Source: Flavobacterium hercynium (GTDB lineage: Bacteria > Bacteroidota > Bacteroidia > Flavobacteriales > Flavobacteriaceae). From it: a stretch of 64,000 nucleotides of DNA. The position numbers and the translations under genes are program-made. Location of the stretch: assembly GCF_002217285.1 (NCBI RefSeq), contig NZ_MUGW01000017.1:236606-300605 (forward strand), written 5' to 3'. The notes beneath the pieces are model-generated. The model was not told the origin of the DNA, made no database searches, and was given only the letters and a program-made list of their open reading frames with translations. The first letter of the stretch is position 1. Each line of letters opens with the position of its first letter. Below, piece after piece: positions 1-64,000 of the stretch.

Positions 1-246
1 GTAAACGGTAATTGCGAACAGTGTAAAAAACGTATTGAAAAAGCGGCTTACGCAGTTCCGGGAGTTAAAACAGCTTCTTGGGATGTGAGTACACATCAGC
101 TTGCTGTTATTTTAAATGAAGAGAAATGTTCTCCAGCTGATTTAAACGCTGCAATTGCTAAAGCTGGACATGATACTAAGGAAGTTAAGGCGACTCAATC
201 TGATTATGATAATCTACATAGTTGTTGCAAGTATGATAGAGAATAA
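1..246 (+). CDS. Heavy-metal-associated (HMA) domain protein, C-terminal part
   Basis: The reading frame is open from the first base and stops at 244-246, so the start lies outside the window. The 81 visible residues contain a CxxC metal site (CEQC, residues 5-8) followed by the helix-strand pattern of the small ferredoxin-like HMA fold (KKRIEKAAYAVPGVKTASWD). Such domains carry Cu(I) or similar soft metals, either as free chaperones or at the front of P-type ATPases. A second Cys pair lies near the end (HSCC), which could also bind metal. Because the protein ends soon after this domain, a free-standing periplasmic or cytosolic metallochaperone is more likely than an ATPase. The N-terminus cannot be seen, so a signal peptide cannot be judged. 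Confidence 0.75.
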   Translation, partial: VNGNCEQCKKRIEKAAYAVPGVKTASWDVSTHQLAVILNEEKCSPADLNAAIAKAGHDTKEVKATQSDYDNLHSCCKYDRE

Positions 247-252
247 TAACTT

Positions 253-285
253 AAGCCCGGGTTTTTTTAACCTGGGCTTTTTTAA
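253..285 (+). terminator. Rho-independent terminator after the HMA gene
   Basis: The arms AAGCCCGGGTT and AACCTGGGCTT (one G-T pair) enclose a short T-rich loop and are followed by a T run. It lies 7 nt after the stop codon. Confidence 0.85.
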
Positions 286-377
286 TAGTTAATTTATCTT
301 TAAAATACCGTATTTTATTGTTGTTTGACCAAATTATTGTTAATTTCACCAGCTAACAAATGTAACCAAACCATTTT

Positions 378-1058
378 ATGAATAATTTTGATTGGACCCA
401 GTTAATCAACCCTGAATTTTATATTACTTTTACTATCGGAGGTGTCCAAATTGGGTTATATATTGTCTTGTTTATAGTATTTGCCGAGACAGGACTTTTT
501 GCAGGATTTTTTCTACCAGGAGATAGTTTACTTTTTCTAGCTGGTATTTACAGCAGGGATTTAGTTCAAAATGTAGTTTACATTCCAAGTAACTTTTTAA
601 ATGTACTATTACTTTCTACATTGGTTGCTGTAATGGGAGTTTTAGGGAATATGACCGGCTATTGGTTTGGTTCAAAAAGCGGTTATTATTTATTTAAAAA
701 AGAAGATTCTTTCTGGTTTAAGAAAAAATATTTGTTACAATCTAAAGATTTCTTTGAAAAATATGGTGGTAAGGCTATTATTTATGCTCGTTTCCTTCCT
801 ATTTTCAGAACATTTGCTCCAATCATCGCAGGTATCGTTTCAATGGATAAAAAGAAGTTTATGTTCTATAACGTGTTAAGTTCTTTCCTGTGGTCCTTTA
901 TATTGATATTTTCCGGACATTATTTGTATGGAATATTTTTAAAGCAAGGGATAGATCTTAAACACCATATAGAGTATATCATCATCATTATAGTTATTAT
1001 TTCTACTTTTCCGGTACTATTAAAGCTTTTAAAAAAGACTCCAAAAGAGAAAATATAA
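378..1058 (+). CDS. DedA family membrane protein
   Basis: This 226-residue protein has the DedA/SNARE-associated layout. It has a re-entrant segment with an acidic residue and FFLPGDSLLF (about residues 37-53). A second motif, ARFLPIFRTFAPIIAG (about 137-152), carries the conserved arginines. Four to five hydrophobic segments follow, the last at about 198-215. DedA proteins sit in the inner membrane; several are involved in phospholipid recycling (undecaprenyl phosphate or phosphatidylethanolamine flipping) and envelope homeostasis. Which lipid this one moves cannot be told from the sequence. It stands alone between two terminators and has a Lys-rich C-terminal tail on the likely cytoplasmic side. 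Confidence 0.9.
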   Translation: MNNFDWTQLINPEFYITFTIGGVQIGLYIVLFIVFAETGLFAGFFLPGDSLLFLAGIYSRDLVQNVVYIPSNFLNVLLLSTLVAVMGVLGNMTGYWFGSKSGYYLFKKEDSFWFKKKYLLQSKDFFEKYGGKAIIYARFLPIFRTFAPIIAGIVSMDKKKFMFYNVLSSFLWSFILIFSGHYLYGIFLKQGIDLKHHIEYIIIIIVIISTFPVLLKLLKKTPKEKI

Positions 1059-1080
1059 TTACAACTTACAATGCATAAAA

Positions 1081-1115
1081 AAAGTCCGAAGTTTTAAACT
1101 TCGGACTTTTTTTTT
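1081..1115 (+). terminator. Terminator after the DedA gene
   Basis: AAGTCCGAAGTTT pairs with AAACTTCGGACTT and is followed by a run of T. The stem is 12-13 bp and is a strong terminator on the plus strand. Confidence 0.9.
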
Positions 1116-1117
1116 AG

Positions 1118-1182
1118 TATTCAGTGTTCAGTTAAAAATTGTTCAGTAAACTGATCACTAAAAAGCTGAACACTGAACACTT
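1118..1182. repeat. Palindromic intergenic repeat (CAGTGTTCAG type)
   Basis: TCAGTGTTCAGTT (from about 1120) is mirrored by AGCTGAACACTGAACAC (to about 1180), with a copy of GTTCAGTAAACTGATC between them. It fills the space between the DedA terminator and the 3' end of rodA. It is built from short repeated words like the other intergenic palindromes in this window. Confidence 0.6.
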
Positions 1183-1245
1183 TTATATACTTTTATGTAG
1201 TTTCAGATAGTCGTAGATGTTTGCCCTTTATAGGATATGTTAATC

Positions 1246-2481
1246 TTACCACTCATTTACTTTGTTGGCATCCATTTTTAAGAAAATGAAGAGTAGAATA
1301 GTGAATCCCCAAAGTCCGGAGCCTCCGTATGAAAAGAAAGGAAGCGGAACTCCAATGGTAGGGAAGATTCCAACAACCATCGCTATATTTACGAAAAAGT
1401 GAGTAAACAAAATTCCGGCAACACAGTAGCCGTAAACCCTGCTAAACTTTGTCTTTTGTCTTTCGGCGAGATAAATTACTCTTAAAAGAAGTCCTGCAAA
1501 AAGAACGATAACAACCAGTGAACCTGCAAATCCCCATTCTTCACCAACAGTTGTAAAGATGTAATCGGTATGCTGCTCTGGTACGAATCCACCTTTTGTC
1601 TGAGTTCCTTCAAGAAAACCTTTGCCAACCCAGCCTCCAGAACCAATAGCGATCTCAGATTGATTGGTGTTGTATCCAATACCTTTCATGTCGACAGTCT
1701 TTCCTAATAAGATATTAAAACGGTCTCTATGGTGTTTTTTAAATACATTATCAAATACATAGTCTACAGAGAAAACGAATGCTGAAATGAGACCTAAGAA
1801 AGCAAGACTTAAAAGAATGTTGCGGTCTACGGCTCTTCCTTTAAAATGTATAATTAATAAAATAGAAAGCGCAATTAATATTACTACGTAAGGTTCTAAA
1901 ACAAGTGTAAGCACAAATAATACTACAGCAATAAATCCAGTCCATACATACCAGGAAGGTAGTCCTTCTCTAAACAATACAATAATAAAAATACTGTATA
2001 TCAAGGCGCTTCCGGGATCGGGTTGCGGTAATATTAAAAGTACGGGCAAAAACACGATTGCTAAAGCCTGAATCTGTCGGTTGGTTTCTTTTAAATTGAT
2101 TTGACTATCACTTAAAAATTTTGCTAATGCCAGTGCAGTTGCAGCCTTTGCAAACTCCGATGGCTGTATGGTGAAGCTTCCAATAGCATACCAACATCTT
2201 TGACCTGCAATTGTTTTTCCGAACAAGAATAACCCTGCAAGCGATAGTAACGATACACCAAAAATGATACTGGCGTATTTTTCATAAAATTTTCCATCAA
2301 CAAAAAGCACAACAAATATTAAAGGAATAGTACATCCAATAAATATTAATTGTTTTTGATAAGTACCGTCTGTAGATAATAAAGAAGAAGAATATATATT
2401 TAGCCAGCCCAGTACTACTAAGGCTATATAAATAAAGATACTTATCCAGTCAATATTATTTTTTACACTTTGATTTTTCAT
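1246..2481 (-). CDS. rodA: Rod-shape determining protein RodA (SEDS glycosyltransferase)
   Basis: This 411-residue polytopic protein belongs to the SEDS family (RodA/FtsW/SpoVE), which polymerises lipid II into glycan strands in the elongasome. Visible signatures are QPSEFAKAATALALAKFL (about residues 107-124), QPDPGSALIYS with the conserved catalytic-loop Asp, and the C-terminal IGVPLPFFSYGGSGLWG. It follows mrdA by only 15 nt and closes the mreBCD-mrdA-rodA cluster. That context favours RodA over the division paralogue FtsW. The start MKNQSVKNN is the first good ATG after the mrdA stop. Because SEDS enzymes work with a cognate class B PBP, it should pair with the transpeptidase encoded next to it. 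Confidence 0.95.
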   Translation of the reverse strand: MKNQSVKNNIDWISIFIYIALVVLGWLNIYSSSLLSTDGTYQKQLIFIGCTIPLIFVVLFVDGKFYEKYASIIFGVSLLSLAGLFLFGKTIAGQRCWYAIGSFTIQPSEFAKAATALALAKFLSDSQINLKETNRQIQALAIVFLPVLLILPQPDPGSALIYSIFIIVLFREGLPSWYVWTGFIAVVLFVLTLVLEPYVVILIALSILLIIHFKGRAVDRNILLSLAFLGLISAFVFSVDYVFDNVFKKHHRDRFNILLGKTVDMKGIGYNTNQSEIAIGSGGWVGKGFLEGTQTKGGFVPEQHTDYIFTTVGEEWGFAGSLVVIVLFAGLLLRVIYLAERQKTKFSRVYGYCVAGILFTHFFVNIAMVVGIFPTIGVPLPFFSYGGSGLWGFTILLFIFLKMDANKVNEW

Positions 2482-2496
2482 TTGAAATAATCTTTG

Positions 2497-4467
2497 TTAG
2501 TTCTTTTTAGTGGTGTCTACAGCAGTTTTTTTAATTTCTTCTTTTGGAGTTTTAACGACCGTTTTAGGAGTGACAATTTTAGCTCTTAAAACAGAGTCCA
2601 TAGGAGTTGATTCTATGGCGCTGGCTTCTTTTATACCACCTAATTTTGCATACTCGCTAATTAAACTTTTATTTAAAACCCGAACTTCTAAATCAGTTCT
2701 CGAAATTTTCTTTTTAAGATATTTTTCTATCATTAAGCTGGCAATTGGTCCTGCAACTGTCGCACCAAAACCTCCATTTTCAATCATGATTGCAATGGCA
2801 ATTTTAGGATTGTCTTTAGGGGCAAACGCTACAAATATAGAGTGATCCTTTAGTTTTGTTCTAACACCATTAATTTTTGCATAGTTTTCGGCAGTACCTG
2901 TTTTTCCGCAAATATCAATTCCTTCTACTCTTAATGCATAAGCCGTACCTTTGTTATAAACGTCAAACAAACCACTTATAACGGGAGGAAAGTACTTCTT
3001 ATCGATAGTAGTTTCGTGTTTTGTTGTAAATTTTGCATCTATATTTTTACCTTCAATTTTTTTAATGATGTGAGGAGTGTAATAATATCCCTGATTTGCT
3101 ACTGTTGCCATCATATTGGCAAGTTGGATAGGAGTCATTAAAACTTCTCCCTGACCAATCGAGTTAGAGACAATGGTTGTGCTTCTCCAGCCGCCGTTTG
3201 GGTATATTTTTTTATACGTTTTAGAAGTGGGAATGTTTCCTTTTTTACCTGTTGGTAAATCGTATCCCATAAATTGTCCTAAACCAAAACTTTTTACGTG
3301 ATTGCTCCAAACGTCAACAGCTTGTCCTGGATTTGCAAATTTGTTGATAGTCAACATATATGCTTGTGCAAAATAGGTATTACAAGAATTGTAGATACCA
3401 TTGTGCAATTGATGGGGACCAGAACCGTGACATTTCATAAAACGTCCTCTACCGTAACTAAATCCATGATGACACATAAATGTAGTTTGTTCATTTACAA
3501 CTCCTTCCTGAAGCGCAACTAAACCGGTAAGGATTTTAAATGGAGAACCAGGTGGGTATTCTGCAAGAAGTCCTCTGTCGTATAAAGGTTTTGCGATAGA
3601 ATCATGATATAAAAGCGTGTAGTTTTTAGATCTTTGTCTTCCAACTAAAATACCCGGATCGTAAGACGGTGCTGTAACTAATGCTAGAATTTCTCCTGAT
3701 TTAGGTTCAATGGCAACAATTCCACCTCGTTTATTGATCATTAATTCTTCACCATACTTTTGAAGCTCGGCATCGATAGTTAAATTAATATCTTCGCCCG
3801 CTACTGCAATAGTATCGTATTTTCCATCTTTATAAGAACCAATTTCTCGGTTGTATTTATCTTTCTGAATGTATTTTACACCTTTTATACCACGTAGAAT
3901 TTCTTCGTAACTTTCTTCTACACCTTGTTTTCCAATTAAATCTCCACTATTGTAGTACGGATTTTGAGAAATAAGTTTGTCATTTACCTGTGTGATAAAA
4001 CCAAAGATGTTTGCGCCATAATCTACTTCGTAATCACGAAGTGATCTTTTCTGAAAATAGAAACCTTCATATTTTCTTATTTTCTCCTGAAAAGCCGCAA
4101 ACTCAGATTTATTAAGTTGTGATAAAAATACAGAAGGTAATCGGGGACTATAAACTTTTGCCTTGGCAACTCTTTTATAATATTCTTCTTTTGTGATGTT
4201 TAACAATGCACAAAATTCCGCCACATTAAGATCTTTTTTAATGTCACGCGGAATAACCATAATGTCATAAGATGCCTGGTTGGCAACTAATAATTTCCCA
4301 TTTCGATCATAGATATAACCTCTTTCCGGATAATCATAAGCCTTTTTTATCGCATTATTATCTGATTTTAACTTAAAGGAATCATCGATAATTTGCAAAT
4401 AGAATATCCTGATCACTAGCAATGATGCTGCAATAATAATTAAAGAGGGCAGCAGAATTTTTCTCAT
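2497..4467 (-). CDS. mrdA: Penicillin-binding protein 2 (elongation-specific transpeptidase)
   Basis: This 656-residue class B PBP cross-links peptidoglycan during side-wall growth. It has one N-terminal membrane anchor (about residues 4-24), the PBP dimerisation domain with ERGYIYDRNGKLLVANQ near residue 50, and a transpeptidase domain. The domain shows the three active-site motifs: SPFK (SxxK, in YPPGSPFKILTG), SCN (in GIYNSCNTYF) and KTG (in CGKTGTAENY). After the domain there is a charged Lys/Thr-rich tail of about 60 residues (KTVVKTPKEEIKKTAVDTTK). This is longer than in the E. coli protein and probably disordered. The gene overlaps mreD by 4 nt (ATGA), which suggests translational coupling. 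Confidence 0.95.
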   Translation of the reverse strand: MRKILLPSLIIIAASLLVIRIFYLQIIDDSFKLKSDNNAIKKAYDYPERGYIYDRNGKLLVANQASYDIMVIPRDIKKDLNVAEFCALLNITKEEYYKRVAKAKVYSPRLPSVFLSQLNKSEFAAFQEKIRKYEGFYFQKRSLRDYEVDYGANIFGFITQVNDKLISQNPYYNSGDLIGKQGVEESYEEILRGIKGVKYIQKDKYNREIGSYKDGKYDTIAVAGEDINLTIDAELQKYGEELMINKRGGIVAIEPKSGEILALVTAPSYDPGILVGRQRSKNYTLLYHDSIAKPLYDRGLLAEYPPGSPFKILTGLVALQEGVVNEQTTFMCHHGFSYGRGRFMKCHGSGPHQLHNGIYNSCNTYFAQAYMLTINKFANPGQAVDVWSNHVKSFGLGQFMGYDLPTGKKGNIPTSKTYKKIYPNGGWRSTTIVSNSIGQGEVLMTPIQLANMMATVANQGYYYTPHIIKKIEGKNIDAKFTTKHETTIDKKYFPPVISGLFDVYNKGTAYALRVEGIDICGKTGTAENYAKINGVRTKLKDHSIFVAFAPKDNPKIAIAIMIENGGFGATVAGPIASLMIEKYLKKKISRTDLEVRVLNKSLISEYAKLGGIKEASAIESTPMDSVLRAKIVTPKTVVKTPKEEIKKTAVDTTKKN

Positions 4468-4970
4468 CGTCTATTGGGCTTAATAAGATATATTATAATG
4501 ATTGAAATAATTATGGTAAAAATTGAACTAAACAAAGTTCGGAGTAAGACGTCTACAATAAATCTAAACTGAAACGCTAAAAGCACAAATAGTATAATAT
4601 GATGCAATACTACCGATACTAAAATAAACGAAAATCTTTCCGGAGTAAGAGAGTCATTTAATTTTATTGTTTGATATTCGTAACTCAGTCCAAATGAAAA
4701 TTTAAAAATGTATGGTCTGTAATAAGCAAGAATCACGCAGGCTGTAGCATGAATTCCGCCCGAGTTACAAAACATATCCATGGTTAATCCCAGTAAAAAA
4801 CTAGAAAAAATAAGACTTGATCTGTTACTGTTAACAGGATAAAGAATGATAAATAAAATGTAAGGAAAAGGGCTTATGTAACCTAAGAAATTCATGTTGT
4901 TGAAAATAACAACCTGAATTGCCAGAAACACAATAAATCGAAAAATATTGACTAACAATGCGCTATTCAT
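4464..4970 (-). CDS. mreD: Rod-shape determining membrane protein MreD
   Basis: This small protein of 168 residues is almost wholly hydrophobic, with about five membrane segments. MreD sequences vary widely, so the call rests mainly on position: it lies between mreC (8-nt overlap) and mrdA (4-nt overlap) and has the right size and topology. The motif NPVNSNRSSLIFSSFLLGLTMDMF-like stretch around residues 45-70 (PVNSNRSSLIFSSFLLGL) fits the loop and helix typical of the family. MreD links MreC to the cytoplasmic MreB filament in the elongation complex. Confidence 0.88.
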   Translation of the reverse strand: MNSALLVNIFRFIVFLAIQVVIFNNMNFLGYISPFPYILFIILYPVNSNRSSLIFSSFLLGLTMDMFCNSGGIHATACVILAYYRPYIFKFSFGLSYEYQTIKLNDSLTPERFSFILVSVVLHHIILFVLLAFQFRFIVDVLLRTLFSSIFTIIISIIIIYLIKPNRR

Positions 4971-5787
4971 CTTTTCCCTTTTTTTCTAAATTAATCACTT
5001 CTTCTCTGTCCTTGCTTTTAATAATGTATACGTGTCCTAAGTTCGTCATGTCATTAAACAGTTTAACGTTTATAACATAAAAACTTGTTTTGTCCTGAAT
5101 ATATATTTTATCAATGGTTCCAACATTAATTCCTTCTGGGAAAATTACAGATTGTCCTCCGGTAACAATGGTGTCACCTTTTTTAATCGAAGCCAATCTT
5201 GGAACATCAACTAACTGAACAAATCCTGTACTTTTGCCATCCCAGGTTAAAGAACCAAAATGGTTTGATTTTTTTATTTTCGCATTAATCTGCGATTTCA
5301 TATTCAAAATACTAACTACAGTAGAATATCTTGGTGACGTATTATCTACCACACCAATAATACCTAAACTATTAATTACACCCATATCTTGTTTAACTCC
5401 GTCATTTCTTCCGGAATTTAATGTGATGTAATTTTCGTGCGTATTGTACGAATTATGAATAACTTTTGAAACAATGATATCAGCAGGTTTTACTCCTTTT
5501 ATACTATCAGCCAAAGGTATTTTTGTGGTGTCTTCTTTGTTAAATAAAAGACTTTTTAATCTTGCGTTTTCAAGTACCAGCTCGTCATTTTCGGTTCTTA
5601 AATTCAAATATTCGTTTACGTGATTGATTCTTTCATAAACACCTCCGCTTAAAAAATTAGCTGAACTGATTACTCTGCTTCGATGAAAAGAATGGGATTG
5701 AATTGTTAGTGCCAACGAAATACCTAAAAGCAGCAAAAACAGCAATCGATTACTGTTTCTTATAATAAAATTAAAAATTTGCTGCAT
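4963..5787 (-). CDS. mreC: Rod-shape determining protein MreC
   Basis: This is a bitopic protein of 274 residues with one N-terminal membrane helix (about residues 13-28). A coiled-coil stretch rich in E, L and N follows (about 58-85, LRTENDELVLENARLKSLLF). The two-domain periplasmic beta fold of MreC comes next, with characteristic NSGRNDGVKQDMGVIN and GDTIVTGGQSVIFPEGINVG segments. MreC scaffolds PBP2-RodA in the periplasm and activates them. The stop codon overlaps mreD. A strong hairpin separates it from mreB upstream. Confidence 0.93.
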   Translation of the reverse strand: MQQIFNFIIRNSNRLLFLLLLGISLALTIQSHSFHRSRVISSANFLSGGVYERINHVNEYLNLRTENDELVLENARLKSLLFNKEDTTKIPLADSIKGVKPADIIVSKVIHNSYNTHENYITLNSGRNDGVKQDMGVINSLGIIGVVDNTSPRYSTVVSILNMKSQINAKIKKSNHFGSLTWDGKSTGFVQLVDVPRLASIKKGDTIVTGGQSVIFPEGINVGTIDKIYIQDKTSFYVINVKLFNDMTNLGHVYIIKSKDREEVINLEKKGKDE

Positions 5788-5832
5788 TTCTTGTTTGGTT
5801 ATTTTGTTTCAGGATATGCTTTTGTGTTCCAA

Positions 5833-5872
5833 TTTTATTAGAGTCAAATGATTTAATTTGACTCTAATAAAA
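5833..5872 (-). terminator. Perfect 17-bp hairpin between mreB and mreC
   Basis: TTTTATTAGAGTCAAAT (5833-5849) and ATTTGACTCTAATAAAA (5856-5872) are exact inverse complements with a 6-nt loop. On the transcribed strand it ends in an A/T-rich arm rather than a clean U tract after a GC stem. It could be a leaky terminator or a mRNA-stability element that lets mreB be made in excess of mreCD-mrdA-rodA. Confidence 0.55.
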
Positions 5873-5899
5873 ATATATTGTTTATAATGTTCAGCTATC

Positions 5900-6928
5900 T
5901 TATTTGATTAAGATACTTTTGAATTTCGCAATGTTTTTAAGAGCCATTCCTGTACCACGAACTACTGCTCTTAATGGATCTTCAGCAATGTAAACAGGTA
6001 AATCTGTTTTTTGAGAAATACGTTTATCCAAACCTCTTAGCATTGATCCTCCACCAGCTAAATAAATACCAGTGTTATAGATGTCTGCTGCTAATTCAGG
6101 AGGAGTCTGAGATAATGTTTCCATTACCGCGTCTTCAATACGCTGAATAGATTTGTCTAAAGCTTTAGCAATTTCACGGTACGAAACATCTACTTGTTTT
6201 GGTTTACCCGTAAGCAAATCTCTACCTTGAACAGACATATCCTCAGGAGGTCCGTCTAAATCTTCAATAGCTGCTCCAATTTGAATTTTAATTTTTTCTG
6301 CAGTACTTTCTCCCACAAATAGATTGTGTTGTGTACGCATATAGTAAACGATATCATTGGTAAAAACGTCACCTGCAATTTTTACAGATTTGTCACATAC
6401 AATTCCGCCTAATGCAATAACTGCAATTTCGGTTGTACCACCTCCAATATCAACAATCATATTTCCTTTTGGTTGCATGATATCAATACCAATACCAATT
6501 GCAGCTGCCATAGGCTCATGAATTAAGTAAACTTCTTTTCCGTTTACTCTTTCACAAGATTCTTTTACAGCTCTCATCTCCACTTCGGTAATACCAGAAG
6601 GAATACAAACGACCATTCTTAAAGCTGGCGTAAACATTCTTTTCTTTAATGCCGGTATACTTTTAATGAACATATTGATCATTTTTTCTGAAGCATCAAA
6701 ATCTGCAATTACACCATCCTTCAATGGCCTTATGGTCTTGATGTTTTCATGTGTTTTACCTTGCATCATATTAGCTTCTTTACCAACAGCAATGATCTTG
6801 CCTGATACTCTATCACGCGCTACTATGGAAGGACTATCAATAACAACTTTATCATTGTGAATGATTAAAGTGTTTGCGGTACCAAGGTCTATCGCGATAT
6901 CCTCAGTCATGAAATCAAAAAATCCCAT
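5900..6928 (-). CDS. mreB: Actin-like cell shape protein MreB
   Basis: This 342-residue protein is the bacterial actin that forms membrane-bound filaments and steers the elongation machinery. The nucleotide-binding motifs are plain: DLGTANTLI (phosphate 1, about residues 15-23), DIGGGTTEIAVIALGG (phosphate 2, about 160-175) and YLAGGGSMLRGLD (adenosine motif, about 290). The N-terminal segment GFFDFMTEDIAIDLG is hydrophobic enough to touch the membrane. It is the first gene of the shape cluster, with its own promoter overlapping the 3' end of purH. Length and motifs are fully typical. Confidence 0.97.
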   Translation of the reverse strand: MGFFDFMTEDIAIDLGTANTLIIHNDKVVIDSPSIVARDRVSGKIIAVGKEANMMQGKTHENIKTIRPLKDGVIADFDASEKMINMFIKSIPALKKRMFTPALRMVVCIPSGITEVEMRAVKESCERVNGKEVYLIHEPMAAAIGIGIDIMQPKGNMIVDIGGGTTEIAVIALGGIVCDKSVKIAGDVFTNDIVYYMRTQHNLFVGESTAEKIKIQIGAAIEDLDGPPEDMSVQGRDLLTGKPKQVDVSYREIAKALDKSIQRIEDAVMETLSQTPPELAADIYNTGIYLAGGGSMLRGLDKRISQKTDLPVYIAEDPLRAVVRGTGMALKNIAKFKSILIK

Positions 6929-6971
6929 AAGTCTTTATAAGGGTTAAAAATGTTAAAAATTATTTATCGAA

Positions 6972-6979
6972 CAAAGTTA
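6972..6979 (-). promoter_or_regulatory. Likely -7 element of the mreB promoter
   Basis: The minus strand reads TAACTTTG, a perfect match to the Bacteroidota TAnnTTTG box, 44 nt before the mreB start and ending against the purH stop codon. No clear -33 TTTG is seen at the usual spacing. Confidence 0.5.
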
Positions 6980-6985
6980 AACAAA

Positions 6986-8512
6986 TTAATGTTTAAAATG
7001 ACGTGTTCCCGTAAATACCATTGCAAGATTATTTTCATTGCAGTAATTAATACTTAACTCGTCTTTGATTGAACCTCCAGGCTGAATTACAGCAGTGATT
7101 CCGGCTTTCTTTGCTAATTCTACACAATCCGGAAATGGGAAAAATGCATCACTCGCCATTGAAGCGCCAGTTAAATCAAATCCAAAAGCTTTTGCTTTAT
7201 CTACAGCTTGTACTAAAGCATCTACTCTTGATGTCTGACCTGTTCCAGAAGATATTAAAGTTCCGTTCTTTGCAAATACAATTGTATTTGATTTTGTGTT
7301 TTTACAAATTTTAGATGCAAATATCAAATCTTCTATTTCCTGTGCAGTAGGCTCAGTAGTTGTAACGGTTTTTAAATGTTCTTTATTATCCGTAATATTA
7401 TTTTTATCCTGAATTAACAAACCATTAAGACATGTTCTTACTTGTCTTGACGGTAATTCAATTTCATTTTGTACTAATATTATTCTGTTTTTCTTTTCTT
7501 GTAAAACGGCAATTGCTTCATCATCATACGCAGGAGCAATAACTACTTCGCAGAATAATTTATTTATTTCTTCTGCAGTTGCCAGATCGATTTTAGTATT
7601 TGCAATCAAAACACCTCCAAAGGCAGATGTTGGATCACAGGCTAAAGCCGCTAAATACGCTTCGCTAATTGTTTTTCTTGAAGCTAACCCACAAGCATTA
7701 TTATGTTTTAAAATAGCAAATGTTGGTCCGTCTGTTTTGAACTCATTAATCAAGTTTACTGCAGCGTCAACATCTAGTAAGTTGTTGTAAGATAACTCTT
7801 TTCCGTGAACTTTTTTGAACATTGCATCAAAATCTCCAAAGAAAAATCCTTTTTGATGAGGGTTTTCTCCGTATCTCAATACTTGACCATCAGCAATGCT
7901 TTCTTTGTAAATCGTCTCATCTGTATTGAAATAATTAAAGATAGCACCATCATAATGAGAAGAAACATGAAAAGCTTTAGTAGCAAACAATCTTCTGTTT
8001 TCTAGAGTTGTAGCTCCATTTTGCTCTGTGATTAAATCTAAAAGTAAGCTGTATTCGTTTACAGAAGCAACAATTACAGTGTCTTTGAAATTTTTTGCAC
8101 CGGCACGAATTAATGAAATCCCACCAATGTCAATTTTTTCTATAATATCCTGCTCGCTTGCACCAGAAGCAACAGTTTTTTCAAAAGGATACAAATCAAC
8201 AATTACTAAATCAATTTGAGGAATGTCAAATTCTTTCATTTGCGCAACGTCACTTTCGTTGTCCTGACGATTTAAAATTCCACCAAAAATTTTCGGATGT
8301 AACGTTTTAACTCTTCCTCCAAGAATTTCAGGAAAAGAAGTAATATCTTCAACCGGAACTACTGGAATTCCAAGGTTTTTAATGAAATCTTCAGTTCCTC
8401 CTGTAGAGTAAAGTGTTACGTTTTGCTCGTGTAATTTTCTAACGATTGGCTCAAGTCCATCTTTAGAAAAAACAGATATTAATGCCGATTGTATTGTTTT
8501 AGTTGTGCTCAT
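6986..8512 (-). CDS. purH: Bifunctional AICAR transformylase / IMP cyclohydrolase
   Basis: PurH (508 residues) carries out the last two steps of IMP synthesis. The N-terminal MGS-like cyclohydrolase domain (about 1-130) shows SVFSKDGLEPIVRKL, YSTGGTEDFIK and GGRVKTLHPKIFGGIL. The C-terminal transformylase domain contains RYGENPHQKGFFFG and LKHNNACGLA. The frame stays open to 8539, but the ATG at 8512 (MSTTKTIQSAL) is preferred. It aligns with the family start, and a perfect -7 promoter box at 8537-8544 would put the transcript start after the longer start codon. The gene is monocistronic, with mreB's promoter at its end. Confidence 0.96.
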   Translation of the reverse strand: MSTTKTIQSALISVFSKDGLEPIVRKLHEQNVTLYSTGGTEDFIKNLGIPVVPVEDITSFPEILGGRVKTLHPKIFGGILNRQDNESDVAQMKEFDIPQIDLVIVDLYPFEKTVASGASEQDIIEKIDIGGISLIRAGAKNFKDTVIVASVNEYSLLLDLITEQNGATTLENRRLFATKAFHVSSHYDGAIFNYFNTDETIYKESIADGQVLRYGENPHQKGFFFGDFDAMFKKVHGKELSYNNLLDVDAAVNLINEFKTDGPTFAILKHNNACGLASRKTISEAYLAALACDPTSAFGGVLIANTKIDLATAEEINKLFCEVVIAPAYDDEAIAVLQEKKNRIILVQNEIELPSRQVRTCLNGLLIQDKNNITDNKEHLKTVTTTEPTAQEIEDLIFASKICKNTKSNTIVFAKNGTLISSGTGQTSRVDALVQAVDKAKAFGFDLTGASMASDAFFPFPDCVELAKKAGITAVIQPGGSIKDELSINYCNENNLAMVFTGTRHFKH

Positions 8513-8536
8513 TGTGTAGTTATGATTTTCAGACTG

Positions 8537-8544
8537 CAAAAGTA
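8537..8544 (-). promoter_or_regulatory. -7 element of the purH promoter
   Basis: The minus strand reads TACTTTTG followed by C, an exact TAnnTTTG box 25 nt before the purH ATG. It decides the start codon, because an upstream in-frame ATG at 8539 overlaps the box and could not be in the mRNA. Confidence 0.65.
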
Positions 8545-8676
8545 GTTTTTTTAAATATTATTTTAAAGAAATTAATGTAACATTATCTTAAAAATAACTA
8601 CTCATCAGTAAGTTAATTTTTATTAGGTTTTTGATTTTAATTTATTGAATTTTACTTTGTTGAAAAAAACGAATAT

Positions 8677-9924
8677 ATGCTGGTTTATCTAAGGTTATTG
8701 AAAGAAAGTCTGAGCTTTGCAATAAATGCTCTGCGAAATAATAAATTACGTACACTACTCTCCTTGTTGGGCGTAACGATTGGTATTTTTTCGATTATTG
8801 CAGTGCTTGCTGCAGTTGATTCTTTAGATAGAAAAATTTCTAAAGATTTGAGCAGCTTAGATAAAAATACAATTTATTTAATGAAATATTGTTTTGGACC
8901 TTCAGAAATTCCACAATGGAAGAGAGAGCAGTTTCCAAATGTAAAATATGATGAATATATTAGTTTAAAAAATTCGCTTACTAACACAGATCAGGTTGCT
9001 TATCAGTTTTTTGTAAATAAAGAAACTATAAAATACGATTCTAAAACGGTGAGTGATGTAAATATTGTTCCGGCATCTAATGAAATTGTAGAAATTGAAG
9101 GTTTGAATGTTGATAATGGACGTTTTTATACTGAATCTGAATCAAATTCCGGAACGGCAGTAATTGTCTTAGGATATGATATTGCTGAAGGGCTGTTTGG
9201 AGGATCAGAACCGGTTGGAAAAAGCATTCGGTTATACGGACAACGTTTTACCGTAATTGGTGTAATAGCGAAGCAGGGAGCAGGTTTTTTTGGTGATAGT
9301 AATGATACTTCGGTTTATATACCCACAAACTTCTTACGTCGTATGTATGGGGACAATGATGCCATGACTCCTGTTATTGTATTAAAACCGGTAAAAGGTG
9401 TCGATATGGATGCTTATAAAGCTCAGGTTGCTCAAAAACTACGAGCAATCCGTGGAATGAAAGCAGGGGAGATGGATAACTTTTTTATTAATGTACTTTC
9501 TGGTTTTACAGATTTTATCGATGGAATTCTGGGGCAGATGAATGTTGTAGGATGGGTGATTAGTGGATTCTCTCTTTTGGTAGGAGGTTTTGGAATTGCC
9601 AATATTATGTTTGTTTCTGTGAAAGAACGTACCAATTTAATTGGGATTCAAAAATCATTGGGAGCTAAAAATCGTTTCATCTTATTTCAATTTTTATTCG
9701 AAGCTGTAATTCTGTCTGTTATTGGTGGAATCATTGGCTTGTTGTTGGTCTGGGGTATTTCTCTTGCTTTAACTCAATTACTCGATTTTGAGTTTGTTTT
9801 AAGTCTTGGAAATATCTTACTAGGAACTGGAATTTCAGCCATAATTGGACTAATCTCAGGTATTCTGCCAGCTATTTCAGCGGCAAATCTTGATCCTGTT
9901 GAGGCTATTAGAACTGGAATGTAG
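8677..9924 (+). CDS. MacB/FtsX-type ABC transporter permease
   Basis: This 415-residue protein has the MacB fold. It has an N-terminal membrane helix in NALRNNKLRTLLSLLGVTIGIFSI (about residues 17-40, with LRTLLSLLG conserved). A periplasmic MacB_PCD domain follows (about 45-270, with VPASNEIVEIEGLNVDNGRF). The FtsX module has three helices and the signature FGIANIMFVSVKERTNLIGI (about 306-325), which contacts the ATPase. The C-terminus ends in PAISAANLDPVEAIRTGM, typical of the family. No ATP-binding subunit is next to it, so the partner is encoded elsewhere. Such systems power efflux or lipoprotein handling by mechanotransmission; the substrate is unknown. Confidence 0.9.
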   Translation: MLVYLRLLKESLSFAINALRNNKLRTLLSLLGVTIGIFSIIAVLAAVDSLDRKISKDLSSLDKNTIYLMKYCFGPSEIPQWKREQFPNVKYDEYISLKNSLTNTDQVAYQFFVNKETIKYDSKTVSDVNIVPASNEIVEIEGLNVDNGRFYTESESNSGTAVIVLGYDIAEGLFGGSEPVGKSIRLYGQRFTVIGVIAKQGAGFFGDSNDTSVYIPTNFLRRMYGDNDAMTPVIVLKPVKGVDMDAYKAQVAQKLRAIRGMKAGEMDNFFINVLSGFTDFIDGILGQMNVVGWVISGFSLLVGGFGIANIMFVSVKERTNLIGIQKSLGAKNRFILFQFLFEAVILSVIGGIIGLLLVWGISLALTQLLDFEFVLSLGNILLGTGISAIIGLISGILPAISAANLDPVEAIRTGM

Positions 9925-10001
9925 TTTTTTTTTAAGCTTCTGAGAGACTGAGTTGCAAAGGTTCTGAGTTTTTTATTTCAAATGATAATGCTATTTAAAA
10001 A

Positions 10002-10035
10002 TAAAAAATCCCATTCGCTGTAAAGCCAATGGGAT
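10002..10035 (-). terminator. Terminator after accD
   Basis: ATCCCATT (10008-10015) pairs with AATGGGAT (10028-10035). On the minus strand the stem is followed by a T run. It lies 25 nt after the accD stop. Confidence 0.75.
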
Positions 10036-10059
10036 ATTGTGTTTTTAGAAGTTTGAAAA

Positions 10060-10914
10060 CTATCTAATTGTATTGTTTTGAATCAAATCGATATAAAGAT
10101 TGATCTTATCTTTCAATTCTTTTCTAGGCGTGATAAAGTCTAAGAATCCGTGCTCTAAAAGAAACTCAGCGGTTTGAAAACCTTCTGGTAAATCTTTTCC
10201 CGTAGTATCACGTACAACACGAGGACCTGCAAAACCAATCAAAGCACCTGGTTCAGAGATGTTGATATCTCCTAACATTGCGTATGATGCAGTTGTTCCT
10301 CCTGTAGTTGGATCAGTACATAAAGAAATGTATGGTAAACCAGCTTCGGCAAGCTGTGCTAATTTTACAGATGTTTTTGCTAATTGCATTAATGAATAAG
10401 CAGCTTCCATCATACGAGCTCCACCAGATTTAGAAATCATTACAAAAGGCAATTTGTTTTTGATAGCATGATCAATACCTCTTGCGATTTTCTCCCCTAC
10501 AACCGCTCCCATAGATCCACCAATAAAGGCGAAGTCCATACAGCAAATTACAAGTTCTTTTCCTTTAGATTTTCCAACTCCTGTACGAACAGCGTCTTTA
10601 AGATGAGTTTTTTCCATTACATCTTTCAATCGCTCTGCATATTTTTTTGTATCCACAAAATGCAAAGGATCTTTTGACGTCATGTTTTTATCTAACTCAA
10701 CAAATTCATTGTTGTCGAATAAAATTTCGAAATAGGTTGCGCTTCCAATTCTAACGTGAAAATCATCTTCAGGACTAACAAATAAGTTTCGGGCTAATTC
10801 ATCAGCATCAATAATTTTTCCAGTAGGAGATTTGTACCACAATCCTTTCGGAACGTCCATCTTATCTTCTGTAGCAGTTGTAATCCCTTTTTCTTGTCTT
10901 TTAAACCAAGCCAT
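10060..10914 (-). CDS. accD: Acetyl-CoA carboxylase carboxyltransferase subunit beta
   Basis: This 284-residue protein has the crotonase-like carboxyltransferase fold: [32 protein letters not shown] and [19 protein letters not shown] (about residues 117-215). It forms malonyl-CoA with AccA. The N-terminal region keeps the spacing of the usual zinc ribbon ([17 protein letters not shown], then [15 protein letters not shown]). All four zinc-ligand cysteines (CxxC and CxxC in the E. coli enzyme) are replaced by other residues. The catalytic core looks intact. It lies behind fbaA, separated by an inverted repeat. Confidence 0.95.
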
Positions 10915-10918
10915 TTTT

Positions 10919-10998
10919 TTTAGATTTTAGATTTTAGACTGTAGATTTTAGATTTTAGAGTCCAAGGAATCTAAAATCTAAAATCTGAAATCTAAAAT
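10919..10998. repeat. Palindromic repeat of TAGATTTTAGA words
   Basis: Three direct copies of TAGATTTTAGA-like words (10921-10957) are answered by the inverse CTAAAATCTAAAATCT (10970-10985). This makes a long AT-rich hairpin that ends next to the fbaA stop codon. Relatives lie at 21719-21868, 55938-55975 and 59048-59080. Confidence 0.7.
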
Positions 10999-12066
10999 TT
11001 ATAGTGTATTTACGTTATTCAAGTCAGCAAAAGCTTGCTCAAGTCTTGTATTGAATGTTACTTCACTTTCACGTACCCATTTTCTTGGGTCATAATATTT
11101 TTTGTTAGGAACATCAGAACCTTCTGGGTTACCAATTTGAGTTTTTAAATAGTCAATGTTTTTAACCATATAATCACGAATTCCTTCAGTGTATGCAAAT
11201 TGTAAATCTGTATCAATGTTCATTTTGATAACTCCGTATCCAATTGCTTCTCTGATTTCTTCAAGTGTAGAACCTGAACCTCCGTGGAAAACGAAATCTA
11301 CCGGGTTAGCACCAGTGTTGAATTTGTTTTGAACGAAATCTTGAGAATTTTTAAGGATTTTTGGAGTTAATTTTACGTTTCCTGGCTTGTAAACACCGTG
11401 AACGTTTCCAAAAGCAGCTGCAATTGTGAATTTTGGACTTACTTTAGATAATTCTTCGTAAGCATAAGCTACTTCTTCTGGTTGAGTATATAATTTAGAG
11501 CTGTCAACATCAGAGTTGTCTACACCATCTTCTTCACCACCTGTAATACCAAGTTCGATTTCTAATGTCATACCCATTTTGCTCATTCTTGCTAAGTACT
11601 CTTTGCAGATTTCAATGTTTTCTTCGATTGGCTCCTCAGACAAATCGATCATGTGAGAACTGAATAAAGGTTTTCCTGTTTCTGCAAAATGTTTTTCAGA
11701 AGCATCTAATAAACCGTCGATCCAAGGTAATAATTTTTTAGCGCAGTGGTCTGTATGTAAAATTACAGTTGCACCGTAAGCTTCTGCTAAAGTGTGAATA
11801 TGTTTTGCTCCTGCAATTCCACCAGCGATTGCTGATTTCTCGTTTGCGTTAGACAATCCTTTTCCAGCGTTAAATTGTGCTCCTCCGTTTGAAAATTGAA
11901 TGATAACTGGCGCATTTAGTTTCGCTGCAGTTTCAAGAACTCCATTGATAGTACTAGACCCCGTAACATTTACTGCCGGAAGTGCAAATCCTTTTTCTTT
12001 TGCATAATTAAAAATTTCCTGTACCTGATCACCTGTAGCTACTCCCGGTTTGATATTGTGTGCCAT
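10999..12066 (-). CDS. fbaA: Class II fructose-bisphosphate aldolase
   Basis: This zinc-dependent aldolase of glycolysis and gluconeogenesis (355 residues) matches the E. coli FbaA type in length. Metal and substrate residues are visible: HTDHCAKKLLPWIDGLLDA (catalytic Asp and Zn-binding His near residues 107-110), the AAAFGNVHGVYKPGN segment with a second zinc His, and FHGGSGSTLEEI with the third His and phosphate-binding glycines. The start MAHNIKPG follows its own promoter by about 40 nt. TamL lies upstream in the same direction, without a clear terminator between them. Confidence 0.96.
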   Translation of the reverse strand: MAHNIKPGVATGDQVQEIFNYAKEKGFALPAVNVTGSSTINGVLETAAKLNAPVIIQFSNGGAQFNAGKGLSNANEKSAIAGGIAGAKHIHTLAEAYGATVILHTDHCAKKLLPWIDGLLDASEKHFAETGKPLFSSHMIDLSEEPIEENIEICKEYLARMSKMGMTLEIELGITGGEEDGVDNSDVDSSKLYTQPEEVAYAYEELSKVSPKFTIAAAFGNVHGVYKPGNVKLTPKILKNSQDFVQNKFNTGANPVDFVFHGGSGSTLEEIREAIGYGVIKMNIDTDLQFAYTEGIRDYMVKNIDYLKTQIGNPEGSDVPNKKYYDPRKWVRESEVTFNTRLEQAFADLNNVNTL

Positions 12067-12105
12067 GTTTAATTTGTTTTATAGTTGATTTTAGTTTTTA
12101 GGTTG

Positions 12106-12113
12106 CAAAAATA
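12106..12113 (-). promoter_or_regulatory. -7 element of the fbaA promoter
   Basis: The minus strand reads TATTTTTG then C, a perfect TAnnTTTG box 40 nt upstream of the fbaA ATG. It lies inside the short gap after the TamL stop. Confidence 0.55.
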
Positions 12114-12127
12114 AGAATTAATTAGCA

Positions 12128-14683
12128 TTAGAACGGATAATTTATTCCAAAATTTAAAACCGAACGTCCAAAATTATATTCTCTGAACCATCTTTCATCT
12201 GCTGCACGTCCCGGATTATGGGTCTTAAACCCTAAATCTAATCGAATAACAAAGAAGCTTAAATCGTATCGTAAACCAAATCCTGTACCTAAAGCAATTT
12301 CTTCTAAATCGTTTACGTTGGAGAATTTTGCCTTCTCATCGATAACATTATCGAGTACATTCCAGATATTTCCGGCATCTGCAAAGATAGCTCCTTTAAC
12401 ATCGCCAAATATTTTGAAACGAAATTCGGCACTAAATGCAATTTTCATATTGGCCTCGTTAAAATCGTTCATTGCATTAGTGCTTCCGGGACCTAATGAG
12501 TAGGGTTGCCAGGCACGATTATCATTTGAACCTCCTCCATAATAACTTCGAGAGAACGGAATATAATTTGAATTACCAAACGGAATTGCAATTCCGAAAA
12601 AGCTTCTTACTGCCAGTACTTTTTCTTTACCAAAATCCCAATGTTTAATATAGTCAAATTCAGCTTTAACATATTCAGAATATTCCAGATTTAATAATTC
12701 ATAATTGTCTCTGGAATTTTTAGGCAGACTGGCAATATTTGAAAAAGCTGTTAGTAAAGTTCCTGCAGATTCTACTTTAGTTTTAAACTGATAAAAAGTA
12801 TTATCAGCCAAATCTTTTTTGGTTGTTTTGGTAAATGTATAACTTGTTGACAGGATAAAGTCATTTTCTGTCAAACGCATTCTTCTTTCTTCAATACTTT
12901 CTATGGTTCGGAAATCCGGATCATTTGGAGTCAATGCTGTATTGCCGCTAGTAACATCACTTGTAAAACCGCTTGTTCCTTCAGAAATAATCAGGTCGCC
13001 ATTTTCGTTTAAGTTAGCGGGGTTATTATTGTAAAAACTAGCCAGGCTATTTAGTTCGCGGTAAGACGATGTATATACTCTGTAATAATTGGCGGGATTT
13101 AAGTTACGAACAAACTGAACATTTAGTAAATCAAGTTTTGCAGTATTATTTCGTTTTGGAGACCAGTTATAGGCGATTCCTCCGGTAAAGTTTTCTTTAT
13201 CTAAACCAATATTGCGTTGTTTTGTAAAACCTGACGTAATGCTGGTAGATGGAATCATACTTTTTGGAATGATTTTTTCAGTTCCAAAAGGCAGTAAGAT
13301 TCTTGGGAAGTTTAATTTCAAGTCAACTCCATATTCAGAAACATTGAAGAAATTATTGTTTGGATTTGCCATGTCCTTGGAAGAACCAATGTTTAAACGG
13401 GTAGAGATTTCTAAAGTTTCTGCACGATTAAATACGTTACGGATTGTTTCTGAAATACTGGCACCTATTCCAAATTCCTGAATGTTAGAATGCGTTACAT
13501 CCAAAGAGGTTCCGAAGCTGTATTTTTTTCGGGGTGTTAAATAAACATTTGCAATTAGCGATTGTGCCGTTGGATCACGTTTGTCTATTTCATATTGTAT
13601 AGATGGATAGTTAAAAATCTTTAAATTATTTAAATATCTTGATGTAAGAGTTGTTCTAAAATCGGCGAAGGTGCTTCCTTTAGAAACGAATATCGCATCT
13701 GTTATTGCTCTGGGTTTGTATTTTAATTTCTTATAACTGTACAAGTTGAAGTTGTTGTATGTTGTACTGTCGGTAATTTTAGATTTGGCATTAGTAGGAG
13801 AGTAATCCGTATAAATGTTCACATCACTAATTTTATATAGTTTAAAAGGCTCCGTTCTGCTGGAGTCTTTTTCCTGAATGGTATTGTTGTTTATAATTAA
13901 ATTAAGGTCAGCCTTGTTTTTTTTGCCAATAGTATCAATGTTAAATGATACATAAGTTGGCTGAAAGTAATAAGCTCCGTGATTTCTGAAATATGTTGTG
14001 ATACGGCTTTTTTCTTCTTCTAGGTCAGAAGTTTTGTATTGCTTGCCGGATTTTATAAGAGATGGTTCTCTTGATGTTTTATATAAAGAATCTAGTGCAG
14101 GCGTTGAAATTGTAGTTCTAATAGAATCTATTATAAAACCTGGGCCAGTTGTGATGTTGTAATTTACCGCTGCTTTTTTTCTGGAAATACTGTCAATAGT
14201 ATAATCCGTTTTTACATTAAAGAAACCATTATTAAAGTAATAGTATTTTAATCGCACTAAAGATTTTTGCGTTTTAGCCGTGTCTATGATTACAGGAGCT
14301 TCTCCTGTATTTTTTAGGAATTCATGAATACCTTTGTATAAAAATGATTGTCCAAGTCGATCTACTTGTTTTGCAGATAATATTTTAGCCTGGCGCTCAT
14401 ATTTTCCTGGATTATTTTTAAATTTTGCCTGATAAGTAGAGTCGGGATTTAAGTTGGCTAAATTATATAAATTCAAACGCAGCTTGTATCCTAACAATGT
14501 ACCATTGGGTTTTTGATACATCTGATTAGAAGCAATTTCATCACTACTTGATTTTCCATTTACAATAATATTGTTTTTAGTAAGAAGTTTTTTTCCGTCC
14601 GGAACTCTTTTTACCGCATTACAAGCAGAAATAAATATTGCTATTAGGATAAATGCTATTATTTTTGTGGAATTCTTTTTCAA
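12128..14683 (-). CDS. tamL: TamL-like Omp85 outer-membrane lipoprotein
   Basis: The 851-residue product begins with a lipoprotein signal (MKKNSTKII, then LIAIFISAC with the lipidated Cys at residue 21). POTRA-like repeats follow (about 95-330; for example FLKNTGEAPVIIDTAKTQKS). The C-terminal half is a 16-strand Omp85 barrel. It shows FSRSYYGGGSNDNRAWQPYSLGPG, a variant of the Omp85 L6 (V/I)RGY region, and it ends in the outer-membrane signature RSVLNFGINYPF. A lipidated TamA relative is the defining feature of Bacteroidota TamL, which works with TamB in outer-membrane assembly. A full-length BamA would normally not be a lipoprotein and would carry five POTRAs. A divergent promoter serves it from the 37-nt gap to the RNA methyltransferase. 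Confidence 0.88.
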   Translation of the reverse strand: MKKNSTKIIAFILIAIFISACNAVKRVPDGKKLLTKNNIIVNGKSSSDEIASNQMYQKPNGTLLGYKLRLNLYNLANLNPDSTYQAKFKNNPGKYERQAKILSAKQVDRLGQSFLYKGIHEFLKNTGEAPVIIDTAKTQKSLVRLKYYYFNNGFFNVKTDYTIDSISRKKAAVNYNITTGPGFIIDSIRTTISTPALDSLYKTSREPSLIKSGKQYKTSDLEEEKSRITTYFRNHGAYYFQPTYVSFNIDTIGKKNKADLNLIINNNTIQEKDSSRTEPFKLYKISDVNIYTDYSPTNAKSKITDSTTYNNFNLYSYKKLKYKPRAITDAIFVSKGSTFADFRTTLTSRYLNNLKIFNYPSIQYEIDKRDPTAQSLIANVYLTPRKKYSFGTSLDVTHSNIQEFGIGASISETIRNVFNRAETLEISTRLNIGSSKDMANPNNNFFNVSEYGVDLKLNFPRILLPFGTEKIIPKSMIPSTSITSGFTKQRNIGLDKENFTGGIAYNWSPKRNNTAKLDLLNVQFVRNLNPANYYRVYTSSYRELNSLASFYNNNPANLNENGDLIISEGTSGFTSDVTSGNTALTPNDPDFRTIESIEERRMRLTENDFILSTSYTFTKTTKKDLADNTFYQFKTKVESAGTLLTAFSNIASLPKNSRDNYELLNLEYSEYVKAEFDYIKHWDFGKEKVLAVRSFFGIAIPFGNSNYIPFSRSYYGGGSNDNRAWQPYSLGPGSTNAMNDFNEANMKIAFSAEFRFKIFGDVKGAIFADAGNIWNVLDNVIDEKAKFSNVNDLEEIALGTGFGLRYDLSFFVIRLDLGFKTHNPGRAADERWFREYNFGRSVLNFGINYPF

Positions 14684-14703
14684 GTGTTCTAAAATATTTA
14701 ATT

Positions 14704-14711
14704 CAAAAGTA
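14704..14711 (-). promoter_or_regulatory. -7 element of the tamL promoter
   Basis: The minus strand reads TACTTTTG, an exact TAnnTTTG box 20 nt before the tamL start, in the short gap between divergent genes. Confidence 0.55.
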
Positions 14712-14720
14712 CATTATTTT

Positions 14721-15449
14721 ATGGTTAGTAAAAACCAAATAAAACTTATATCAAGTTTACATCAAAAAAAGCAACGTTTTATTAATCAATTATTTTTTGC
14801 CGAAGGCGTAAAAGTAATTCAGGAACTTTTGCAATCCAATTTTGAATTAGATCATTTATATACGACACAGAATGATTTTGACACTGTTCTGTCTTCAAAA
14901 CGTACGCTTATCAATGATCAGGAACTCAAAAAAATAAGTGCATTAACAACTCCAAATACGTGTTTAGCAGTTTTCAGGATGCCTGCCGAAAATAAAATTA
15001 ACGATTCAGGTCTGATTGTCGCTTTAGATGATATTCGTGATCCCGGGAATTTAGGAACGATTTTACGTCTTTGCGACTGGTTTGGCATTAAACAAATTAT
15101 TTGCTCTAAAGAAACCGTTGACATTTATAATCCAAAAGTAGTACAAGCGACAATGGGTTCTATTACAAGAGTAAATGTTAATTATGTTGATTTGAAAACT
15201 TTTTTAACGCAAACAAAGCTGCCCGTTTTTGGAACTTTTATGGATGGCGAGAATATTTATCAATCTCATTTGCCAAAAGAAGGGATCATTATTATGGGTA
15301 ATGAAGCCAATGGCATTTCTGAAGAGATCGAAAAAACGGTTACAAGCCGACTAACAATTCCACGATTTGGAGAGCTGCAAAAAACAGAAAGTTTAAATGT
15401 AGCTACTGCAACAGCAATTATTCTTAGTGAATTTAAACGGAATAGTTAA
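14721..15449 (+). CDS. TrmH/SpoU family rRNA or tRNA 2'-O-methyltransferase
   Basis: The 242-residue product has a short substrate-binding N-terminal domain (residues 1-90) and the SPOUT knot domain. The three SpoU motifs are clear: DIRDPGNLGTILRLCDWFG (motif 1), IIIMGNEANGISEEI (motif 2) and LTIPRFGELQKTESLNVATA (motif 3). The frame stays open to 14571, but that stretch runs over the tamL signal-peptide region. The ATG at 14721 (MVSKNQIKLISSL) matches where family members start. It methylates ribose 2'-OH using SAM; the exact site (23S rRNA or tRNA) cannot be read from the sequence. Confidence 0.92.
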   Translation: MVSKNQIKLISSLHQKKQRFINQLFFAEGVKVIQELLQSNFELDHLYTTQNDFDTVLSSKRTLINDQELKKISALTTPNTCLAVFRMPAENKINDSGLIVALDDIRDPGNLGTILRLCDWFGIKQIICSKETVDIYNPKVVQATMGSITRVNVNYVDLKTFLTQTKLPVFGTFMDGENIYQSHLPKEGIIIMGNEANGISEEIEKTVTSRLTIPRFGELQKTESLNVATATAIILSEFKRNS

Positions 15450-15458
15450 TACTTTGTT

Positions 15459-16166
15459 TTAGTGAAAAGTAAAATTTATTAAAATTGCTCTCGATTTCAT
15501 AGAGTCAATATTCCCAGTCCATGGACTATTTGGATCATTGTCTCTTATTAATTCGTCACCTATACCAAACATACCTCTAATAGACGGAGAAAAGATAAAA
15601 TACTCAGAGAAAATATCAACCCCAAACCCAACTTCGTAAGCATTGGTCCAAGGTTTTACTCTGAATTTTTGCTGCGAATTATCATCGTCAGATTTTGAGT
15701 TACTCGATAAGTTTAATGTTGTTGATAATCCTCCAACTAAATAAGGACGAATATTTCCGGTACGTAATGCTGAAAACTTTAATAATAAAGGAAAATGTAT
15801 GTACGTACTGTTTACTTCTCTTAAAACATCATTTTGCGAAGTGAAGTTTGGATAATATAAATCGCGTTTTGTATAGTATAAACCTGGTTCAAAACGCAAA
15901 TTTATATACTCCTGAAGTCTCAGGTCGCCCACAATTCCGACATTGAAACCGGTTGTTTTTTTGACCTGAATATCCTGATTCATTACATTTTTATAATCAA
16001 ATTTAAAGTCGAAACTGTTAAAGCCCAGATAAAACCCAAAATACACACGCTGTTTTTGCCAGTTTTCGAGATTAATAATAGGATCTTTGCTAAACATACT
16101 TTTAGCAAATTGCGAATATCCTTGCGTCGTAACGACTAATAAAATTAAGATTACTGTTTTTTTCAT
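15459..16166 (-). CDS. porT: PorT/SprT family outer-membrane beta-barrel protein (type IX secretion)
   Basis: This 235-residue protein has a cleavable signal (MKKTVILILLVVTTQGYSQ). An 8-stranded barrel pattern follows, with alternating polar and aromatic residues (VYFGFYLGFNSFDFKFDY, LRFEPGLYYTKRDLYYP, IHFPLLLKFSALRTGNIRPY). Size, signal, barrel and position directly after ubiE fit PorT (SprT in F. johnsoniae), which is needed for type IX secretion and gliding. A generic PorT-like barrel remains possible, because the family is large. The frame continues upstream to 16229, but that part overlaps the end of ubiE; the ATG at 16166 lies 1 nt after the ubiE stop, which suggests coupling. Confidence 0.82.
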   Translation of the reverse strand: MKKTVILILLVVTTQGYSQFAKSMFSKDPIINLENWQKQRVYFGFYLGFNSFDFKFDYKNVMNQDIQVKKTTGFNVGIVGDLRLQEYINLRFEPGLYYTKRDLYYPNFTSQNDVLREVNSTYIHFPLLLKFSALRTGNIRPYLVGGLSTTLNLSSNSKSDDDNSQQKFRVKPWTNAYEVGFGVDIFSEYFIFSPSIRGMFGIGDELIRDNDPNSPWTGNIDSMKSRAILINFTFH

Positions 16167-16167
16167 A

Positions 16168-16899
16168 CTATTTTTTAGAAGCAGAATAAATGGTTGCAAC
16201 TCCAAACGTTTGCGGCATAGCCACAACATCTATAAACCCAATTTTTCTTAAAATATTGTTTAAGGCTTCTCCATAAGGAAAAGCAGCAGCAGACTCAGAT
16301 AAATATCCGTAAGCTGAATTATCTTTAGAAAATAATTTCCCGATAAGAGGAAGTATGTTTTTAGTATAAAAACCATATCCTTGTTTATATGGAGTTTTGT
16401 CCGGAACCGAAGTTTCTAAAATAACAAATACGCCGTTTGGCTTTAAAACTCTTAATATTTCACCAAACCCTTTTTCCAGATTTTCGAAGTTTCTAACGCC
16501 AAAACCAACCGTTATAGCATCAAAATAATTATCCTCAAACGGAATTTTTTCAGAATCACCTAAAACTAAATCAATAACATTTGATAATTTTTTTTCGGCA
16601 ACCTTTTTCTTTCCAACTTCAAGCATTCCTGCTGAAATATCTAAACCAATAATTTTTTGAGCATTTGTTTTTGCCATCAAAATAGCAAGGTCACCTGTTC
16701 CTGTTGCGATGTCAAGAACGATTTGTGGTTTTTTATCTGAAACTATCTTTAATACTTTTTTGCGCCATTTAGTGTCAATTCCAAATGAGATTACACGGTT
16801 CAGACTATCATAGTTACCTGAGATAGTATCAAACATTTGAGCTACTTGTTCTTTTTTGCCTAAAGTAGAATCTTTATACGGAGTTATGTTTTCAGTCAT
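16168..16899 (-). CDS. ubiE: Demethylmenaquinone methyltransferase (UbiE/MenG)
   Basis: This SAM-dependent methyltransferase of 243 residues carries out the final C-methylation of menaquinone. It shows the UbiE signature [20 protein letters not shown] (about residues 23-42), motif [31 protein letters not shown] and [17 protein letters not shown]. Bacteroidota use menaquinone, so MenG is the expected role. It is the first gene of a two-gene unit with porT. Confidence 0.95.
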
Positions 16900-16913
16900 T
16901 TTTTTTATTTACG

Positions 16914-16921
16914 CAAATATA
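16914..16921 (-). promoter_or_regulatory. -7 element of the ubiE-porT promoter
   Basis: The minus strand reads TATATTTG then C, a perfect TAnnTTTG box 15 nt before the ubiE ATG. Confidence 0.5.
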
Positions 16922-17018
16922 ATACAATCTGAGTTAACTGTAAATGAGTTTTTTTATTTGTAAATCAAATGTTTCCGAAATAGTTTTTGGTTTTCCAGAG
17001 CTCGTTTTTTTTGCGCTA

Positions 17019-17063
17019 TCACGGTAAGTGGGTATTTTTAAAAAATCACGGTAAGTGGGTATT
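17019..17063. repeat. Two direct copies of an 18-bp word
   Basis: TCACGGTAAGTGGGTATT occurs identically at 17019-17036 and 17046-17063, a 27-bp period with an A/T spacer. The word is more GC-rich than its surroundings. Confidence 0.85.
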
Positions 17064-17300
17064 GCAGTACTGAGATTTTAAAGGCATTTTTGTAATGTTA
17101 AATATTTGGAAATTATAATGATGGATAGCTATTTAGGCTAAAATCAAGTGATACTTTTTTGCACGGGTTTCATTTGTTCTTGTAAGTAGTTTGAAATGTT
17201 ACATTGCGTCGGGTAGGTAGTGCCAATGTAATATCTTTTAAAAGTGCATAACACGTTCTTAGGATTAAATTTGTTTTTGGAAATTTTAATTTTTCTTCCG

Positions 17301-17345
17301 CCTTTTTAATAGCCTTCGTGGTATTTGGTTATTAAAAAGGTTTTT
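17301..17345 (+). terminator. Orphan hairpin with T tract
   Basis: CCTTTTTAATA (17301-17311) pairs perfectly with TATTAAAAAGG (17330-17340), with an 18-nt loop and five T after it. No gene ends here, so it could mark the end of an unannotated transcript. Confidence 0.4.
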
Positions 17346-17479
17346 GAGATCTTCTCTCAAATTTTGAATATTAAGTTAGTTTTAGTAGGTTAATTATGCA
17401 GATATCCTTAACGTCTGTATTAGTATTCAATTCTCCAGACTATTTCCTGAGTTCAGTCTTAAGCTTGACATCATTATAG

Positions 17480-17511
17480 TAAAAACATCCTCTTTTTTGA
17501 GGATGTTTTTA
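17480..17511 (-). terminator. Terminator of the folA unit
   Basis: AAAAACATCCTC pairs with GAGGATGTTTTT around a short T-rich loop. The folA stop codon at 17509-17511 forms the edge of the stem, so termination follows translation closely. Confidence 0.85.
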
Positions 17512-17991
17512 TTTTTTAATGTAAGTCTCATAAGTGTAATCGTAAAGATGCTTTTCATCCTTAAAATTCTCTTCACTTTCAACCAATTGCCATTCCTTTA
17601 AATTGATTTTCGGAAAAAAGGTGTCGGCTTCAAAAGTATGGTGTACTTTAGTTATTTCGATAATATCAGTATAAGGTAAGCCAAGATTGTAAATTTCTCC
17701 TCCTCCAATAATATAAGAATCCTCATTTTCAGGACAAAGTTCAATTGCTTTTTCTATACTATCTACAACGATGCATCCTTCTGGTTTGTAATCGCTTTGT
17801 CTCGTTATAACAATGTGAGTTCTGTTGGGTAAAGGTTTAGGGAAACTTTCAAAAGTTTTTCTACCCATAATGATGTGATGATTAGTCGTTAGTGCTTTAA
17901 ATCTTTTAAAGTCATTTGGCAAGTGCCATACTAAATCATTATTTTTTCCCAGTGCGTTGTTTTCGGCAACAGCCGCTATCATTATAATCAT
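17509..17991 (-). CDS. folA: Dihydrofolate reductase
   Basis: This 160-residue enzyme reduces dihydrofolate to tetrahydrofolate with NADPH. Typical motifs are IAAVAENNALGKNNDLVWHL with the Met20-loop region, PNDFKRFKALT with the catalytic acidic residue in PND, IIMGRKTFESF, and IIGGGEIYNLGLP. Length is normal. It lies 11 nt behind a small 2TM-protein gene in the same direction. thyA, which makes dihydrofolate, is nearby at 18.9-19.8 kb, but another gene lies between. Confidence 0.96.
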   Translation of the reverse strand: MIIMIAAVAENNALGKNNDLVWHLPNDFKRFKALTTNHHIIMGRKTFESFPKPLPNRTHIVITRQSDYKPEGCIVVDSIEKAIELCPENEDSYIIGGGEIYNLGLPYTDIIEITKVHHTFEADTFFPKINLKEWQLVESEENFKDEKHLYDYTYETYIKK

Positions 17992-18002
17992 GGTAATTTC
18001 AA

Positions 18003-18350
18003 CTAAATTTTATTTTCGGTATCATCATTTATTTTAGATTCTAATTGACTGATCCTTTTTTGCTGCAATGCAACAAGTCTGTCAATTTGTTCTCTTTCCC
18101 AATTTTTATTCATAAATCGGTCTGTAATGTAGACTTTTATGAAGTGAAGTATAAAGATAAAGAGCCATATTGTTATAGCCCAAACACACCAATTTTGATT
18201 ACTACTGGTAATTCCAAAATCAAAAAAACGGTTTGCAATAAATAAAAACAGAGTACCTAGAAGGAAAAGGACGAAATGAAAATATAATATTTTTTTTTGT
18301 CTAAGTCTTCTTCGGGCATATTCGTATTGCTCGTGCACATCTTTTTCCAT
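18003..18350 (-). CDS. 2TM domain-containing small membrane protein
   Basis: This 115-residue protein has two membrane helices (about residues 21-42 and 56-75) and a charged coiled-coil C-terminus (NKNWEREQIDRLVALQQKR). The segment EQYEYARRRLRQKKILYFHF before helix 1 and KNWEREQI after helix 2 are the conserved edges of the 2TM family, which is common in Bacteroidota and is also found fused to LytTR regulators. The function of the free-standing form is unknown. It is cotranscribed with folA. Confidence 0.8.
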   Translation of the reverse strand: MEKDVHEQYEYARRRLRQKKILYFHFVLFLLGTLFLFIANRFFDFGITSSNQNWCVWAITIWLFIFILHFIKVYITDRFMNKNWEREQIDRLVALQQKRISQLESKINDDTENKI

Positions 18351-18591
18351 AAGCTCTAAATAATGAGATTATAAAGTTAGAATTTATTTTGAAATCTCCC
18401 TTAATTTGTATGTACAATATTTGTCTTAAAAAACCATAAGAATCTGAAATGCAAAATTTAAGGCCTGATTAATTGTTGATCTTGCTAAAACCGCACTCGC
18501 TTTTTGCTATTATCACAAAACTGACTTACACATGCAAACCGTGATATGAATTTGTGTAATTTAGTCGTATTAATCTTAAAATTAATTGGTT

Positions 18592-18888
18592 ATGTCCTTA
18601 AAGAAACAATTTGTAAAAACAAAGCCCGTTTGTAAAGTTACTTTTTCTGTTGATGCCAAAGAAGCAAATTCTGCCGCAGTAGTAGGCGATTTTAATAACT
18701 GGAATGCCGAAGAAGGAACCTTAAGTAAGCTAAAGAACGGCACCTTTAAAGCTACTTATGATCTTGTTAAAGATGCCATTTATGAATTTAAATATGTTGT
18801 TGACGGACACTATATTAATGAACCGGAAGCGGACTCTCATAAATGGAATGACTTTGCCGGAAGTGAGAATAGTGTTTTAGTGGTATAA
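18592..18888 (+). CDS. Glycogen-recognition (CBM48/E-set) domain protein
   Basis: This 98-residue protein is a single immunoglobulin-like E-set domain of the kind found in AMPK-beta and at the front of glycogen-branching enzymes: VTFSVDAKEANSAAVVGDFN, then NWNAEEGTLSKLKNGTF and YEFKYVVDGHYINEPEADSH. The sugar-binding Trp in FNNWN and the KYVVDG loop are present. Free-standing domains of this kind are frequent in Bacteroidota; a role in binding alpha-glucan or regulating a partner is inferred only. Translation can begin at a TTG 6 nt upstream, but the ATG at 18592 (MSLKKQF) is preferred. Confidence 0.85.
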   Translation: MSLKKQFVKTKPVCKVTFSVDAKEANSAAVVGDFNNWNAEEGTLSKLKNGTFKATYDLVKDAIYEFKYVVDGHYINEPEADSHKWNDFAGSENSVLVV

Positions 18889-18891
18889 AAA

Positions 18892-18915
18892 AATCCGCTT
18901 ATTAGGCGGATTTAG
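18892..18915. terminator. Two-way terminator between convergent genes
   Basis: AAATCCGC pairs with GCGGATTT around a 7-nt loop, with A/T runs on both sides. It sits between the stop codons of the CBM48 gene and thyA. Confidence 0.8.
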
Positions 18916-18919
18916 TAAA

Positions 18920-19771
18920 TTATACAGCTACACTTCCTTTTATCCCAGCATGTGGTTCGTAATCAACAAGTGTGAAATCATTATAATCAAAATCAAAGAT
19001 ATTTTTGATCTCAGGATTTAAAATCATTTTTGGCAACGGTTTTGGTTCGCGTGTTAATTGCAATTCCAGCTGTTCAAAATGATTGTTGTAAATATGCGCA
19101 TCACCGAAGGTATGAATAAAATCGCCCGCATCTAAATCGCAGACCTGAGCAATCATCATCGTCAACAAAGCATAAGAAGCAATGTTAAACGGAACGCCTA
19201 AGAATATATCAGCGCTTCGTTGGTAGAGTTGACAAGATAATTTTCCTTTTGTTTCTCCTTTTTCAATATCAGGACTACTTACATAAAACTGAAAAAAAGC
19301 ATGACACGGAGGTAAAGCCGCTTTATTGTTGCTTACGTTTTCTTCAAATGATTTAGAAGTATCCGGCAGAACAGATGGGTTCCATGCAGAAACCAGCATT
19401 CTTCGGCTATTTGGGTTTGTTTTTAACTCCGTAATTAATTCAGAAATCTGATCAATTTCTTCGCTATTCCAATTACGCCATTGGTGACCATAAACGGGAC
19501 CTAAATCTCCATTTGAATCTGCCCAGGCATCCCATATTTTTACTCCATTTTCCTGAAGATATTTTATATTGGTATCGCCATTTAAAAACCAAAGCAGTTC
19601 GTATATGATCGATTTTAAATGTAATTTTTTGGTCGTAACCATCGGAAAACCTTCGCTTAGATCAAAACGCATCTGGTAGCCAAAAACACTTTTTGTTCCT
19701 GTTCCTGTTCGGTCTCCTTTTTGACAGCCGTTTTCTAAAACGTGTTGTACTAAGTCTAAGTATTGCTTCAT
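18920..19771 (-). CDS. thyA: Thymidylate synthase
   Basis: This 283-residue ThyA converts dUMP to dTMP using methylene-tetrahydrofolate. Visible motifs are [51 protein letters not shown] with the catalytic Cys, and [20 protein letters not shown] for dUMP binding. It has an insertion typical of some Bacteroidota enzymes ([18 protein letters not shown]) just before the active-site Cys. It is separated from the next gene upstream by a large palindromic repeat. Confidence 0.97.
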
Positions 19772-19776
19772 TATTG

Positions 19777-19948
19777 CTTTAGGCTATAGGCTGTAAGCTT
19801 TAGGCTTTTTCCTAAATACTTACAAACTTGTTTTTTTGTTTTTTGCTGTAAGCGTTAGGCAATAGGCTTTAAGCTTGCCTGTCGCTTACAACTTAGCTCT
19901 TAATATCTTTGCATATAGCCTACAGCTTAAAGCCTACAGCCTATAGCA
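19777..19948. repeat. Palindromic repeat of TATAGGCTGTAAGC words
   Basis: TTTAGGCTATAGGCTGTAAG (from 19778) is matched by the inverse CTTAAAGCCTACAGCCTATA (ending about 19946). Partial copies of the same word lie between (GCTGTAAGCGTTAGGCAATA). It could fold into a long interrupted hairpin. A relative lies at 61438-61676. Confidence 0.75.
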
Positions 19949-19957
19949 TGAAAAAAA

Positions 19958-20581
19958 TTATCTTTTCGAGATTTCGTCTCTGATTTTAGCTGCTTTTTCG
20001 TAATCTTCCTGAGAAACGGCCTGATCTAAAAGCTCGTTTAATTCTTGCAAAGAATGATTCGAGTACATATCCCCGGATTGGTTGCTCTCTTCCTCATGTC
20101 CAAAAGTTTCCGGATTAGAAAGTACATCGTCTATTTCCTGAGAACCTGAATCCGTTTCGGCAGTATTTGATTTTAAATAAATACCAGCCTTGTCCAAAAT
20201 ATTTTTATAAGTAAAAATAGGAGCATTGAATCGTAATGCTAATGCAATAGCATCAGATGTTCTTGCGTCTATGATTTCTTCTATTTTATCTCTTTCGCAA
20301 ATTAAACTGGAGTAAAAAACACCATCAACAAGTTTGTGAATGATAACCTGTTTTACAACAATATCAAATCTTTCTGCGAAGTTTTTAAACAGGTCGTGTG
20401 TTAATGGGCGAGGAGGTTTTATTTCTTTTTCTAAGGCAATTGCTATAGATTGAGCTTCAAAAGCACCAATAACAATTGGCAGTTTTCTTTCTCCATCAAC
20501 TTCATTCAAAATTAAGGCATAAGCGCCATTCTGAGTTTGACTATAGGAAATTCCTTTTATAGATAATTTTACTAGACTCAT
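19958..20581 (-). CDS. Bifunctional nuclease family protein (DUF151) with UVR motif
   Basis: This 207-residue protein begins with the bifunctional-nuclease domain (about residues 1-135; KLPIVIGAFEAQSIAIALE, TSDAIALALRFNAPIFTY). An acidic linker follows, and the protein ends in a UvrB/UvrC-type UVR motif (ELLDQAVSQEDYEKAAKIRD, about 182-201). The domain order is typical of Bacteroidota and actinobacterial members. DNase/RNase activity is reported for plant homologues; the bacterial role is not settled. It is monocistronic, with the start at the ATG of MSLVKLSIKG. Confidence 0.88.
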   Translation of the reverse strand: MSLVKLSIKGISYSQTQNGAYALILNEVDGERKLPIVIGAFEAQSIAIALEKEIKPPRPLTHDLFKNFAERFDIVVKQVIIHKLVDGVFYSSLICERDKIEEIIDARTSDAIALALRFNAPIFTYKNILDKAGIYLKSNTAETDSGSQEIDDVLSNPETFGHEEESNQSGDMYSNHSLQELNELLDQAVSQEDYEKAAKIRDEISKR

Positions 20582-20748
20582 ATATGTGGGTAAAAAGAGG
20601 CTGTTAATACCTCCATTTTAATACTTTTTTTGATTTAAAAATAAAGGTGCAATTTTAGTCAAAAAATATGGAACAAAAAAGCCACCTAAAGCAAAGATAC
20701 AATTATCTTGTTTTTAGGCAGCTATATTTTTATAGAGAATTTCTTAAA

Positions 20749-21717
20749 TTAAGAATGTTGTGCTTTAAAGGCTTTTAATTTTTCAATTAATTGAGGAACA
20801 ATCTCAAAAGCATCTCCAACAATACCGTAATCAGCTACTTTAAAGAAAGGCGCTTCAGCATCATTATTGATTACTACTTTTACTTTAGAAGAGTTAATAC
20901 CTGCAATATGCTGAATAGCACCGGAAATACCAACTGCGATATATAAATTAGTAGCAACAGGTTTTCCTGTTTGTCCTACGTGCTCACCGTGAGGTCTCCA
21001 TCCTAAGTCAGAAACAGGTTTAGAACAAGCTGTTGCAGCTCCAAGTACTGAAGCTAGTTCTTCGATCATTCCCCAGTTTTCAGGTCCTTTTAGTCCACGT
21101 CCGCCAGACACTACAACATCAGCATCAGCGATAGAAACTTTTCCTGTTACTTTTTCCACAGATTCTACTTTTACTCCAAAGTCACCTTCTCCAATAGTTG
21201 GATTAAAGTCTTCTTCAGTTGCAGATCCTGCATTTTCGAAAATACCGTAAGAGTTTTTAGCCAGACCAAGAACTTTTACATCAGTATTGATTTCAGTAAT
21301 GTTGAAAGCCTTGTTAGAAAAAGCATTTCTTTTTACCTGAAAAGGAGATGTGCTAACAGGTAATCCCACAACGTTTGATGCAAAACCGGCATTTAATGCT
21401 ACTGCAACTAATGATGAAAGATAAATACTATCTGTAGTCGAAGAAAGTAAAACTACTTTTGTAGCTTCTTTTTCAGCAGCTTGTTTAATAACGTCAGCGT
21501 ATGCTTTTGCAGTAAAACCAGCCAATTTATCGTTGGTTACTTTTAATACTTTGTCAACGCCGTACTTAGATAACTCGCTTACATCACTGATATTTACAGT
21601 TAATGCTGTTACAGTTGTTCCTAAAGATTCTGCCACTTTTTTAGCATAAGAAGCTAATTCAAAAGCAACTTTTTTAAATTTTCCTTCTGCAGATTCTGCA
21701 TATATTAATATTGACAT
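20749..21717 (-). CDS. etfA: Electron transfer flavoprotein subunit alpha
   Basis: This 322-residue subunit holds the FAD of the ETF heterodimer, which carries electrons from acyl-CoA dehydrogenases towards quinone. The C-terminal FAD domain is clear: [19 protein letters not shown], then [20 protein letters not shown] and [14 protein letters not shown] (about residues 205-275). The N-terminal half is the Rossmann-like ETF domain. It follows etfB after 143 nt that are filled by a repeat. The frame and length are normal. Confidence 0.95.
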
Positions 21718-21718
21718 A

Positions 21719-21868
21719 ATAATTTTAGATTTTAGGTTTAGATTTCAGATTTTTAAGTTGAAATCTAAAAAGATTATTGATTTTAGATTTTGAAGTGAAT
21801 CAAATGCTTATTTTAGATCTAGTATTGCGATTTGCAATCTAAAATCTAAAGTCTGCAATCTTAAATCA
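21719..21868. repeat. Palindromic repeat of TTTAGATTT words between etfB and etfA
   Basis: AATTTTAGATTTTAGGTTT and GATTTCAGATTT (from about 21721) are followed by inverse words GAAATCTAAAAAG and ATCTAAAATCTAAAGTC (21832-21854). It belongs to the same word family as 10919-10998 and lies between two genes of one complex, so it is probably transcribed. Confidence 0.65.
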
Positions 21869-22607
21869 CTTTAGCCTCGTTGTGTAATAAATTAATTAAC
21901 TCGTCCAAATTGTCAGGAGAAATTAATTTTACTGCTGATTTTGGAGCTGGTTTTTCAAATTTCACTGCTTTTGTATTTACAGAAGCATCAACTGGTTCAA
22001 GAATCGTAAGTGCTTTTGTTCTTGCAGTCATAATTCCTCTCATGTTTGGAATACGAAGATCTTTTTCTTCAACAAGACCTTTTTGACCTCCAATGATTAA
22101 AGGTAATGAAGTGCTTACTGTTTCTTTTCCTCCGTCGATTTCGCGAACAGCTTTTACACTAGTTCCATCAACAGTAACAGATGTGCATGAATTTAAAAAG
22201 TTTATATCTAAAATTCCGGCAATCATTCCAGGAACCATTCCACCGTTATAGTCTAAAGATTCTTTTCCTGCAATTACCAAGTCATAACCTCCGTTTTTGA
22301 TCACTTCAGCCAATTGTTTAGCAACAAAAAAACCATCTGTTGGATTTGCATTTACGCGAATAGCTTCATTAGCACCAATTGCCAAAGCTTTACGCAAAGT
22401 TGGTTCAGTATCAGGACCTCCAACGTTTACTACAGTTACAGTAGCACCTTGTTGCTCCTGAAACCAAATAGCACGAGTTAAACCAAACTCATCATTAGGG
22501 TTTATTACATATTGTACACCATTGGTATCAAATTCTGAGTCACCATTGGAGAAGTTAATTTTTGAAGTAGTATCAGGCACATGGCTGATGCAAACTAATA
22601 TTTTCAT
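21861..22607 (-). CDS. etfB: Electron transfer flavoprotein subunit beta
   Basis: This 248-residue partner of EtfA binds AMP structurally. Motifs include CISHVPDTTSKINF at the N-terminus, INPNDEFGLTRAIW, GKESLDYNGGMVPGMIAGIL, and the ETF-beta signature VREIDGGKETVSTSLPLIIG (about residues 157-176). It is the first gene of the etfBA unit, with a promoter box 35 nt upstream. Confidence 0.95.
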   Translation of the reverse strand: MKILVCISHVPDTTSKINFSNGDSEFDTNGVQYVINPNDEFGLTRAIWFQEQQGATVTVVNVGGPDTEPTLRKALAIGANEAIRVNANPTDGFFVAKQLAEVIKNGGYDLVIAGKESLDYNGGMVPGMIAGILDINFLNSCTSVTVDGTSVKAVREIDGGKETVSTSLPLIIGGQKGLVEEKDLRIPNMRGIMTARTKALTILEPVDASVNTKAVKFEKPAPKSAVKLISPDNLDELINLLHNEAKVI

Positions 22608-22641
22608 AAGTATATATTTTATAATTTATAATATGCTTTCA

Positions 22642-22649
22642 CAAATTTA
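22642..22649 (-). promoter_or_regulatory. -7 element of the etfBA promoter
   Basis: The minus strand reads TAAATTTG, an exact TAnnTTTG box, 35 nt before the etfB ATG; no clear -33 box. Confidence 0.45.
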
Positions 22650-23048
22650 GAAATTAAAATCGGAATAATATACTATGCGTGCATAATATTTTTAAAAACT
22701 ATTACGTTTTCGGAGATTGTTGAAAATTGACCGCTTTTCGTAAGAAATTAATAATGTTGAAATAATTATTTGCTCTGATTATGAGTGGTTTTTGGTAAAT
22801 GAAGAGTTGTTAATCACAGTTTTGATATAATATAAAGAAGAAGAATATTTTAAGAAAAGACATTCATGATTAGGAATAAAACAAAAAACAAACAGTTTGT
22901 GAAAGAAAGTCTTAGTAATACTCAGAATATTTTCATTACATCGATTTCGTAATAGGTAAAATAATCTTTTAAAAGTTAAAACCTAATGCAATGGGTAACT
23001 TCATGTGATTTATATCCTAATTTATGCTTTTAAGTTATTTAAAATAAT

Positions 23049-23056
23049 TATTTTTG
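23049..23056 (+). promoter_or_regulatory. -7 element of the pdhB promoter
   Basis: TATTTTTG then C, 33 nt before the ATG at 23090. It overlaps the upstream in-frame TTG at 23054, which argues against that longer start. Confidence 0.55.
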
Positions 23057-23089
23057 CTCTTCAGAAAAAATCCAACATACAAAATTAAT

Positions 23090-24067
23090 ATGAGAACAAT
23101 ACAATTTAGAGAGGCCATTTGTGAAGCTATGAGCGAAGAAATGCGTCACGATGAATCCATATATTTAATGGGCGAAGAAGTTGCAGAATATAATGGAGCA
23201 TACAAAGCTTCTAAAGGAATGCTTGCTGAGTTTGGAGAAAAAAGAGTAATCGATACTCCAATTGCTGAACTTGGTTTTACAGGAATTGCAGTAGGATCAG
23301 CGATGAATGGTTGTCGTCCTATTGTAGAGTACATGACTTTCAACTTCTGTTTAGTAGGTATTGATCAAATTATAAATAATGCTGCTAAAATGCGTCAAAT
23401 GACAGGAGGACAATTTAATGTGCCTATCGTTTTTCGTGGACCAACTGCTTCTGCAGGTCAATTAGGAGCTACTCACTCACAAGCTTTAGAAAACTGGTTT
23501 GCTAACACTCCGGGACTAAAAGTAGTTGTACCTTCTACACCTTATGATGCAAAAGGACTTTTAAAATCTGCAATTCGCGATAATGATCCGGTAATTTTCA
23601 TGGAATCAGAGCAAATGTATGGTGATAAAGGCGAAGTGCCAGACGGAGAATATACAATTCCATTAGGAGTTGCTGATGTTAAACGTGAAGGAAAAGATGT
23701 AACTATTGTGTCTTTTGGAAAAATCATTAAAGAAGCTTTTATCGCTGCTGATGAGTTAGAGAAAGAAGGAATCTCTTGTGAAATTATTGATTTAAGAACA
23801 GTTCGTCCTATGGATAAAGATGCTATTCTTGCTTCAGTTAAAAAAACAAATCGTTTAGTAATTTTAGAAGAAGCATGGCCATTTGCAAGTATTTCTTCTG
23901 AAATCACATATATCGTTCAGGAACAAGCATTCGATTTTCTTGATGCTCCTATTCAACGTATTACAACAGCTGATACACCTGCGCCTTACTCTCCTGTTTT
24001 ACTTAAAGATTGGTTGCCAAACGCTGGTGATGTGGTAAAAGCAGTTAAAAAAGTAATGTACAAGTAG
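23090..24067 (+). CDS. pdhB: Pyruvate dehydrogenase E1 component subunit beta
   Basis: This 325-residue beta subunit of the thiamine-diphosphate E1 enzyme decarboxylates pyruvate for acetyl-CoA formation. The family pattern is plain: REAICEAMSEEMRHDESIYL, MGEEVAEYNGAYKASKGM, DTPIAELGFTGIAVGSAMNG, GQLGATHSQALENWFANTPG and the C-terminal ADTPAPYSPVLLKDWLPN. The frame is open from a TTG at 23054, but the promoter box there and the family alignment favour the ATG at 23090 (MRTIQFREAI). No alpha or E2 gene is adjacent, so the complex is encoded in scattered genes, as is common in Bacteroidota. Confidence 0.94.
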   Translation: MRTIQFREAICEAMSEEMRHDESIYLMGEEVAEYNGAYKASKGMLAEFGEKRVIDTPIAELGFTGIAVGSAMNGCRPIVEYMTFNFCLVGIDQIINNAAKMRQMTGGQFNVPIVFRGPTASAGQLGATHSQALENWFANTPGLKVVVPSTPYDAKGLLKSAIRDNDPVIFMESEQMYGDKGEVPDGEYTIPLGVADVKREGKDVTIVSFGKIIKEAFIAADELEKEGISCEIIDLRTVRPMDKDAILASVKKTNRLVILEEAWPFASISSEITYIVQEQAFDFLDAPIQRITTADTPAPYSPVLLKDWLPNAGDVVKAVKKVMYK

Positions 24068-24134
24068 TCAATATACAATATTTAGAAAGCTTCATCATTC
24101 GTAGTAATTGATGAAGTTTTTTTTTTGCCGGCTT

Positions 24135-26636
24135 ATGAAAAGAATAATTTTACTCAGTTTATTTTTTATATTCGCATTTGCGAGTATTATTACTGCTCAA
24201 ACTAAAGTAAGCGGAATTGTTTTAGATAAAACAAATCTGCCTATTCCTTTTGCCAATGTTGTTTTCAAAGGTTCAAATACAGGAATAGTTGCTAATGAAG
24301 ATGGTCGTTTTTATCTCGAATCACCAAATAATTATACTGCTCTGCTTATTAGTTCAGCGGGATTTTCAGATAAAGAAGTCAATTTAGAAAAAGCGGTAAA
24401 TTACGATTTTAAAATAATTCTAAGCGAAGCAGAAGCTCTAAATGAAGTCGTAATTTTTACGGGAAAAACATCAAAAAAAAATAATCCTGCAATAGATATA
24501 TTGAGAAAAATTTGGGAACGAAAGCGCAAGAACGGTTTGTACCAATTCAATCAATATCAGATGCAGAAGTACGAGAAAGTCGAGTTTGATATGAACACGA
24601 TTGATAGTGCTTTAATAAAAAGCAAACTATTCAAAGGAATGGAGTTTGTTTTTAATCATGTTGATACTTCAGAGGTTACAGGAAAAACGTATTTGCCTAT
24701 TTTTATCAGCGAATCTGTTTATGATGTTTACGGCGACAATAAAATTAAGAAGACAAAAGAAAATATTACCGGAAACAAAACCTCAGGGTTTAGTGGTAAT
24801 CAGCAAATTTTATCTTTCATAAAAGATCTTTATTCAGATTATAATATTTACGACAATCACCTAAAGTTTTTTGATAAAAGTTTTACAAGCCCATTATCAA
24901 AAACCGGGATTGATGTTTATAATTATGTATTGAAGGACAGTGCGTATATCGATAAAAAATGGTGTTTTAATATCGTTTTTTATCCAAGGCGTAAAAATGA
25001 ATTAACTTTTAAAGGTGATTTTTGGGTTAATGATACCACTTTTGCCATTAAAAAAATTAATATGGCAGTTACCAAAAGTGCCAATATTAACTGGGTAAAA
25101 GATATTTATATTGAGCAGGAATTTGAGGTAGAAAATGATTCTGTTTTTCTGTTGACACGTGATTACATGATGTCTGATTTTGCTTTAAACAAAAAAGAAG
25201 AATCAAAAGGAGTTTATGGAAAAAGAACCACTTTGTTTAGAAATCATAAATTCAATCTTCAGAAACCGGAAAAATTTTATAAAGAAGAAGTCAATTTTAT
25301 AGACAATGCTGTTTATGACCGGCCAGAAGATTTTTGGGCAGAGAATCGATTCGAGAAGCTCAATAAGGACGAAGCAGGAATTTATAAAATGCTCGATACA
25401 CTTCAAACAGTCAAGAAATTCAAACAGCTTTACAGTTTAGTTTCAATTTTAGGAAGTGGTTATGTAGAATTCAAAAATTTTGATTTTGGTCCCGTCTTTT
25501 CTACATTCGGTTATAACGAAGTCGAAGGGTTACGATTAAGGGCAGGAGGACGAACATATTTTGGACCAAATGATCCTTGGCGTATACAGGGTTACACTGC
25601 TTACGGTTTTGATGATAATAAATTTAAATACGGTGTTTCTGGAAAATGGATGGTCGATAAAAAAAATCGAATCATTATTTCAGGAGGAAACAGGCGTGAC
25701 ATTGAGCAAATTGGTGCCAGCTTAACGACAACAAATGATATTCTGGGACGAAGTTTTGCGTCATCTGCTTTGTTTACAACGGGAAGTAACGGAAAATTAA
25801 CGAATATTAATTTGAGCAACGTTTCGTTTGAAATGGAACCGATGAAAAATTTTATTTTCTCAGCTGGAATTTCATACCGAACATTAGAATCAGCCTCGAA
25901 AACCTTTAGTTTAGATTATTATAAAACGTTACCGACAGCTCAGGATCCTGTAGGTGTTATAGCAAGTGATGTAAAACAATTTGAAGCCAATATTCAATTT
26001 GAGTTTATGCCAAATCGTAAAACAATTGGTTACGGAGTAGAGCGAAAATTGGTTAGTAGTCCTTTTAGTCAATTCTTCGTGAATTTTAGTTACGGTCTTA
26101 AAGGTGTTTTAGATAGCGATTTTGCGTACGAAAGAATTCAATTGTATTATAAACAGCCTATTATTATTGGGCCATTAGGAAGATCAAATGTAATTCTGGA
26201 AACAGGAAAAACGTTTGGTACTATTCCGTTAGGCTTAATGAATGTGATTCCCGGAAACCAGACTTATTTTACAATAGAGAATACATTTAGTAATTTGAAT
26301 TTCTACGAATTTGTAACAGATCAATATACTACATTACAATGGAATCATGATTTTGGAGGAAGATTATTCGCCAGAATTCCGTTTATGAGAAAATTAAACT
26401 GGAGAGAATTTATTGGTGCCAGAGCTGTTCATGGAACTATTTCTGATGCTAATCGTGCAATTAATGCTTCAGGATTGCCATACAACGCTCCGGAAAAAGT
26501 ATATTGGGAATACAACGCCGGAATTGGAAATATTTTCAAAGTCTTCCGTATCGATTTTTCGTGGAGAGGAAATTACTTAAACATGCCGGATGCACATAAA
26601 TTCGCAGTAAAAGGATCGTTCGGATTCTATTTTTAA
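24135..26636 (+). CDS. DUF5686 / carboxypeptidase-regulatory-like outer-membrane protein
   Basis: The 833-residue product has a signal peptide (MKRIILLSLFF, then AFASIITAQ). A carboxypeptidase-regulatory-like Ig domain follows (about residues 24-105; VSGIVLDKTNLPIPFANVVF, GIVANEDGRFYLES). The long DUF5686 region appears to end in a beta-barrel (for example WMVDKKNRIIISGGNRRDIE and a terminal VKGSFGFYF). The domain order is that of Bacteroidota outer-membrane proteins of unknown role; the N-terminal domain resembles those in front of SusC-type receptors, but no TonB plug is seen. The frame can start at 24108, but the ATG at 24135 gives a clean signal peptide. No operon partner. Confidence 0.8.
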   Translation: MKRIILLSLFFIFAFASIITAQTKVSGIVLDKTNLPIPFANVVFKGSNTGIVANEDGRFYLESPNNYTALLISSAGFSDKEVNLEKAVNYDFKIILSEAEALNEVVIFTGKTSKKNNPAIDILRKIWERKRKNGLYQFNQYQMQKYEKVEFDMNTIDSALIKSKLFKGMEFVFNHVDTSEVTGKTYLPIFISESVYDVYGDNKIKKTKENITGNKTSGFSGNQQILSFIKDLYSDYNIYDNHLKFFDKSFTSPLSKTGIDVYNYVLKDSAYIDKKWCFNIVFYPRRKNELTFKGDFWVNDTTFAIKKINMAVTKSANINWVKDIYIEQEFEVENDSVFLLTRDYMMSDFALNKKEESKGVYGKRTTLFRNHKFNLQKPEKFYKEEVNFIDNAVYDRPEDFWAENRFEKLNKDEAGIYKMLDTLQTVKKFKQLYSLVSILGSGYVEFKNFDFGPVFSTFGYNEVEGLRLRAGGRTYFGPNDPWRIQGYTAYGFDDNKFKYGVSGKWMVDKKNRIIISGGNRRDIEQIGASLTTTNDILGRSFASSALFTTGSNGKLTNINLSNVSFEMEPMKNFIFSAGISYRTLESASKTFSLDYYKTLPTAQDPVGVIASDVKQFEANIQFEFMPNRKTIGYGVERKLVSSPFSQFFVNFSYGLKGVLDSDFAYERIQLYYKQPIIIGPLGRSNVILETGKTFGTIPLGLMNVIPGNQTYFTIENTFSNLNFYEFVTDQYTTLQWNHDFGGRLFARIPFMRKLNWREFIGARAVHGTISDANRAINASGLPYNAPEKVYWEYNAGIGNIFKVFRIDFSWRGNYLNMPDAHKFAVKGSFGFYF

Positions 26637-26699
26637 AAAAAAATAAACTTTACGCTTAGCTAGTCTAAGCTTTTATAGAGCCAGCGGCTCGAAGATATT

Positions 26700-26728
26700 G
26701 TAGAGCCGGATTTTAATCCGGCTTTATC
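26700..26728 (+). terminator. Possible terminator hairpin
   Basis: GTAGAGCCGGATT/AATCCGGCTTT stem with a short loop and T-rich end, 65 nt after the DUF5686 stop. A near-identical hairpin follows the RDD gene at 56660. Confidence 0.5.
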
Positions 26729-26995
26729 AATTTAAAGAGACAAAGGAGATCCATAGGATCGGTCCATATTATTAGCGCTAAAAAAAGAAGATCAAAATGG
26801 ATCGTTCCTATGGAGCTTTGGTTGCAATAAATTTGTTAACGGGTAATTTGAAATTGACTAGTGCTACATAACGCAGTTTAAATCATTTTTTGTCCCATTT
26901 TTTAGTTGCACGTATTAATGAAAGAGGCGAAAGCAAAAAATTACGTACTAATCGCTTGTTTCTTAAAACTTAATGAAGATATTACACTGTTTTTT

Positions 26996-27026
26996 ATTGT
27001 AAAAGACGATTCTTTAGTTACTTTTG
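26996..27026 (+). promoter_or_regulatory. Promoter of ppa
   Basis: ATTG (26996-26999), 19 nt, then TACTTTTG (27019-27026) matches the Bacteroidota promoter consensus in both boxes and spacing. The ATG of ppa is 34 nt downstream. Confidence 0.75.
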
Positions 27027-27059
27027 CAGTCGAAAATATAGAAATTATAAAAAACAAAA

Positions 27060-27590
27060 ATGACCGCAGACAAACTAACAACTTTCGATGTATTAATCGA
27101 AATACCAAGAGGAAGCAGAAATAAATACGAGTACGATTTCGAAATCAAAAGAATGCGTTTTGACAGAATGTTATTTTCTTCAATGATGTATCCTGCAGAT
27201 TACGGATTTATTCCTGAAACTTTAGCTCTTGATGGTGATCCTTTAGACGTTTTGGTTTTAGTAAATGAGCCAACTTTCCCTGGATGTGTTATGGAAGTAA
27301 AACCAATTGGTGTTTTCCATATGGCAGATGACAAAGGACCAGATGAAAAAATTATTTGTGTACCTGTTTCTGATCCAATCTGGAATTCTTTAACAGACCT
27401 TTCAGACATGAATCCTCACTTGGTAAAAGAAATCGAACATTTCTTCCAGGTTTATAAAGATCTTGAAAACAAAAAAGTTGATGTAGAAGGATGGGGAGAT
27501 GTAAACGAAGCTTTTGCAATTATTGCTGAGTGCACGAAGCGTTTTGATGATATCGAAAACAAACCAGCAGGATTATTTAGTATTAAATAA
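27060..27590 (+). CDS. ppa: Inorganic pyrophosphatase, family I
   Basis: This 176-residue soluble enzyme hydrolyses pyrophosphate with Mg2+. The family I signature is DGDPLDVLVLV (about residues 59-69). The metal and substrate residues around YPADYGFIPETLAL and GPDEKIICVPVSDP are in place, as is KDLENKKVDVEGWGD. The start MTADKLTTFDVLIEIP has its own strong promoter. A terminator separates it from the membrane pyrophosphatase gene that follows, so both enzymes of pyrophosphate use lie together but are transcribed separately. Confidence 0.96.
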   Translation: MTADKLTTFDVLIEIPRGSRNKYEYDFEIKRMRFDRMLFSSMMYPADYGFIPETLALDGDPLDVLVLVNEPTFPGCVMEVKPIGVFHMADDKGPDEKIICVPVSDPIWNSLTDLSDMNPHLVKEIEHFFQVYKDLENKKVDVEGWGDVNEAFAIIAECTKRFDDIENKPAGLFSIK

Positions 27591-27611
27591 TTTTTTGCCT
27601 TCATAATTTAT

Positions 27612-27649
27612 AAAAAAGCAATATTCCAACAGGAGTATTGCTTTTTTTT
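27612..27649 (+). terminator. Terminator after ppa
   Basis: AAGCAATATTCC pairs with GGAGTATTGCTT (one wobble) and is followed by a long T run. Confidence 0.85.
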
Positions 27650-27704
27650 GTTTAAATTCGTAAGACTTAGTTTATTGATTATTAACCAAAACCACTATAA
27701 TATT

Positions 27705-30158
27705 ATGAATGCATTTATGATTTACTTGCCAATTATTATGGCAATTGTTGGATTACTTTTCATGGGAATAAAAAGGACTTGGGTTTTAAAACAAGATGCA
27801 GGTGACGGCAAGATGAAAGAGATTTCAGATCACATCTACGAAGGGGCAATTGCCTTCTTAAAAGCCGAATACCGATTACTAACCTTCTTTGTAATTGGTG
27901 CAAGTTTAGTCTTAGCCGGAATTTCTTTTATAGTTCCTACCACACATATATTAATCGTAATTGCTTTTGTTTTTGGTGCCTTCTTTTCTGCTTTGGCGGG
28001 AAATATGGGAATGAAAATTGCCACCAAAACAAATGTTAGAACCACTCAGGCTGCCCGCACCAGTTTACCGCAGGCATTAAAGGTTTCTTTTGGAGGCGGA
28101 ACCGTAATGGGACTTGGAGTTGCAGGTTTAGCTGTTTTGGGATTGACAGGATTCTTTATTATTTTCTTTCACTTTTTTATGAATGGTGTTTGGGAAGGCG
28201 CAATTATAGATGGTGTTTCAAGAACTCCGTCAGAATTGATGACTATTGTTCTGGAGACCTTGGCAGGATTTTCTTTAGGAGCAGAATCAATCGCTTTGTT
28301 TGCCAGAGTTGGTGGCGGAATTTATACTAAAGCTGCTGATGTTGGAGCCGATTTAGTTGGTAAGGTTGAAGCAGGAATTCCTGAAGATGATCCTCGTAAT
28401 CCGGCCACAATTGCAGATAACGTAGGAGATAATGTCGGTGACGTTGCAGGAATGGGAGCCGATTTGTTTGGTTCGTATGTAGCAACCGTTTTAGCTGCTA
28501 TGGTTTTAGGAAACTATGTAATTAAAGACATGGGCGGAAACATTCAGGATGCTTTTGGCGGTATAGGTCCGATTTTATTACCAATGGCCATTGCAGGTTT
28601 CGGAATTTTGTTTTCAATTATTGGAACAATGCTTGTGAAAATTTCAGATGATAATGCCAAAGAAGCACAAGTACAAAAAGCACTAAATATAGGAAACTGG
28701 GTTTCGATTGTTTTAACGGCAATTGCCTGTTTCTTTTTAGTACAATATATGTTGCCGGAAACAATGCAAATGAGTTTTTTTGGTGAAGGAGCAAAAGCCA
28801 TTTCATCAATGCGTGTTTTCTATGCTACAATCGTTGGTTTAATTGTGGGTGGTGCTATTTCATCAGTTACAGAATATTATACAGGATTAGGTACAAAACC
28901 CGTTATGGCAATTGTACAAAAATCATCTACAGGAGCAGGGACAAATGTAATAGCAGGTTTAGCAACCGGAATGATTTCTACTTTTCCAACTGTACTTTTA
29001 TTTGCAGCTGCAATATGGATCTCGTATGCTTTAGCAGGATTTTATGGCGTTGCCTTAGCAGCATCTGCAATGATGGCAACAACAGCAATGCAATTGGCAA
29101 TTGATGCTTTTGGACCTATCTCAGATAATGCAGGAGGAATTGCAGAAATGAGCGAATTACCAAAAGAAGTTCGTACCAGAACCGATATTCTGGATTCAGT
29201 AGGAAATACAACCGCAGCAACCGGAAAAGGATTTGCAATTGCTTCAGCAGCTTTAACGTCATTAGCTTTATTTGCGGCCTATGTAACTTTTACAGGAATA
29301 GACGGAATCAATATTTTTAAAGCACCTGTTTTAGCCATGTTATTTGTTGGTGGAATGATTCCGGTAGTATTTTCCGCTTTAGCGATGAATTCAGTAGGAA
29401 AAGCGGCGATGGATATGGTTTATGAGGTACGCCGTCAGTTTAAGGAAATTCCCGGTATTATGGAAGGAACCGGAAAACCGGAATATGGAAAATGTGTAGA
29501 AATTTCAACCAAAGCAGCGTTGCGTGAAATGATGTTGCCTGGAATTCTAACAATTGGTTTCCCTATTGCGATTGTTTTGTTAGGAAAACTGGTTTATGCA
29601 GACAACAATCAATTAATAGCTGAAATGCTTGGAGGTTATATGGCAGGAGTTACTGTTTCAGGAGTGCTTTGGGCTGTTTTTCAAAACAATGCCGGAGGTG
29701 CTTGGGATAATGCTAAAAAATCTTTTGAAGCTGGAGTTTTAATTAATGGAGAGATGACCTATAAAGGTTCAGATGCGCATAAAGCCGCTGTAACCGGAGA
29801 TACCGTTGGAGATCCGTTTAAAGATACATCAGGACCATCTATGAATATTCTAATCAAATTAACATGTTTAATAGGGTTAGTCATCGCGCCTATTTTGGGT
29901 GATGGACATTCTTCTACCATAATAGCGAAAAAAAGTGCTTGTTGTGTAAAAATGAATGCACATGCTGACGGTCTTCATGAAAAAACAGATTGCTTTGATA
30001 CCAGCAAATACGATAAAAAGCGTGTTGAGGTTAATTTAACAACCACTAACGGTGTAACAGTCGGAACCGTAACCAAAACAGAAAATGGAAAAACAACCAC
30101 AGAAGTTTTTGAAGGAACGGAAGAAGATGTAAAAGCAAAAATTGAATCAACAAAGTGA
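27705..30158 (+). CDS. hppA: Membrane-bound ion-translocating pyrophosphatase
   Basis: This 817-residue integral membrane enzyme couples PPi hydrolysis to H+ or Na+ pumping. It has about 16 membrane helices. The PPi/Mg motifs are [20 protein letters not shown], then [20 protein letters not shown], and near the C-terminus [14 protein letters not shown]. The helix with [10 protein letters not shown] carries Ala where the K+-independent class has Lys, so it should be a K+-dependent enzyme; whether it pumps Na+ or H+ is not decided. After the last helix there is an unusual tail of about 80 residues (from [13 protein letters not shown] to AKIESTK), rich in Cys, Thr and charged residues. The frame is open to 27648, but the ATG at 27705 begins the first helix. 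Confidence 0.95.
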
Positions 30159-30181
30159 TAAGCACTTGATAACGACAAACA

Positions 30182-30213
30182 AAAATGCCTCTAGAAATAG
30201 AGGCATTTTTTAT
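30182..30213. terminator. Two-way terminator between hppA and the kinase gene
   Basis: AAAAATGCCTCTA pairs with TAGAGGCATTTTT around GAAA, with T on the plus side and A on the other, between convergent genes. Confidence 0.9.
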
Positions 30214-30230
30214 TTCGAATAAATTGATGT

Positions 30231-30845
30231 CTAGAATAAACCGTTAAGTTCAGCATCAATTCTATTAATGATGTTACCTAAATCTTCCGGATTGTCAACA
30301 AAGTTTATATTGTCAACATCAATGATTAAAAGTTTTCCTTTTGTATACGTTTGTATCCAGGCTTCGTATCTTTCGTTCAGACGGCTTAAATAATCAATAG
30401 AAATAGAGTTTTCGTATTCACGTCCGCGTTTATGAATTTGTCCCACTAAATTAGGAATAGAACTTCTTAAGTAAATTAATAAATCCGGAGCCTTTACCAT
30501 TGTTTCCATTAGTTCAAACAAAGAAGTATAATTCTCAAAATCACGGCTGGTCATTAATCCCATCGAATACAAGTTGGGTGCAAAAATATGCGCATCCTCA
30601 TAAATGGTTCTGTCCTGAACAATCTTTTTACCACTTTCACGAATTTGCAATACCTGACGAAAACGACTGTTTAAGAAATAAATCTGTAAGTTAAATGACC
30701 AACGCTCCATTTGGTGGTAAAAGTCATCTAAATAAGGATTATCAACTACATCTTCAAAATGAGGCTCCCATTTAAAATGTTTCGCTAATAATTTGGTCAG
30801 CGTAGTTTTTCCAGCGCCTATATTTCCTGCTATTGCTATGTGCAT
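30231..30845 (-). CDS. Deoxynucleoside kinase
   Basis: This 204-residue kinase of the dNK/dGK family phosphorylates deoxynucleosides for salvage. It shows the P-loop GNIGAGKTTLTKLL (residues 7-20), a DRTIYEDAHIFA segment that corresponds to the substrate-binding DRS motif, and the lid-region RGREYENSISIDYLSRLNER. Which base it prefers cannot be read reliably. Its start codon shares a base with the stop of the upstream gene (TAATG), so the two are translationally coupled. Confidence 0.9.
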   Translation of the reverse strand: MHIAIAGNIGAGKTTLTKLLAKHFKWEPHFEDVVDNPYLDDFYHQMERWSFNLQIYFLNSRFRQVLQIRESGKKIVQDRTIYEDAHIFAPNLYSMGLMTSRDFENYTSLFELMETMVKAPDLLIYLRSSIPNLVGQIHKRGREYENSISIDYLSRLNERYEAWIQTYTKGKLLIIDVDNINFVDNPEDLGNIINRIDAELNGLF

Positions 30846-31657
30846 TACGGTGTTACGATTTTATAAATTGAAATTTCTCTAGATGTAAAAATAGATAAAA
30901 TTTGGTCTTTGTAACAGAATTTATCAAAGGTTTTTTCTAAAATTTCAATTTCAGAAATTACGTTCAAATTTGGCTCCTTCATAACGTTGTAATACAGTAA
31001 ATTATTTTTGCTGAAAATATATTGCTGCTGATTTATAATTTCAATAGCATCAAAATCCGGCATTTTTCCCAATGAAGTTGTTTTTCCAAAAATATCGCAA
31101 GAGAAGCGGTTGTTGTTTTTATCAATCCAAAAAAAGGTATTAAAATCAGTTTGATAATATTGTATGTTTTCTGTTAAAGGAGTAGAAACCGTTTTATATT
31201 CATTTTTCAAATAATCAAAAAGTCCTATTTGCTGGTTCAGCGCATTGTAAACCCAAAGCTGATTCTGAGTAGACATTCCAATGGCAGAAACAACAATTGG
31301 AATAGTATTTTGGGAAAAATTAATCTCCGTAATCTTATTAAGCTGGTTGTCCAGTAAAACAACACTATTGAAATCTTCATAAAACAAAACGATTTTAAGA
31401 GGATTTAGAATATCTACTTTTGTAATGTTCCCCAATGAAACATTTTTGTATTCAAAAGTTTCTTTTCCCTTGATTTTACTAAAAACATTGTTTTTTATTT
31501 GATAATAATAGCCAAAAGAATCATATCCCAAAAAGTTATCAGCATTGATTTTAAGATGCGAAATAGGGGTTGGAGTTATTTTTGTTTGCGCAAAAGCCGC
31601 TGATAAAGAGCAAGATATAAAAAATGAAAATAAAATTTTTCGCAGCGTTTTGCTCAT
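30845..31657 (-). CDS. Predicted secreted protein, possibly a beta-propeller
   Basis: This 270-residue product has a signal peptide (MSKTLRKILFSFFISCSLSA, then AFAQ). The rest has short beta-strand repeats with aromatic residues (IVLFYEDFNSVVLLDNQLNK, then NQLWVYNALNQQIGLFDYL, and NTFFWIDKNNNRFSCDIFG), each resembling one propeller blade. I recognise no specific family. It is the first gene of a unit with the deoxynucleoside kinase, an arrangement that may reflect transcription only and says little about its function. It probably acts in the periplasm. Confidence 0.75.
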   Translation of the reverse strand: MSKTLRKILFSFFISCSLSAAFAQTKITPTPISHLKINADNFLGYDSFGYYYQIKNNVFSKIKGKETFEYKNVSLGNITKVDILNPLKIVLFYEDFNSVVLLDNQLNKITEINFSQNTIPIVVSAIGMSTQNQLWVYNALNQQIGLFDYLKNEYKTVSTPLTENIQYYQTDFNTFFWIDKNNNRFSCDIFGKTTSLGKMPDFDAIEIINQQQYIFSKNNLLYYNVMKEPNLNVISEIEILEKTFDKFCYKDQILSIFTSREISIYKIVTP

Positions 31658-31891
31658 GAGATCAGGATTTATAAAAAAGCCAAATTACAAAAAAAAGGGC
31701 GTTAGAATACGCTAAAACAGATCTTTGTTGCGTTTTGATATAGCAATTTTAGCTAATCTCAACAGTCTTTTAAATAAGCACTTTAGTCTATCGCTATACA
31801 GTATTCATATATTTAATTTTTAGGATCATAAAATTAATAATACATTTGAATGTAAGTTTTATCGGATTTACTACATTCTAAAAATAAACCA

Positions 31892-32797
31892 ATGAAAAAG
31901 ATAGCATATTATTTATTCTTCCTGCTCGTTTTTAGTCAGATGCAGGCACAAAAAGATTTTCAGGGAATGGCTGTTTATGAGTCGAAAACGCAAGCTCCCA
32001 AAATTGATGGAATACGAAGTGGAAACAGAGATATTACGCCTGAGATGCAAAAAACCATAGAGGAACGTATGAAACAAATGCTGGAAAAAACGTTTGTTCT
32101 TAATTTTGATAAATCAGCTTCTATCTACAAAGAAGAAGAAAAACTCGAAGCGCCCGGTCAGCAAGGCGGTGGTATGCGAATGATGATGAACTCTATGATG
32201 GGCGGTGGCGGAACTTTTTATAAAGATGTAAAAAGTAAATCGTATACCGTAGATAAGGAATTTATGGGAAAAGAGTTTTTAGTTACTGATTCTTTACCTC
32301 AATTAAAATGGAAATTAGAAGCTGAAACCAAATTGATTGGCGGCTACACCTGCTACAAAGCAACTGCAGTAAAAGAAGCCAGTAAAACAGATTTTAGAAA
32401 TTTCAGACCTAAAAATCCAGATGATAAAAAGGCAGCAAAGAAAGCCGACGAAACGAAAAAAACATCGGCTGAAACCAAAACCAATTTCGAAGATAATTTT
32501 GAGATGCCAAAAGAAATAGCCATTACAGCTTGGTATACGCCGGATATTCCAGTAAGTCAGGGACCTGAAAATTATTGGGGATTACCTGGATTGATTTTAG
32601 AAATCAATGATGGAAAAACAGTTATTTTATGCTCTAAAGTTGTGTTGAATGCAAAAGACAAAGTAACCATAAAACCATCTACAAAAGGCAAAGTTGTTTC
32701 TCAAAAGGATTATGACGAAACGGTTATCAAAAAAATGGAAGAGTTTAGAGAAATGAATCGCGGTCGCGCCGGAGGACCGCCCATGATGGGAAGATAA
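31892..32797 (+). CDS. GLPGLI family secreted protein
   Basis: This 301-residue protein has a signal peptide (MKKIAYYLFFLLVFSQMQAQ). It contains the defining motif YWGLPGLILEINDGKT (about residues 230-245), preceded by ITAWYTPDIPVSQGP. A Met/Gly-rich loop (GGGMRMMMNSMMGGGG, about 90-105) and a Met-Gly C-terminus (AGGPPMMGR) are unusual and might bind a soft metal such as copper; this is inference. GLPGLI genes in Bacteroidota typically sit next to an outer-membrane beta-barrel with a carboxypeptidase-like domain, as here (39-nt gap). Their biochemical role is unknown. Confidence 0.88.
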   Translation: MKKIAYYLFFLLVFSQMQAQKDFQGMAVYESKTQAPKIDGIRSGNRDITPEMQKTIEERMKQMLEKTFVLNFDKSASIYKEEEKLEAPGQQGGGMRMMMNSMMGGGGTFYKDVKSKSYTVDKEFMGKEFLVTDSLPQLKWKLEAETKLIGGYTCYKATAVKEASKTDFRNFRPKNPDDKKAAKKADETKKTSAETKTNFEDNFEMPKEIAITAWYTPDIPVSQGPENYWGLPGLILEINDGKTVILCSKVVLNAKDKVTIKPSTKGKVVSQKDYDETVIKKMEEFREMNRGRAGGPPMMGR

Positions 32798-32836
32798 TTC
32801 TATACGCAATATTTACTTATTATAAATGCCTTCAAA

Positions 32837-35524
32837 ATGAACAAATTACTTTGGTTCCTTGCTTTTTTATTGACTTCTGTTTCCTATTCTCAAAGCATTC
32901 GTTTTGATGGATTTATTCAGGATGAACAAAAGAATGCTTTAGAAATGGCCAATATTATGGCAATCAATAATGCTACTAAAGCAATGGATTCATACGGAAT
33001 TACAAATGATAAAGGTAAGTTTCAGCTCACCTTAAAACCCAATGCTTCTTATGCAATTAAGGTGAGTTATCTGGGAATGAAATCTAAAGAAATTACACTT
33101 ACTACCAAAACAGAAAATATTAATCAGAACATCGTCATGGACGATGCCGGAATAGAACTCGAAGGTGTCGAAATTGTTCGTGAAATGCCCGTTTCTATAA
33201 AAGGCGATACGATTGTTTATAATGCCGATTCCTTTAAATCAGGAACAGAAAGAAAACTCGAAGATGTACTAAAAAAATTACCGGGAGTTGAGGTTAATGC
33301 TGATGGAGAAATTGAAGTAGAGGGCAAAAAAGTGAGTAAATTGATGGTAGAAGGAAAGGATTTCTTTGATGGAGATACCAAATTGGGTGTCAAAAATATT
33401 CCTGCTGATGCCATTGATAAAATTCAGGTTTTACGAAATTACAATGAGATTGGAGCTTTAAAAGGATTAGAAAACGATCAGGACAATCTTGCTATGAATA
33501 TTAAACTGAAAGAAGGGAAAAAGAACTTTTGGTTTGGTGATATGACAGCAGGAACAGGAGTAGGAGAGCTGGACAGCAGATACATCATTAACCCGAAACT
33601 GTTTTATTACAGTCCAAAATACAGCATAAATTTAATTACAAATTTTAATAACATAGGCGAATTACCGCTCACAGCTCAGGACTATTTTAAATTCACTGGT
33701 GGATTTAGAAATATGATGAAAAAGGGAGGAAGCAATTTTAATGTTTCATCGAATGATTTAGGAATTTCGATTTTAAGAAATAATCGTGCTAAGGAAATCG
33801 AAACGAAATTTGGAGCCACAAACTTTGCTTACTCTGTAAACAAAAAATGGAACATTAGCGGTTTCGGAATTCTTTCTTCTTCAAAAACTAATCTCGAGAC
33901 CAACTCACAAACGACGATTTTAGATTCTGGAGATCAGCAAAAAAGAGACGAGGTAACACATCAAAAAAATAATTTGGGGCTTTTTAAACTAAGTTCGAGC
34001 TACAAGCCCAATACAAAATTGCAGTTCGATTATGATGTTTTGACCAAATTATCAAAGCAGGATGAAGATACTGATTTGTTGCGGGAATCCGTAGTCAATA
34101 ATTTTTCGGTTACAGAAAACATTTTAACAACCAAAAAGCAAAATCCAACGTCTATCAATCAAAATTTGAGTTTGTATTACACACAAAGTGATAAAAACAT
34201 TTTTGCGTTCGAAATGCAGCATTTGTATCAGGATGAAAACCCGTTTTACAATGCCAATTTAAGATCACAGCCTTTTGATATGACAGGTTACATATCAGGG
34301 CAGAACAGAAATGATCTGAATCAGGATCGATTTGTAAAAACCAATAAGATAGATGCTAAATTAGATTATTACTATATGGTTACGCCAAAAAGTAATATCA
34401 ACATTACGTTGGGAAATACTTACTCACACCAAAATTTTGATTCGAACATTTTTCAGATCTTAGATAATGGAGATAAAAATGATTTGAATGGGAATGAGAA
34501 TAAGAACAATGTAAACTATAATTTTAATGATACCTTTTTAGGTCTTCATTATAAAATATTGACAGGAAAGTTTACACTGACACCAGGAGTTAGCCTGCAT
34601 TCGTATCAAATGGAAAACACGCAATTGGGAACAGGTTTTGCTCAAAACTTCATGAAATTCCTGCCCGATTTTTTTGCATTGTATCAAATAAAAAAAGCAG
34701 AAACGCTAACTTATAATTTTTCATTGTCCAATGATTTTACAGATATTAATCAATTGGCTTCGGGATATGTATTGTCAGATTACAGCAGTTTGTTTAGAGG
34801 AAATCGTTTTTTAGAAAATGCGACTTCACAAGTTCATACGCTGCGTTATTTCAAATATAATATGTTCAATTTTGAAAATATTTTTGCAAATGCAACCTAT
34901 ACCAAAAAGACGGATGCAATAAAAACACAGGCAGATTTTACAGGAATTAATCAATCATCGACACCATACAATTCTAATTTGGCTGATGAAACCTTTACAG
35001 GAATTGGAAATTATGGAAGATCGTTTTTGAGAAATTATAAAGCCTCTGTAAATGCAGTTTTGAACTGGTCAAAATTCAACAACATTCAGAATAACGTTTT
35101 GGCAACAACAGAAAGTTTTAGTCAAAGTTATACCGTAAAAGCTTCAACAAACTATAAAAACTTACCGAATATCGAGTTTGGATATAACGCTTTAATAAAC
35201 AAATACAGCGGTTCGACATTCTACACAGACAAGCCTTTTGCGAGATTAGATTATTATTTTCTGAATAGTTTTTCGTTTGTTTCTGAATATGAGTTTTACC
35301 ATTATTACAACGGAAGCAAATCGGTGAATAACGAATATGATTTTTTAAGCGCCAGTTTAATTTATCAAAAGAAAGACAGTAAATGGGAATATAAACTTGC
35401 TGCAACGAATTTGTTGAATACAAAATTCCTAAACGATGACAGTTTTTCGCAGTTTTCTACCCGCGTATCTCAATATGCAGTACAGCCGCGCTACATCATT
35501 TTTTCAATGAAATATAATTTATAA
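32837..35524 (+). CDS. TonB-receptor-like outer-membrane protein with carboxypeptidase-like domain
   Basis: This 895-residue protein has a signal peptide (MNKLLWFLAFLLTSVSYSQS). A CarboxypepD_reg-like domain follows (about 22-110, FDGFIQDEQKNALEMANIMA). Next is a plug-like domain (about 120-215, DTIVYNADSFKSGTERKLED and then LKKLPGVEVNADGEIEVEGK), and then a long OMP_b-brl_3 barrel ending in QPRYIIFSMKYNL. This layout is that of the smaller TonB-dependent-receptor relatives without a SusD partner. It is the second gene of the GLPGLI pair, so both probably work on the same unknown substrate or metal. Confidence 0.85.
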   Translation: MNKLLWFLAFLLTSVSYSQSIRFDGFIQDEQKNALEMANIMAINNATKAMDSYGITNDKGKFQLTLKPNASYAIKVSYLGMKSKEITLTTKTENINQNIVMDDAGIELEGVEIVREMPVSIKGDTIVYNADSFKSGTERKLEDVLKKLPGVEVNADGEIEVEGKKVSKLMVEGKDFFDGDTKLGVKNIPADAIDKIQVLRNYNEIGALKGLENDQDNLAMNIKLKEGKKNFWFGDMTAGTGVGELDSRYIINPKLFYYSPKYSINLITNFNNIGELPLTAQDYFKFTGGFRNMMKKGGSNFNVSSNDLGISILRNNRAKEIETKFGATNFAYSVNKKWNISGFGILSSSKTNLETNSQTTILDSGDQQKRDEVTHQKNNLGLFKLSSSYKPNTKLQFDYDVLTKLSKQDEDTDLLRESVVNNFSVTENILTTKKQNPTSINQNLSLYYTQSDKNIFAFEMQHLYQDENPFYNANLRSQPFDMTGYISGQNRNDLNQDRFVKTNKIDAKLDYYYMVTPKSNINITLGNTYSHQNFDSNIFQILDNGDKNDLNGNENKNNVNYNFNDTFLGLHYKILTGKFTLTPGVSLHSYQMENTQLGTGFAQNFMKFLPDFFALYQIKKAETLTYNFSLSNDFTDINQLASGYVLSDYSSLFRGNRFLENATSQVHTLRYFKYNMFNFENIFANATYTKKTDAIKTQADFTGINQSSTPYNSNLADETFTGIGNYGRSFLRNYKASVNAVLNWSKFNNIQNNVLATTESFSQSYTVKASTNYKNLPNIEFGYNALINKYSGSTFYTDKPFARLDYYFLNSFSFVSEYEFYHYYNGSKSVNNEYDFLSASLIYQKKDSKWEYKLAATNLLNTKFLNDDSFSQFSTRVSQYAVQPRYIIFSMKYNL

Positions 35525-35554
35525 AGAAAATTCAGCTTTTAAAATTTTTAGCAT

Positions 35555-35584
35555 CTTGTTTTCATTAAGAAACAAATATCTTTG
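35555..35584 (+). promoter_or_regulatory. Promoter of the 742-residue periplasmic protein gene
   Basis: CTTG (35555-35558), 18 nt, then TATCTTTG (35577-35584), an exact -7 box. It starts a separate transcript 31 nt before the ATG at 35615. Confidence 0.6.
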
Positions 35585-35614
35585 TTATTGATATTAATAG
35601 CCAAAACTTATTTT

Positions 35615-37843
35615 ATGTGCAATTTCAAATGGACTTTCCTATTGCTTTTTTGTGTCCTGACGACTTCTTTTTCTCAGACCAAAACGATAGAAAAGGGAAC
35701 TTATATTTCGACTAACAAAAGTCAAAAAATCAAACTAAATTTATTAGAAGATAACAAATACGATTTGGTTTTTTATTCGGGAGAATACAAGATCAAAGGC
35801 GATTCACTATTGTTTTCTCAAAAAGATAAAAGTGAAAATGCTTTTAATGTAACCTTCAATAAAGGTAAAAAGGCAGATAAAATAAAAGTAAAGTTTGTAG
35901 ATCCGTCTTATTATTCCTTTTATATCGGTACACAAAACGGGAATGGACCAATTAATTACACCAGACTTTCAGACATTAAAAGTAAGGTAGATCCGGAATG
36001 GAAAAGTTTAGATGTCGAATTTGATTTAGAAACACCTGCTGAATTCTTGTACTTAGTGTACGAGAAGTATCAGGAAGAAAGTCAGATTTCGAAATTTGCA
36101 ATTCCAAAAGATGCTTCAGAAATAGTGATTAAATACGAGTTGGATGCTTTAGTTAATATGAATCTTGTTGGTGTTTTTGATAAAAAAAACAATGAGTTGA
36201 AAATATCTGAAAATGGTGCACAGAATCCCTTAGTTTTTATAAACGCAAAGGATGTAAAACCAGAAGAAACTCAGAATGCCAAATCGATTACAAATGAAAA
36301 AGTTTTAAACTGGTCTTATCCGGGGAAAGAACCATTAGTAAGTGATGACTTTGGGACAGATTTTGCAGTAGACAGCAATTCTACGTATCAGAATTCTAAT
36401 TTCAACTTTAAATTTAAGATTGCAGATAATCTAAAAACAGCACTTTCAGACACTAAGGCTTCTAAAAGTAAGTTTTTAGTGGTTGGTGTTGATACTAAAA
36501 ATCCTGCTGCTAAAACAGACTTTGCTGCTTTTATAAAAGGTTTAGAAGAACAGGTTAGTTATAGCATGTACAATGGTTATGATCCTCAGTACGATGTTTT
36601 CAATTATTACCTGGCAACAGCCAACGATAAAAAATGGCTAAAAACCAATGCTATTACAAATGATCCAAGTGTTATTGTTTTAAATGGTGACGGAGAAATT
36701 TTAGCAACTGCAAAATCGAATTTGTTAGACAAAAAATCAGAGTTTAGCTATTACGATAATTTTTATAAAAGCCTGCAGGTAACCAGCGCGTTTTATGGTT
36801 TTAAAAAAGTACAGACCAATAAAAAAGCTACAGATGCTGACTTAATCACCGCTTTTCATAATGTTGCCATAACTGAATTGCCATACGATTATAACTACAG
36901 TACAGATAGCACTTATGCTGACGAAGTGACGTATTTTAAAAACGTAAAAGTAAGTCTGGACAAAAAAGAAATTAATCAGCTTTGGAAAAAAGTAATTGAA
37001 GCACATCAAAAAGATACAAAACCAAATAGATTATTGGTAGAAACCATTCTGAAAGAAATTAAAAATCAAGGGTTTTACAAGCATTTTTTTAATGAAGACA
37101 AAGTACTAAACGATACCGATTTCCTGTCAATAGATTACTTACTAAAACATTACGATGCTATTCAGCAATGGAATGTTCAGAATGAGCAGGGAGAAAATGT
37201 TTTAGCGATAGGAAACTTAAGTGCAGAAATTGCAAATGCATTACAACAAAGCACTTACATTCCACAAGAAGGAGTTGAAGGAACTGCTAATCAGGACAAA
37301 ACAAATGCAGTTTATAAAAAAATGATTGCTGCCGGAAAAGGAAATTATGATTGTTACAGAAATTATTTCGCGTTTTTAACTTCAGAAAGCGAACAAAAAG
37401 GAGATGATACACCTTTAATGAAAGAATTCAGTGCTTACTTTGACACGTACTTATCACCAGAGAAAGGAAATGTAATTCAGCGATTAGACGACATGTATGC
37501 TAATGTGGGAACAGATTACCAATATATGTATGGAGACTGGACTTCATTTAAAGATTACCATTCTAACTTAGCTAATTCTGTTGCCTGGGCAGTTACCCTA
37601 AAGCCGGAAAATGCCAGTTATATTAAAGCGGCTATTGCCTGGTCTGAGTACAGTTTACTGATTACCAAAAATAATTCATATTACTTAGATACTTTGGCTC
37701 AATTGTATTACAAAGACGGTCAAAAAAACAAAGCAATCGAAACACAGCAGCTAGCCGTTAAATTTATAAGTAGTGTTTTTGACGAACAAACAGCCACTGA
37801 AATTCGCGAAACCTTATCTAAAATGCAAAACGGAACGTATTAG
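35615..37843 (+). CDS. Secreted protein with thioredoxin-like middle region, unknown function
   Basis: This 742-residue product has a signal peptide (MCNFKWTFLLLFCVLTTSFS). The middle (about residues 280-390) looks like a thioredoxin fold (KFLVVGVDTKNPAAKTDFAA, then DPSVIVLNGDGEILATAKSN) but without a CxxC, so it is probably not a redox enzyme. The C-terminal part is helical, with a TPR-like end (SYYLDTLAQLYYKDGQKNKA). I do not recognise the family beyond this pattern, which is common in Bacteroidota secreted proteins. The in-frame TTG at 35582 overlaps the promoter, so the ATG at 35615 is preferred. It probably acts in the periplasm. Confidence 0.75.
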   Translation: MCNFKWTFLLLFCVLTTSFSQTKTIEKGTYISTNKSQKIKLNLLEDNKYDLVFYSGEYKIKGDSLLFSQKDKSENAFNVTFNKGKKADKIKVKFVDPSYYSFYIGTQNGNGPINYTRLSDIKSKVDPEWKSLDVEFDLETPAEFLYLVYEKYQEESQISKFAIPKDASEIVIKYELDALVNMNLVGVFDKKNNELKISENGAQNPLVFINAKDVKPEETQNAKSITNEKVLNWSYPGKEPLVSDDFGTDFAVDSNSTYQNSNFNFKFKIADNLKTALSDTKASKSKFLVVGVDTKNPAAKTDFAAFIKGLEEQVSYSMYNGYDPQYDVFNYYLATANDKKWLKTNAITNDPSVIVLNGDGEILATAKSNLLDKKSEFSYYDNFYKSLQVTSAFYGFKKVQTNKKATDADLITAFHNVAITELPYDYNYSTDSTYADEVTYFKNVKVSLDKKEINQLWKKVIEAHQKDTKPNRLLVETILKEIKNQGFYKHFFNEDKVLNDTDFLSIDYLLKHYDAIQQWNVQNEQGENVLAIGNLSAEIANALQQSTYIPQEGVEGTANQDKTNAVYKKMIAAGKGNYDCYRNYFAFLTSESEQKGDDTPLMKEFSAYFDTYLSPEKGNVIQRLDDMYANVGTDYQYMYGDWTSFKDYHSNLANSVAWAVTLKPENASYIKAAIAWSEYSLLITKNNSYYLDTLAQLYYKDGQKNKAIETQQLAVKFISSVFDEQTATEIRETLSKMQNGTY

Positions 37844-37867
37844 ATTTTAAATAAATTTCAATAAAAA

Positions 37868-37902
37868 CAAACCCCGACAAAATTTTACGTTGTCGGGGTT
37901 TA
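37868..37902. terminator. Two-way terminator
   Basis: AAACCCCGACAA pairs with TTGTCGGGGTTT between convergent genes; the stem is 12 bp. Confidence 0.9.
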
Positions 37903-37905
37903 CTT

Positions 37906-39669
37906 TTATTCCTTGATCCCTACCATGATCTTGATTTGGTAGTTTTGTACAATCTTTTTATTGTTTTCAAATCTACCATTTAGACTAATGTAATCAAGGC
38001 TGATTCTATATTTAGGAGTTTCTACTTTCTGTATGATTTTTTCATCTGAATTTCCATGTACTTTAAAGTCAGGATTCTGATTTACAAAATCTCTAATATT
38101 TAGTATCACCATATCCTGATTGATTTTTAATTGGATAATTCCGTTTTTTCGATAAGCAGCAATAGAATAGTTTTTGTTTTCAATTTTTGTACAATTATCA
38201 CATTGAAAATCTTCATTACTATTTACAACAAAAGCGATATCGTATCCGTGAATATTCTCCAGTTGATAATTTCCATAATAATAGTAATAGAAATTAGTAT
38301 CATCACCTTGTTGATCGTAATACGATTTGTAATCATATCCTAAAGCACCCACTATGGCATAAACATCGGGTGCTTTATCTTTTTTAAGAAGCTTTTCTAA
38401 TTTGGTTTTTGCGTACGGAACCATTACTTCAACGTCGTAATTATTTTTAAGAAACAAAACAATACTGCTTAAATCTTTTACCTCTTCAAAGGTTAGTTTT
38501 TGCTTTTCGCTTTTTTGTATGTAAGTTTCAAATCGGGACAATTGACTGTATTTTGAAACAGAATCAGCACTTTGCGGTCCACAAATAGAGAACAGTCCGG
38601 CAATACACAAACTAATAGGTATAAATTTTATTTTTGGCTGTTTTAGAATTAAAAAATAAGCAACCACGATCAATAGCCAGATAGATAATAATAAAACATA
38701 ATAGCGCTCGTGCGTAAAGCCATAAAGAGAAATTCTGTAGAGAATAGCCCAATACAATAATCCTAATAGTGGAATAAGTAAAAAATAAAACCAGCGATTG
38801 TACGTTCGGATCCAAAGATTACCGTTTTCGTTTGCGATGGGATGAATTAATAAAAAAGATAAAATCCCGCTAATGGCAAAAACTAAGACAAGATAAGATA
38901 CCCAGCCAACAGGTAATTCAGTAAAAATTACAATCTGAGCTTCGTAACAAAGTAAGATAACGAGATAAATACTAATTAAAGGAAGCAAAACAAATTGAGT
39001 AAAATTCTTAAGTCCCTTTGGGTAATTTAATACTAAAGGTTCTTCCGCATTATTGGTTTCCGGAACTCCGCTTAAAAAGAAAATGGTATTAAAGATTCCG
39101 GCGATGCTTACAAACACGTAACCGTAAATATTACGTGGCATTGTGTAAAGAAATAGTTCTTCGATGGCCAAAATCGCCAAAGCCAATCCACAATAAAGTA
39201 CTCCGCTGTACAATCCTGCCGTTAATATTTTTAGAAACAATTGTTTATTAAATTCCCAAAATTCATCTTGATTGTAGGCTTTTGGTATAAAGCCGGCAAA
39301 CGAAACGAGTAAATGCAAAGCAATATTAAGTGCTATAAACTCCATACCTTCAACAGGCGTAATATCTGTACTAAAGCTGGAAATAAAAGCAGTAATCAGG
39401 CATCCTAAAACAATACTTGCAGCATAACGATACAATTGACTTTTTTTAGCAGTTTCAAAATATAAGCTCACAGAAAGAAAGGACACCAGGCATAACGAGC
39501 ACGTCATTATAGCTTTGATGCAAAATTCTTTGGGATCATCGTATTTTTTTTCAACAAGAAGAATAGCGAAAACAGTTCCTGTAATAGCGGTTAGCGTTTC
39601 TAACGGAAATCTCAGAATGGTTCTTTTTATGCCGTGAAGTATTTTTTGCAGAGAAGGAAGTTTGCTCAT
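37906..39669 (-). CDS. DUF4153 domain-containing membrane protein
   Basis: This 587-residue protein has about ten membrane helices over residues 15-365 and a soluble C-terminal part of about 220 residues. The membrane part with paired helices and conserved charged turns (for example LSRFETYIQKSEKQ just after the last helix) fits DUF4153, a family of unknown function. The soluble tail contains a striking Tyr/Asp-rich run (DDTNFYYYYYGNYQLENIHG) and a CDNC pair (QCDNCTKIE). It is monocistronic, and nothing in the neighbourhood suggests its role. Confidence 0.75.
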   Translation of the reverse strand: MSKLPSLQKILHGIKRTILRFPLETLTAITGTVFAILLVEKKYDDPKEFCIKAIMTCSLCLVSFLSVSLYFETAKKSQLYRYAASIVLGCLITAFISSFSTDITPVEGMEFIALNIALHLLVSFAGFIPKAYNQDEFWEFNKQLFLKILTAGLYSGVLYCGLALAILAIEELFLYTMPRNIYGYVFVSIAGIFNTIFFLSGVPETNNAEEPLVLNYPKGLKNFTQFVLLPLISIYLVILLCYEAQIVIFTELPVGWVSYLVLVFAISGILSFLLIHPIANENGNLWIRTYNRWFYFLLIPLLGLLYWAILYRISLYGFTHERYYVLLLSIWLLIVVAYFLILKQPKIKFIPISLCIAGLFSICGPQSADSVSKYSQLSRFETYIQKSEKQKLTFEEVKDLSSIVLFLKNNYDVEVMVPYAKTKLEKLLKKDKAPDVYAIVGALGYDYKSYYDQQGDDTNFYYYYYGNYQLENIHGYDIAFVVNSNEDFQCDNCTKIENKNYSIAAYRKNGIIQLKINQDMVILNIRDFVNQNPDFKVHGNSDEKIIQKVETPKYRISLDYISLNGRFENNKKIVQNYQIKIMVGIKE

Positions 39670-39726
39670 TTTTTAGGTAGGTTATTTTGAACTAAAGGAA
39701 AGAAAATACCGTCTAAAAAGCAAATA

Positions 39727-39766
39727 AAATACCCCGAAGTCTAAAGGTTTAGAAATCGGGGTATTT
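39727..39766 (-). terminator. Terminator after metK
   Basis: AAATACCCCGA pairs with TCGGGGTATTT over a 18-nt loop, 65 nt after the metK stop on the minus strand. Confidence 0.75.
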
Positions 39767-39830
39767 ATAAGTAAGATTAAAAAATGTAGACTCGAAAGTC
39801 TGAGAAATTAATAATCGTATGAATTAAAAA

Positions 39831-41081
39831 TTACAATCCAAATGCAGCTTTTACTTTGTCAACAAAATCAAGTTTTTCCCAAGTAAATAATTCTACAGTA
39901 ACTGTTTTTTCATGTCCTCCCGGAGCAGAAAAAGTTTTAGTAACCACTTCTGGTTTACGTCCCATGTGTCCGTAAGCAGCAGTTTCACTATAGATAGGAT
40001 TTCTTAATTTTAAACGTTGTTCGATGAAGTAAGGACGCATATCAAAAAGTTCTTGTACTTTTTTAGCGATTTCACCGTTCGTTAAATTTACTTTAGAAGT
40101 TCCGTAAGTTTCAATGAAGATTCCCATTGGCTCAGCAACTCCAATTGCATAAGAAACCTGTACTAAAATTTCGTCAGCAACACCAGCTGCAACTAAGTTT
40201 TTAGCGATATGACGTGTAGCATAAGCAGCACTTCTGTCTACTTTACTAGGATCTTTTCCAGAGAAAGCACCACCACCGTGAGCTCCTTTACCACCGTAAG
40301 TATCAACGATGATTTTTCTTCCTGTTAAACCAGTATCACCGTGAGGTCCTCCAATAACGAATTTTCCTGTTGGGTTAATATGGTAGTTGATTTTATCATT
40401 AAATAAATGAGCGTGCGTAGGGTTTTTAGCAATGATTCTTGGAATCAAGATATCGATGATGTCTTTTTTGATTTTAGCTAACATTGTAGCCTCTTCATCA
40501 AAATCATCGTGTTGTGTAGAGATAACAATCGCATCAATACGAGTTGGTTTGTTATCATCACTGTATTCTAAAGTTACTTGTGATTTAGCATCAGGACGTA
40601 AATACGTAATCTCTTTGTTTTCGCGTCTTAAGATCGCTAATTCCTGCAATAATTTATGAGATAAATCAAGTGCCAATGGCATGTAGTTTTCAGTTTCGTT
40701 AGTTGCGTAACCAAACATCATACCTTGGTCTCCTGCACCTTGCTCTTCTGGCTTAGCTCTGTCAACACCTTGGTTAATATCTGCTGATTGCTCATGAATT
40801 GCTGAAAGAATTCCACAAGAATTCGCTTCGAACATATATTCACTTTTAGTATATCCGATTTTACGGATTACTTCACGAGCGATTTGCTGAACATCAAGAT
40901 AGGTATTAGATTTTACCTCACCGGCCAAAATTACCTGACCAGTTGTAACTAAAGTTTCGCATGCTACTTTTGAGTCAGCATCAAATGCCAAGAAGTTATC
41001 AATTAATGCATCCGAAATTTGATCTGCAACTTTGTCTGGATGCCCTTCACTAACAGATTCTGACGTAAATAAATAAGCCAT
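39831..41081 (-). CDS. metK: S-adenosylmethionine synthetase
   Basis: This 416-residue MetK makes SAM from methionine and ATP. Motifs: [18 protein letters not shown] (about residues 8-25), [12 protein letters not shown] (about 115-126), the P-loop-like [19 protein letters not shown] and [14 protein letters not shown]. The protein is about 30 residues longer than E. coli MetK, as usual in Bacteroidota. Its mRNA leader of about 165 nt holds three successive hairpins, the last of which looks like a terminator. That suggests regulation in the leader, consistent with its place at the head of a methionine region transcribed the other way. Confidence 0.97.
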
Positions 41082-41124
41082 AATAATTTTTTAGATTAAA
41101 TTAAATGAGGAAAAATAATTGCTA

Positions 41125-41155
41125 AAAAAGGCTAAAGGAGAGTTTCTGCTTTAGC
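41125..41155 (-). terminator. Terminator-like hairpin in the metK leader
   Basis: On the minus strand GCTAAAG (plus 41149-41155) and CTTTAGC (plus 41131-41137) form a 7-bp stem directly followed by a run of T. It lies 50 nt before the metK ATG. Two further hairpins lie upstream (41167-41185 and 41188-41214), the latter with a perfect 9-bp stem, TTCATAATG/CATTATGAA. Attenuation by premature termination is plausible; the S-box consensus is not present. Confidence 0.5.
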
Positions 41156-41255
41156 ATTTTTTACTACTGAAATCAAATTTCTCAGTATTCATAATGAAGG
41201 TAGTCCATTATGAAGAGGTTGCAATCAGTTCAAATTTTTCCTCCGTATTCGCGTG

Positions 41256-41284
41256 CAAAGTTATAAAACCATTTTGATTTGCAA
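41256..41284 (-). promoter_or_regulatory. Promoter of metK
   Basis: On the minus strand TTG (plus 41282-41284), 18 nt, then TAACTTTG (plus 41256-41263), an exact -7 box. It implies a 5' leader of about 165 nt. Confidence 0.7.
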
Positions 41285-41374
41285 ATCAAAGTTCTGTATT
41301 TTTTTATTTTAATGTGCAGAAATTTAACATAGCACAGTAATTTGATAGGGTAATAGAATTATTTTTAGTTTTTA

Positions 41375-41406
41375 TTTGGCTGATTAAAAAATAGTTCGCA
41401 CATTTG
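41375..41406 (+). promoter_or_regulatory. Candidate promoter of leader 1 and the TonB receptor
   Basis: TTTG (41375-41378), 20 nt, then CACATTTG (41399-41406). The second box differs from TAnnTTTG in the first base only. Transcription would start about 17 nt before the leader ATG. Confidence 0.4.
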
Positions 41407-41430
41407 CCACTCCAGAAAAATAGAACAAAA

Positions 41431-41496
41431 ATGAAATTAACAGTATGTATGATGTCTTGTAAGATGCCGGAGCTTTCCGCAGAGACGCTATTGTAG
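41431..41496 (+). CDS. Leader peptide 1 (Met/Cys-rich), upstream of TonB receptor
   Basis: This is a 21-codon frame in a short transcript leader. Residues 5-13 are VCMMSCKMP, so five of nine codons around here are Cys or Met (Cys6, Met7, Met8, Cys10, Met12). It is followed 25 nt later by a strong terminator (41521-41550). The sequence GCAGAG within its last codons (41479-41484) is identical to the 3' arm of that terminator and can pair with its 5' arm (41524-41529). A ribosome waiting at the Cys/Met codons would leave this segment free to form the antiterminator; one that reaches the stop codon would cover it and let the terminator form. The role is inferred from this layout and from two similar leaders at 44727 and 48003. 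Confidence 0.7.
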   Translation: MKLTVCMMSCKMPELSAETLL

Positions 41497-41520
41497 TTTT
41501 TTTTTCAAACATATATATAG

Positions 41521-41550
41521 AACCTCTGCTAACCGCAGAGGTTTTTTTTA
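41521..41550 (+). terminator. Attenuator terminator in front of the TonB receptor
   Basis: AACCTCTGC (41521-41529) pairs perfectly with GCAGAGGTT (41535-41543), loop TAACC, then a run of T. It stands between leader peptide 1 and the receptor start at 41614, so it can control read-through into the receptor. Confidence 0.85.
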
Positions 41551-41613
41551 TTTCAAAAAACAACGAAACTGTAAAATTTTAGAAACAAAATAGTAACTAA
41601 TCAAAATAAAATA

Positions 41614-44460
41614 ATGAAAAAAAATGTATTTGTAGTTTTAGGTCTTGTGGCTTTTTCAGCAGCTTATGCACAGGAAAACGTTACGCAAAAAGATACTTTA
41701 CAAACCAATGAATTATCAGAAGTGTCCATTATAGGGTCAAGAGGTAAAAATCGTGTAAAGACCGATGTACCTGTGCCAATTGATATTTTTAATATTGCCG
41801 ATATTACAAAAGGGGCGCCTCAAACCAGCGTTAACCAGATTTTAAATTACGTAGCACCTTCCTTTACCAGTAACCCTACTTCAACAGCAGACGGAACAGA
41901 CCACGTTGATCCGGCACAATTAAGAGGTTTAGGACCAGACCAGGTTTTAATTCTGGTAAACGGTAAACGAAGACACACAAGTTCGCTGGTAAACATTAAC
42001 GGTTCACCGGGAAGAGGTTCAGTAGGAACAGATTTAAATGCTATTCCGTCTTTTGCCATTGAAAGAATTGAGGTTCTGCGAGATGGAGCAGCAGCACAAT
42101 ATGGTTCTGATGCTATTGCGGGTGTTATCAATATAGTACTAAAAAAGAACGCTAAGTATTTATCAGGAGATGTGCAGTACGGAGCCAACTTGTCTTCAGG
42201 TTCTAATAATTTTAGAGGAGGAGCAGATGGAGAAACGGTACAAGCTGACTTAAATTACGGAACATCATTAGGTAAAGAAGGCAGTTTTCTAAACCTTACT
42301 GGAAGCGTTGTTACCAGACAGGCAACCAGCAGAGCAGGAATCAGAAACAATGCTATTTTTAATGGTTATAACGCTGTAGAGTATAGAGCAGCACAAAACG
42401 GTGTAGATGTAAACTCACTATTTAGCAACATCAACGCAACGCCAAATTCAGGACAGATTATAAGCACTTTGCAGCAATATGCGCCACAGGTAAGTTATTT
42501 TACTCCGGCTCAGCAAACCGCTATTTCGTCTGCAACAACCATTGCACAATTGCAGACAGCGTTAAATTTTGATGCAACCAATAATGAAATCGGTTACAGA
42601 GGACAACAGAGAAGCGACTATAATATGAGTGTTGGACAGTCGCAATTGGCTTCAGGACAACTTTATTACAATGCACAATATCCAATCAATGACGTAACAT
42701 CTGTGTACTCTTTTGGTGGATTCTCACATAGAAACGGAAAATCGTATGCTTTTAACCGACTTCCAAATGGAGCTGGAACTTTTACACAAGTTTCTGCTAA
42801 CGGATTTTTGCCGGAAATCGAATCTGCTATCTTAGATGCTTCTGCAGCAGTTGGAGTAACTACTAAATTATTCGGATTTGATACTGATATTAGTTCAAAC
42901 TTGGGTTCAAACTCATTTAAGTATGATGTAAACAATAGTATCAATGCTACTTTAGGAACCAATTCACCTTCTAGTTTTTATGCCGGTAAAGTTTCGTTTT
43001 TACAAAGTACGACCAATTTAGATTTAACTAAAAAGTTCGATGTGTTGTCTGGATTAAACGTAGCCTTTGGTGGAGAATTCAGATATGAAAATTATCAGAT
43101 CAAATCGGGAGAAGAAGCTTCTTACGGATTATATGATACCAATGGCGATTTAGTTTCGGGAATCTTACCAAGCAATTCACCTTTAATTGTAACAGACTTT
43201 TTTGGAAACAAACGTGGAGCAGGAGCGCAGGGGTTCTCAGGATTTCAACCTTCTGATGCTAAAGAAAAAGACAGAAAAAGTGGTGCAGCTTATGTAGATT
43301 TAGAATTGAACGTAACAGAAAAATGGCTTTTGAACGGAGCAGCGCGTTTCGAGAACTTTTCAGATTTTGGAAGTAAAGTGATCTTCAAATTAGCGTCTCT
43401 TTTAAAACTGACAGATAATATTAACTGGAGAATTTCAGGACAAACAGGATTTAGAGCACCTTCATTACAACAAAAATATTTTGAAGCAAGTTCAACTCAA
43501 TTTATAAGTGGTTCACCTTATCAGGTAGGTTATTTTACTAACGATTCTGAAGCTGCGAAAAGTATTGGAGTGGAAAACTTAAAGCCGGAAACATCAAAAA
43601 GTATTAGTACAGGATTTACATTCAAAATTCCAGATGCCAATCTTACGATCTCAACAGATGCTTACTTTACAAGAATAGACGACAGAGTAGTGTTAACGGG
43701 GCAATATACAAGACCAACAGATGCACAAATCTCGGCAGGAACATCGCAAACACAAATAGATGCGTTGACATTGTTCCAACAAGCCTTTGATTTAAAAGGA
43801 GTGGAAAGAGCTTCGTTCTGGACCAACGGAATCAACTCTGAAACAAAAGGTTTTGATGTTGTAGTTTCACATAAATATAATGTAATTCAGGATTTTACAA
43901 TCAGAAATGATTTTGCACTAAGTTATAATACAACAAAAAGAGTAGGAGCATTAAATGTGCCGCAATCTATTATCGATGCAGGTGGCGATCCATATATTTA
44001 TTCGTTCTTTCCGGAGTCAAGCAGAATTTATTTAGAAGAAGCAATTCCAAAATTAAAAGCCAATCTTACGACAACCTTCAATATCAAAAAGTTAGACATT
44101 TATTTAAGAAACAGCTATTTTGGTAAAGTAACAGATCCGGGAGCAACGGATGTTAATTTAGACGGATCATCTTCTGTTTACGAGCATCCGGAATACAGCG
44201 CAAAAATAGTTACAGACTTATCTTTAGGATATCAGATCAGCGAAAACTTCAGACTAACACTTGGGGTTAATAATATAGGAGACGTTTATCCGGACAGAAA
44301 CAATCCTGCAACGCCTGCCTTTACGAATACAACACCAACATTGTCTCCGGCACCAAGCGTAGATTTGACAAACGCGAATCAGTTTGCCTATTCAAGAGCC
44401 GTTTCTCAATTTGGATTAAACGGAAGATTTGGTTTCGCACGTTTAAGTTTTAAATTCTAA
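41614..44460 (+). CDS. TonB-dependent outer-membrane receptor
   Basis: This 948-residue receptor has a signal peptide (MKKNVFVVLGLVAFSAAYAQ). A TonB-box-like N-terminus follows (NELSEVSIIGSRGKNR), then the plug domain (about 50-170; PAQLRGLGPDQVLILVNGKR, IERIEVLRDGAAAQYGSDAI, AGVINIVLKK). The 22-strand barrel ends in FGLNGRFGFARLSFKF. It lacks the carboxypeptidase-like domain and a SusD partner, so it resembles small-molecule or metal-complex receptors rather than SusC. The Met/Cys attenuator in front of it, and the methionine genes beside it, suggest uptake of a sulfur compound or a methionine/B12-linked nutrient; the substrate itself is not readable. Confidence 0.9.
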   Translation: MKKNVFVVLGLVAFSAAYAQENVTQKDTLQTNELSEVSIIGSRGKNRVKTDVPVPIDIFNIADITKGAPQTSVNQILNYVAPSFTSNPTSTADGTDHVDPAQLRGLGPDQVLILVNGKRRHTSSLVNINGSPGRGSVGTDLNAIPSFAIERIEVLRDGAAAQYGSDAIAGVINIVLKKNAKYLSGDVQYGANLSSGSNNFRGGADGETVQADLNYGTSLGKEGSFLNLTGSVVTRQATSRAGIRNNAIFNGYNAVEYRAAQNGVDVNSLFSNINATPNSGQIISTLQQYAPQVSYFTPAQQTAISSATTIAQLQTALNFDATNNEIGYRGQQRSDYNMSVGQSQLASGQLYYNAQYPINDVTSVYSFGGFSHRNGKSYAFNRLPNGAGTFTQVSANGFLPEIESAILDASAAVGVTTKLFGFDTDISSNLGSNSFKYDVNNSINATLGTNSPSSFYAGKVSFLQSTTNLDLTKKFDVLSGLNVAFGGEFRYENYQIKSGEEASYGLYDTNGDLVSGILPSNSPLIVTDFFGNKRGAGAQGFSGFQPSDAKEKDRKSGAAYVDLELNVTEKWLLNGAARFENFSDFGSKVIFKLASLLKLTDNINWRISGQTGFRAPSLQQKYFEASSTQFISGSPYQVGYFTNDSEAAKSIGVENLKPETSKSISTGFTFKIPDANLTISTDAYFTRIDDRVVLTGQYTRPTDAQISAGTSQTQIDALTLFQQAFDLKGVERASFWTNGINSETKGFDVVVSHKYNVIQDFTIRNDFALSYNTTKRVGALNVPQSIIDAGGDPYIYSFFPESSRIYLEEAIPKLKANLTTTFNIKKLDIYLRNSYFGKVTDPGATDVNLDGSSSVYEHPEYSAKIVTDLSLGYQISENFRLTLGVNNIGDVYPDRNNPATPAFTNTTPTLSPAPSVDLTNANQFAYSRAVSQFGLNGRFGFARLSFKF

Positions 44461-44580
44461 GAAAGAAACACGAATTTCGCTAATTGTCACTAATTCATTT
44501 GTGAAATTAATATCACAAACAAAATTAACCACTAGGATTTGTGCAAATTGGTGAAATTCGTGTTTAAAACTTATTTATAT
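44461..44580. repeat. Inverted repeat after the TonB receptor gene
   Basis: AAACACGAATTTCGCTAATT (44466-44485) is mirrored by AAATTGGTGAAATTCGTGTTT-like sequence at 44545-44565 (AATTGGTGAAATTCGTGTTT), with further related words between. A long hairpin here could stabilise or end the receptor mRNA. Confidence 0.55.
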
Positions 44581-44656
44581 ATGTGTCAAGATTATAGGGT
44601 TTAAAAGAGTCTACAAGCTTTTTATAATCTTTTAAATGTTAAATATTAATTTTTGT

Positions 44657-44688
44657 TTTGGTAGTTAAATAAATACTTATTATATTTA
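44657..44688 (+). promoter_or_regulatory. Candidate promoter of the leader 2 / metY transcript
   Basis: TTTG (44657-44660), 20 nt, then TATATTTA (44681-44688), one base off the -7 consensus. It lies 39 nt before the leader ATG. Confidence 0.45.
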
Positions 44689-44726
44689 CTCTATCAAATT
44701 AGTCGAATTAAAATAAACTTAAAAAA

Positions 44727-44813
44727 ATGAACGCAATAGCAAACAAAATGATGATATGTTGTATAATGCCAAAGTGCATCCCACATTTGCTATTGCCAAA
44801 AGTAGAAGAGTAG
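44727..44813 (+). CDS. Leader peptide 2 (Met/Cys-rich), upstream of metY
   Basis: This is a 28-codon frame. Residues 8-17 are MMICCIMPKC: Met8, Met9, Cys11, Cys12, Met14 and Cys17, three Met and three Cys in ten codons. The end of the frame contains CCAAAAG (44796-44802), which can pair with CTTTTGG (44846-44852), the 5' arm of the terminator that follows the stop codon by 27 nt. The segment lies 19 nt after the last Cys codon and 9 nt before the stop, as needed for ribosome-controlled attenuation. It is too short for usual gene finders. The function is inferred from the layout and its likeness to leaders 1 and 3; MP(K) after the Met/Cys cluster is shared with leader 1. Confidence 0.75.
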   Translation: MNAIANKMMICCIMPKCIPHLLLPKVEE

Positions 44814-44840
44814 ATCTTTGTTATAGAGTTAACAACTATT

Positions 44841-44877
44841 AAGCCCTTTTGGTAGCCATCCGAAAGGGCTTTTTTTA
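44841..44877 (+). terminator. Attenuator terminator in front of the metY unit
   Basis: AAGCCCTTTTGG (44841-44852) pairs with CCGAAAGGGCTT (44860-44871), one wobble, followed by T. Its 5' arm and loop start (CCCTTTTGGTA) are the same as in the terminator at 48137, which points to common origin. Confidence 0.85.
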
Positions 44878-44900
44878 TTTCGTAACCTAATATAACAATC

Positions 44901-45080
44901 ATGTCGACTTTAATTAAAAATACAGAAACGATTCAATCTCTAAAAATAGATACAGAAAACATTTTTAACCACGAAGAAGGTGAAAAAGAAGGAGTAGCAA
45001 GAGAGGTAATTTTTAGAAGAGAATCAAACTCAATACTATTTCAAATGTATGCAGACGAAGAGGAAGATTTTTTTATATAA
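44901..45080 (+). CDS. Small acidic protein of unknown function, metY unit
   Basis: This is a 59-codon frame from ATG (MSTLIKNTETIQSLKIDTEN) to TAA, placed between the attenuator terminator and metY (57 nt before metY). The last 19 residues, ESNSILFQMYADEEEDFFI, align without gaps to AANSLLFLMYSKENETLFI, the end of the 66-residue product at 48252 (10 of 19 identical). I recognise no known family. A role in regulating or assembling the sulfur pathway is possible but only inferred from its position. It has no signal peptide and no membrane segment. Confidence 0.75.
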   Translation: MSTLIKNTETIQSLKIDTENIFNHEEGEKEGVAREVIFRRESNSILFQMYADEEEDFFI

Positions 45081-45137
45081 CCAAACATATAACTAACCGT
45101 TTAAAAATATTAACAATACCTAAAAAACTAAGAAATC

Positions 45138-46442
45138 ATGAGTACACAAAAATTTGCAACCAACGCCCTTCATGCCGGACACGATGTAACTAAAAACGGA
45201 AGCACCAGAGCTGTGCCTATTTACCAAACATCATCTTATGTATTTAATGACTCAGATCATGCTGCTAATTTATTTGGTCTTGCTGAATCAGGATTTATCT
45301 ACACACGATTAAATAACCCAACAAATGATGTTCTGGAACAGCGATTGGCAGCTTTAGAAGGCGGAATTGCAGCAGTAGTGACAGCGTCAGGTGCATCAGC
45401 AATTGCAACTACATTTCTAACGTTATTAAAAACAGGAGATCATATTGTAGCCTCTAACAGTTTGTACGGAGGAACGTATAACCTGCTAAAAGTAACATTG
45501 CCAAGATTAGGTATTACAACAACTTTTGTAGATCCTTCACAACCGGAAAACTTCACAAAAGCAGCAAAAGAAAATACAAGAGCCTTTTTTGCAGAATCAT
45601 TAGGGAATCCAAAACTAGATGTATTGGATCTGAAAGCTATTGCTTCGGAAGCTCAAAAATTTAAAGTGCCGTTTATTGTAGACAATACAGTAGCTACTCC
45701 TTATTTACTAAAACCAATTGAATACGGCGCTAACATAGTAATTCATTCCTTAACCAAATATATATCAGGTAACGGAACTTCATTAGGAGGCGTTATTATC
45801 GACGCCGGAACTTTTGACTGGTCTAACGGAAAATTTCCTGAATTTACAGAACCATCTGCCGGATATCACGGATTGGTATATCATGAAGCGTTAGGAAATG
45901 CAGCATTTATAGCAAAAGCGAGAATTGAAGGACTACGTGATTTTGGTTCAGCTTTAAGTCCGTTTAATGCTTTTCAGATTATTCAGGGATTAGAAACATT
46001 ACCAATTCGTATCAAGAAGCACAGCGAAAATGCTTTGGCTTTAGCAGAATGGTTAGAAAAACAAGATAAGGTAGTCTGGGTAAATTACCCGGGGTTAAAA
46101 TCAAATAAATATTATGATTTAGCGAAAGAATATTTGCCGGAAGGACAAAGTGGAGTAATCACCTTTGGTTTAAAAGGAGGCTTTGATGCAGCAAAAAAAG
46201 TAGTCGATCAGACAAAACTATTTTCGCTCTTAGCAAACATTGGAGATACAAAATCGCTAATTATCCATCCGGCAAGCACAACACACCAACAGCTTACAGA
46301 TGAGGAGCAAATCGAAACGGGTGTTTCAAAAGATTTGGTTAGACTTTCTGTAGGTATTGAGGATATTGAAGACTTAATTGCTGATTTGCAAACCGTTTTT
46401 ACAAACGTAACGCAGTCACAATATAGTACCAATAAAAATTAA
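45138..46442 (+). CDS. metY: O-acetylhomoserine sulfhydrylase (MetY)
   Basis: This 434-residue PLP enzyme joins sulfide to O-acetylhomoserine, giving homocysteine. It has the long form of the Cys/Met-metabolism fold: FATNALHAGHDVTKNGSTRA at the N-terminus, QTSSYVFND, IYTRLNNPTNDVLEQRLAAL, and the PLP lysine in IHSLTKYISGNGTSLGG (about residue 208). The C-terminal SLIIHPASTTHQQLTDEEQ is typical. The length and the TRLNNPTND pattern favour MetY over cystathionine gamma-synthase. It lies downstream of leader 2 and a small gene, in line with control by sulfur amino acids. Sulfide would come from the cys genes at 57-64 kb. Confidence 0.93.
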   Translation: MSTQKFATNALHAGHDVTKNGSTRAVPIYQTSSYVFNDSDHAANLFGLAESGFIYTRLNNPTNDVLEQRLAALEGGIAAVVTASGASAIATTFLTLLKTGDHIVASNSLYGGTYNLLKVTLPRLGITTTFVDPSQPENFTKAAKENTRAFFAESLGNPKLDVLDLKAIASEAQKFKVPFIVDNTVATPYLLKPIEYGANIVIHSLTKYISGNGTSLGGVIIDAGTFDWSNGKFPEFTEPSAGYHGLVYHEALGNAAFIAKARIEGLRDFGSALSPFNAFQIIQGLETLPIRIKKHSENALALAEWLEKQDKVVWVNYPGLKSNKYYDLAKEYLPEGQSGVITFGLKGGFDAAKKVVDQTKLFSLLANIGDTKSLIIHPASTTHQQLTDEEQIETGVSKDLVRLSVGIEDIEDLIADLQTVFTNVTQSQYSTNKN

Positions 46443-46533
46443 GGTTTTTTTGTTTTTTGTTTGAAAAATTGCCTTTAGCAATGTGAGTTTTGCTAGAGGT
46501 GATTTTTTATGATTTCATTTAACACTATATATT

Positions 46534-47622
46534 ATGTCAAAGCTTAAAATAAATATCATTCTTTTTGGTATCGGAAATATCGGAAGCACATTAATCAATC
46601 AGATTATCGAAAGTCAGGAGTTTTTTCTGGAAAGCAGGAATATCGATTTTCATTTTCCGATTATTACCAATTCGACAGTAGCCTTTTTTGAAAAAGAAGG
46701 TGTAGGATATGCCTGGGAAACCAATTTTGTACAATTAGCAGTTCCTTTTAAAGTAGAGGATATTATTGAATTTGCAAAAGAAAATGAATTTGAGAATTTA
46801 ATAGCTGTTGACGCTACAGCTAGTGACGAGCTCATAGGTCATTACAACACCTTGATTCAAAACGGTTTTAATATCGTAGCAGTCAATAAAAAGGCGAATA
46901 CGTTACCAATCGATCTTTATAAAGAATTGAGAGAGAATCTGAAAAAATACGACAAGGAGTTTTTGTATGAAACGTCAGTAGATACAGGATTTCCGGTATT
47001 GCAAACCTTAAGAGATTTGTATTATTCAGGAGAGAAAATAACCAAAATACGAGGTGTTTTTTCCGATAATCTTAGTTATGTTTTTAATCGTTTCTCTAAT
47101 GAAGAGGGAACTTTTTCATCTGTGCTAAAAGATGCAAGTTTGCTGGGCTTAATGCGTTCGACTTTTAAAGAAGATTTGTCCGGCAACGACACGGCAAGAA
47201 AACTGTTGATTTTGACACGGGAAATTGGAAAAGATTTTGAATTGGCAGATATAAAAATCAATTCGCTGATTCATCCTGAGCATCTTGAAAAAAATGGAAT
47301 TTTAAACAAAGAAGCTATCGATCGACATTTTAAAATTGCAAAGATTACACAGGCAGATAACCACGTTTTAAGATATATAGGAGAATTTGATGTTCAAAAA
47401 AATACATTAGAAGTAAAATTAGTTTCAGAACCGCTAACGTCAGCCATTGGCCAGCTAAAAGGATCCGATACTATTTTTGAAATTTACACACAATCTTATT
47501 CAAATGTTCCCATCGTAATTCAAAGTGCATCAGCATGTAAACAGGCAATTTCAAGAGGAATAATAACCGATATTTTGAAAGTAGCAGAGAAAATCAAAAA
47601 TAAAGAAGCAGTCTGGCTGTAA
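46534..47622 (+). CDS. Homoserine dehydrogenase-like protein, divergent
   Basis: This 362-residue protein matches the dehydrogenase half of ThrA: the NAD(P)-binding INIILFGIGNIGSTLINQII (residues 6-25), AVNKKANTLPIDLYKELREN, and FLYETSVDTGFPVLQTLRDL. The catalytic Asp and Lys are kept in SGNDTARKLLIL (about 216-227), but the usual GYTEPDPR before them has become GLMRSTFK. The Glu that binds homoserine in the yeast enzyme is therefore Arg here, whereas the ThrA copy at 49824 retains TEPDPR. It may act on another substrate, be inactive or regulate ThrA. It follows metY by 91 nt in the same direction. Confidence 0.85.
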   Translation: MSKLKINIILFGIGNIGSTLINQIIESQEFFLESRNIDFHFPIITNSTVAFFEKEGVGYAWETNFVQLAVPFKVEDIIEFAKENEFENLIAVDATASDELIGHYNTLIQNGFNIVAVNKKANTLPIDLYKELRENLKKYDKEFLYETSVDTGFPVLQTLRDLYYSGEKITKIRGVFSDNLSYVFNRFSNEEGTFSSVLKDASLLGLMRSTFKEDLSGNDTARKLLILTREIGKDFELADIKINSLIHPEHLEKNGILNKEAIDRHFKIAKITQADNHVLRYIGEFDVQKNTLEVKLVSEPLTSAIGQLKGSDTIFEIYTQSYSNVPIVIQSASACKQAISRGIITDILKVAEKIKNKEAVWL

Positions 47623-48002
47623 AACACTGGAGAAGTTTTAATAAATGTTCTTTGATAAACTGATTTGTGGAAATAGTTTTAAGATAAAATATCGCGTAAT
47701 GTAAGTTTTTGCTTAAATTTTTCTGAACAAAATTTTTGTAAGATGTTTTATATCGATAAAAATCACTTTTTTGTCGGATTTTCGTATTAATATTATGTTT
47801 TTTATTTGTTTAGTAGAATTTTATTTTAGATATTTGTAAAACCAAAAGCTGCTGAACCAAAAGATCTTAAAGGTTGACGAAATAAGTCATTCCAATTTGA
47901 TTAAAACGAGTAGAATGCCGATTCTTTAAATTGTAAGAACAACAATGAAGATAAAGCAAAACTTCTCTCGGTAATTTTGAAGGCTTTTTTAAAGATAGAA
48001 AA
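47623..48002. other. 380-nt leader region before leader peptide 3
   Basis: It is AT-rich and has no supported gene. A promoter candidate (TTTG at 47805-47808, then GATATTTG at 47829-47836, one base off consensus) would give a leader of about 160 nt before the frame at 48003. No structure other than the downstream attenuator is recognised. Confidence 0.45.
47805..47836 (+). promoter_or_regulatory. Candidate promoter of leader 3
   Basis: TTTG, 20 nt, GATATTTG (first base off TAnnTTTG). Confidence 0.4.
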
Positions 48003-48101
48003 ATGAAACAATTTTATAAAATAACAAATAAATCGCAGGCAAAGTCCCTTCAGATGAACAAGATGTTCACTGTCGCATCTATTTGCGTATACGTCTGCTG
48101 A
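48003..48101 (+). CDS. Leader peptide 3 (Met/Cys codons), upstream of the metX block
   Basis: The frame from ATG at 48003 gives 32 codons; an in-frame ATG at 48054 gives a 15-residue peptide, MNKMFTVASICVYVC, with Cys at positions 11 and 15, the last just before the stop. CCAAAAG lies 2 nt after the stop codon (48104-48110) and can pair with CTTTTGG (48142-48148) in the following terminator. Stalling at the first of the two Cys codons would leave the segment free; a ribosome at the stop codon would cover it. It has fewer Met/Cys codons than leaders 1 and 2, and which start is used is not known. The same terminator motif as in leader 2 supports the assignment. Confidence 0.6.
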   Translation: MKQFYKITNKSQAKSLQMNKMFTVASICVYVC

Positions 48102-48136
48102 TTCCAAAAGAATTTTTAAAGTTTACAATAAAACTT

Positions 48137-48175
48137 AAACCCTTTTGGTATATCGATCCAAAAGGGTTTTTTTAT
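48137..48175 (+). terminator. Attenuator terminator in front of the small gene and metX block
   Basis: AAACCCTTTTGG (48137-48148) pairs perfectly with CCAAAAGGGTTT (48158-48169), followed by a T tract. It shares CCCTTTTGGTA with the terminator at 44841. Confidence 0.85.
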
Positions 48176-48251
48176 TTTTTTGGATCAAGCTAAACATCAA
48201 AAATAAACGAAGAATAAAAATAATACAGAAACGAACTAAAACTTAAATATC

Positions 48252-48452
48252 ATGAGCGCAACAAACATCTTTACAAGAGCATTTTCTAAATTGAAAAACA
48301 AAGGGACAAAAGCAAACAACCCACCACCAACAAATGAATTAGCACATCCAAGTTTCGGAATCAACGAGACAGAAAAAAATACAGCGATAAAAGCAGCAAA
48401 TTCATTATTGTTTTTGATGTATTCAAAAGAGAATGAAACACTTTTTATCTAA
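48252..48452 (+). CDS. Small protein of unknown function, metX unit
   Basis: This is a 66-codon frame (MSATNIFTRAFSKLKNKGTK) after the third attenuator. Its C-terminal ANSLLFLMYSKENETLFI is related to the 59-residue product at 44901 (10 of 19 identical at the end, no gaps). The N-terminal half is basic and differs from the acidic paralogue. It has no signal peptide, and I recognise no domain. It is followed by 200 nt and then the S-box riboswitch, so it can be transcribed without metX when SAM is high. The repeated position, downstream of a Met/Cys attenuator, suggests a function in sulfur amino-acid metabolism. Confidence 0.75.
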   Translation: MSATNIFTRAFSKLKNKGTKANNPPPTNELAHPSFGINETEKNTAIKAANSLLFLMYSKENETLFI

Positions 48453-48592
48453 ATTGAAAAGTATCGCAAAATAGGTTGCAAACCTGCTTAATTTTACTGG
48501 GCTTCTAGTTCGGTAAATTTTTGCGTATAATAGTTTTTAGTAGTTTTCGTTTGAATTATATTTAAGAAATTGAACAATCAGGTTCGATAAAA

Positions 48593-48624
48593 TTTGTTTG
48601 TTTAAGAAAATAGTAGTTTATTTG
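48593..48624 (+). promoter_or_regulatory. Candidate promoter of the riboswitch-metX transcript
   Basis: TTTG (48593-48596), 20 nt, then TTTATTTG (48617-48624), one base off the -7 consensus, followed by C. Transcription would start about 25 nt before the riboswitch. Confidence 0.5.
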
Positions 48625-48653
48625 CACCATTAAGTTCAAAAACGTATTGAAAT

Positions 48654-48758
48654 GTTATAAAGAAAGGACGAGGGATTAGACCCGATGAATCCTTAGCAAC
48701 CCTTCGTTAATTCGAAGAAGGTGCTGCATTCTACCACGCCCAAACGTGGAAAGATAAC
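48654..48758 (+). ncRNA. S-box (SAM-I type) riboswitch before metX-thrA
   Basis: The conserved S-box elements occur in order: AGGGATTAGACCCGATGAAT, CCTTAGCAACCC, AAGGTGCTGCATTCTACC, then GGAAAGATAACA. Closing stem P1 is GTTAT (48654-48658) with ATAAC (48754-48758). The small P3 hairpin (TTCGTTAATTCGAAGAAGGTGC region) and P4 (CCACGCCCAAACGTGG) are visible. It binds S-adenosylmethionine and usually turns expression down. The expression platform (48759-48832) contains TCTAG/CTAGA, a weak hairpin followed by a CTTTCTTTTT tract, which may serve as the terminator. It fits SAM repression of the metX-thrA genes. Confidence 0.92.
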
Positions 48759-48832
48759 AACAAGAATTTTTCTAGTTTCGTTCTAGACTTTCTTTTTAAT
48801 ATTTCCAGATACAAATCAATAATACAATAGAT

Positions 48833-49822
48833 TTGAAATTGGAAAATATACCAAACCCTTTAATCATACAAAATTTCACCACAGAAAATGGTGCACTTTA
48901 TCATTCGTTACCTTTAAGCTTTGCTGTCTTTGGTTTACCATTGCACAGCGCACCAATTGTTTTGGTCAATCATGCTTTAACGGGTAATGCTGAGGTTGCA
49001 GGTGAAAATGGTTGGTGGAATGACTTAATTGGAGACAACAAAACAATAGATACAGATAAGTTTACTGTGTTGTCATTTAATGTCCCGGGAAATGGACATG
49101 ATGCTTTCATTATCGAAAATTACCAGAATTTTACCACTCGCGATATCGCCAGAATTTTTCTTAAAGGACTTGATCTTTTAGATATTACAAATCTGCACAC
49201 CATTATTGGAGGTTCTGTAGGTGGTGGAGTGGCTTGGGAAATGCTGGCATTAGCACCAAACAGTACTCAAAATTTAATTCCTATAGCAACAGACTGGAAA
49301 TCGACCGACTGGATGATTGCAAATTGCTATCTGCAAGAGCAAATACTCAATAATTCATCAAAACCGGTAGAAGATGCCAGAATCCATGCGATGTTGTGTT
49401 ATAGATCTCCGGAATCATTCAAAGAGAAATTTCAGCGCACCTTAAACGAAAATCTTTCCATTTTTAATATCGAAAGCTGGCTGGCACATCATGGCAAAAA
49501 ATTGCAGCAAAGATATCAGCTGTCTTCGTACAGACTAATGAATCAGTTGCTTAAAACCATTGATATTACCAGAAATAGCGAAGATTTCGAAACGTTACTA
49601 TCAAGAACAAACGCCACAATTCATATTATCGGAATCAATTCAGATTTGTTTTTTACAGCAAAAGAGAATAAAGAAACGTATCAGGAACTCAAGAAGTTCA
49701 AACACAATGTTTTTTACAGCGAAATAGACTCCATTCACGGACACGACGCTTTTTTAATAGAGTACAAACAATTAGATCAATTACTTGCCGATATTTTTAA
49801 GGCAGAAACAATAGCAAAATAA
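48833..49822 (+). CDS. metX: Homoserine O-acetyltransferase (MetX-like)
   Basis: This 329-residue alpha/beta-hydrolase fold enzyme acetylates homoserine for methionine synthesis. The nucleophile elbow is IIGGSVGGGVAWEM (Ser128, in place of the usual GGSMGG), and the C-terminal HGHDAFLIE supplies the catalytic His. LVNHALTGNAEVAG and SFNVPGNGHDAF are the usual N-terminal motifs. The start codon is TTG (48833), as no ATG lies in a suitable place; translation from TTG after the riboswitch may limit expression. It ends 1 nt before thrA. The enzyme is shorter than typical MetX (about 350-380), but all catalytic parts are present. Confidence 0.9.
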   Translation: MKLENIPNPLIIQNFTTENGALYHSLPLSFAVFGLPLHSAPIVLVNHALTGNAEVAGENGWWNDLIGDNKTIDTDKFTVLSFNVPGNGHDAFIIENYQNFTTRDIARIFLKGLDLLDITNLHTIIGGSVGGGVAWEMLALAPNSTQNLIPIATDWKSTDWMIANCYLQEQILNNSSKPVEDARIHAMLCYRSPESFKEKFQRTLNENLSIFNIESWLAHHGKKLQQRYQLSSYRLMNQLLKTIDITRNSEDFETLLSRTNATIHIIGINSDLFFTAKENKETYQELKKFKHNVFYSEIDSIHGHDAFLIEYKQLDQLLADIFKAETIAK

Positions 49823-49823
49823 A

Positions 49824-52238
49824 ATGAAAATATTAAAATTTGGTGGTAGATCATTATCAAACGGAGAAGGATTAAACAAGGTTGTATCAATTATAAAAGA
49901 TAAAGTTAACCAAGGAGAACAAATTGCAGTAGTGGTTTCTGCCCGTGGCAATGCAACAGATGAATTAGAATATATTTTAAAAATTGCAGCCAAAAACGGA
50001 AATTACAAACCGTTGTTTGAAAATTTTAAAGTCTATCAGATTTCAGATTATCCGAATGTTGATTTTTCAGAAGAATTTAATGTCTTAGAAAAATTATATG
50101 AAGGAGTTAGCTTAATTGGTGACTACAGTAATAAAATCAAAGATCAGATTTTGTCTAAAGGTGAATTGCTTTCAGCTAAATTACTGACCTCAATTTTAAA
50201 AGAAAATGGTATTCCGGCAAACTTTGTGGATTCCAGAGAATTGCTAAAAACCGATTCTAAATTTGGTGATGCACAACCTTTAGAACAACTTTCTAAGAAA
50301 AATGTCATCAATTATTTTAAAGAACATAACGGATCGACCGTAAATATTGTAACTGGTTTTATTGGTTCAAACAATAACAACGATACTACAACTTTGGGAA
50401 GAAACGGAAGTAATTACACCGCTTCATTATTAGCGAATTACTTAAATGCTGAAGAACTTCAAAATTTCACCCACGTTGACGGAATTTACACAGCAAACCC
50501 TGATTTGGTAGCTGATGCTAAAAAGATTGAATTTTTATCGTTTAATGAAGCGAATGAGCTGGCTAATTTTGGTGCTACTATTTTGCATGCTAAAACGATA
50601 ATTCCATTATTAGAAAAAAATATTCCATTACGTATTTTAAATACCTTCAATCACGAAAACCGAGGTACTTTAATTACTTCAGATTCTGCAAAAGAAGGAA
50701 TCAAAACACTTTCTGTTTTAGAGAACTTATCATTAGTAAATCTTGAAGGTCGCGGATTACTTGGAAAAGCTGGTGTAGACGCCCGAATTTTTAAAGTAAT
50801 GGGAGATCACAATATCAGTGTAAGTATCATTTCGCAAGGTTCTTCAGAAAGAGGAATCGGATTGGTTGTGGCTACTGATAAAGCGACAACAGCCATGATC
50901 GAATTAGAAAAAGAGTTCGAAAATGATTTCTATTCTAAAGACGTTAACCAGATTACTGTAACAGACAATGTATCTGTTATTTCCATTATTGGTCAGGATC
51001 TAAGCACTTTCCATAAACCATATACGGCTTTAATCAAAAACAAAATCGTTCCAATCTTGTTTAACAATACGGTTACAGGTAAAAACGTGAGTTTAGTCGT
51101 TAAAAAGACAGAATTGAATAAAGCATTAAATGTAATTCACGGAGAAATTTTTGGAGTTTCTAAAAAAATCAACATTGCTATTTTCGGTCACGGATTGGTA
51201 GGAGGAACTTTAATCAATCAGATTTTACAATCAGCAGCAGCAATTGAAAAACGTAAAGACATTAAACTGAATGTATTTGCAATTGCCAATTCTAAGAAGC
51301 TGCTTTTAAATAAAAATGGCGTAACTTCAGACTGGAAAAATGAGTTACAAAAAGAAGGAGTAGAATACACTATCAAAGATGTCATTGCGTATGCAAATCA
51401 GCACCATTTAGAAAATTTAATTGCGATTGATAATACAGCAAGTACCGCGTTTGTAGAAAATTATGTTTCGTTAATCGAAAGCAGTTTCGACTTAATTTCA
51501 TCAAACAAAGTAGCCAATACATTGAGTTACGGGTTTTACAAAGAATTAAGAAAAGCATTAGCGGATAATCAAAAGAATTATTTGTACGAAACCAATGTTG
51601 GTGCAGGATTGCCATTAATTGACACCATAAAATTATTGCATCTTTCGGGTGAAAACATCACAAAAATAAAAGGTGTTTTCTCAGGAACATTGAGTTATTT
51701 ATTCAATAATTTCTCAGCAAAAGACGCTCCTTTTAGTGAAATTTTGAAAGAAGCAATCGATAACGGATACACAGAACCAGACCCGCGTGAGGATTTATGC
51801 GGAAATGACGTAGGAAGAAAATTATTGATTTTAGCAAGAGAATTAGATCTTCAAAATGAGTTTGAGGAAATCTCAATTCAAAACCTGATTCCAGAGCATT
51901 TACGCGAAGGAAACGTTGCTGATTTCTTAACGAAACTAAAAGAATTTGACCCGATTTACGAGAAAATAAAAGCAGATCAAAAACCAAATCACGTATTACG
52001 ATACATTGGAGAATTGTCTGGAGATTTACAAAACGATAAAGGAATCTTAGAAGTAAAATTAGTTTCAGTACCATCAGATACCGCATTGGGCGGATTAAAA
52101 GGATCTGATTCTTTCTTCGAAATTTATACAGAATCATACGGAGATCGTCCGATTGTTATTCAGGGAGCTGGTGCAGGTTCAGCAGTAACAGCAAGAGGCG
52201 TTTTTGGAGATATTTTGAGATTATCAGATAAAGAATAA
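49824..52238 (+). CDS. thrA: Bifunctional aspartate kinase / homoserine dehydrogenase
   Basis: The 804-residue ThrA has an aspartokinase domain (about residues 1-290, KFGGRSLSNGEGLNKVV; note Arg in KFGGRS where KFGGTS is common). Two ACT-type regulatory segments follow (about 300-440, LVNLEGRGLLGKAGVDARIF). The homoserine dehydrogenase domain (about 450-804) has IAIFGHGLVGGTLINQIL and an intact GYTEPDPREDLCGNDVGRK. It makes aspartyl phosphate and homoserine for threonine and methionine. The gap to metX is 1 nt, so the two are one transcript under the S-box riboswitch. That puts threonine supply under SAM control as well. Confidence 0.94.
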   Translation: MKILKFGGRSLSNGEGLNKVVSIIKDKVNQGEQIAVVVSARGNATDELEYILKIAAKNGNYKPLFENFKVYQISDYPNVDFSEEFNVLEKLYEGVSLIGDYSNKIKDQILSKGELLSAKLLTSILKENGIPANFVDSRELLKTDSKFGDAQPLEQLSKKNVINYFKEHNGSTVNIVTGFIGSNNNNDTTTLGRNGSNYTASLLANYLNAEELQNFTHVDGIYTANPDLVADAKKIEFLSFNEANELANFGATILHAKTIIPLLEKNIPLRILNTFNHENRGTLITSDSAKEGIKTLSVLENLSLVNLEGRGLLGKAGVDARIFKVMGDHNISVSIISQGSSERGIGLVVATDKATTAMIELEKEFENDFYSKDVNQITVTDNVSVISIIGQDLSTFHKPYTALIKNKIVPILFNNTVTGKNVSLVVKKTELNKALNVIHGEIFGVSKKINIAIFGHGLVGGTLINQILQSAAAIEKRKDIKLNVFAIANSKKLLLNKNGVTSDWKNELQKEGVEYTIKDVIAYANQHHLENLIAIDNTASTAFVENYVSLIESSFDLISSNKVANTLSYGFYKELRKALADNQKNYLYETNVGAGLPLIDTIKLLHLSGENITKIKGVFSGTLSYLFNNFSAKDAPFSEILKEAIDNGYTEPDPREDLCGNDVGRKLLILARELDLQNEFEEISIQNLIPEHLREGNVADFLTKLKEFDPIYEKIKADQKPNHVLRYIGELSGDLQNDKGILEVKLVSVPSDTALGGLKGSDSFFEIYTESYGDRPIVIQGAGAGSAVTARGVFGDILRLSDKE

Positions 52239-52280
52239 TACAGTTTCAGATTTAGAGTATAATTTTAAAACAAACAAGAA

Positions 52281-52838
52281 GTGAAAAAGTTTTTACTAGC
52301 AGTGTTATTCTCCAATGCAATGTTTGCTCAGATTTCGCATGTGGTTAGAAGTAAAGAGAGTTATACACAGGATGTTTTTGCTTATCAAGGAGTTAGAGCT
52401 ATTCAGATTGATGAGGCCAACTCCGAAGGAAATGAGGATAACGTTTTTATTTTTTCTAAGATTGAAAAAAATGCCAATCCGGATAAAATGTATTTTCAAA
52501 GATTTACAAAAGTGAATAGTAAATGGATTTTGAAATCAAGCGTTGAAATAAATCATAATGGTATTATTTCAGCTTGGGGAAGCAGAAAAGGTTTTGTTGA
52601 CTATGATAAAGATAAAAGTGTAGATGCCTTTTTTATTTATGCACTTTATGATACTAATTTTAGAGAGCAATCAGTTCATTTAATATTTTCGAAAAAAGAC
52701 CAATTGTATACTATAGAGTCAAAAGTTTCTGATGATTTTAAGAAAGACAAATTCTCAGATAATTTTAAATCTTTGGATGCAGTATCTAAAAAAGAACTTT
52801 TGGAATATTGGAACAAATTAGATAAAATAGACAAGTAA
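52281..52838 (+). CDS. Secreted protein of unknown function
   Basis: This 185-residue product starts at GTG (52281) with a signal peptide (MKKFLLAVLFSNAMFA). The mature part has beta-strand character with aromatic residues (KMYFQRFTKVNSKWILKSSV and FVDYDKDKSVDAFFIYALYD), where DYDKDKSVD looks like a calcium-binding loop. It also resembles M949_RS-type proteins seen in Flavobacteria, but I cannot assign a family. It lies 42 nt after thrA and 7 nt before an ankyrin lipoprotein gene, so the two are probably cotranscribed. Confidence 0.75.
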   Translation: MKKFLLAVLFSNAMFAQISHVVRSKESYTQDVFAYQGVRAIQIDEANSEGNEDNVFIFSKIEKNANPDKMYFQRFTKVNSKWILKSSVEINHNGIISAWGSRKGFVDYDKDKSVDAFFIYALYDTNFREQSVHLIFSKKDQLYTIESKVSDDFKKDKFSDNFKSLDAVSKKELLEYWNKLDKIDK

Positions 52839-52845
52839 GATCTGT

Positions 52846-54192
52846 ATGAGTTCTCTAAACAGAAGTGTAGCATTAATAATACTGTGTATTGCTTTTATAG
52901 TATCGTGTAAAAAAGAAATAGCAAAACCAGCAGTTGTTCACAAAAAGGAATTTGTTTATACATCACAAGAGATTGTTGTTGCAATACAGGAAGGTGATTT
53001 ACAAAAAGTAAAGCAATATATTGATAAAGGAGGAGATCCTAATGCAAGATGCAAAGGCTACACCAGAGGCAGTATAGAGGAAGGTGAAGAAAATATATCG
53101 GATCAGGACTGGACACTTTTAATGTATGCTGTTTTTCATAATAAATTAGAGATTGGAAAATTTCTTTTAAGCAAAAAGGCGGATGTAAATGCTGTAAATG
53201 CAGTTGGACACAGTGCTTTGTTTTTGGCTTGTGCACATAATCATGAAGAAATGGCTTTGTTGTTATTAGAAAACGGTGCTAATGTAAATCTTGGAAAGGA
53301 CGATAGTGGAACAAATACATTACAATGGGCATTGGCTTACGACCTTAATGATCTATCATTAAAATTAATAGAGAAGGGTGCAAATTTAAATGCTTTCTCT
53401 ACGGATACAGGAAGGTCTGTTTTATTAGAAGCGCTATATTCTGATAGTATAAAACCTGCTGTTGTGAATCGGATTATAGATTTAGGTGCAGATGTTCTTT
53501 TTATAAATCCAAAATATAAAGAAACGTCATTAATGTTGGCGTGTAGAAAAAATGACACAGTAGCAGTAAAGAAAATTATTAAAAAAGGTGCTGATGTAAA
53601 TTTTGAATCTGAGAGTGGAAATACTGCTCTGGGGGATGCAGCAGGAAATGACTTTCAGGATGATTCATTGCTTCGTTATTTGGTAGATAAAGGAGCAAAA
53701 GTAAACAGTAAAAATGTGCCTTTGATAGATGCAGTATATAGCAAAAGTCTCGAAAAAGTAAAATTTTTAATTGAAAAAGGTGCAGATGTAAACAAAAAGA
53801 GAGCTATAAATGGACTCTCTCCATTGTTTGAAGCCGGATTTAATGCCAATTACGAAATGGCTGCTTATCTAATTGATAATGGTGCTGATGTTAATATTGA
53901 AAATTTTGACGGTCAAAGCGTTCTGTATCGTTCATTAACTAGTTTTAATGGCAGTTATGAAGTAATAAAATTGTTGATTGACAAAGGAGCTAATGTCAAT
54001 TTTATCAATAATGATAAAAGCACCGCTTTGATGAAAGCAGCACAATATAATCTGCCTGAAGTTGTCGCTCTCTTATTAGATAATGGAGCAAGAAAAGAAG
54101 GTATTGATTTTTATGGAAAAACTGCAAAAATATATGCTCAGGAATCAGCAGAGAGAACAGGTGATAAAACAATAATGAAATTCTTTCAATAG
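52846..54192 (+). CDS. Ankyrin-repeat lipoprotein
   Basis: This 448-residue protein has a lipoprotein signal (ALIILCIAFIVSC, lipidated Cys at residue 21) and about eleven ankyrin repeats from residue 45 to the end. The recurrent pattern is GAD/NVN followed by G.TAL..A and two helices (for example LLSKKADVNAVNAVGHSALF and LIEKGADVNKKRAINGLSPL). It should be anchored to a membrane facing the periplasm. It probably binds another protein; the partner may be the product of the gene 7 nt upstream. It interrupts the methionine genes, and no direct link to sulfur metabolism is visible. Confidence 0.88.
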   Translation: MSSLNRSVALIILCIAFIVSCKKEIAKPAVVHKKEFVYTSQEIVVAIQEGDLQKVKQYIDKGGDPNARCKGYTRGSIEEGEENISDQDWTLLMYAVFHNKLEIGKFLLSKKADVNAVNAVGHSALFLACAHNHEEMALLLLENGANVNLGKDDSGTNTLQWALAYDLNDLSLKLIEKGANLNAFSTDTGRSVLLEALYSDSIKPAVVNRIIDLGADVLFINPKYKETSLMLACRKNDTVAVKKIIKKGADVNFESESGNTALGDAAGNDFQDDSLLRYLVDKGAKVNSKNVPLIDAVYSKSLEKVKFLIEKGADVNKKRAINGLSPLFEAGFNANYEMAAYLIDNGADVNIENFDGQSVLYRSLTSFNGSYEVIKLLIDKGANVNFINNDKSTALMKAAQYNLPEVVALLLDNGARKEGIDFYGKTAKIYAQESAERTGDKTIMKFFQ

Positions 54193-54222
54193 AAAAAAAA
54201 AGATAACTTAGAATAAAGTAAC

Positions 54223-54672
54223 ATGAAAGTAACCTTAAACAGAGTAAACGACGCATTTCATTTTAAACTTAAAAATGAACGCGGTCATGTAGTTGATGTT
54301 GATAGCAGAGCCGAATTTGGAGGCAGTGATTTAGGTGCAAGTCCAATGGAATTAGTATTGATGGGTGTTGCGGGATGCAGCGCGATTGATATGATTTCGA
54401 TTCTAAAAAAACAGCGTCAGGAAATAACGTCATTTAATGCTGAGGTCGAAGGACTTCGTGTTCAGATCGACGAGGCAAAGCCTTTTAAAGAAATAAATGT
54501 TGTTTTTTATCTGGAAGGTGATATCAACCCTGACAAGGCACATCGTGCTGCACAGCTTTCTTTCGAGAAATATTGTTCAGTAGCCAAAACGGTTGAACCA
54601 ACAGCAACAATTAAATATAAAGTTGTCCTAAACAATAGCCCCCTAACCCCCGAAGGGGGAACTGGCAATTAA
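54223..54672 (+). CDS. OsmC-family peroxiredoxin-like protein
   Basis: This 149-residue OsmC/Ohr fold protein has both catalytic cysteines: Cys52 in GVAGCSAIDMI and Cys118 in FEKYCSVAKTV. OsmC proteins reduce organic peroxides, and those near sulfur genes may protect the pathway. The last dozen codons (NSPLTPEGGTGN) are encoded by an intergenic repeat (54637-54665), so the natural end of the protein is probably around residue 137 and the tail is an accident of repeat insertion. It lies 30 nt after the ankyrin gene. Confidence 0.9.
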   Translation: MKVTLNRVNDAFHFKLKNERGHVVDVDSRAEFGGSDLGASPMELVLMGVAGCSAIDMISILKKQRQEITSFNAEVEGLRVQIDEAKPFKEINVVFYLEGDINPDKAHRAAQLSFEKYCSVAKTVEPTATIKYKVVLNNSPLTPEGGTGN

Positions 54673-54756
54673 TTAAAATTATTGCTTATATAATTATTAC
54701 GAATTTCTCCGCATTCAACTCCCTTCCCTTTGGGGAAGGTTGGGGAGGGGACAAAT
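54637..54756. repeat. Composite palindrome of CCCCTAACCCCC / GGTTGGGGAGGGG type
   Basis: The first part, GCCCCCTAACCCCCGAAGGG, has an inner hairpin CCCCC/GGGGG. The second, TCCCTTCCCTTTGGGGAAGG then TTGGGGAGGGG, has CTTCCC/GGGAAG. The outer arms can also pair with each other. A second copy lies at 60077-60190. The element overlaps the end of the OsmC gene and ends 15 nt before metZ. Confidence 0.75.
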
Positions 54757-54764
54757 AAAAAAAA

Positions 54765-55937
54765 ATGAACGAACAAGAATTTGGTTTTGAAACTCAAGCC
54801 ATAAGAACACAATTAGAAAGAACCCAATATCTGGAGCATTCGGTGCCCTTATACTTATCGTCAAGCTTTGTATTTGAAGATGCAGAAGATATGAGAGCTT
54901 CTTTTACAGAAGAAAAAGAAAGAAACATCTACAGCCGTTTCAGCAATCCAAACACAACAGAGTTTGTAGATAAAATTTGCAAGATGGAAGGCGCAGAAGC
55001 AGGTTATGCTTTTGCAACCGGAATGGCAGCTGTATATTCTACATTCGCGGCTTTGCTAAATGCTGGAGATCACATTGTATCAGCGAGCAGTGTTTTTGGC
55101 TCAACTCATGCTTTGTTTATGACGTATTTTCCAAAGTGGAACATCGAAACTTCTTACTTTGACATTAATAAACCTGAAACAATTGAAGGCTTTATTAAAC
55201 CCAATACAAAAATATTGTACGCAGAATCGCCAACAAATCCGGGTGTAGATGTAATCGATATGCAATTGTTGGGCGATATAGCCAAAAAACACAACTTGAT
55301 TTTAATCATCGACAACTGTTTTGCAACGCCATACATTCAGCAGCCTATCAAATTTGGTGCTCATTTAGTAGTGCATTCAGCGACTAAATTAATTGATGGT
55401 CAGGGACGTGTTTTAGGTGGTGTTACGGTTGGAAGTGAAGATTTAATCAGACAGATTTATTTATTTTCAAGAAACACAGGACCGGCATTATCACCTTTTA
55501 ACGCATGGGTTTTATCAAAAAGTTTAGAAACACTTGCAATTCGTGTAGAGAAGCATTGCGAAAATGCCTTGAAAGTAGCAGAGTTTTTAGAAGCGCATCC
55601 AAATGTGAATAGTGTGAAATATCCATTCCTGAAATCGCACCCGCAATATGAAGTCGCTAAAAAGCAAATGCTTTTAGGAGGAAACATTATTGCTTTTGAA
55701 ATTAAAGGAGGAATAGAAGCAGGAAGAAAATTTTTAGATAAAATAAAACTTTGTTCCTTGTCAGCAAACATAGGTGATACAAGATCAATTGTAACACATC
55801 CTGCATCAACAACACACAGTAAACTTTCAGAAGAAGATCAGCTGGCAGTTGGCATTACACAAGGTCTGGTACGTGTTTCAGTAGGTTTAGAAACCGTAAA
55901 AGATGTAATTGCAGACTTAGAGCAGGCACTTTCTTAA
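54765..55937 (+). CDS. metZ: O-succinylhomoserine/O-acetylhomoserine sulfhydrylase (MetZ-like)
   Basis: This 390-residue PLP enzyme belongs to the Cys/Met metabolism family. Motifs: TQAIRTQLERTQYLEHSVPL, IYSRFSNPNTTEFVDKICKM, and the PLP lysine in VVHSATKLIDGQGRVLGG (about residue 209). The N-terminal TQAIRTQ with RSQ-like start and the shorter length fit MetZ (direct sulfhydrylation) better than MetB; cystathionine gamma-synthase activity cannot be excluded. It is the second enzyme in this window that could make homocysteine, besides MetY at 45138. It is not preceded by a Met/Cys leader, so the two may serve different conditions. Confidence 0.85.
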   Translation: MNEQEFGFETQAIRTQLERTQYLEHSVPLYLSSSFVFEDAEDMRASFTEEKERNIYSRFSNPNTTEFVDKICKMEGAEAGYAFATGMAAVYSTFAALLNAGDHIVSASSVFGSTHALFMTYFPKWNIETSYFDINKPETIEGFIKPNTKILYAESPTNPGVDVIDMQLLGDIAKKHNLILIIDNCFATPYIQQPIKFGAHLVVHSATKLIDGQGRVLGGVTVGSEDLIRQIYLFSRNTGPALSPFNAWVLSKSLETLAIRVEKHCENALKVAEFLEAHPNVNSVKYPFLKSHPQYEVAKKQMLLGGNIIAFEIKGGIEAGRKFLDKIKLCSLSANIGDTRSIVTHPASTTHSKLSEEDQLAVGITQGLVRVSVGLETVKDVIADLEQALS

Positions 55938-55975
55938 GGAATTTTAGATTTAAGAGTTTAGATCTTAGATTGTAA
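55938..55975. repeat. Short TTTAGATTT-word repeat
   Basis: ATTTTAGATTTAAGAG then TTTAGATCTTAGATTG after the metZ stop, of the same word family as 10919-10998. Confidence 0.5.
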
Positions 55976-55979
55976 TATA

Positions 55980-56031
55980 AAATGACGTTTATAGCTATAA
56001 ATTTTATAGTTGTAAGCGTCATTTCTTTTTT
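55980..56031 (+). terminator. Terminator of the metX-thrA-metZ series
   Basis: AAATGACGTTTATAGCTATAAA pairs (interrupted) with TTTATAGTTGTAAGCGTCATTT and is followed by CTTTTTT. Only short parts of each arm are quoted as contiguous: GACGTTTATA and TGTAAGCGTC. Confidence 0.75.
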
Positions 56032-56035
56032 AATG

Positions 56036-56065
56036 TTTGTTTATTTAATAAAAAGTATATTTTTG
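56036..56065 (+). promoter_or_regulatory. Promoter of the RDD gene
   Basis: TTTG (56036-56039), 18 nt, TATTTTTG (56058-56065): both boxes match the consensus. The ATG is 48 nt downstream. Confidence 0.65.
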
Positions 56066-56113
56066 TTTTTATAAAAACCATTAATAACCAAAACTTTAAA
56101 CCTACTAAAACAC

Positions 56114-56617
56114 ATGAGTAACTCTACTTACATTCTTAATGAAGATTTAGTCGCTAACAATTGGATTCGTCTTGCGCATTATTTTCTGGACATTATTTTT
56201 ATTCTTTTAACAACATTTGTTGCATCTGTTTTTTTTGCAATTATTGCTACTTTTTTAGGCTTTCACGAAATGTTATTTTGGATGCAGAATTTGTCTGATC
56301 TCGAAGGAAAATTGATTTTCATTTTCTTTTCACTATTTTATTATACAGTTACAGAAGGACTTTTTGGAAGATCTGTGGCTAAATTTATTACAGGAACAGT
56401 GGTTGTCGATGAGAATGGAGATAAACCATCTTTCGGTGCTCTTTTTAAAAGAACATTGTGCAGATTAATTCCTTTTGATGCCCTTTCTTTTTTTGGAAGC
56501 AGGGGTTGGCATGATTCAATGTCAGATACCTACGTTGTCCATAAAAAAGCACTTAGTGAAGATATAAGAGATTTTAATGACTTTAAGTTAATTGGAGCTC
56601 AGGAAATCGAAGAATAA
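56114..56617 (+). CDS. RDD family membrane protein
   Basis: This 167-residue protein contains the RDD domain. The N-terminal helix region has NNWIRLAHYFLDIIFILLTT, in which the first R and the D match the RDD pattern. Two to three membrane helices follow (about 20-50, 70-90), and then the loop SVAKFITGTVVVDENGDKPS, ending in TLCRLIPFDALSFFG. RDD proteins may act as Na+ or other transporters in some species, but most have no proven role. It is monocistronic, between a promoter and a terminator. Confidence 0.88.
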   Translation: MSNSTYILNEDLVANNWIRLAHYFLDIIFILLTTFVASVFFAIIATFLGFHEMLFWMQNLSDLEGKLIFIFFSLFYYTVTEGLFGRSVAKFITGTVVVDENGDKPSFGALFKRTLCRLIPFDALSFFGSRGWHDSMSDTYVVHKKALSEDIRDFNDFKLIGAQEIEE

Positions 56618-56659
56618 AATAGTTTTTTATTAAAGAGCTTTCAGTTCTTAATTATAGTA

Positions 56660-56690
56660 AAGCCGGATTTTAATCCGGCTTTTTTAATTA
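56660..56690 (+). terminator. Terminator after the RDD gene
   Basis: AAAGCCGGATT pairs with AATCCGGCTTT (loop TT), followed by T. The same hairpin core occurs at 26704-26723. Confidence 0.85.
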
Positions 56691-56713
56691 AAGAAATAGC
56701 TAAAATGGTATAC

Positions 56714-56732
56714 TATACTAATTTAGTAGAAT
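56714..56732 (+). promoter_or_regulatory. Candidate Rrf2 operator, upstream of the Rrf2 gene
   Basis: TATACTAATTTAGTAGAAT contains the palindromic core ACTAAnnnAGT/TAG. It shares 13 of 19 positions with 57341-57359 in front of the TauE gene. It could be the site for autoregulation of the Rrf2 protein. Inferred only. Confidence 0.4.
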
Positions 56733-56771
56733 TTACAAGTTCATTCTGTTATTTTTCTCATACAAAAACCT

Positions 56772-56779
56772 TATTTTTG
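56772..56779 (+). promoter_or_regulatory. -7 element upstream of the Rrf2 gene
   Basis: TATTTTTG matches TAnnTTTG. It lies 90 nt before the GTG start; no clear -33 box. Confidence 0.45.
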
Positions 56780-56868
56780 TTGCAGAACAACATGTATTTT
56801 GTTTATTTGCCTCATTCTGATACTGATTGAGACTTAAAAGAACAAACTACAATCTAAAAATTATATAA

Positions 56869-57279
56869 GTGCTTTCCAAAAAAACTAAATACGGCATTAA
56901 AGCTTTGACTTACCTGGCCAGACGCGAAAACAACGAACCGGTACAAATTGCTGAAATTGCCAGAAGCGAACACATTTCGATTAAATTTTTAGAAAGCATA
57001 TTATTATTGCTTCGAAACTCTGGTTTTCTTGGAGCAAAAAAAGGAAAAGGTGGCGGCTACTATCTGATTAAAGATCCAAAAGAGATTAGTATGGCCAAAG
57101 TTTATCGTATTCTGGAAGGTCCAATTGCACTACTTCCGTGCGCAAGTCACAATTTTTATGAAAAATGTGATGATTGTGATGACGAGTCTACCTGCGCTGC
57201 AAGACGCTTAATGACTGAGGTTAGGGACAATACACTCAAAATACTAGAAAGTAACTCTCTCGCAGACATTGCTTTTTAA
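56869..57279 (+). CDS. Rrf2-family transcriptional regulator (IscR/CymR-like)
   Basis: This 136-residue regulator starts at GTG with MLSKKTKYGIKALTYLARRE, the usual Rrf2 start. The winged helix runs to about residue 75 (ISIKFLESILLLLRNSGFLG, KKGKGGGYYLIKDP). The C-terminal part contains Cys91, Cys100, Cys103 and Cys109, close to the three cysteines that hold [2Fe-2S] in IscR, plus one. It precedes the sulfate-assimilation genes, so it probably controls them in response to cysteine, Fe-S or redox state, as CymR does in Firmicutes. The gap to the TauE gene is 81 nt and includes a separate promoter. Confidence 0.88.
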   Translation: MLSKKTKYGIKALTYLARRENNEPVQIAEIARSEHISIKFLESILLLLRNSGFLGAKKGKGGGYYLIKDPKEISMAKVYRILEGPIALLPCASHNFYEKCDDCDDESTCAARRLMTEVRDNTLKILESNSLADIAF

Positions 57280-57304
57280 GCAATAAAAATTAGTAAAAAA
57301 AAAG

Positions 57305-57332
57305 TTGAATTTAAAAAAAAGTGTTACTTTTG
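57305..57332 (+). promoter_or_regulatory. Promoter of the sulfate-assimilation operon
   Basis: TTG (57305-57307), 17 nt, TACTTTTG then C (57325-57332), an exact -7 box. Transcription would start around 57339, directly before or within the putative operator at 57341-57359. Confidence 0.7.
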
Positions 57333-57340
57333 CAAAGTAA

Positions 57341-57359
57341 TCTACTAAGCCGATAGGAT
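57341..57359 (+). promoter_or_regulatory. Candidate Rrf2 operator at the start of the sulfate operon
   Basis: TCTACTAAGCCGATAGGAT, related to the site at 56714, ends directly before the ATG at 57361 and overlaps the expected transcription start, a good place for a repressor. Recognised only by comparison within the window. Confidence 0.4.
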
Positions 57360-57360
57360 A

Positions 57361-58317
57361 ATGGATTTTAAAAACAAGAAAAAACATAGCAATATGGAGA
57401 AGGAATTGAAACTGAATAATTCTGGTGATAAAGCGGATACATCAATAAAAGAGAAATTATGGATAGCAATACCCGCTACCTTATTAATTGGTTTGTTGTT
57501 TATATTGATTTACAGACATCATGCAGAATTTTCCTGGGACGGACTTGCAAGTGGTTTCAATCAGGAGTTTTTAGTTTTTTTCTTAATTGGAGTTTTTGCA
57601 CAATTAGTAGATGGAACATTGGGAATGGGTTACGGTGCAACTTCGACCTCTTTTTTATTAGCATACGGAGTTCCACCCGTTATTAGCAGTACAGGAGTTC
57701 ACGTTGCAGAAATGTTTACAACAGGAGCATCGGCAATATCGCATCATCGATTTGGAAATATTAATAAAAAGCTCGTAAAGCATTTATTAATTCCGGGAGT
57801 TTTAGGCTCATTTACAGGAGCTTATTTATTGTCGGATGTTATTGACGGAGAGAAGATAAAGCCTTTTATAGCAATCTATATGATTATTTTGGCTTGTATA
57901 ATTATCAAAAAAGCTTTGGCCAAAACGATTATAAAAAAGAAAACTAAAAAATTAGGGATTCTGGCTGGTTTTGGTGGTTTTATGGATTCTGTTGGCGGTG
58001 GAGGCTGGGGACCAATTGTAACATCAACCTTATTAGGAAGAGGAAGAAATCCACGTTACACGATTGGCTCAGTAAATGCAGCAGAGTTTGCAGTTTCATT
58101 TGCAAGCGGAATCACCTTCATGTATTTTGGAGGAATAGAAGGATGGCAAATTATAGCAGGATTGATTTTAGGAGGTGTAATGGCAGCTCCATTAGCAGCT
58201 TTTCTGGTAAATAAAATAAAGAGAAAACCAATGATGGTGGCGGTTGGAATTTTAATTATCATTTTGAGTTTGAAAACATTATCAAGAGGATTTGAGACAC
58301 TTTCAAGCTTTTTTTAA
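57361..58317 (+). CDS. TauE/SafE family sulfite/sulfonate permease
   Basis: This membrane protein (318 residues from 57361; 307 if MEKELKLNN at 57394 is used) has eight helices in two repeats. Motifs: DGTLGMGYGATSTSFLLAYG (about residues 82-101), STGVHVAEMFTTGASAISHH, GFGGFMDSVGGGGWGPIVTS and GSVNAAEFAVSFASGITFM. TauE/SafE members export sulfite, sulfoacetate or take up sulfate-like anions. Being the first gene before cysH, cysD, cysN and the sulfite reductase, it probably moves sulfate or sulfite; the direction is not known. The N-terminal 20 residues are Lys-rich and precede the first helix. Confidence 0.88.
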   Translation: MDFKNKKKHSNMEKELKLNNSGDKADTSIKEKLWIAIPATLLIGLLFILIYRHHAEFSWDGLASGFNQEFLVFFLIGVFAQLVDGTLGMGYGATSTSFLLAYGVPPVISSTGVHVAEMFTTGASAISHHRFGNINKKLVKHLLIPGVLGSFTGAYLLSDVIDGEKIKPFIAIYMIILACIIIKKALAKTIIKKKTKKLGILAGFGGFMDSVGGGGWGPIVTSTLLGRGRNPRYTIGSVNAAEFAVSFASGITFMYFGGIEGWQIIAGLILGGVMAAPLAAFLVNKIKRKPMMVAVGILIIILSLKTLSRGFETLSSFF

Positions 58318-58335
58318 ACATTAGGATAGTATAAT

Positions 58336-59046
58336 ATGAATGCGAGTAGTATAGAATTATTGGTAACAAAAACAAAAGATTTTTCGCTGGAAGAAACGTT
58401 AGCTTTTGTCGCAAAAGAATATCCGGGAGAAGTAGTTTTCTCGACTTCTTTTGGTCAGGAAGATCAGGTTATTACCGATTTTATAGCAAGGAATAACATT
58501 GACATAACCATTTTCACTTTAGATACAGGAAGGTTATTTCAGGAAACATACGATGTTTTTCACAGAACATTAAAAAAGTATAAAAAACCAATCGAAGTTT
58601 ATTTTCCGGAAGCAGCAGCAGTCGAGAATTTACTAAAACAAAAAGGACCAAACAGCTTTTATGATTCGGTTGAGAACAGAAAAGAATGTTGTTTTATTCG
58701 AAAAGTAGTTCCGCTTAGAAAAGCACTTTCAGGAAACAAAGTATGGATTACAGGTTTAAGAGCAGAGCAATCAGAGAACAGACAAGATTTGAATTTGTTT
58801 GAATACGATGCAAACTTCGAAATCATCAAATTCAATCCGTTACTAAAATGGACTTTACAAGAAGTTGAAGATCATTTAAAAGAATACAGTGTTCCTCAAA
58901 ATGCATTGCACAAACAAGGTTTCGTAAGTATAGGATGTGCGCCTTGTACAAGAGCAATTTTACCGGATGAAGATATAAGAGCCGGAAGATGGTGGTGGGA
59001 ATCAAGCCATAAAGAATGTGGTTTGCATAGCGCTAAGAAAGAGTAG
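58336..59046 (+). CDS. cysH: Assimilatory adenylyl-sulfate (APS) reductase
   Basis: This 236-residue enzyme reduces APS to sulfite. It has the PAPS/APS reductase fold with FSTSFGQEDQVITDF and LDTGRLFQETY. It also has the four [4Fe-4S] cysteines: CC at residues 118-119 (KECCFIRKV) and C201/C204 (GCAPCTRA). The catalytic Cys228 sits in KECGLH. The iron-sulfur cysteines mark it as an APS reductase rather than PAPS reductase, and accordingly no CysC (APS kinase) gene is present in this cluster. It follows the TauE gene by 18 nt. Confidence 0.95.
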   Translation: MNASSIELLVTKTKDFSLEETLAFVAKEYPGEVVFSTSFGQEDQVITDFIARNNIDITIFTLDTGRLFQETYDVFHRTLKKYKKPIEVYFPEAAAVENLLKQKGPNSFYDSVENRKECCFIRKVVPLRKALSGNKVWITGLRAEQSENRQDLNLFEYDANFEIIKFNPLLKWTLQEVEDHLKEYSVPQNALHKQGFVSIGCAPCTRAILPDEDIRAGRWWWESSHKECGLHSAKKE

Positions 59047-59047
59047 G

Positions 59048-59080
59048 ATTGCAATTTTAGAATATAGATTTTAGATTACA
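59048..59080. repeat. TTTAGATTT-word repeat between cysH and cysD
   Basis: ATTTTAGAATATAGATTTTAG-like words (ATAGATTTTAGATTAC) of the same family as 10919-10998. Confidence 0.45.
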
Positions 59081-59094
59081 AAAACAAAAAAACA

Positions 59095-59156
59095 GGATCG
59101 TTTAAGGATTTCTGATTAACCTCACATTAATCAGAAATAGAGAACTAAAACGATCT
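59095..59156 (+). other. Two-storey hairpin between cysH and cysD
   Basis: The outer stem is GATCGTTT (59096-59103) with AAACGATC (59148-59155). The inner stem is ATTTCTGATTAA (59108-59119) with TTAATCAGAAAT (59127-59138), both perfect, with loop CCTCACA and an internal loop. It lies 22 nt before the cysD start within an operon, so a mRNA-processing, stability or ligand-sensing role is possible. It lacks a following T tract, so it is not a standard terminator. Confidence 0.7.
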
Positions 59157-59177
59157 GGCATTAAACAAAAAACAAAA

Positions 59178-60077
59178 ATGAGTTCAGTATTAAAAACAAA
59201 CGCTTTAGAGAGTGAAGCGATATACATTTTCAGAGAAGTAATTTCACAGTTTGATAAACCGGTTTTACTTTTCTCTGGAGGAAAAGATTCTATAACATTA
59301 GTGCGTTTGGCACAAAAAGCTTTTTTTCCTGCAAAGATTCCGTTTCCTCTTTTGCACGTTGATACAGGACATAATTTTCCTGAAACCATTGCTTTTAGAG
59401 ATAAATTGGTAGAAGAATTAGGATTAGAATTAATAGTTCGTAATGTTCAGGATGCAATCGACGAAGGAAAAGTAGTAGAAGAAACTGGAAAGTATTCTAG
59501 TAGAAACAGTTTACAAACCACTACACTTTTAGATGCTATTGAAGAATTTAAGTTTGATGCCTGTATTGGTGGCGCACGTCGCGATGAAGAGAAAGCCAGA
59601 GCCAAAGAACGTATTTTTTCCGTTCGTGATGATTTTGGTCAATGGGACGAGAAAAACCAGCGTCCGGAGTTATTTGATATTTTAAATGGAAAGATAGAAA
59701 ATGGGCAAAATGTTCGTGTTTTCCCAATTTCAAACTGGACAGAATTAGACGTGTGGAGTTATATCGAGAAAGAAAACATCGAGATTCCATCAATCTATTT
59801 TTCACATAAAAGAAAAGTTTTTTTGAGAGACGGTTTAATCTGGTCACATTCTCCTTATGTGTATCAGGAAGAAGACGAACAAATCGAAGAAAGAATTGTT
59901 CGTTTCAGAACCGTTGGAGATATGAGTTGTACCGCTGCAGTCGAATCGTATGCCGCAACAATTCAGGAAGTAGTAGGCGAAATCAGAGAATCAACCATTT
60001 CTGAAAGAGGAGCCAGAATCGATGACAAACGCTCTGAAGCCGCAATGGAAAAAAGAAAACAACAAGGATACTTTTAA
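59178..60077 (+). CDS. cysD: Sulfate adenylyltransferase subunit 2
   Basis: The 299-residue catalytic subunit of ATP sulfurylase makes APS from sulfate and ATP. The PP-loop is SGGKDSITLVRLAQKAF (residues 33-49). HVDTGHNFPETIAFRD, GGARRDEEKARAKERIFSVR and FPISNWTELDVWSYIEKENI are family signatures. It works as a complex with CysN, encoded directly downstream with a repeat element in between. A strong hairpin precedes the gene. Confidence 0.96.
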   Translation: MSSVLKTNALESEAIYIFREVISQFDKPVLLFSGGKDSITLVRLAQKAFFPAKIPFPLLHVDTGHNFPETIAFRDKLVEELGLELIVRNVQDAIDEGKVVEETGKYSSRNSLQTTTLLDAIEEFKFDACIGGARRDEEKARAKERIFSVRDDFGQWDEKNQRPELFDILNGKIENGQNVRVFPISNWTELDVWSYIEKENIEIPSIYFSHKRKVFLRDGLIWSHSPYVYQEEDEQIEERIVRFRTVGDMSCTAAVESYAATIQEVVGEIRESTISERGARIDDKRSEAAMEKRKQQGYF

Positions 60078-60190
60078 GCCCCCTAACCCCCAAAGGGGGA
60101 ATAATGGGAAGATTAAAAAACGAAAAAAATAGTAATAATTTAAAATATAACTCAGCTCCCTCCCTTTTGGGGAGGGCTGGGGAGGGGCTT
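60077..60190. repeat. Composite CCCCTAACCCCC / GGGGAGGGG palindrome between cysD and cysN
   Basis: AGCCCCCTAACCCCCAAAGG (from 60077) and TCCCTCCCTTTTGGGGAGGG then CTGGGGAGGGGCTT (ending 60190) form two inner hairpins, and the outer arms are complementary. It is the second copy of the element at 54637-54756. It starts inside the cysD stop codon area and ends at the base before the cysN ATG. Confidence 0.8.
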
Positions 60191-61435
60191 ATGGAAGTTT
60201 TAAAAATAGCAACAGCAGGAAGTGTAGATGACGGAAAAAGTACTTTGATCGGAAGATTACTGTACGACACAAAATCATTGACGACTGACAAGATAGAAGC
60301 AATAGAAAAAAGCAGTAAACAAAAAGGATATGATTATTTGGATTTCTCATTAGCAACCGATGGATTGGTAGCCGAAAGAGAACAAGGAATCACGATTGAT
60401 GTAGCACATATCTATTTTTCGACTGCAAAGAAAAGTTACATCATTGCAGACACTCCGGGTCACGTAGAATATACCAGAAACATGGTTACAGGAGCTTCGA
60501 CTTCACAGGTTTCTATCATTTTAATTGACGCCAGAAAAGGTGTAATTGAGCAAACGTATCGTCACTTTTTTATCAATAATTTATTGAGAGTAAAAGAAGT
60601 AATTGTAGCCATCAACAAAATGGACTTAGTTGATTACTCAGAAGAAGTTTTCAATAAAATCAAAGCCGATTTTCAAGCCTTAAATGCTAAAAGTACATTC
60701 AAGGAACAAAACGTAAGCTATATTCCGTTAAGTGCAATAAATGGCGGAAACGTAGTAGATCAGTCAAAAGATATGCCTTGGTACGATGGTCAAACCGTTC
60801 TGGAACATTTAGAAGGCTTAGATGCTGAAGATGTTTTTGAAGCAGGAAAAGCACGTTTCCCGGTTCAGACCGTAATTCGTCCAAAGACAGAAGAGTACCA
60901 TGATTTTAGAGGATATGCCGGAAAATTATACGGAAACTCAATAAAAGTAGGTGATGCCGTAACTGTTTTGCCTTCGTTAACCGAATCAAAAGTTTCTAAA
61001 ATTCACTTTTTCGATAAACAATTTGATGAAGCCGTTGCAGGATCTTCGATTACAATCGAATTAGAAAATGACATCAATGTAACAAGAGGCGATATGATTG
61101 TAAAATCATCAGAACTTCCAAAAATTGAAAAAGAAATCAGCACCACAGTATGCTGGATGGATAGCAAAAAACTAGTTCCGGGAACAAAATATATTGTACA
61201 GCACAACACAAATTCCGTTTTAGCAAAAGTAGAAAGTATCAAAAATACCATCTCAACAGACTATTCCGGAACAAAAGAAGCTTCACAATTAGCAATAAAC
61301 GAAATAGGAGAAGTAAACATCAAATTAAGCAAGCCTTTATATTTTGATGCCTACAACGATAATAAATCAAACGGTGCTTTTATCTTAATCGATACAGCAA
61401 CAAACACAACAGCAGGAGTAGGATTTATTAGGTAA
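60191..61435 (+). CDS. cysN: Sulfate adenylyltransferase subunit 1 (GTPase)
   Basis: This 414-residue GTP-binding subunit of ATP sulfurylase begins at MEVLKIATAGSVDDG; the P-loop GSVDDGKSTLIGRLL is at residues 9-23. DTPGHVEYTRNMVTGAS (G3) and AINKMDLVDY (G4) follow. Two EF-Tu-like beta-barrel domains complete it, ending in TTAGVGFIR. There is no C-terminal CysC kinase fusion, which fits direct use of APS by CysH. The frame can be extended upstream to 60104, but that part is repeat DNA (SAPSLLGRAGEGL), so the start at 60191 is preferred. Confidence 0.95.
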   Translation: MEVLKIATAGSVDDGKSTLIGRLLYDTKSLTTDKIEAIEKSSKQKGYDYLDFSLATDGLVAEREQGITIDVAHIYFSTAKKSYIIADTPGHVEYTRNMVTGASTSQVSIILIDARKGVIEQTYRHFFINNLLRVKEVIVAINKMDLVDYSEEVFNKIKADFQALNAKSTFKEQNVSYIPLSAINGGNVVDQSKDMPWYDGQTVLEHLEGLDAEDVFEAGKARFPVQTVIRPKTEEYHDFRGYAGKLYGNSIKVGDAVTVLPSLTESKVSKIHFFDKQFDEAVAGSSITIELENDINVTRGDMIVKSSELPKIEKEISTTVCWMDSKKLVPGTKYIVQHNTNSVLAKVESIKNTISTDYSGTKEASQLAINEIGEVNIKLSKPLYFDAYNDNKSNGAFILIDTATNTTAGVGFIR

Positions 61436-61437
61436 AC

Positions 61438-61676
61438 CTGCTTTAAGCTTTAAGCTATAGGCTGTATGCTTTTAGCAAAAAACGAAGAATCAAGGTTAGT
61501 AATAAGCTTAAGCTTATTACCTAAAACCTAAAGCAAGAAACACAAAGTTAATAAAGCTTAAAGCGTACAGCCTAGAGCCTACAGCAAAAACTAGATAAAT
61601 CTGCTTTTAGCTAAAAATGTATAACAAGGTACGCAAGAAAGCTTACAGCTTATTGCCTAGAGCCTACAGCATTAAG
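61438..61676. repeat. TAAGCTATAGGCTG / CAGCCTAGAGCCTA repeat block before the sulfite reductase
   Basis: Words such as AAGCTATAGGCTGTATGC (from 61450) face inverse words GTACAGCCTAGAGCCTACAG (61566-61585) and TTGCCTAGAGCCTACAGC (61653-61670). It is related to 19777-19948. It spans the space between cysN and the reductase and the upstream part of that frame. Confidence 0.65.
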
Positions 61677-61682
61677 AAACAA

Positions 61683-63773
61683 ATGGAAAGTTTTAGAACA
61701 GAAATAGAAAATCCGATCGTTCAGAAAGAAATTATCGATCTTGAAAAAAAGATTCATTTATTCCGTGGAGGAAAAATTGATGACGAGCGTTTTCGTAGTC
61801 TGCGTTTAGCGCGTGGAATTTACGGACAACGTCAGGAAGGCGTTCAAATGATTCGTATTAAATTGCCATTTGGTAAGGTAACAAGCGAACAATTGGTGCG
61901 TATTACCAAAGTTTCTGATGAATATTCTACAGGACGTTTGCATATTACAACACGTCAGGACATTCAGATTCACTACGTAAGTTTAGACAGAACTCCGGAA
62001 CTTTGGGCAAATTTAGCTAAAGACGATGTTACCTTGCGAGAAGCTTGTGGAAACACAGTTCGTAATATAACAGCGAGTGAATTAGCCGGTGTAGATGTAA
62101 ACGAACCATTTGATGTTTCGCCTTATGCACATGCTTTATTCCAATACTTGTTGAGAAACCCTATTTGTCAGGAAATGGGACGTAAATTCAAAATTTCGTT
62201 CTCATCATCAGACGAAGATACCGCTTTGAGTTACCTGCATGATTTAGGATTTATTCCTAAAATCGTTGATGGTGTTCGAGGTTTCAAAATTATGCTTGGT
62301 GGAGGTTTAGGATCTCAGCCTGCGCATGCCGAATTGTTGACAGAATTTGTACCTGCCAATCAAATCATTCCAACAGCAGAAGGAGTAATTCGTATTTTCG
62401 ACAGATACGGAGAACGTGCCAAAAGAATGAAAGCACGTTTAAAATTCTTAATCAAAGAAATAGGAAAAGATGCTTTCTTAGATTTAGTTGAAAAAGAGAA
62501 AAAAGCAATCGCTTTTGAAAGTTACGAAATAGATACGACCGCTTTTGAAACACCAATTCCAGAACCTTTATTAGCTGTTCCATCTGTTGAAATTGAGGAT
62601 GCAGCAGCTTATGAAGCATGGAAAAAATCGAATGTAATCGCTCAAAAACAAGCAGGTTATTACGCAATAGGAATCAAAGTTTTATTAGGTGACTTTTATA
62701 CCGATAAAGCAAGACTTTTAGCCGATTTAATAAAAAATTATGCAGCAAATGAATTACGTTTTTCATTGCGTCAAAATATTGTAATTCGACATGTAAAAGA
62801 AGAGAATCTTCCCTTCTTTTATCAGGAACTAGCCAAATTAGGATTTGTAGATTTAGGCTATAATTCTACAGCAGATATTACAGCATGTCCGGGTACAGAT
62901 ACATGTAACTTAGGAATTGCAAGCAGCACCGGAATTGCAGAAGAATTGGAAAAAGTTTTAAATGCAGAATATCCACAATACCTGAATAACCACGAAATCG
63001 AAATCAAAATTAGTGGTTGTATGAATGCCTGCGGACAGCACAATATGTCAGCAATTGGATTTCAGGGAATGTCTATCAACTCAGGCAAACTAGTAGCGCC
63101 AGCGCTTCAGGTTTTGTTAGGTGGAGGAAAATTAGGAAACGGATCAGGACGCTTTGCAGATAAAGTAATCAAAATTCCAAGTCGTAGAGGACCAGATGCT
63201 TTACGTACCATTTTGAATGATTTTGATGCCAACGCAAACGGACAAAAATTCCTGAATTATTATGATGAAAAAGGAGAGAAATATTTTTATGAAATCTTAA
63301 AACCTTTCTCAGACGTAACCAATTTAACAGAAGCTGATTTCGTAGACTGGGGAAATGCAGACAACTACGTAAAAGCAGTTGGAGTTGGAGAGTGTGCGGG
63401 CGTTGTAATAGATTTAGTAGCGACTTTATTATTAGAAGCCAAAGACAAATTAACCTTTGCACAAGAATCATTCGACGAAAGCAAATGGTCAGATGCCATT
63501 TATCATGCCTATGCAGGATTTGTAAACGGAGCCAAAGCATTATTGCTTTCTGAAAACGAAAAAACAAATAATCACGCAGGAATTGTTGATTTATTTGACA
63601 CTGTTTTTGTTGAAAAAGGAAAAATTGAATTGCTAAAAACATTCAGAGAATTAGTATATCAAATCAATCAAAATGAACCTTCAGAAGCGTTTGCAAAACA
63701 ATACATTCAAGAAGGAATAGCATTTTTTGAAGTAATAGAAAAATATAGAGCCCAAGAATTAGCCAATGCTTAA
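61683..63773 (+). CDS. sir: Ferredoxin-type sulfite (or nitrite) reductase with C-terminal HEPN-like domain
   Basis: The 696-residue enzyme reduces sulfite to sulfide at a siroheme-[4Fe-4S] centre. The two-repeat fold shows [39 protein letters not shown] and the cluster cysteines [17 protein letters not shown] and [17 protein letters not shown]. After the reductase (about residue 565) there is an alpha-helical domain of about 125 residues with [20 protein letters not shown]. It looks like a HEPN domain and is not found in E. coli or plant enzymes. The context with cysH, cysD and cysN strongly favours sulfite over nitrite. The frame reaches back to 61617, but that part is repeat DNA; the ATG at 61683 ([10 protein letters not shown]) is used. 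Confidence 0.9.
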
Positions 63774-64000
63774 TATCAAACCAAAAGTAACTTTAGTAGG
63801 TGCGGGTCCCGGAGATCCGGATTTGCTTACGCTCAAAGGCGTAAAAGCACTTGCTGAGGCGAATGTGGTTTTGTACGATGCACTGGCAAATGATGAAATA
63901 TTAGCCCACGCTCCTAAAAATGCTATCAGAATATTTGTTGGCAAGAAAATAGGAAATCATGCCTATACGCAAGATCAGATCAATCAACTAATTGTAGACA
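63766..64000 (+). CDS. cobA: Uroporphyrinogen-III C-methyltransferase, N-terminal part
   Basis: The visible 78 residues start at ATG 63766 ([20 protein letters not shown]), overlapping the sulfite reductase stop by 8 nt, so translation is coupled. The motif [19 protein letters not shown] (about residues 9-27) is the SAM-binding start of the SUMT/CobA family, and [14 protein letters not shown] follows. The enzyme makes precorrin-2, precursor of the siroheme needed by the sulfite reductase. The gene runs past the right end of the window; whether it is fused to further siroheme domains cannot be seen. Confidence 0.93.

Follow-up and report, generated by a model that had tools for sequence, protein, structure and literature searches.

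A putative leader-peptide attenuator rich in methionine and cysteine codons precedes metY in Flavobacterium

In Flavobacterium, metY is preceded by a short leader frame dense in methionine and cysteine codons. This leader is very probably part of a ribosome-mediated transcription attenuator that reads the charging of Met- and Cys-tRNA, however the untranslated leader behaves. The proposal is founded on sequence comparison, that is, on the kept Met/Cys codons, a hairpin, a terminator, and a CCAAAAG segment that competes for the 5' arm of this terminator. The response to methionine and cysteine is inferred, with no wet-lab, expression, ribosome-profiling or mutant data.

The window is the whole 64,000-nucleotide stretch of Flavobacterium hercynium DNA that was analysed, and its relevant features are collected in Table 1. 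The initial annotation had described a 28-codon frame with the MMICCIMPKC block (three Met, three Cys), a strong terminator after it, and a CCAAAAG segment, 19 nt beyond the last Cys codon, that can pair with the 5' arm of the terminator. Each of these elements was recovered. The last Cys codon is at 44775-44777 and CCAAAAG, at 44796-44802, ends 8 nt before the stop codon and is complementary to CTTTTGG at 44846-44852. The terminator, AAGCCCTTTTGG-TAGCCAT-CCGAAAGGGCTT at 44841-44871, is followed by a T run. A further element, the upstream hairpin formed by 44733-44743 and 44786-44796, was absent from that annotation. Frames of this composition are rare: at least five Met+Cys per ten codons are found in only 3 of the 376 frames in the 64 kb that start with ATG and span 15-45 codons, namely the metY leader, a sister leader at 41431, and a minus-strand frame at 57658-57783. 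Upstream of the leader, the TTTTGG/TATATTTA pair resembles the Bacteroidota -33/-7 promoter; of 14 other loci inspected, 8 have a similar -7 stretch ahead of the leader. The attenuator had also been placed before metY. It is indeed upstream of this gene, but a 59-codon frame intervenes. No Pfam or NCBIfam family matched this frame, which is detectable by sequence in 4 of 150 genomes of the genus (own included); frames of comparable size occur at this place in 9 related loci inspected. Because the small protein evolves too fast, metY itself was taken as the search key.

Table 1. Features of the window at and around the metY attenuator (leader translation and promoter function are inferred).
Feature	Position	Strand	Remarks
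Sister attenuator, type 1	41431..41550	+	leader MKLTVCMMSCKMPELSAETLL 41431-41496; antiterminator GCAGAG 41479-41484; terminator 41519-41545; before TonB-dependent receptor gene (41614)
Promoter-like pair	44656..44688	+	TTTTGG 44656-44661 and TATATTTA 44681-44688, spacing 19 nt; read from sequence
Leader peptide frame	44727..44813	+	MNAIANKMMICCIMPKCIPHLLLPKVEE; 28 codons, ATG 44727, TAG 44813
Segment 1, upstream hairpin 5' arm	44733..44743	+	partner 44786-44796
Control codons MMICCIMPKC	44748..44777	+	codons 8-17, Met x3 and Cys x3; codon block kept in relatives
Upstream hairpin 3' arm	44786..44796	+	one base common with antiterminator core CCAAAAG
Segment 2, antiterminator strand	44793..44802	+	TTGCCAAAAG, core CCAAAAG 44796-44802; pairs with segment 3
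Segment 3, terminator 5' arm and first loop bases	44841..44855	+	arm AAGCCCTTTTGG; CTTTTGG 44846-44852 common to terminator and antiterminator
Segment 4, terminator 3' arm and T run	44860..44878	+	arm CCGAAAGGGCTT 44860-44871; pairs with segment 3
59-codon frame of unknown function	44901..45080	+	no family; between attenuator and metY
metY-like gene	45138..46442	+	O-acetylhomoserine aminocarboxypropyltransferase/cysteine synthase subfamily; TIGR01326 645.5 bits (cut-off 495.1)
Type 3 attenuator	48003..48169	+	leader MKQFYKITNKSQAKSLQMNKMFTVASICVYVC 48003-48101; CCAAAAG 48104-48110; terminator 48137-48169; upstream of metX-like gene
metX-like gene	start 48833	+	TIGR01392 189.7 bits, below cut-off 500

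Of 556 confirmed metY loci, the best 80 were used to follow conservation. A CTTTTGG terminator with a Met/Cys leader, called type 2, was found in 77 of these 80, and the sister form with GCAGAG and CCTCTGC, called type 1, at most 5 kb upstream in 72. Both types are present in 69 loci, type 2 alone in 8 and type 1 alone in 3, and at least one Met/Cys leader with its terminator is present in all 80. In each locus the leader was defined as the frame that, among those closing near the terminator, had the highest Met+Cys content. Since this choice favours the result, a shuffle control is reported alongside: all 78 type 2 leaders, window included, have at least six Met+Cys in ten codons, vs none of 2000 base-shuffled leaders. 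Tandem Met codons are found in 78 of 78 leaders and tandem Cys codons in 76 (tail codons counted). Met and Cys make up 20.4% and 18.3% of leader residues, start Met excluded, vs 1.6% and 0.55% in the large frames of the window. In the F. psychrophilum locus (L051) the ATG frame begins later; aligned with the others, its start would be GTG. Two Flavobacterium-like metY loci (L066, L069) are carried by contigs labelled as a Bifidobacterium breve and a Nitrotoga MAG, which are probably mis-binned.

The initial annotation had proposed that the leader frame and its pairing be compared across relatives and that compensatory changes be sought in CCAAAAG/CTTTTGG. Conservation passed this comparison, with both the Met/Cys block and the pairing kept. 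The compensatory changes did not appear: the type 2 antiterminator is paired in 94.9% of cells and shows 0 double changes in 76 distinct rows, because the pair is too conserved. Covariation is found in the other helices. The upstream hairpin is paired in 81.6% of cells, vs 18.9 to 55.2% for slid versions, with double changes at 9 pairs (4 of 500 shuffles as high) and in 59 cells (0 of 500). The terminator is paired in 99.6% of cells, and double changes occur in 35 cells, a count equalled in 0 of 500 shuffles; on pair count its support is weak, with 3 pairs altered on both sides, a number matched by 95 of 500 shuffles. These shuffle controls carry no correction for relatedness. For type 1, an alignment of 39 rows was used, made up of 28 of the 74 Flavobacterium leaders, chosen for diversity, and all 11 leaders from other genera. 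There, the antiterminator is paired in 93.6% of cells, with double changes at 2 pairs (17 of 500 shuffles) and in 7 cells (0 of 500), and the terminator in 99.4%, with 23 double-change cells (0 of 500). In two loci the three strands depart jointly from the usual sequence, as GCAAGG, CCTTG and CAAGG in L133 and as GCAGCGG, CCGCTGC and GCAGCGG in L093.

The position of the ribosome was then placed in a folding model, in which the pairing of the terminator 5' arm with upstream RNA was followed before segment 4 exists. For type 2 (n=78), the median falls from 0.78 with the ribosome early in the leader to 0.15 with the ribosome at the stop codon. It falls likewise from 0.70 to 0.08 for type 1 (n=74) and from 0.68 to 0.07 for the type 3 attenuators before metX-like genes (n=48). 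In type 2 leaders, 654 of 804 Met+Cys codons precede the point at which the ribosome starts to mask the antiterminator and 150 are behind it; the corresponding numbers are 351 and 45 for type 1, and 216 and 51 for type 3. As pairing falls at the stop codon and most Met+Cys codons precede this fall, the geometry is that of ribosome-mediated attenuation. The initial annotation had proposed this geometry together with a reading of Met- and Cys-tRNA, and the proposal is supported by conservation, by pairing and by pathway-matched codons before a few other genes. In 74 of 78 folds, segments 2 and 3 pair while segment 4 is still to be made; in the other four (L051, L055, L076, L079) this pairing does not exceed 0.5. 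In the full RNA at equilibrium, the terminator helix of segments 3 and 4 exceeds 0.5 in 76 of 78 even where segment 2 is left uncovered. Hence, antitermination must be kinetic.

The following sequence of events can be proposed. When methionine and cysteine are plentiful, the ribosome would pass the Met/Cys block, reach the stop codon and cover CCAAAAG. The terminator would then form and RNA polymerase would halt ahead of both the small frame and metY. If charged Met- or Cys-tRNA runs low, the ribosome would wait in the Met/Cys block and leave CCAAAAG free, which would pair with CTTTTGG once the latter is synthesised, allowing transcription to continue into metY. The upstream hairpin may pause RNA polymerase and let the ribosome catch up.

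The trp, his, thr and leu attenuators of E. coli share with this device a short frame with relevant codons, an intrinsic terminator, and an antiterminator using the 5' arm of the terminator. The Flavobacterium device differs from them in that its codons are for Met and Cys, its hairpin abuts segment 2 and does not mask it, it often occurs as two in series, and it is found in Bacteroidota. As to membership of the attenuator class, a short frame rich in codons for the pathway product is present ahead of a pathway gene (its translation being inferred) and an intrinsic terminator is located between frame and gene, as far as can be read from sequence alone. An antiterminator that excludes the terminator is also present, with double changes only in the sister type. 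Release of the antiterminator by a stalled ribosome and its masking upon completion of the leader are met in the fold model only. Masking of segment 2 by the upstream hairpin, which defines the four-segment trp type, was not met by folding.

This last point bears on the main alternative, a classical four-segment attenuator as in E. coli trp, which is a sub-form of the same mechanism. There, the upstream hairpin protects segment 2 and an untranslated leader terminates. Such an arrangement seems unlikely here, although the upstream hairpin is conserved and covarying, since this hairpin and the antiterminator core have only one base in common. Folding without a ribosome points the same way. In the MG1655 sequences used as controls, pairing drops strongly when the ribosome is removed (no ribosome vs stalled: thr 0.35/0.82, trp 0.07/0.71, leu 0.25/0.60, his 0.37/0.64), whereas the medians barely move for type 2 (0.75/0.78), type 1 (0.64/0.70) and type 3 (0.68/0.68); folding at 25 C gives a similar outcome to 37 C. 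Some observations nevertheless favour the trp type. The free/stalled ratio is below 0.6 in 18 of 74 type 1 leaders at 37 C (15 of 74 at 25 C) and in 2 to 5 of 78 type 2 leaders, and the window's own leader gives 0.51 without ribosome vs 0.61 stalled. The controls themselves are not always clear-cut: with other 5' ends, the weakest contrast, that of E. coli thr with its end at the ATG, comes close (0.56 vs 0.82 at 37 C), and the measure is imperfect since E. coli his stays at 0.62 with the ribosome at the stop codon. Because a masking hairpin was not met in folding, the device is filed under leader-peptide attenuation generally and not under the four-segment trp type.

Because the upstream hairpin hardly masks the antiterminator, most untranslated leaders are predicted by the model to read through. 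Such behaviour would be fitting in a methionine sensor, as methionine starvation also lowers initiation. Indeed, leader attenuation by methionine is expected to be hard because methionine starvation also removes charged initiator tRNA, and the anatomy of the leader suggests a way round this problem. A broader hypothesis can be put forward only tentatively, and we hold it at somewhat less than even chance: a methionine attenuator whose default state is ON, in which either a lack of initiation (uncharged initiator Met-tRNA) or a stall at Met/Cys codons gives read-through and only a completed leader turns metY off, and which would be a wider Bacteroidota device, paired in series and exchanged with SAM-I in evolution. 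If true, the default-ON design would avoid the shutdown that a trp-type methionine attenuator would undergo under severe methionine starvation.

In other genera of the family, the place before metY is mostly held by another regulator. In a set of 120 genomes with a single representative per genus, the window genome among them, metY was detected at E 1e-100 in 77, and upstream regions were examined for 75 of the 76 from other genera (29 as loci, 46 fetched); two partial matches in G186 and a second copy in G167 (49% identity) were left out. The 75 loci carry a SAM-I riboswitch in 53 cases, a Met/Cys attenuator in 11, neither in 11, and both in none. Thus, SAM-I is found in 53 of 64 loci without the device vs 0 of 11 with it (Fisher p 1.4e-7, relatedness ignored). 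The loci with neither are L104 (short upstream), L134, L138, L140 (SAM-II instead), L143, L149, L151, L161, L164 (a weak Met/Cys frame, left uncounted), L167 and L169. In L090 the SAM-I riboswitch is placed downstream of metY. In Flavobacterium, a regular expression for the SAM-I core, with a recall of 49 of 53, had no match upstream of metY in the 80 loci (best 80 of 556). A metY tree of 43 rows gives 5 switches of the attenuator label, no fewer than 3 of which are forced by well-supported branches. The Flavobacterium Met/Cys leader appears to replace the riboswitch used by most relatives before metY. A repeated exchange between a SAM riboswitch and a sensor of tRNA charge, at one gene in one family, lets the merits of the two sensors be compared directly.

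Met/Cys leaders are not limited to metY. With stricter filters, a type 2 model has matches in 136 of 199 Flavobacterium genomes, although its own source sequences may be included. The 18 model matches inspected comprise leaders before metY, metX-like, OsmC-like, homocysteine S-methyltransferase (metH-like) and PAPS-reductase (cysH-like) genes; of the 11 in-genus matches inspected, two (L194, L195) are without a convincing Met/Cys block. Across the phylum, model R1 matches 17 of 198 genomes, 10 of them of the same genus. The 7 other matches were inspected: L184 and L189 lie upstream of metY, no ATG leader was found in L184, which has the terminator, and no Met/Cys leader in L186, L187, L188 and L190. 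Met/Cys leaders with terminators are present in L189 (G336), before metY, and in L185 (G498), which belong to other families of the phylum. The codons follow the gene: Cys codons outnumber Met codons by 49 to 39 in the 14 leaders upstream of cysH-like genes, vs 12 Met and 1 Cys in two leaders before one metH-like gene (Fisher p 0.002, codons not being independent). The sampling is narrow. For cysH-like genes, Met/Cys leaders were found in L199 and in 7 of 30 loci inspected, the 7 nearest the query, and not in the other 23. In the genome of the window itself, the cysH-like gene (58.3 kb), which is outside these 30 loci, has no Met/Cys leader in the stretch read. For metH-like genes, only 1 of 30 loci has such a leader, that of the query's own genome, and the metH result is thus that of one genome. 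In L193, an OsmC-like gene is preceded by a leader in which Cys, Met and His codons occur and by a terminator of the CTTTTGG type. Met/Cys leaders offer a simple handle for annotating the Bacteroidota sulfur regulon.

What is kept differs along the leader. In the window, L005 and L050, one extra base turns a CCCQK-like tail into LLLPKVEE or LLLPKVKE, and the antiterminator-bearing RNA GCTATTGCCAAAAG is unchanged despite this frameshift. Similarly, CCGCAGAG of type 1 encodes SAE or PQR, depending on the row. As the reading frame of the tail varies over a constant RNA, the tail is kept as RNA and the front as Met/Cys codons. These observations weigh on another alternative, in which the leader peptide itself is the sensor, a Met/Cys peptide of metal- or redox-binding type that halts the ribosome. 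Metal binding is possible for peptides rich in Met and Cys, which lends this idea what support it has. It is nonetheless improbable, given that Met/Cys order and number vary among leaders with only density kept, that the tail is frame-shifted, that metH-like leaders lean to Met and cysH-like leaders to Cys, and that the device occupies the place of the relatives' SAM riboswitch.

A riboswitch or T-box made of RNA only, with an incidental short frame, is more improbable still. The strong fold (z -5.15) and the presence of SAM-I at the same place in related loci could suggest it, but no Rfam family reaches its gathering score (best weak match 30.4 bits vs 49), and the kept Met/Cys codons would be left unexplained. 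In particular, the SAM-I and SAM-II models have no match at the leader and the T-box model has none anywhere in the window. T-box, riboswitch and metal-binding arrest peptide were thus rejected for want of an Rfam match, for the kept codons and for the varying peptide. Finally, one could suppose an unregulated, constitutive terminator between genes, with a Met/Cys frame there by chance. Only the absence of expression data favours this, and it is hardly credible against conservation in 80 of 80 loci (best 80 of 556 metY loci), serial copies and 0 of 2000 shuffles.

The ribosome-mediated Met/Cys attenuator can be set beside known systems. In the same position before metY, SAM-I (RF00162; 53 of 75 other-genus loci) differs in that the RNA senses SAM directly, and it was found before metY in none of the 11 other-genus loci with the device. 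Canestrari et al. are said to have described, in 2020, Cys-codon leader peptides of mycobacterial cys operons. Such leaders ahead of sulfur genes are documented in PMC1262725, whose authors found no conserved terminator hairpin; these leaders differ from the present device by this lack, by their occurrence in Actinobacteria and, in the passages available, by the absence of any mention of Met codons. In Rhodobacterales, uORFC-8-2 before cysS has two tandem Cys codons in an upstream frame and a terminator, and ribosome-mediated attenuation was proposed (PMC8632094). According to the part of that source available, it differs in having Cys codons only, in preceding a cysteinyl-tRNA synthetase gene and in belonging to Alphaproteobacteria, with no relation shown. 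In Bacteroidota, short frames reminiscent of leader peptides were noted in B. thetaiotaomicron in the portion of the study available (PMC7366714). For F. psychrophilum, of the same genus, the accessible part of the report mentions 'strong clues' that leader-peptide attenuation operates ahead of operons for amino-acid biosynthesis, and names structured 5' elements of pheA and hisG; methionine does not occur in its main text (0 occurrences), and that part gives neither codons nor a mechanism or distribution for met/cys genes (PMC9723704). The initial annotation knew of no described Cys/Met attenuator in Bacteroidota. This agrees with the open-licence papers, the only ones searched, in which neither a Met/Cys attenuator in Bacteroidota nor methionine control by leader-peptide attenuation was found; leader-peptide attenuation in general has already been noted in F. 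psychrophilum, as far as the available text of that report goes (PMC9723704). Within these limits, we regard the Met/Cys leader device as a new form of ribosome-mediated leader-peptide attenuation.

In the window genome, the attenuators are clustered. The pattern CCRAAAG-N20-50-CCTTTTGG-N3-12-CCRAAAGG has 2 matches in 5.26 Mb, before metY and the metX-like gene, vs 0 in the reversed control, and the type 1 pattern has a single match, the attenuator at 41431..41550. The three sites given by both patterns together, before the TonB receptor gene, metY and the metX-like gene, are all inside 7 kb. Among 70 sequences with both types, window included, the gap between terminator 1 and leader 2 is below 150 nt in 31, 150-1000 nt in 12, and above 1000 nt in 27, to which the window belongs; in long-gap loci a frame of about 949 codons separates the two types (in the window, the TonB receptor). 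In L016, L019 and L053 there is hardly room for a promoter, as the gap is only 35 nt. Upstream of the metX-like gene, the type 3 attenuator is followed by a small frame, a SAM-I riboswitch (48652-48760) and the gene at 48833. With the attenuator and SAM-I in series (48003-49822), this gene may respond to tRNA charge as well as to SAM. A SAM-II riboswitch (41141-41249, minus strand), which precedes metK, is found in the region that also contains SAM-I and the leader attenuators. A further leader type with a CCTCCCA terminator (e.g. MKFNVCNMSKKAIQVKSCRECV) is found directly 5' of the type 3 leader in L012 (about +2.9 kb from metY), L052 and L053 (about +2.7 to 2.8 kb). The small frames at 44901-45080 and 48252-48452, of unknown family, are each directly 3' of an attenuator and have similar C-terminal ends (FQMYADEEEDFFI, FLMYSKENETLFI).
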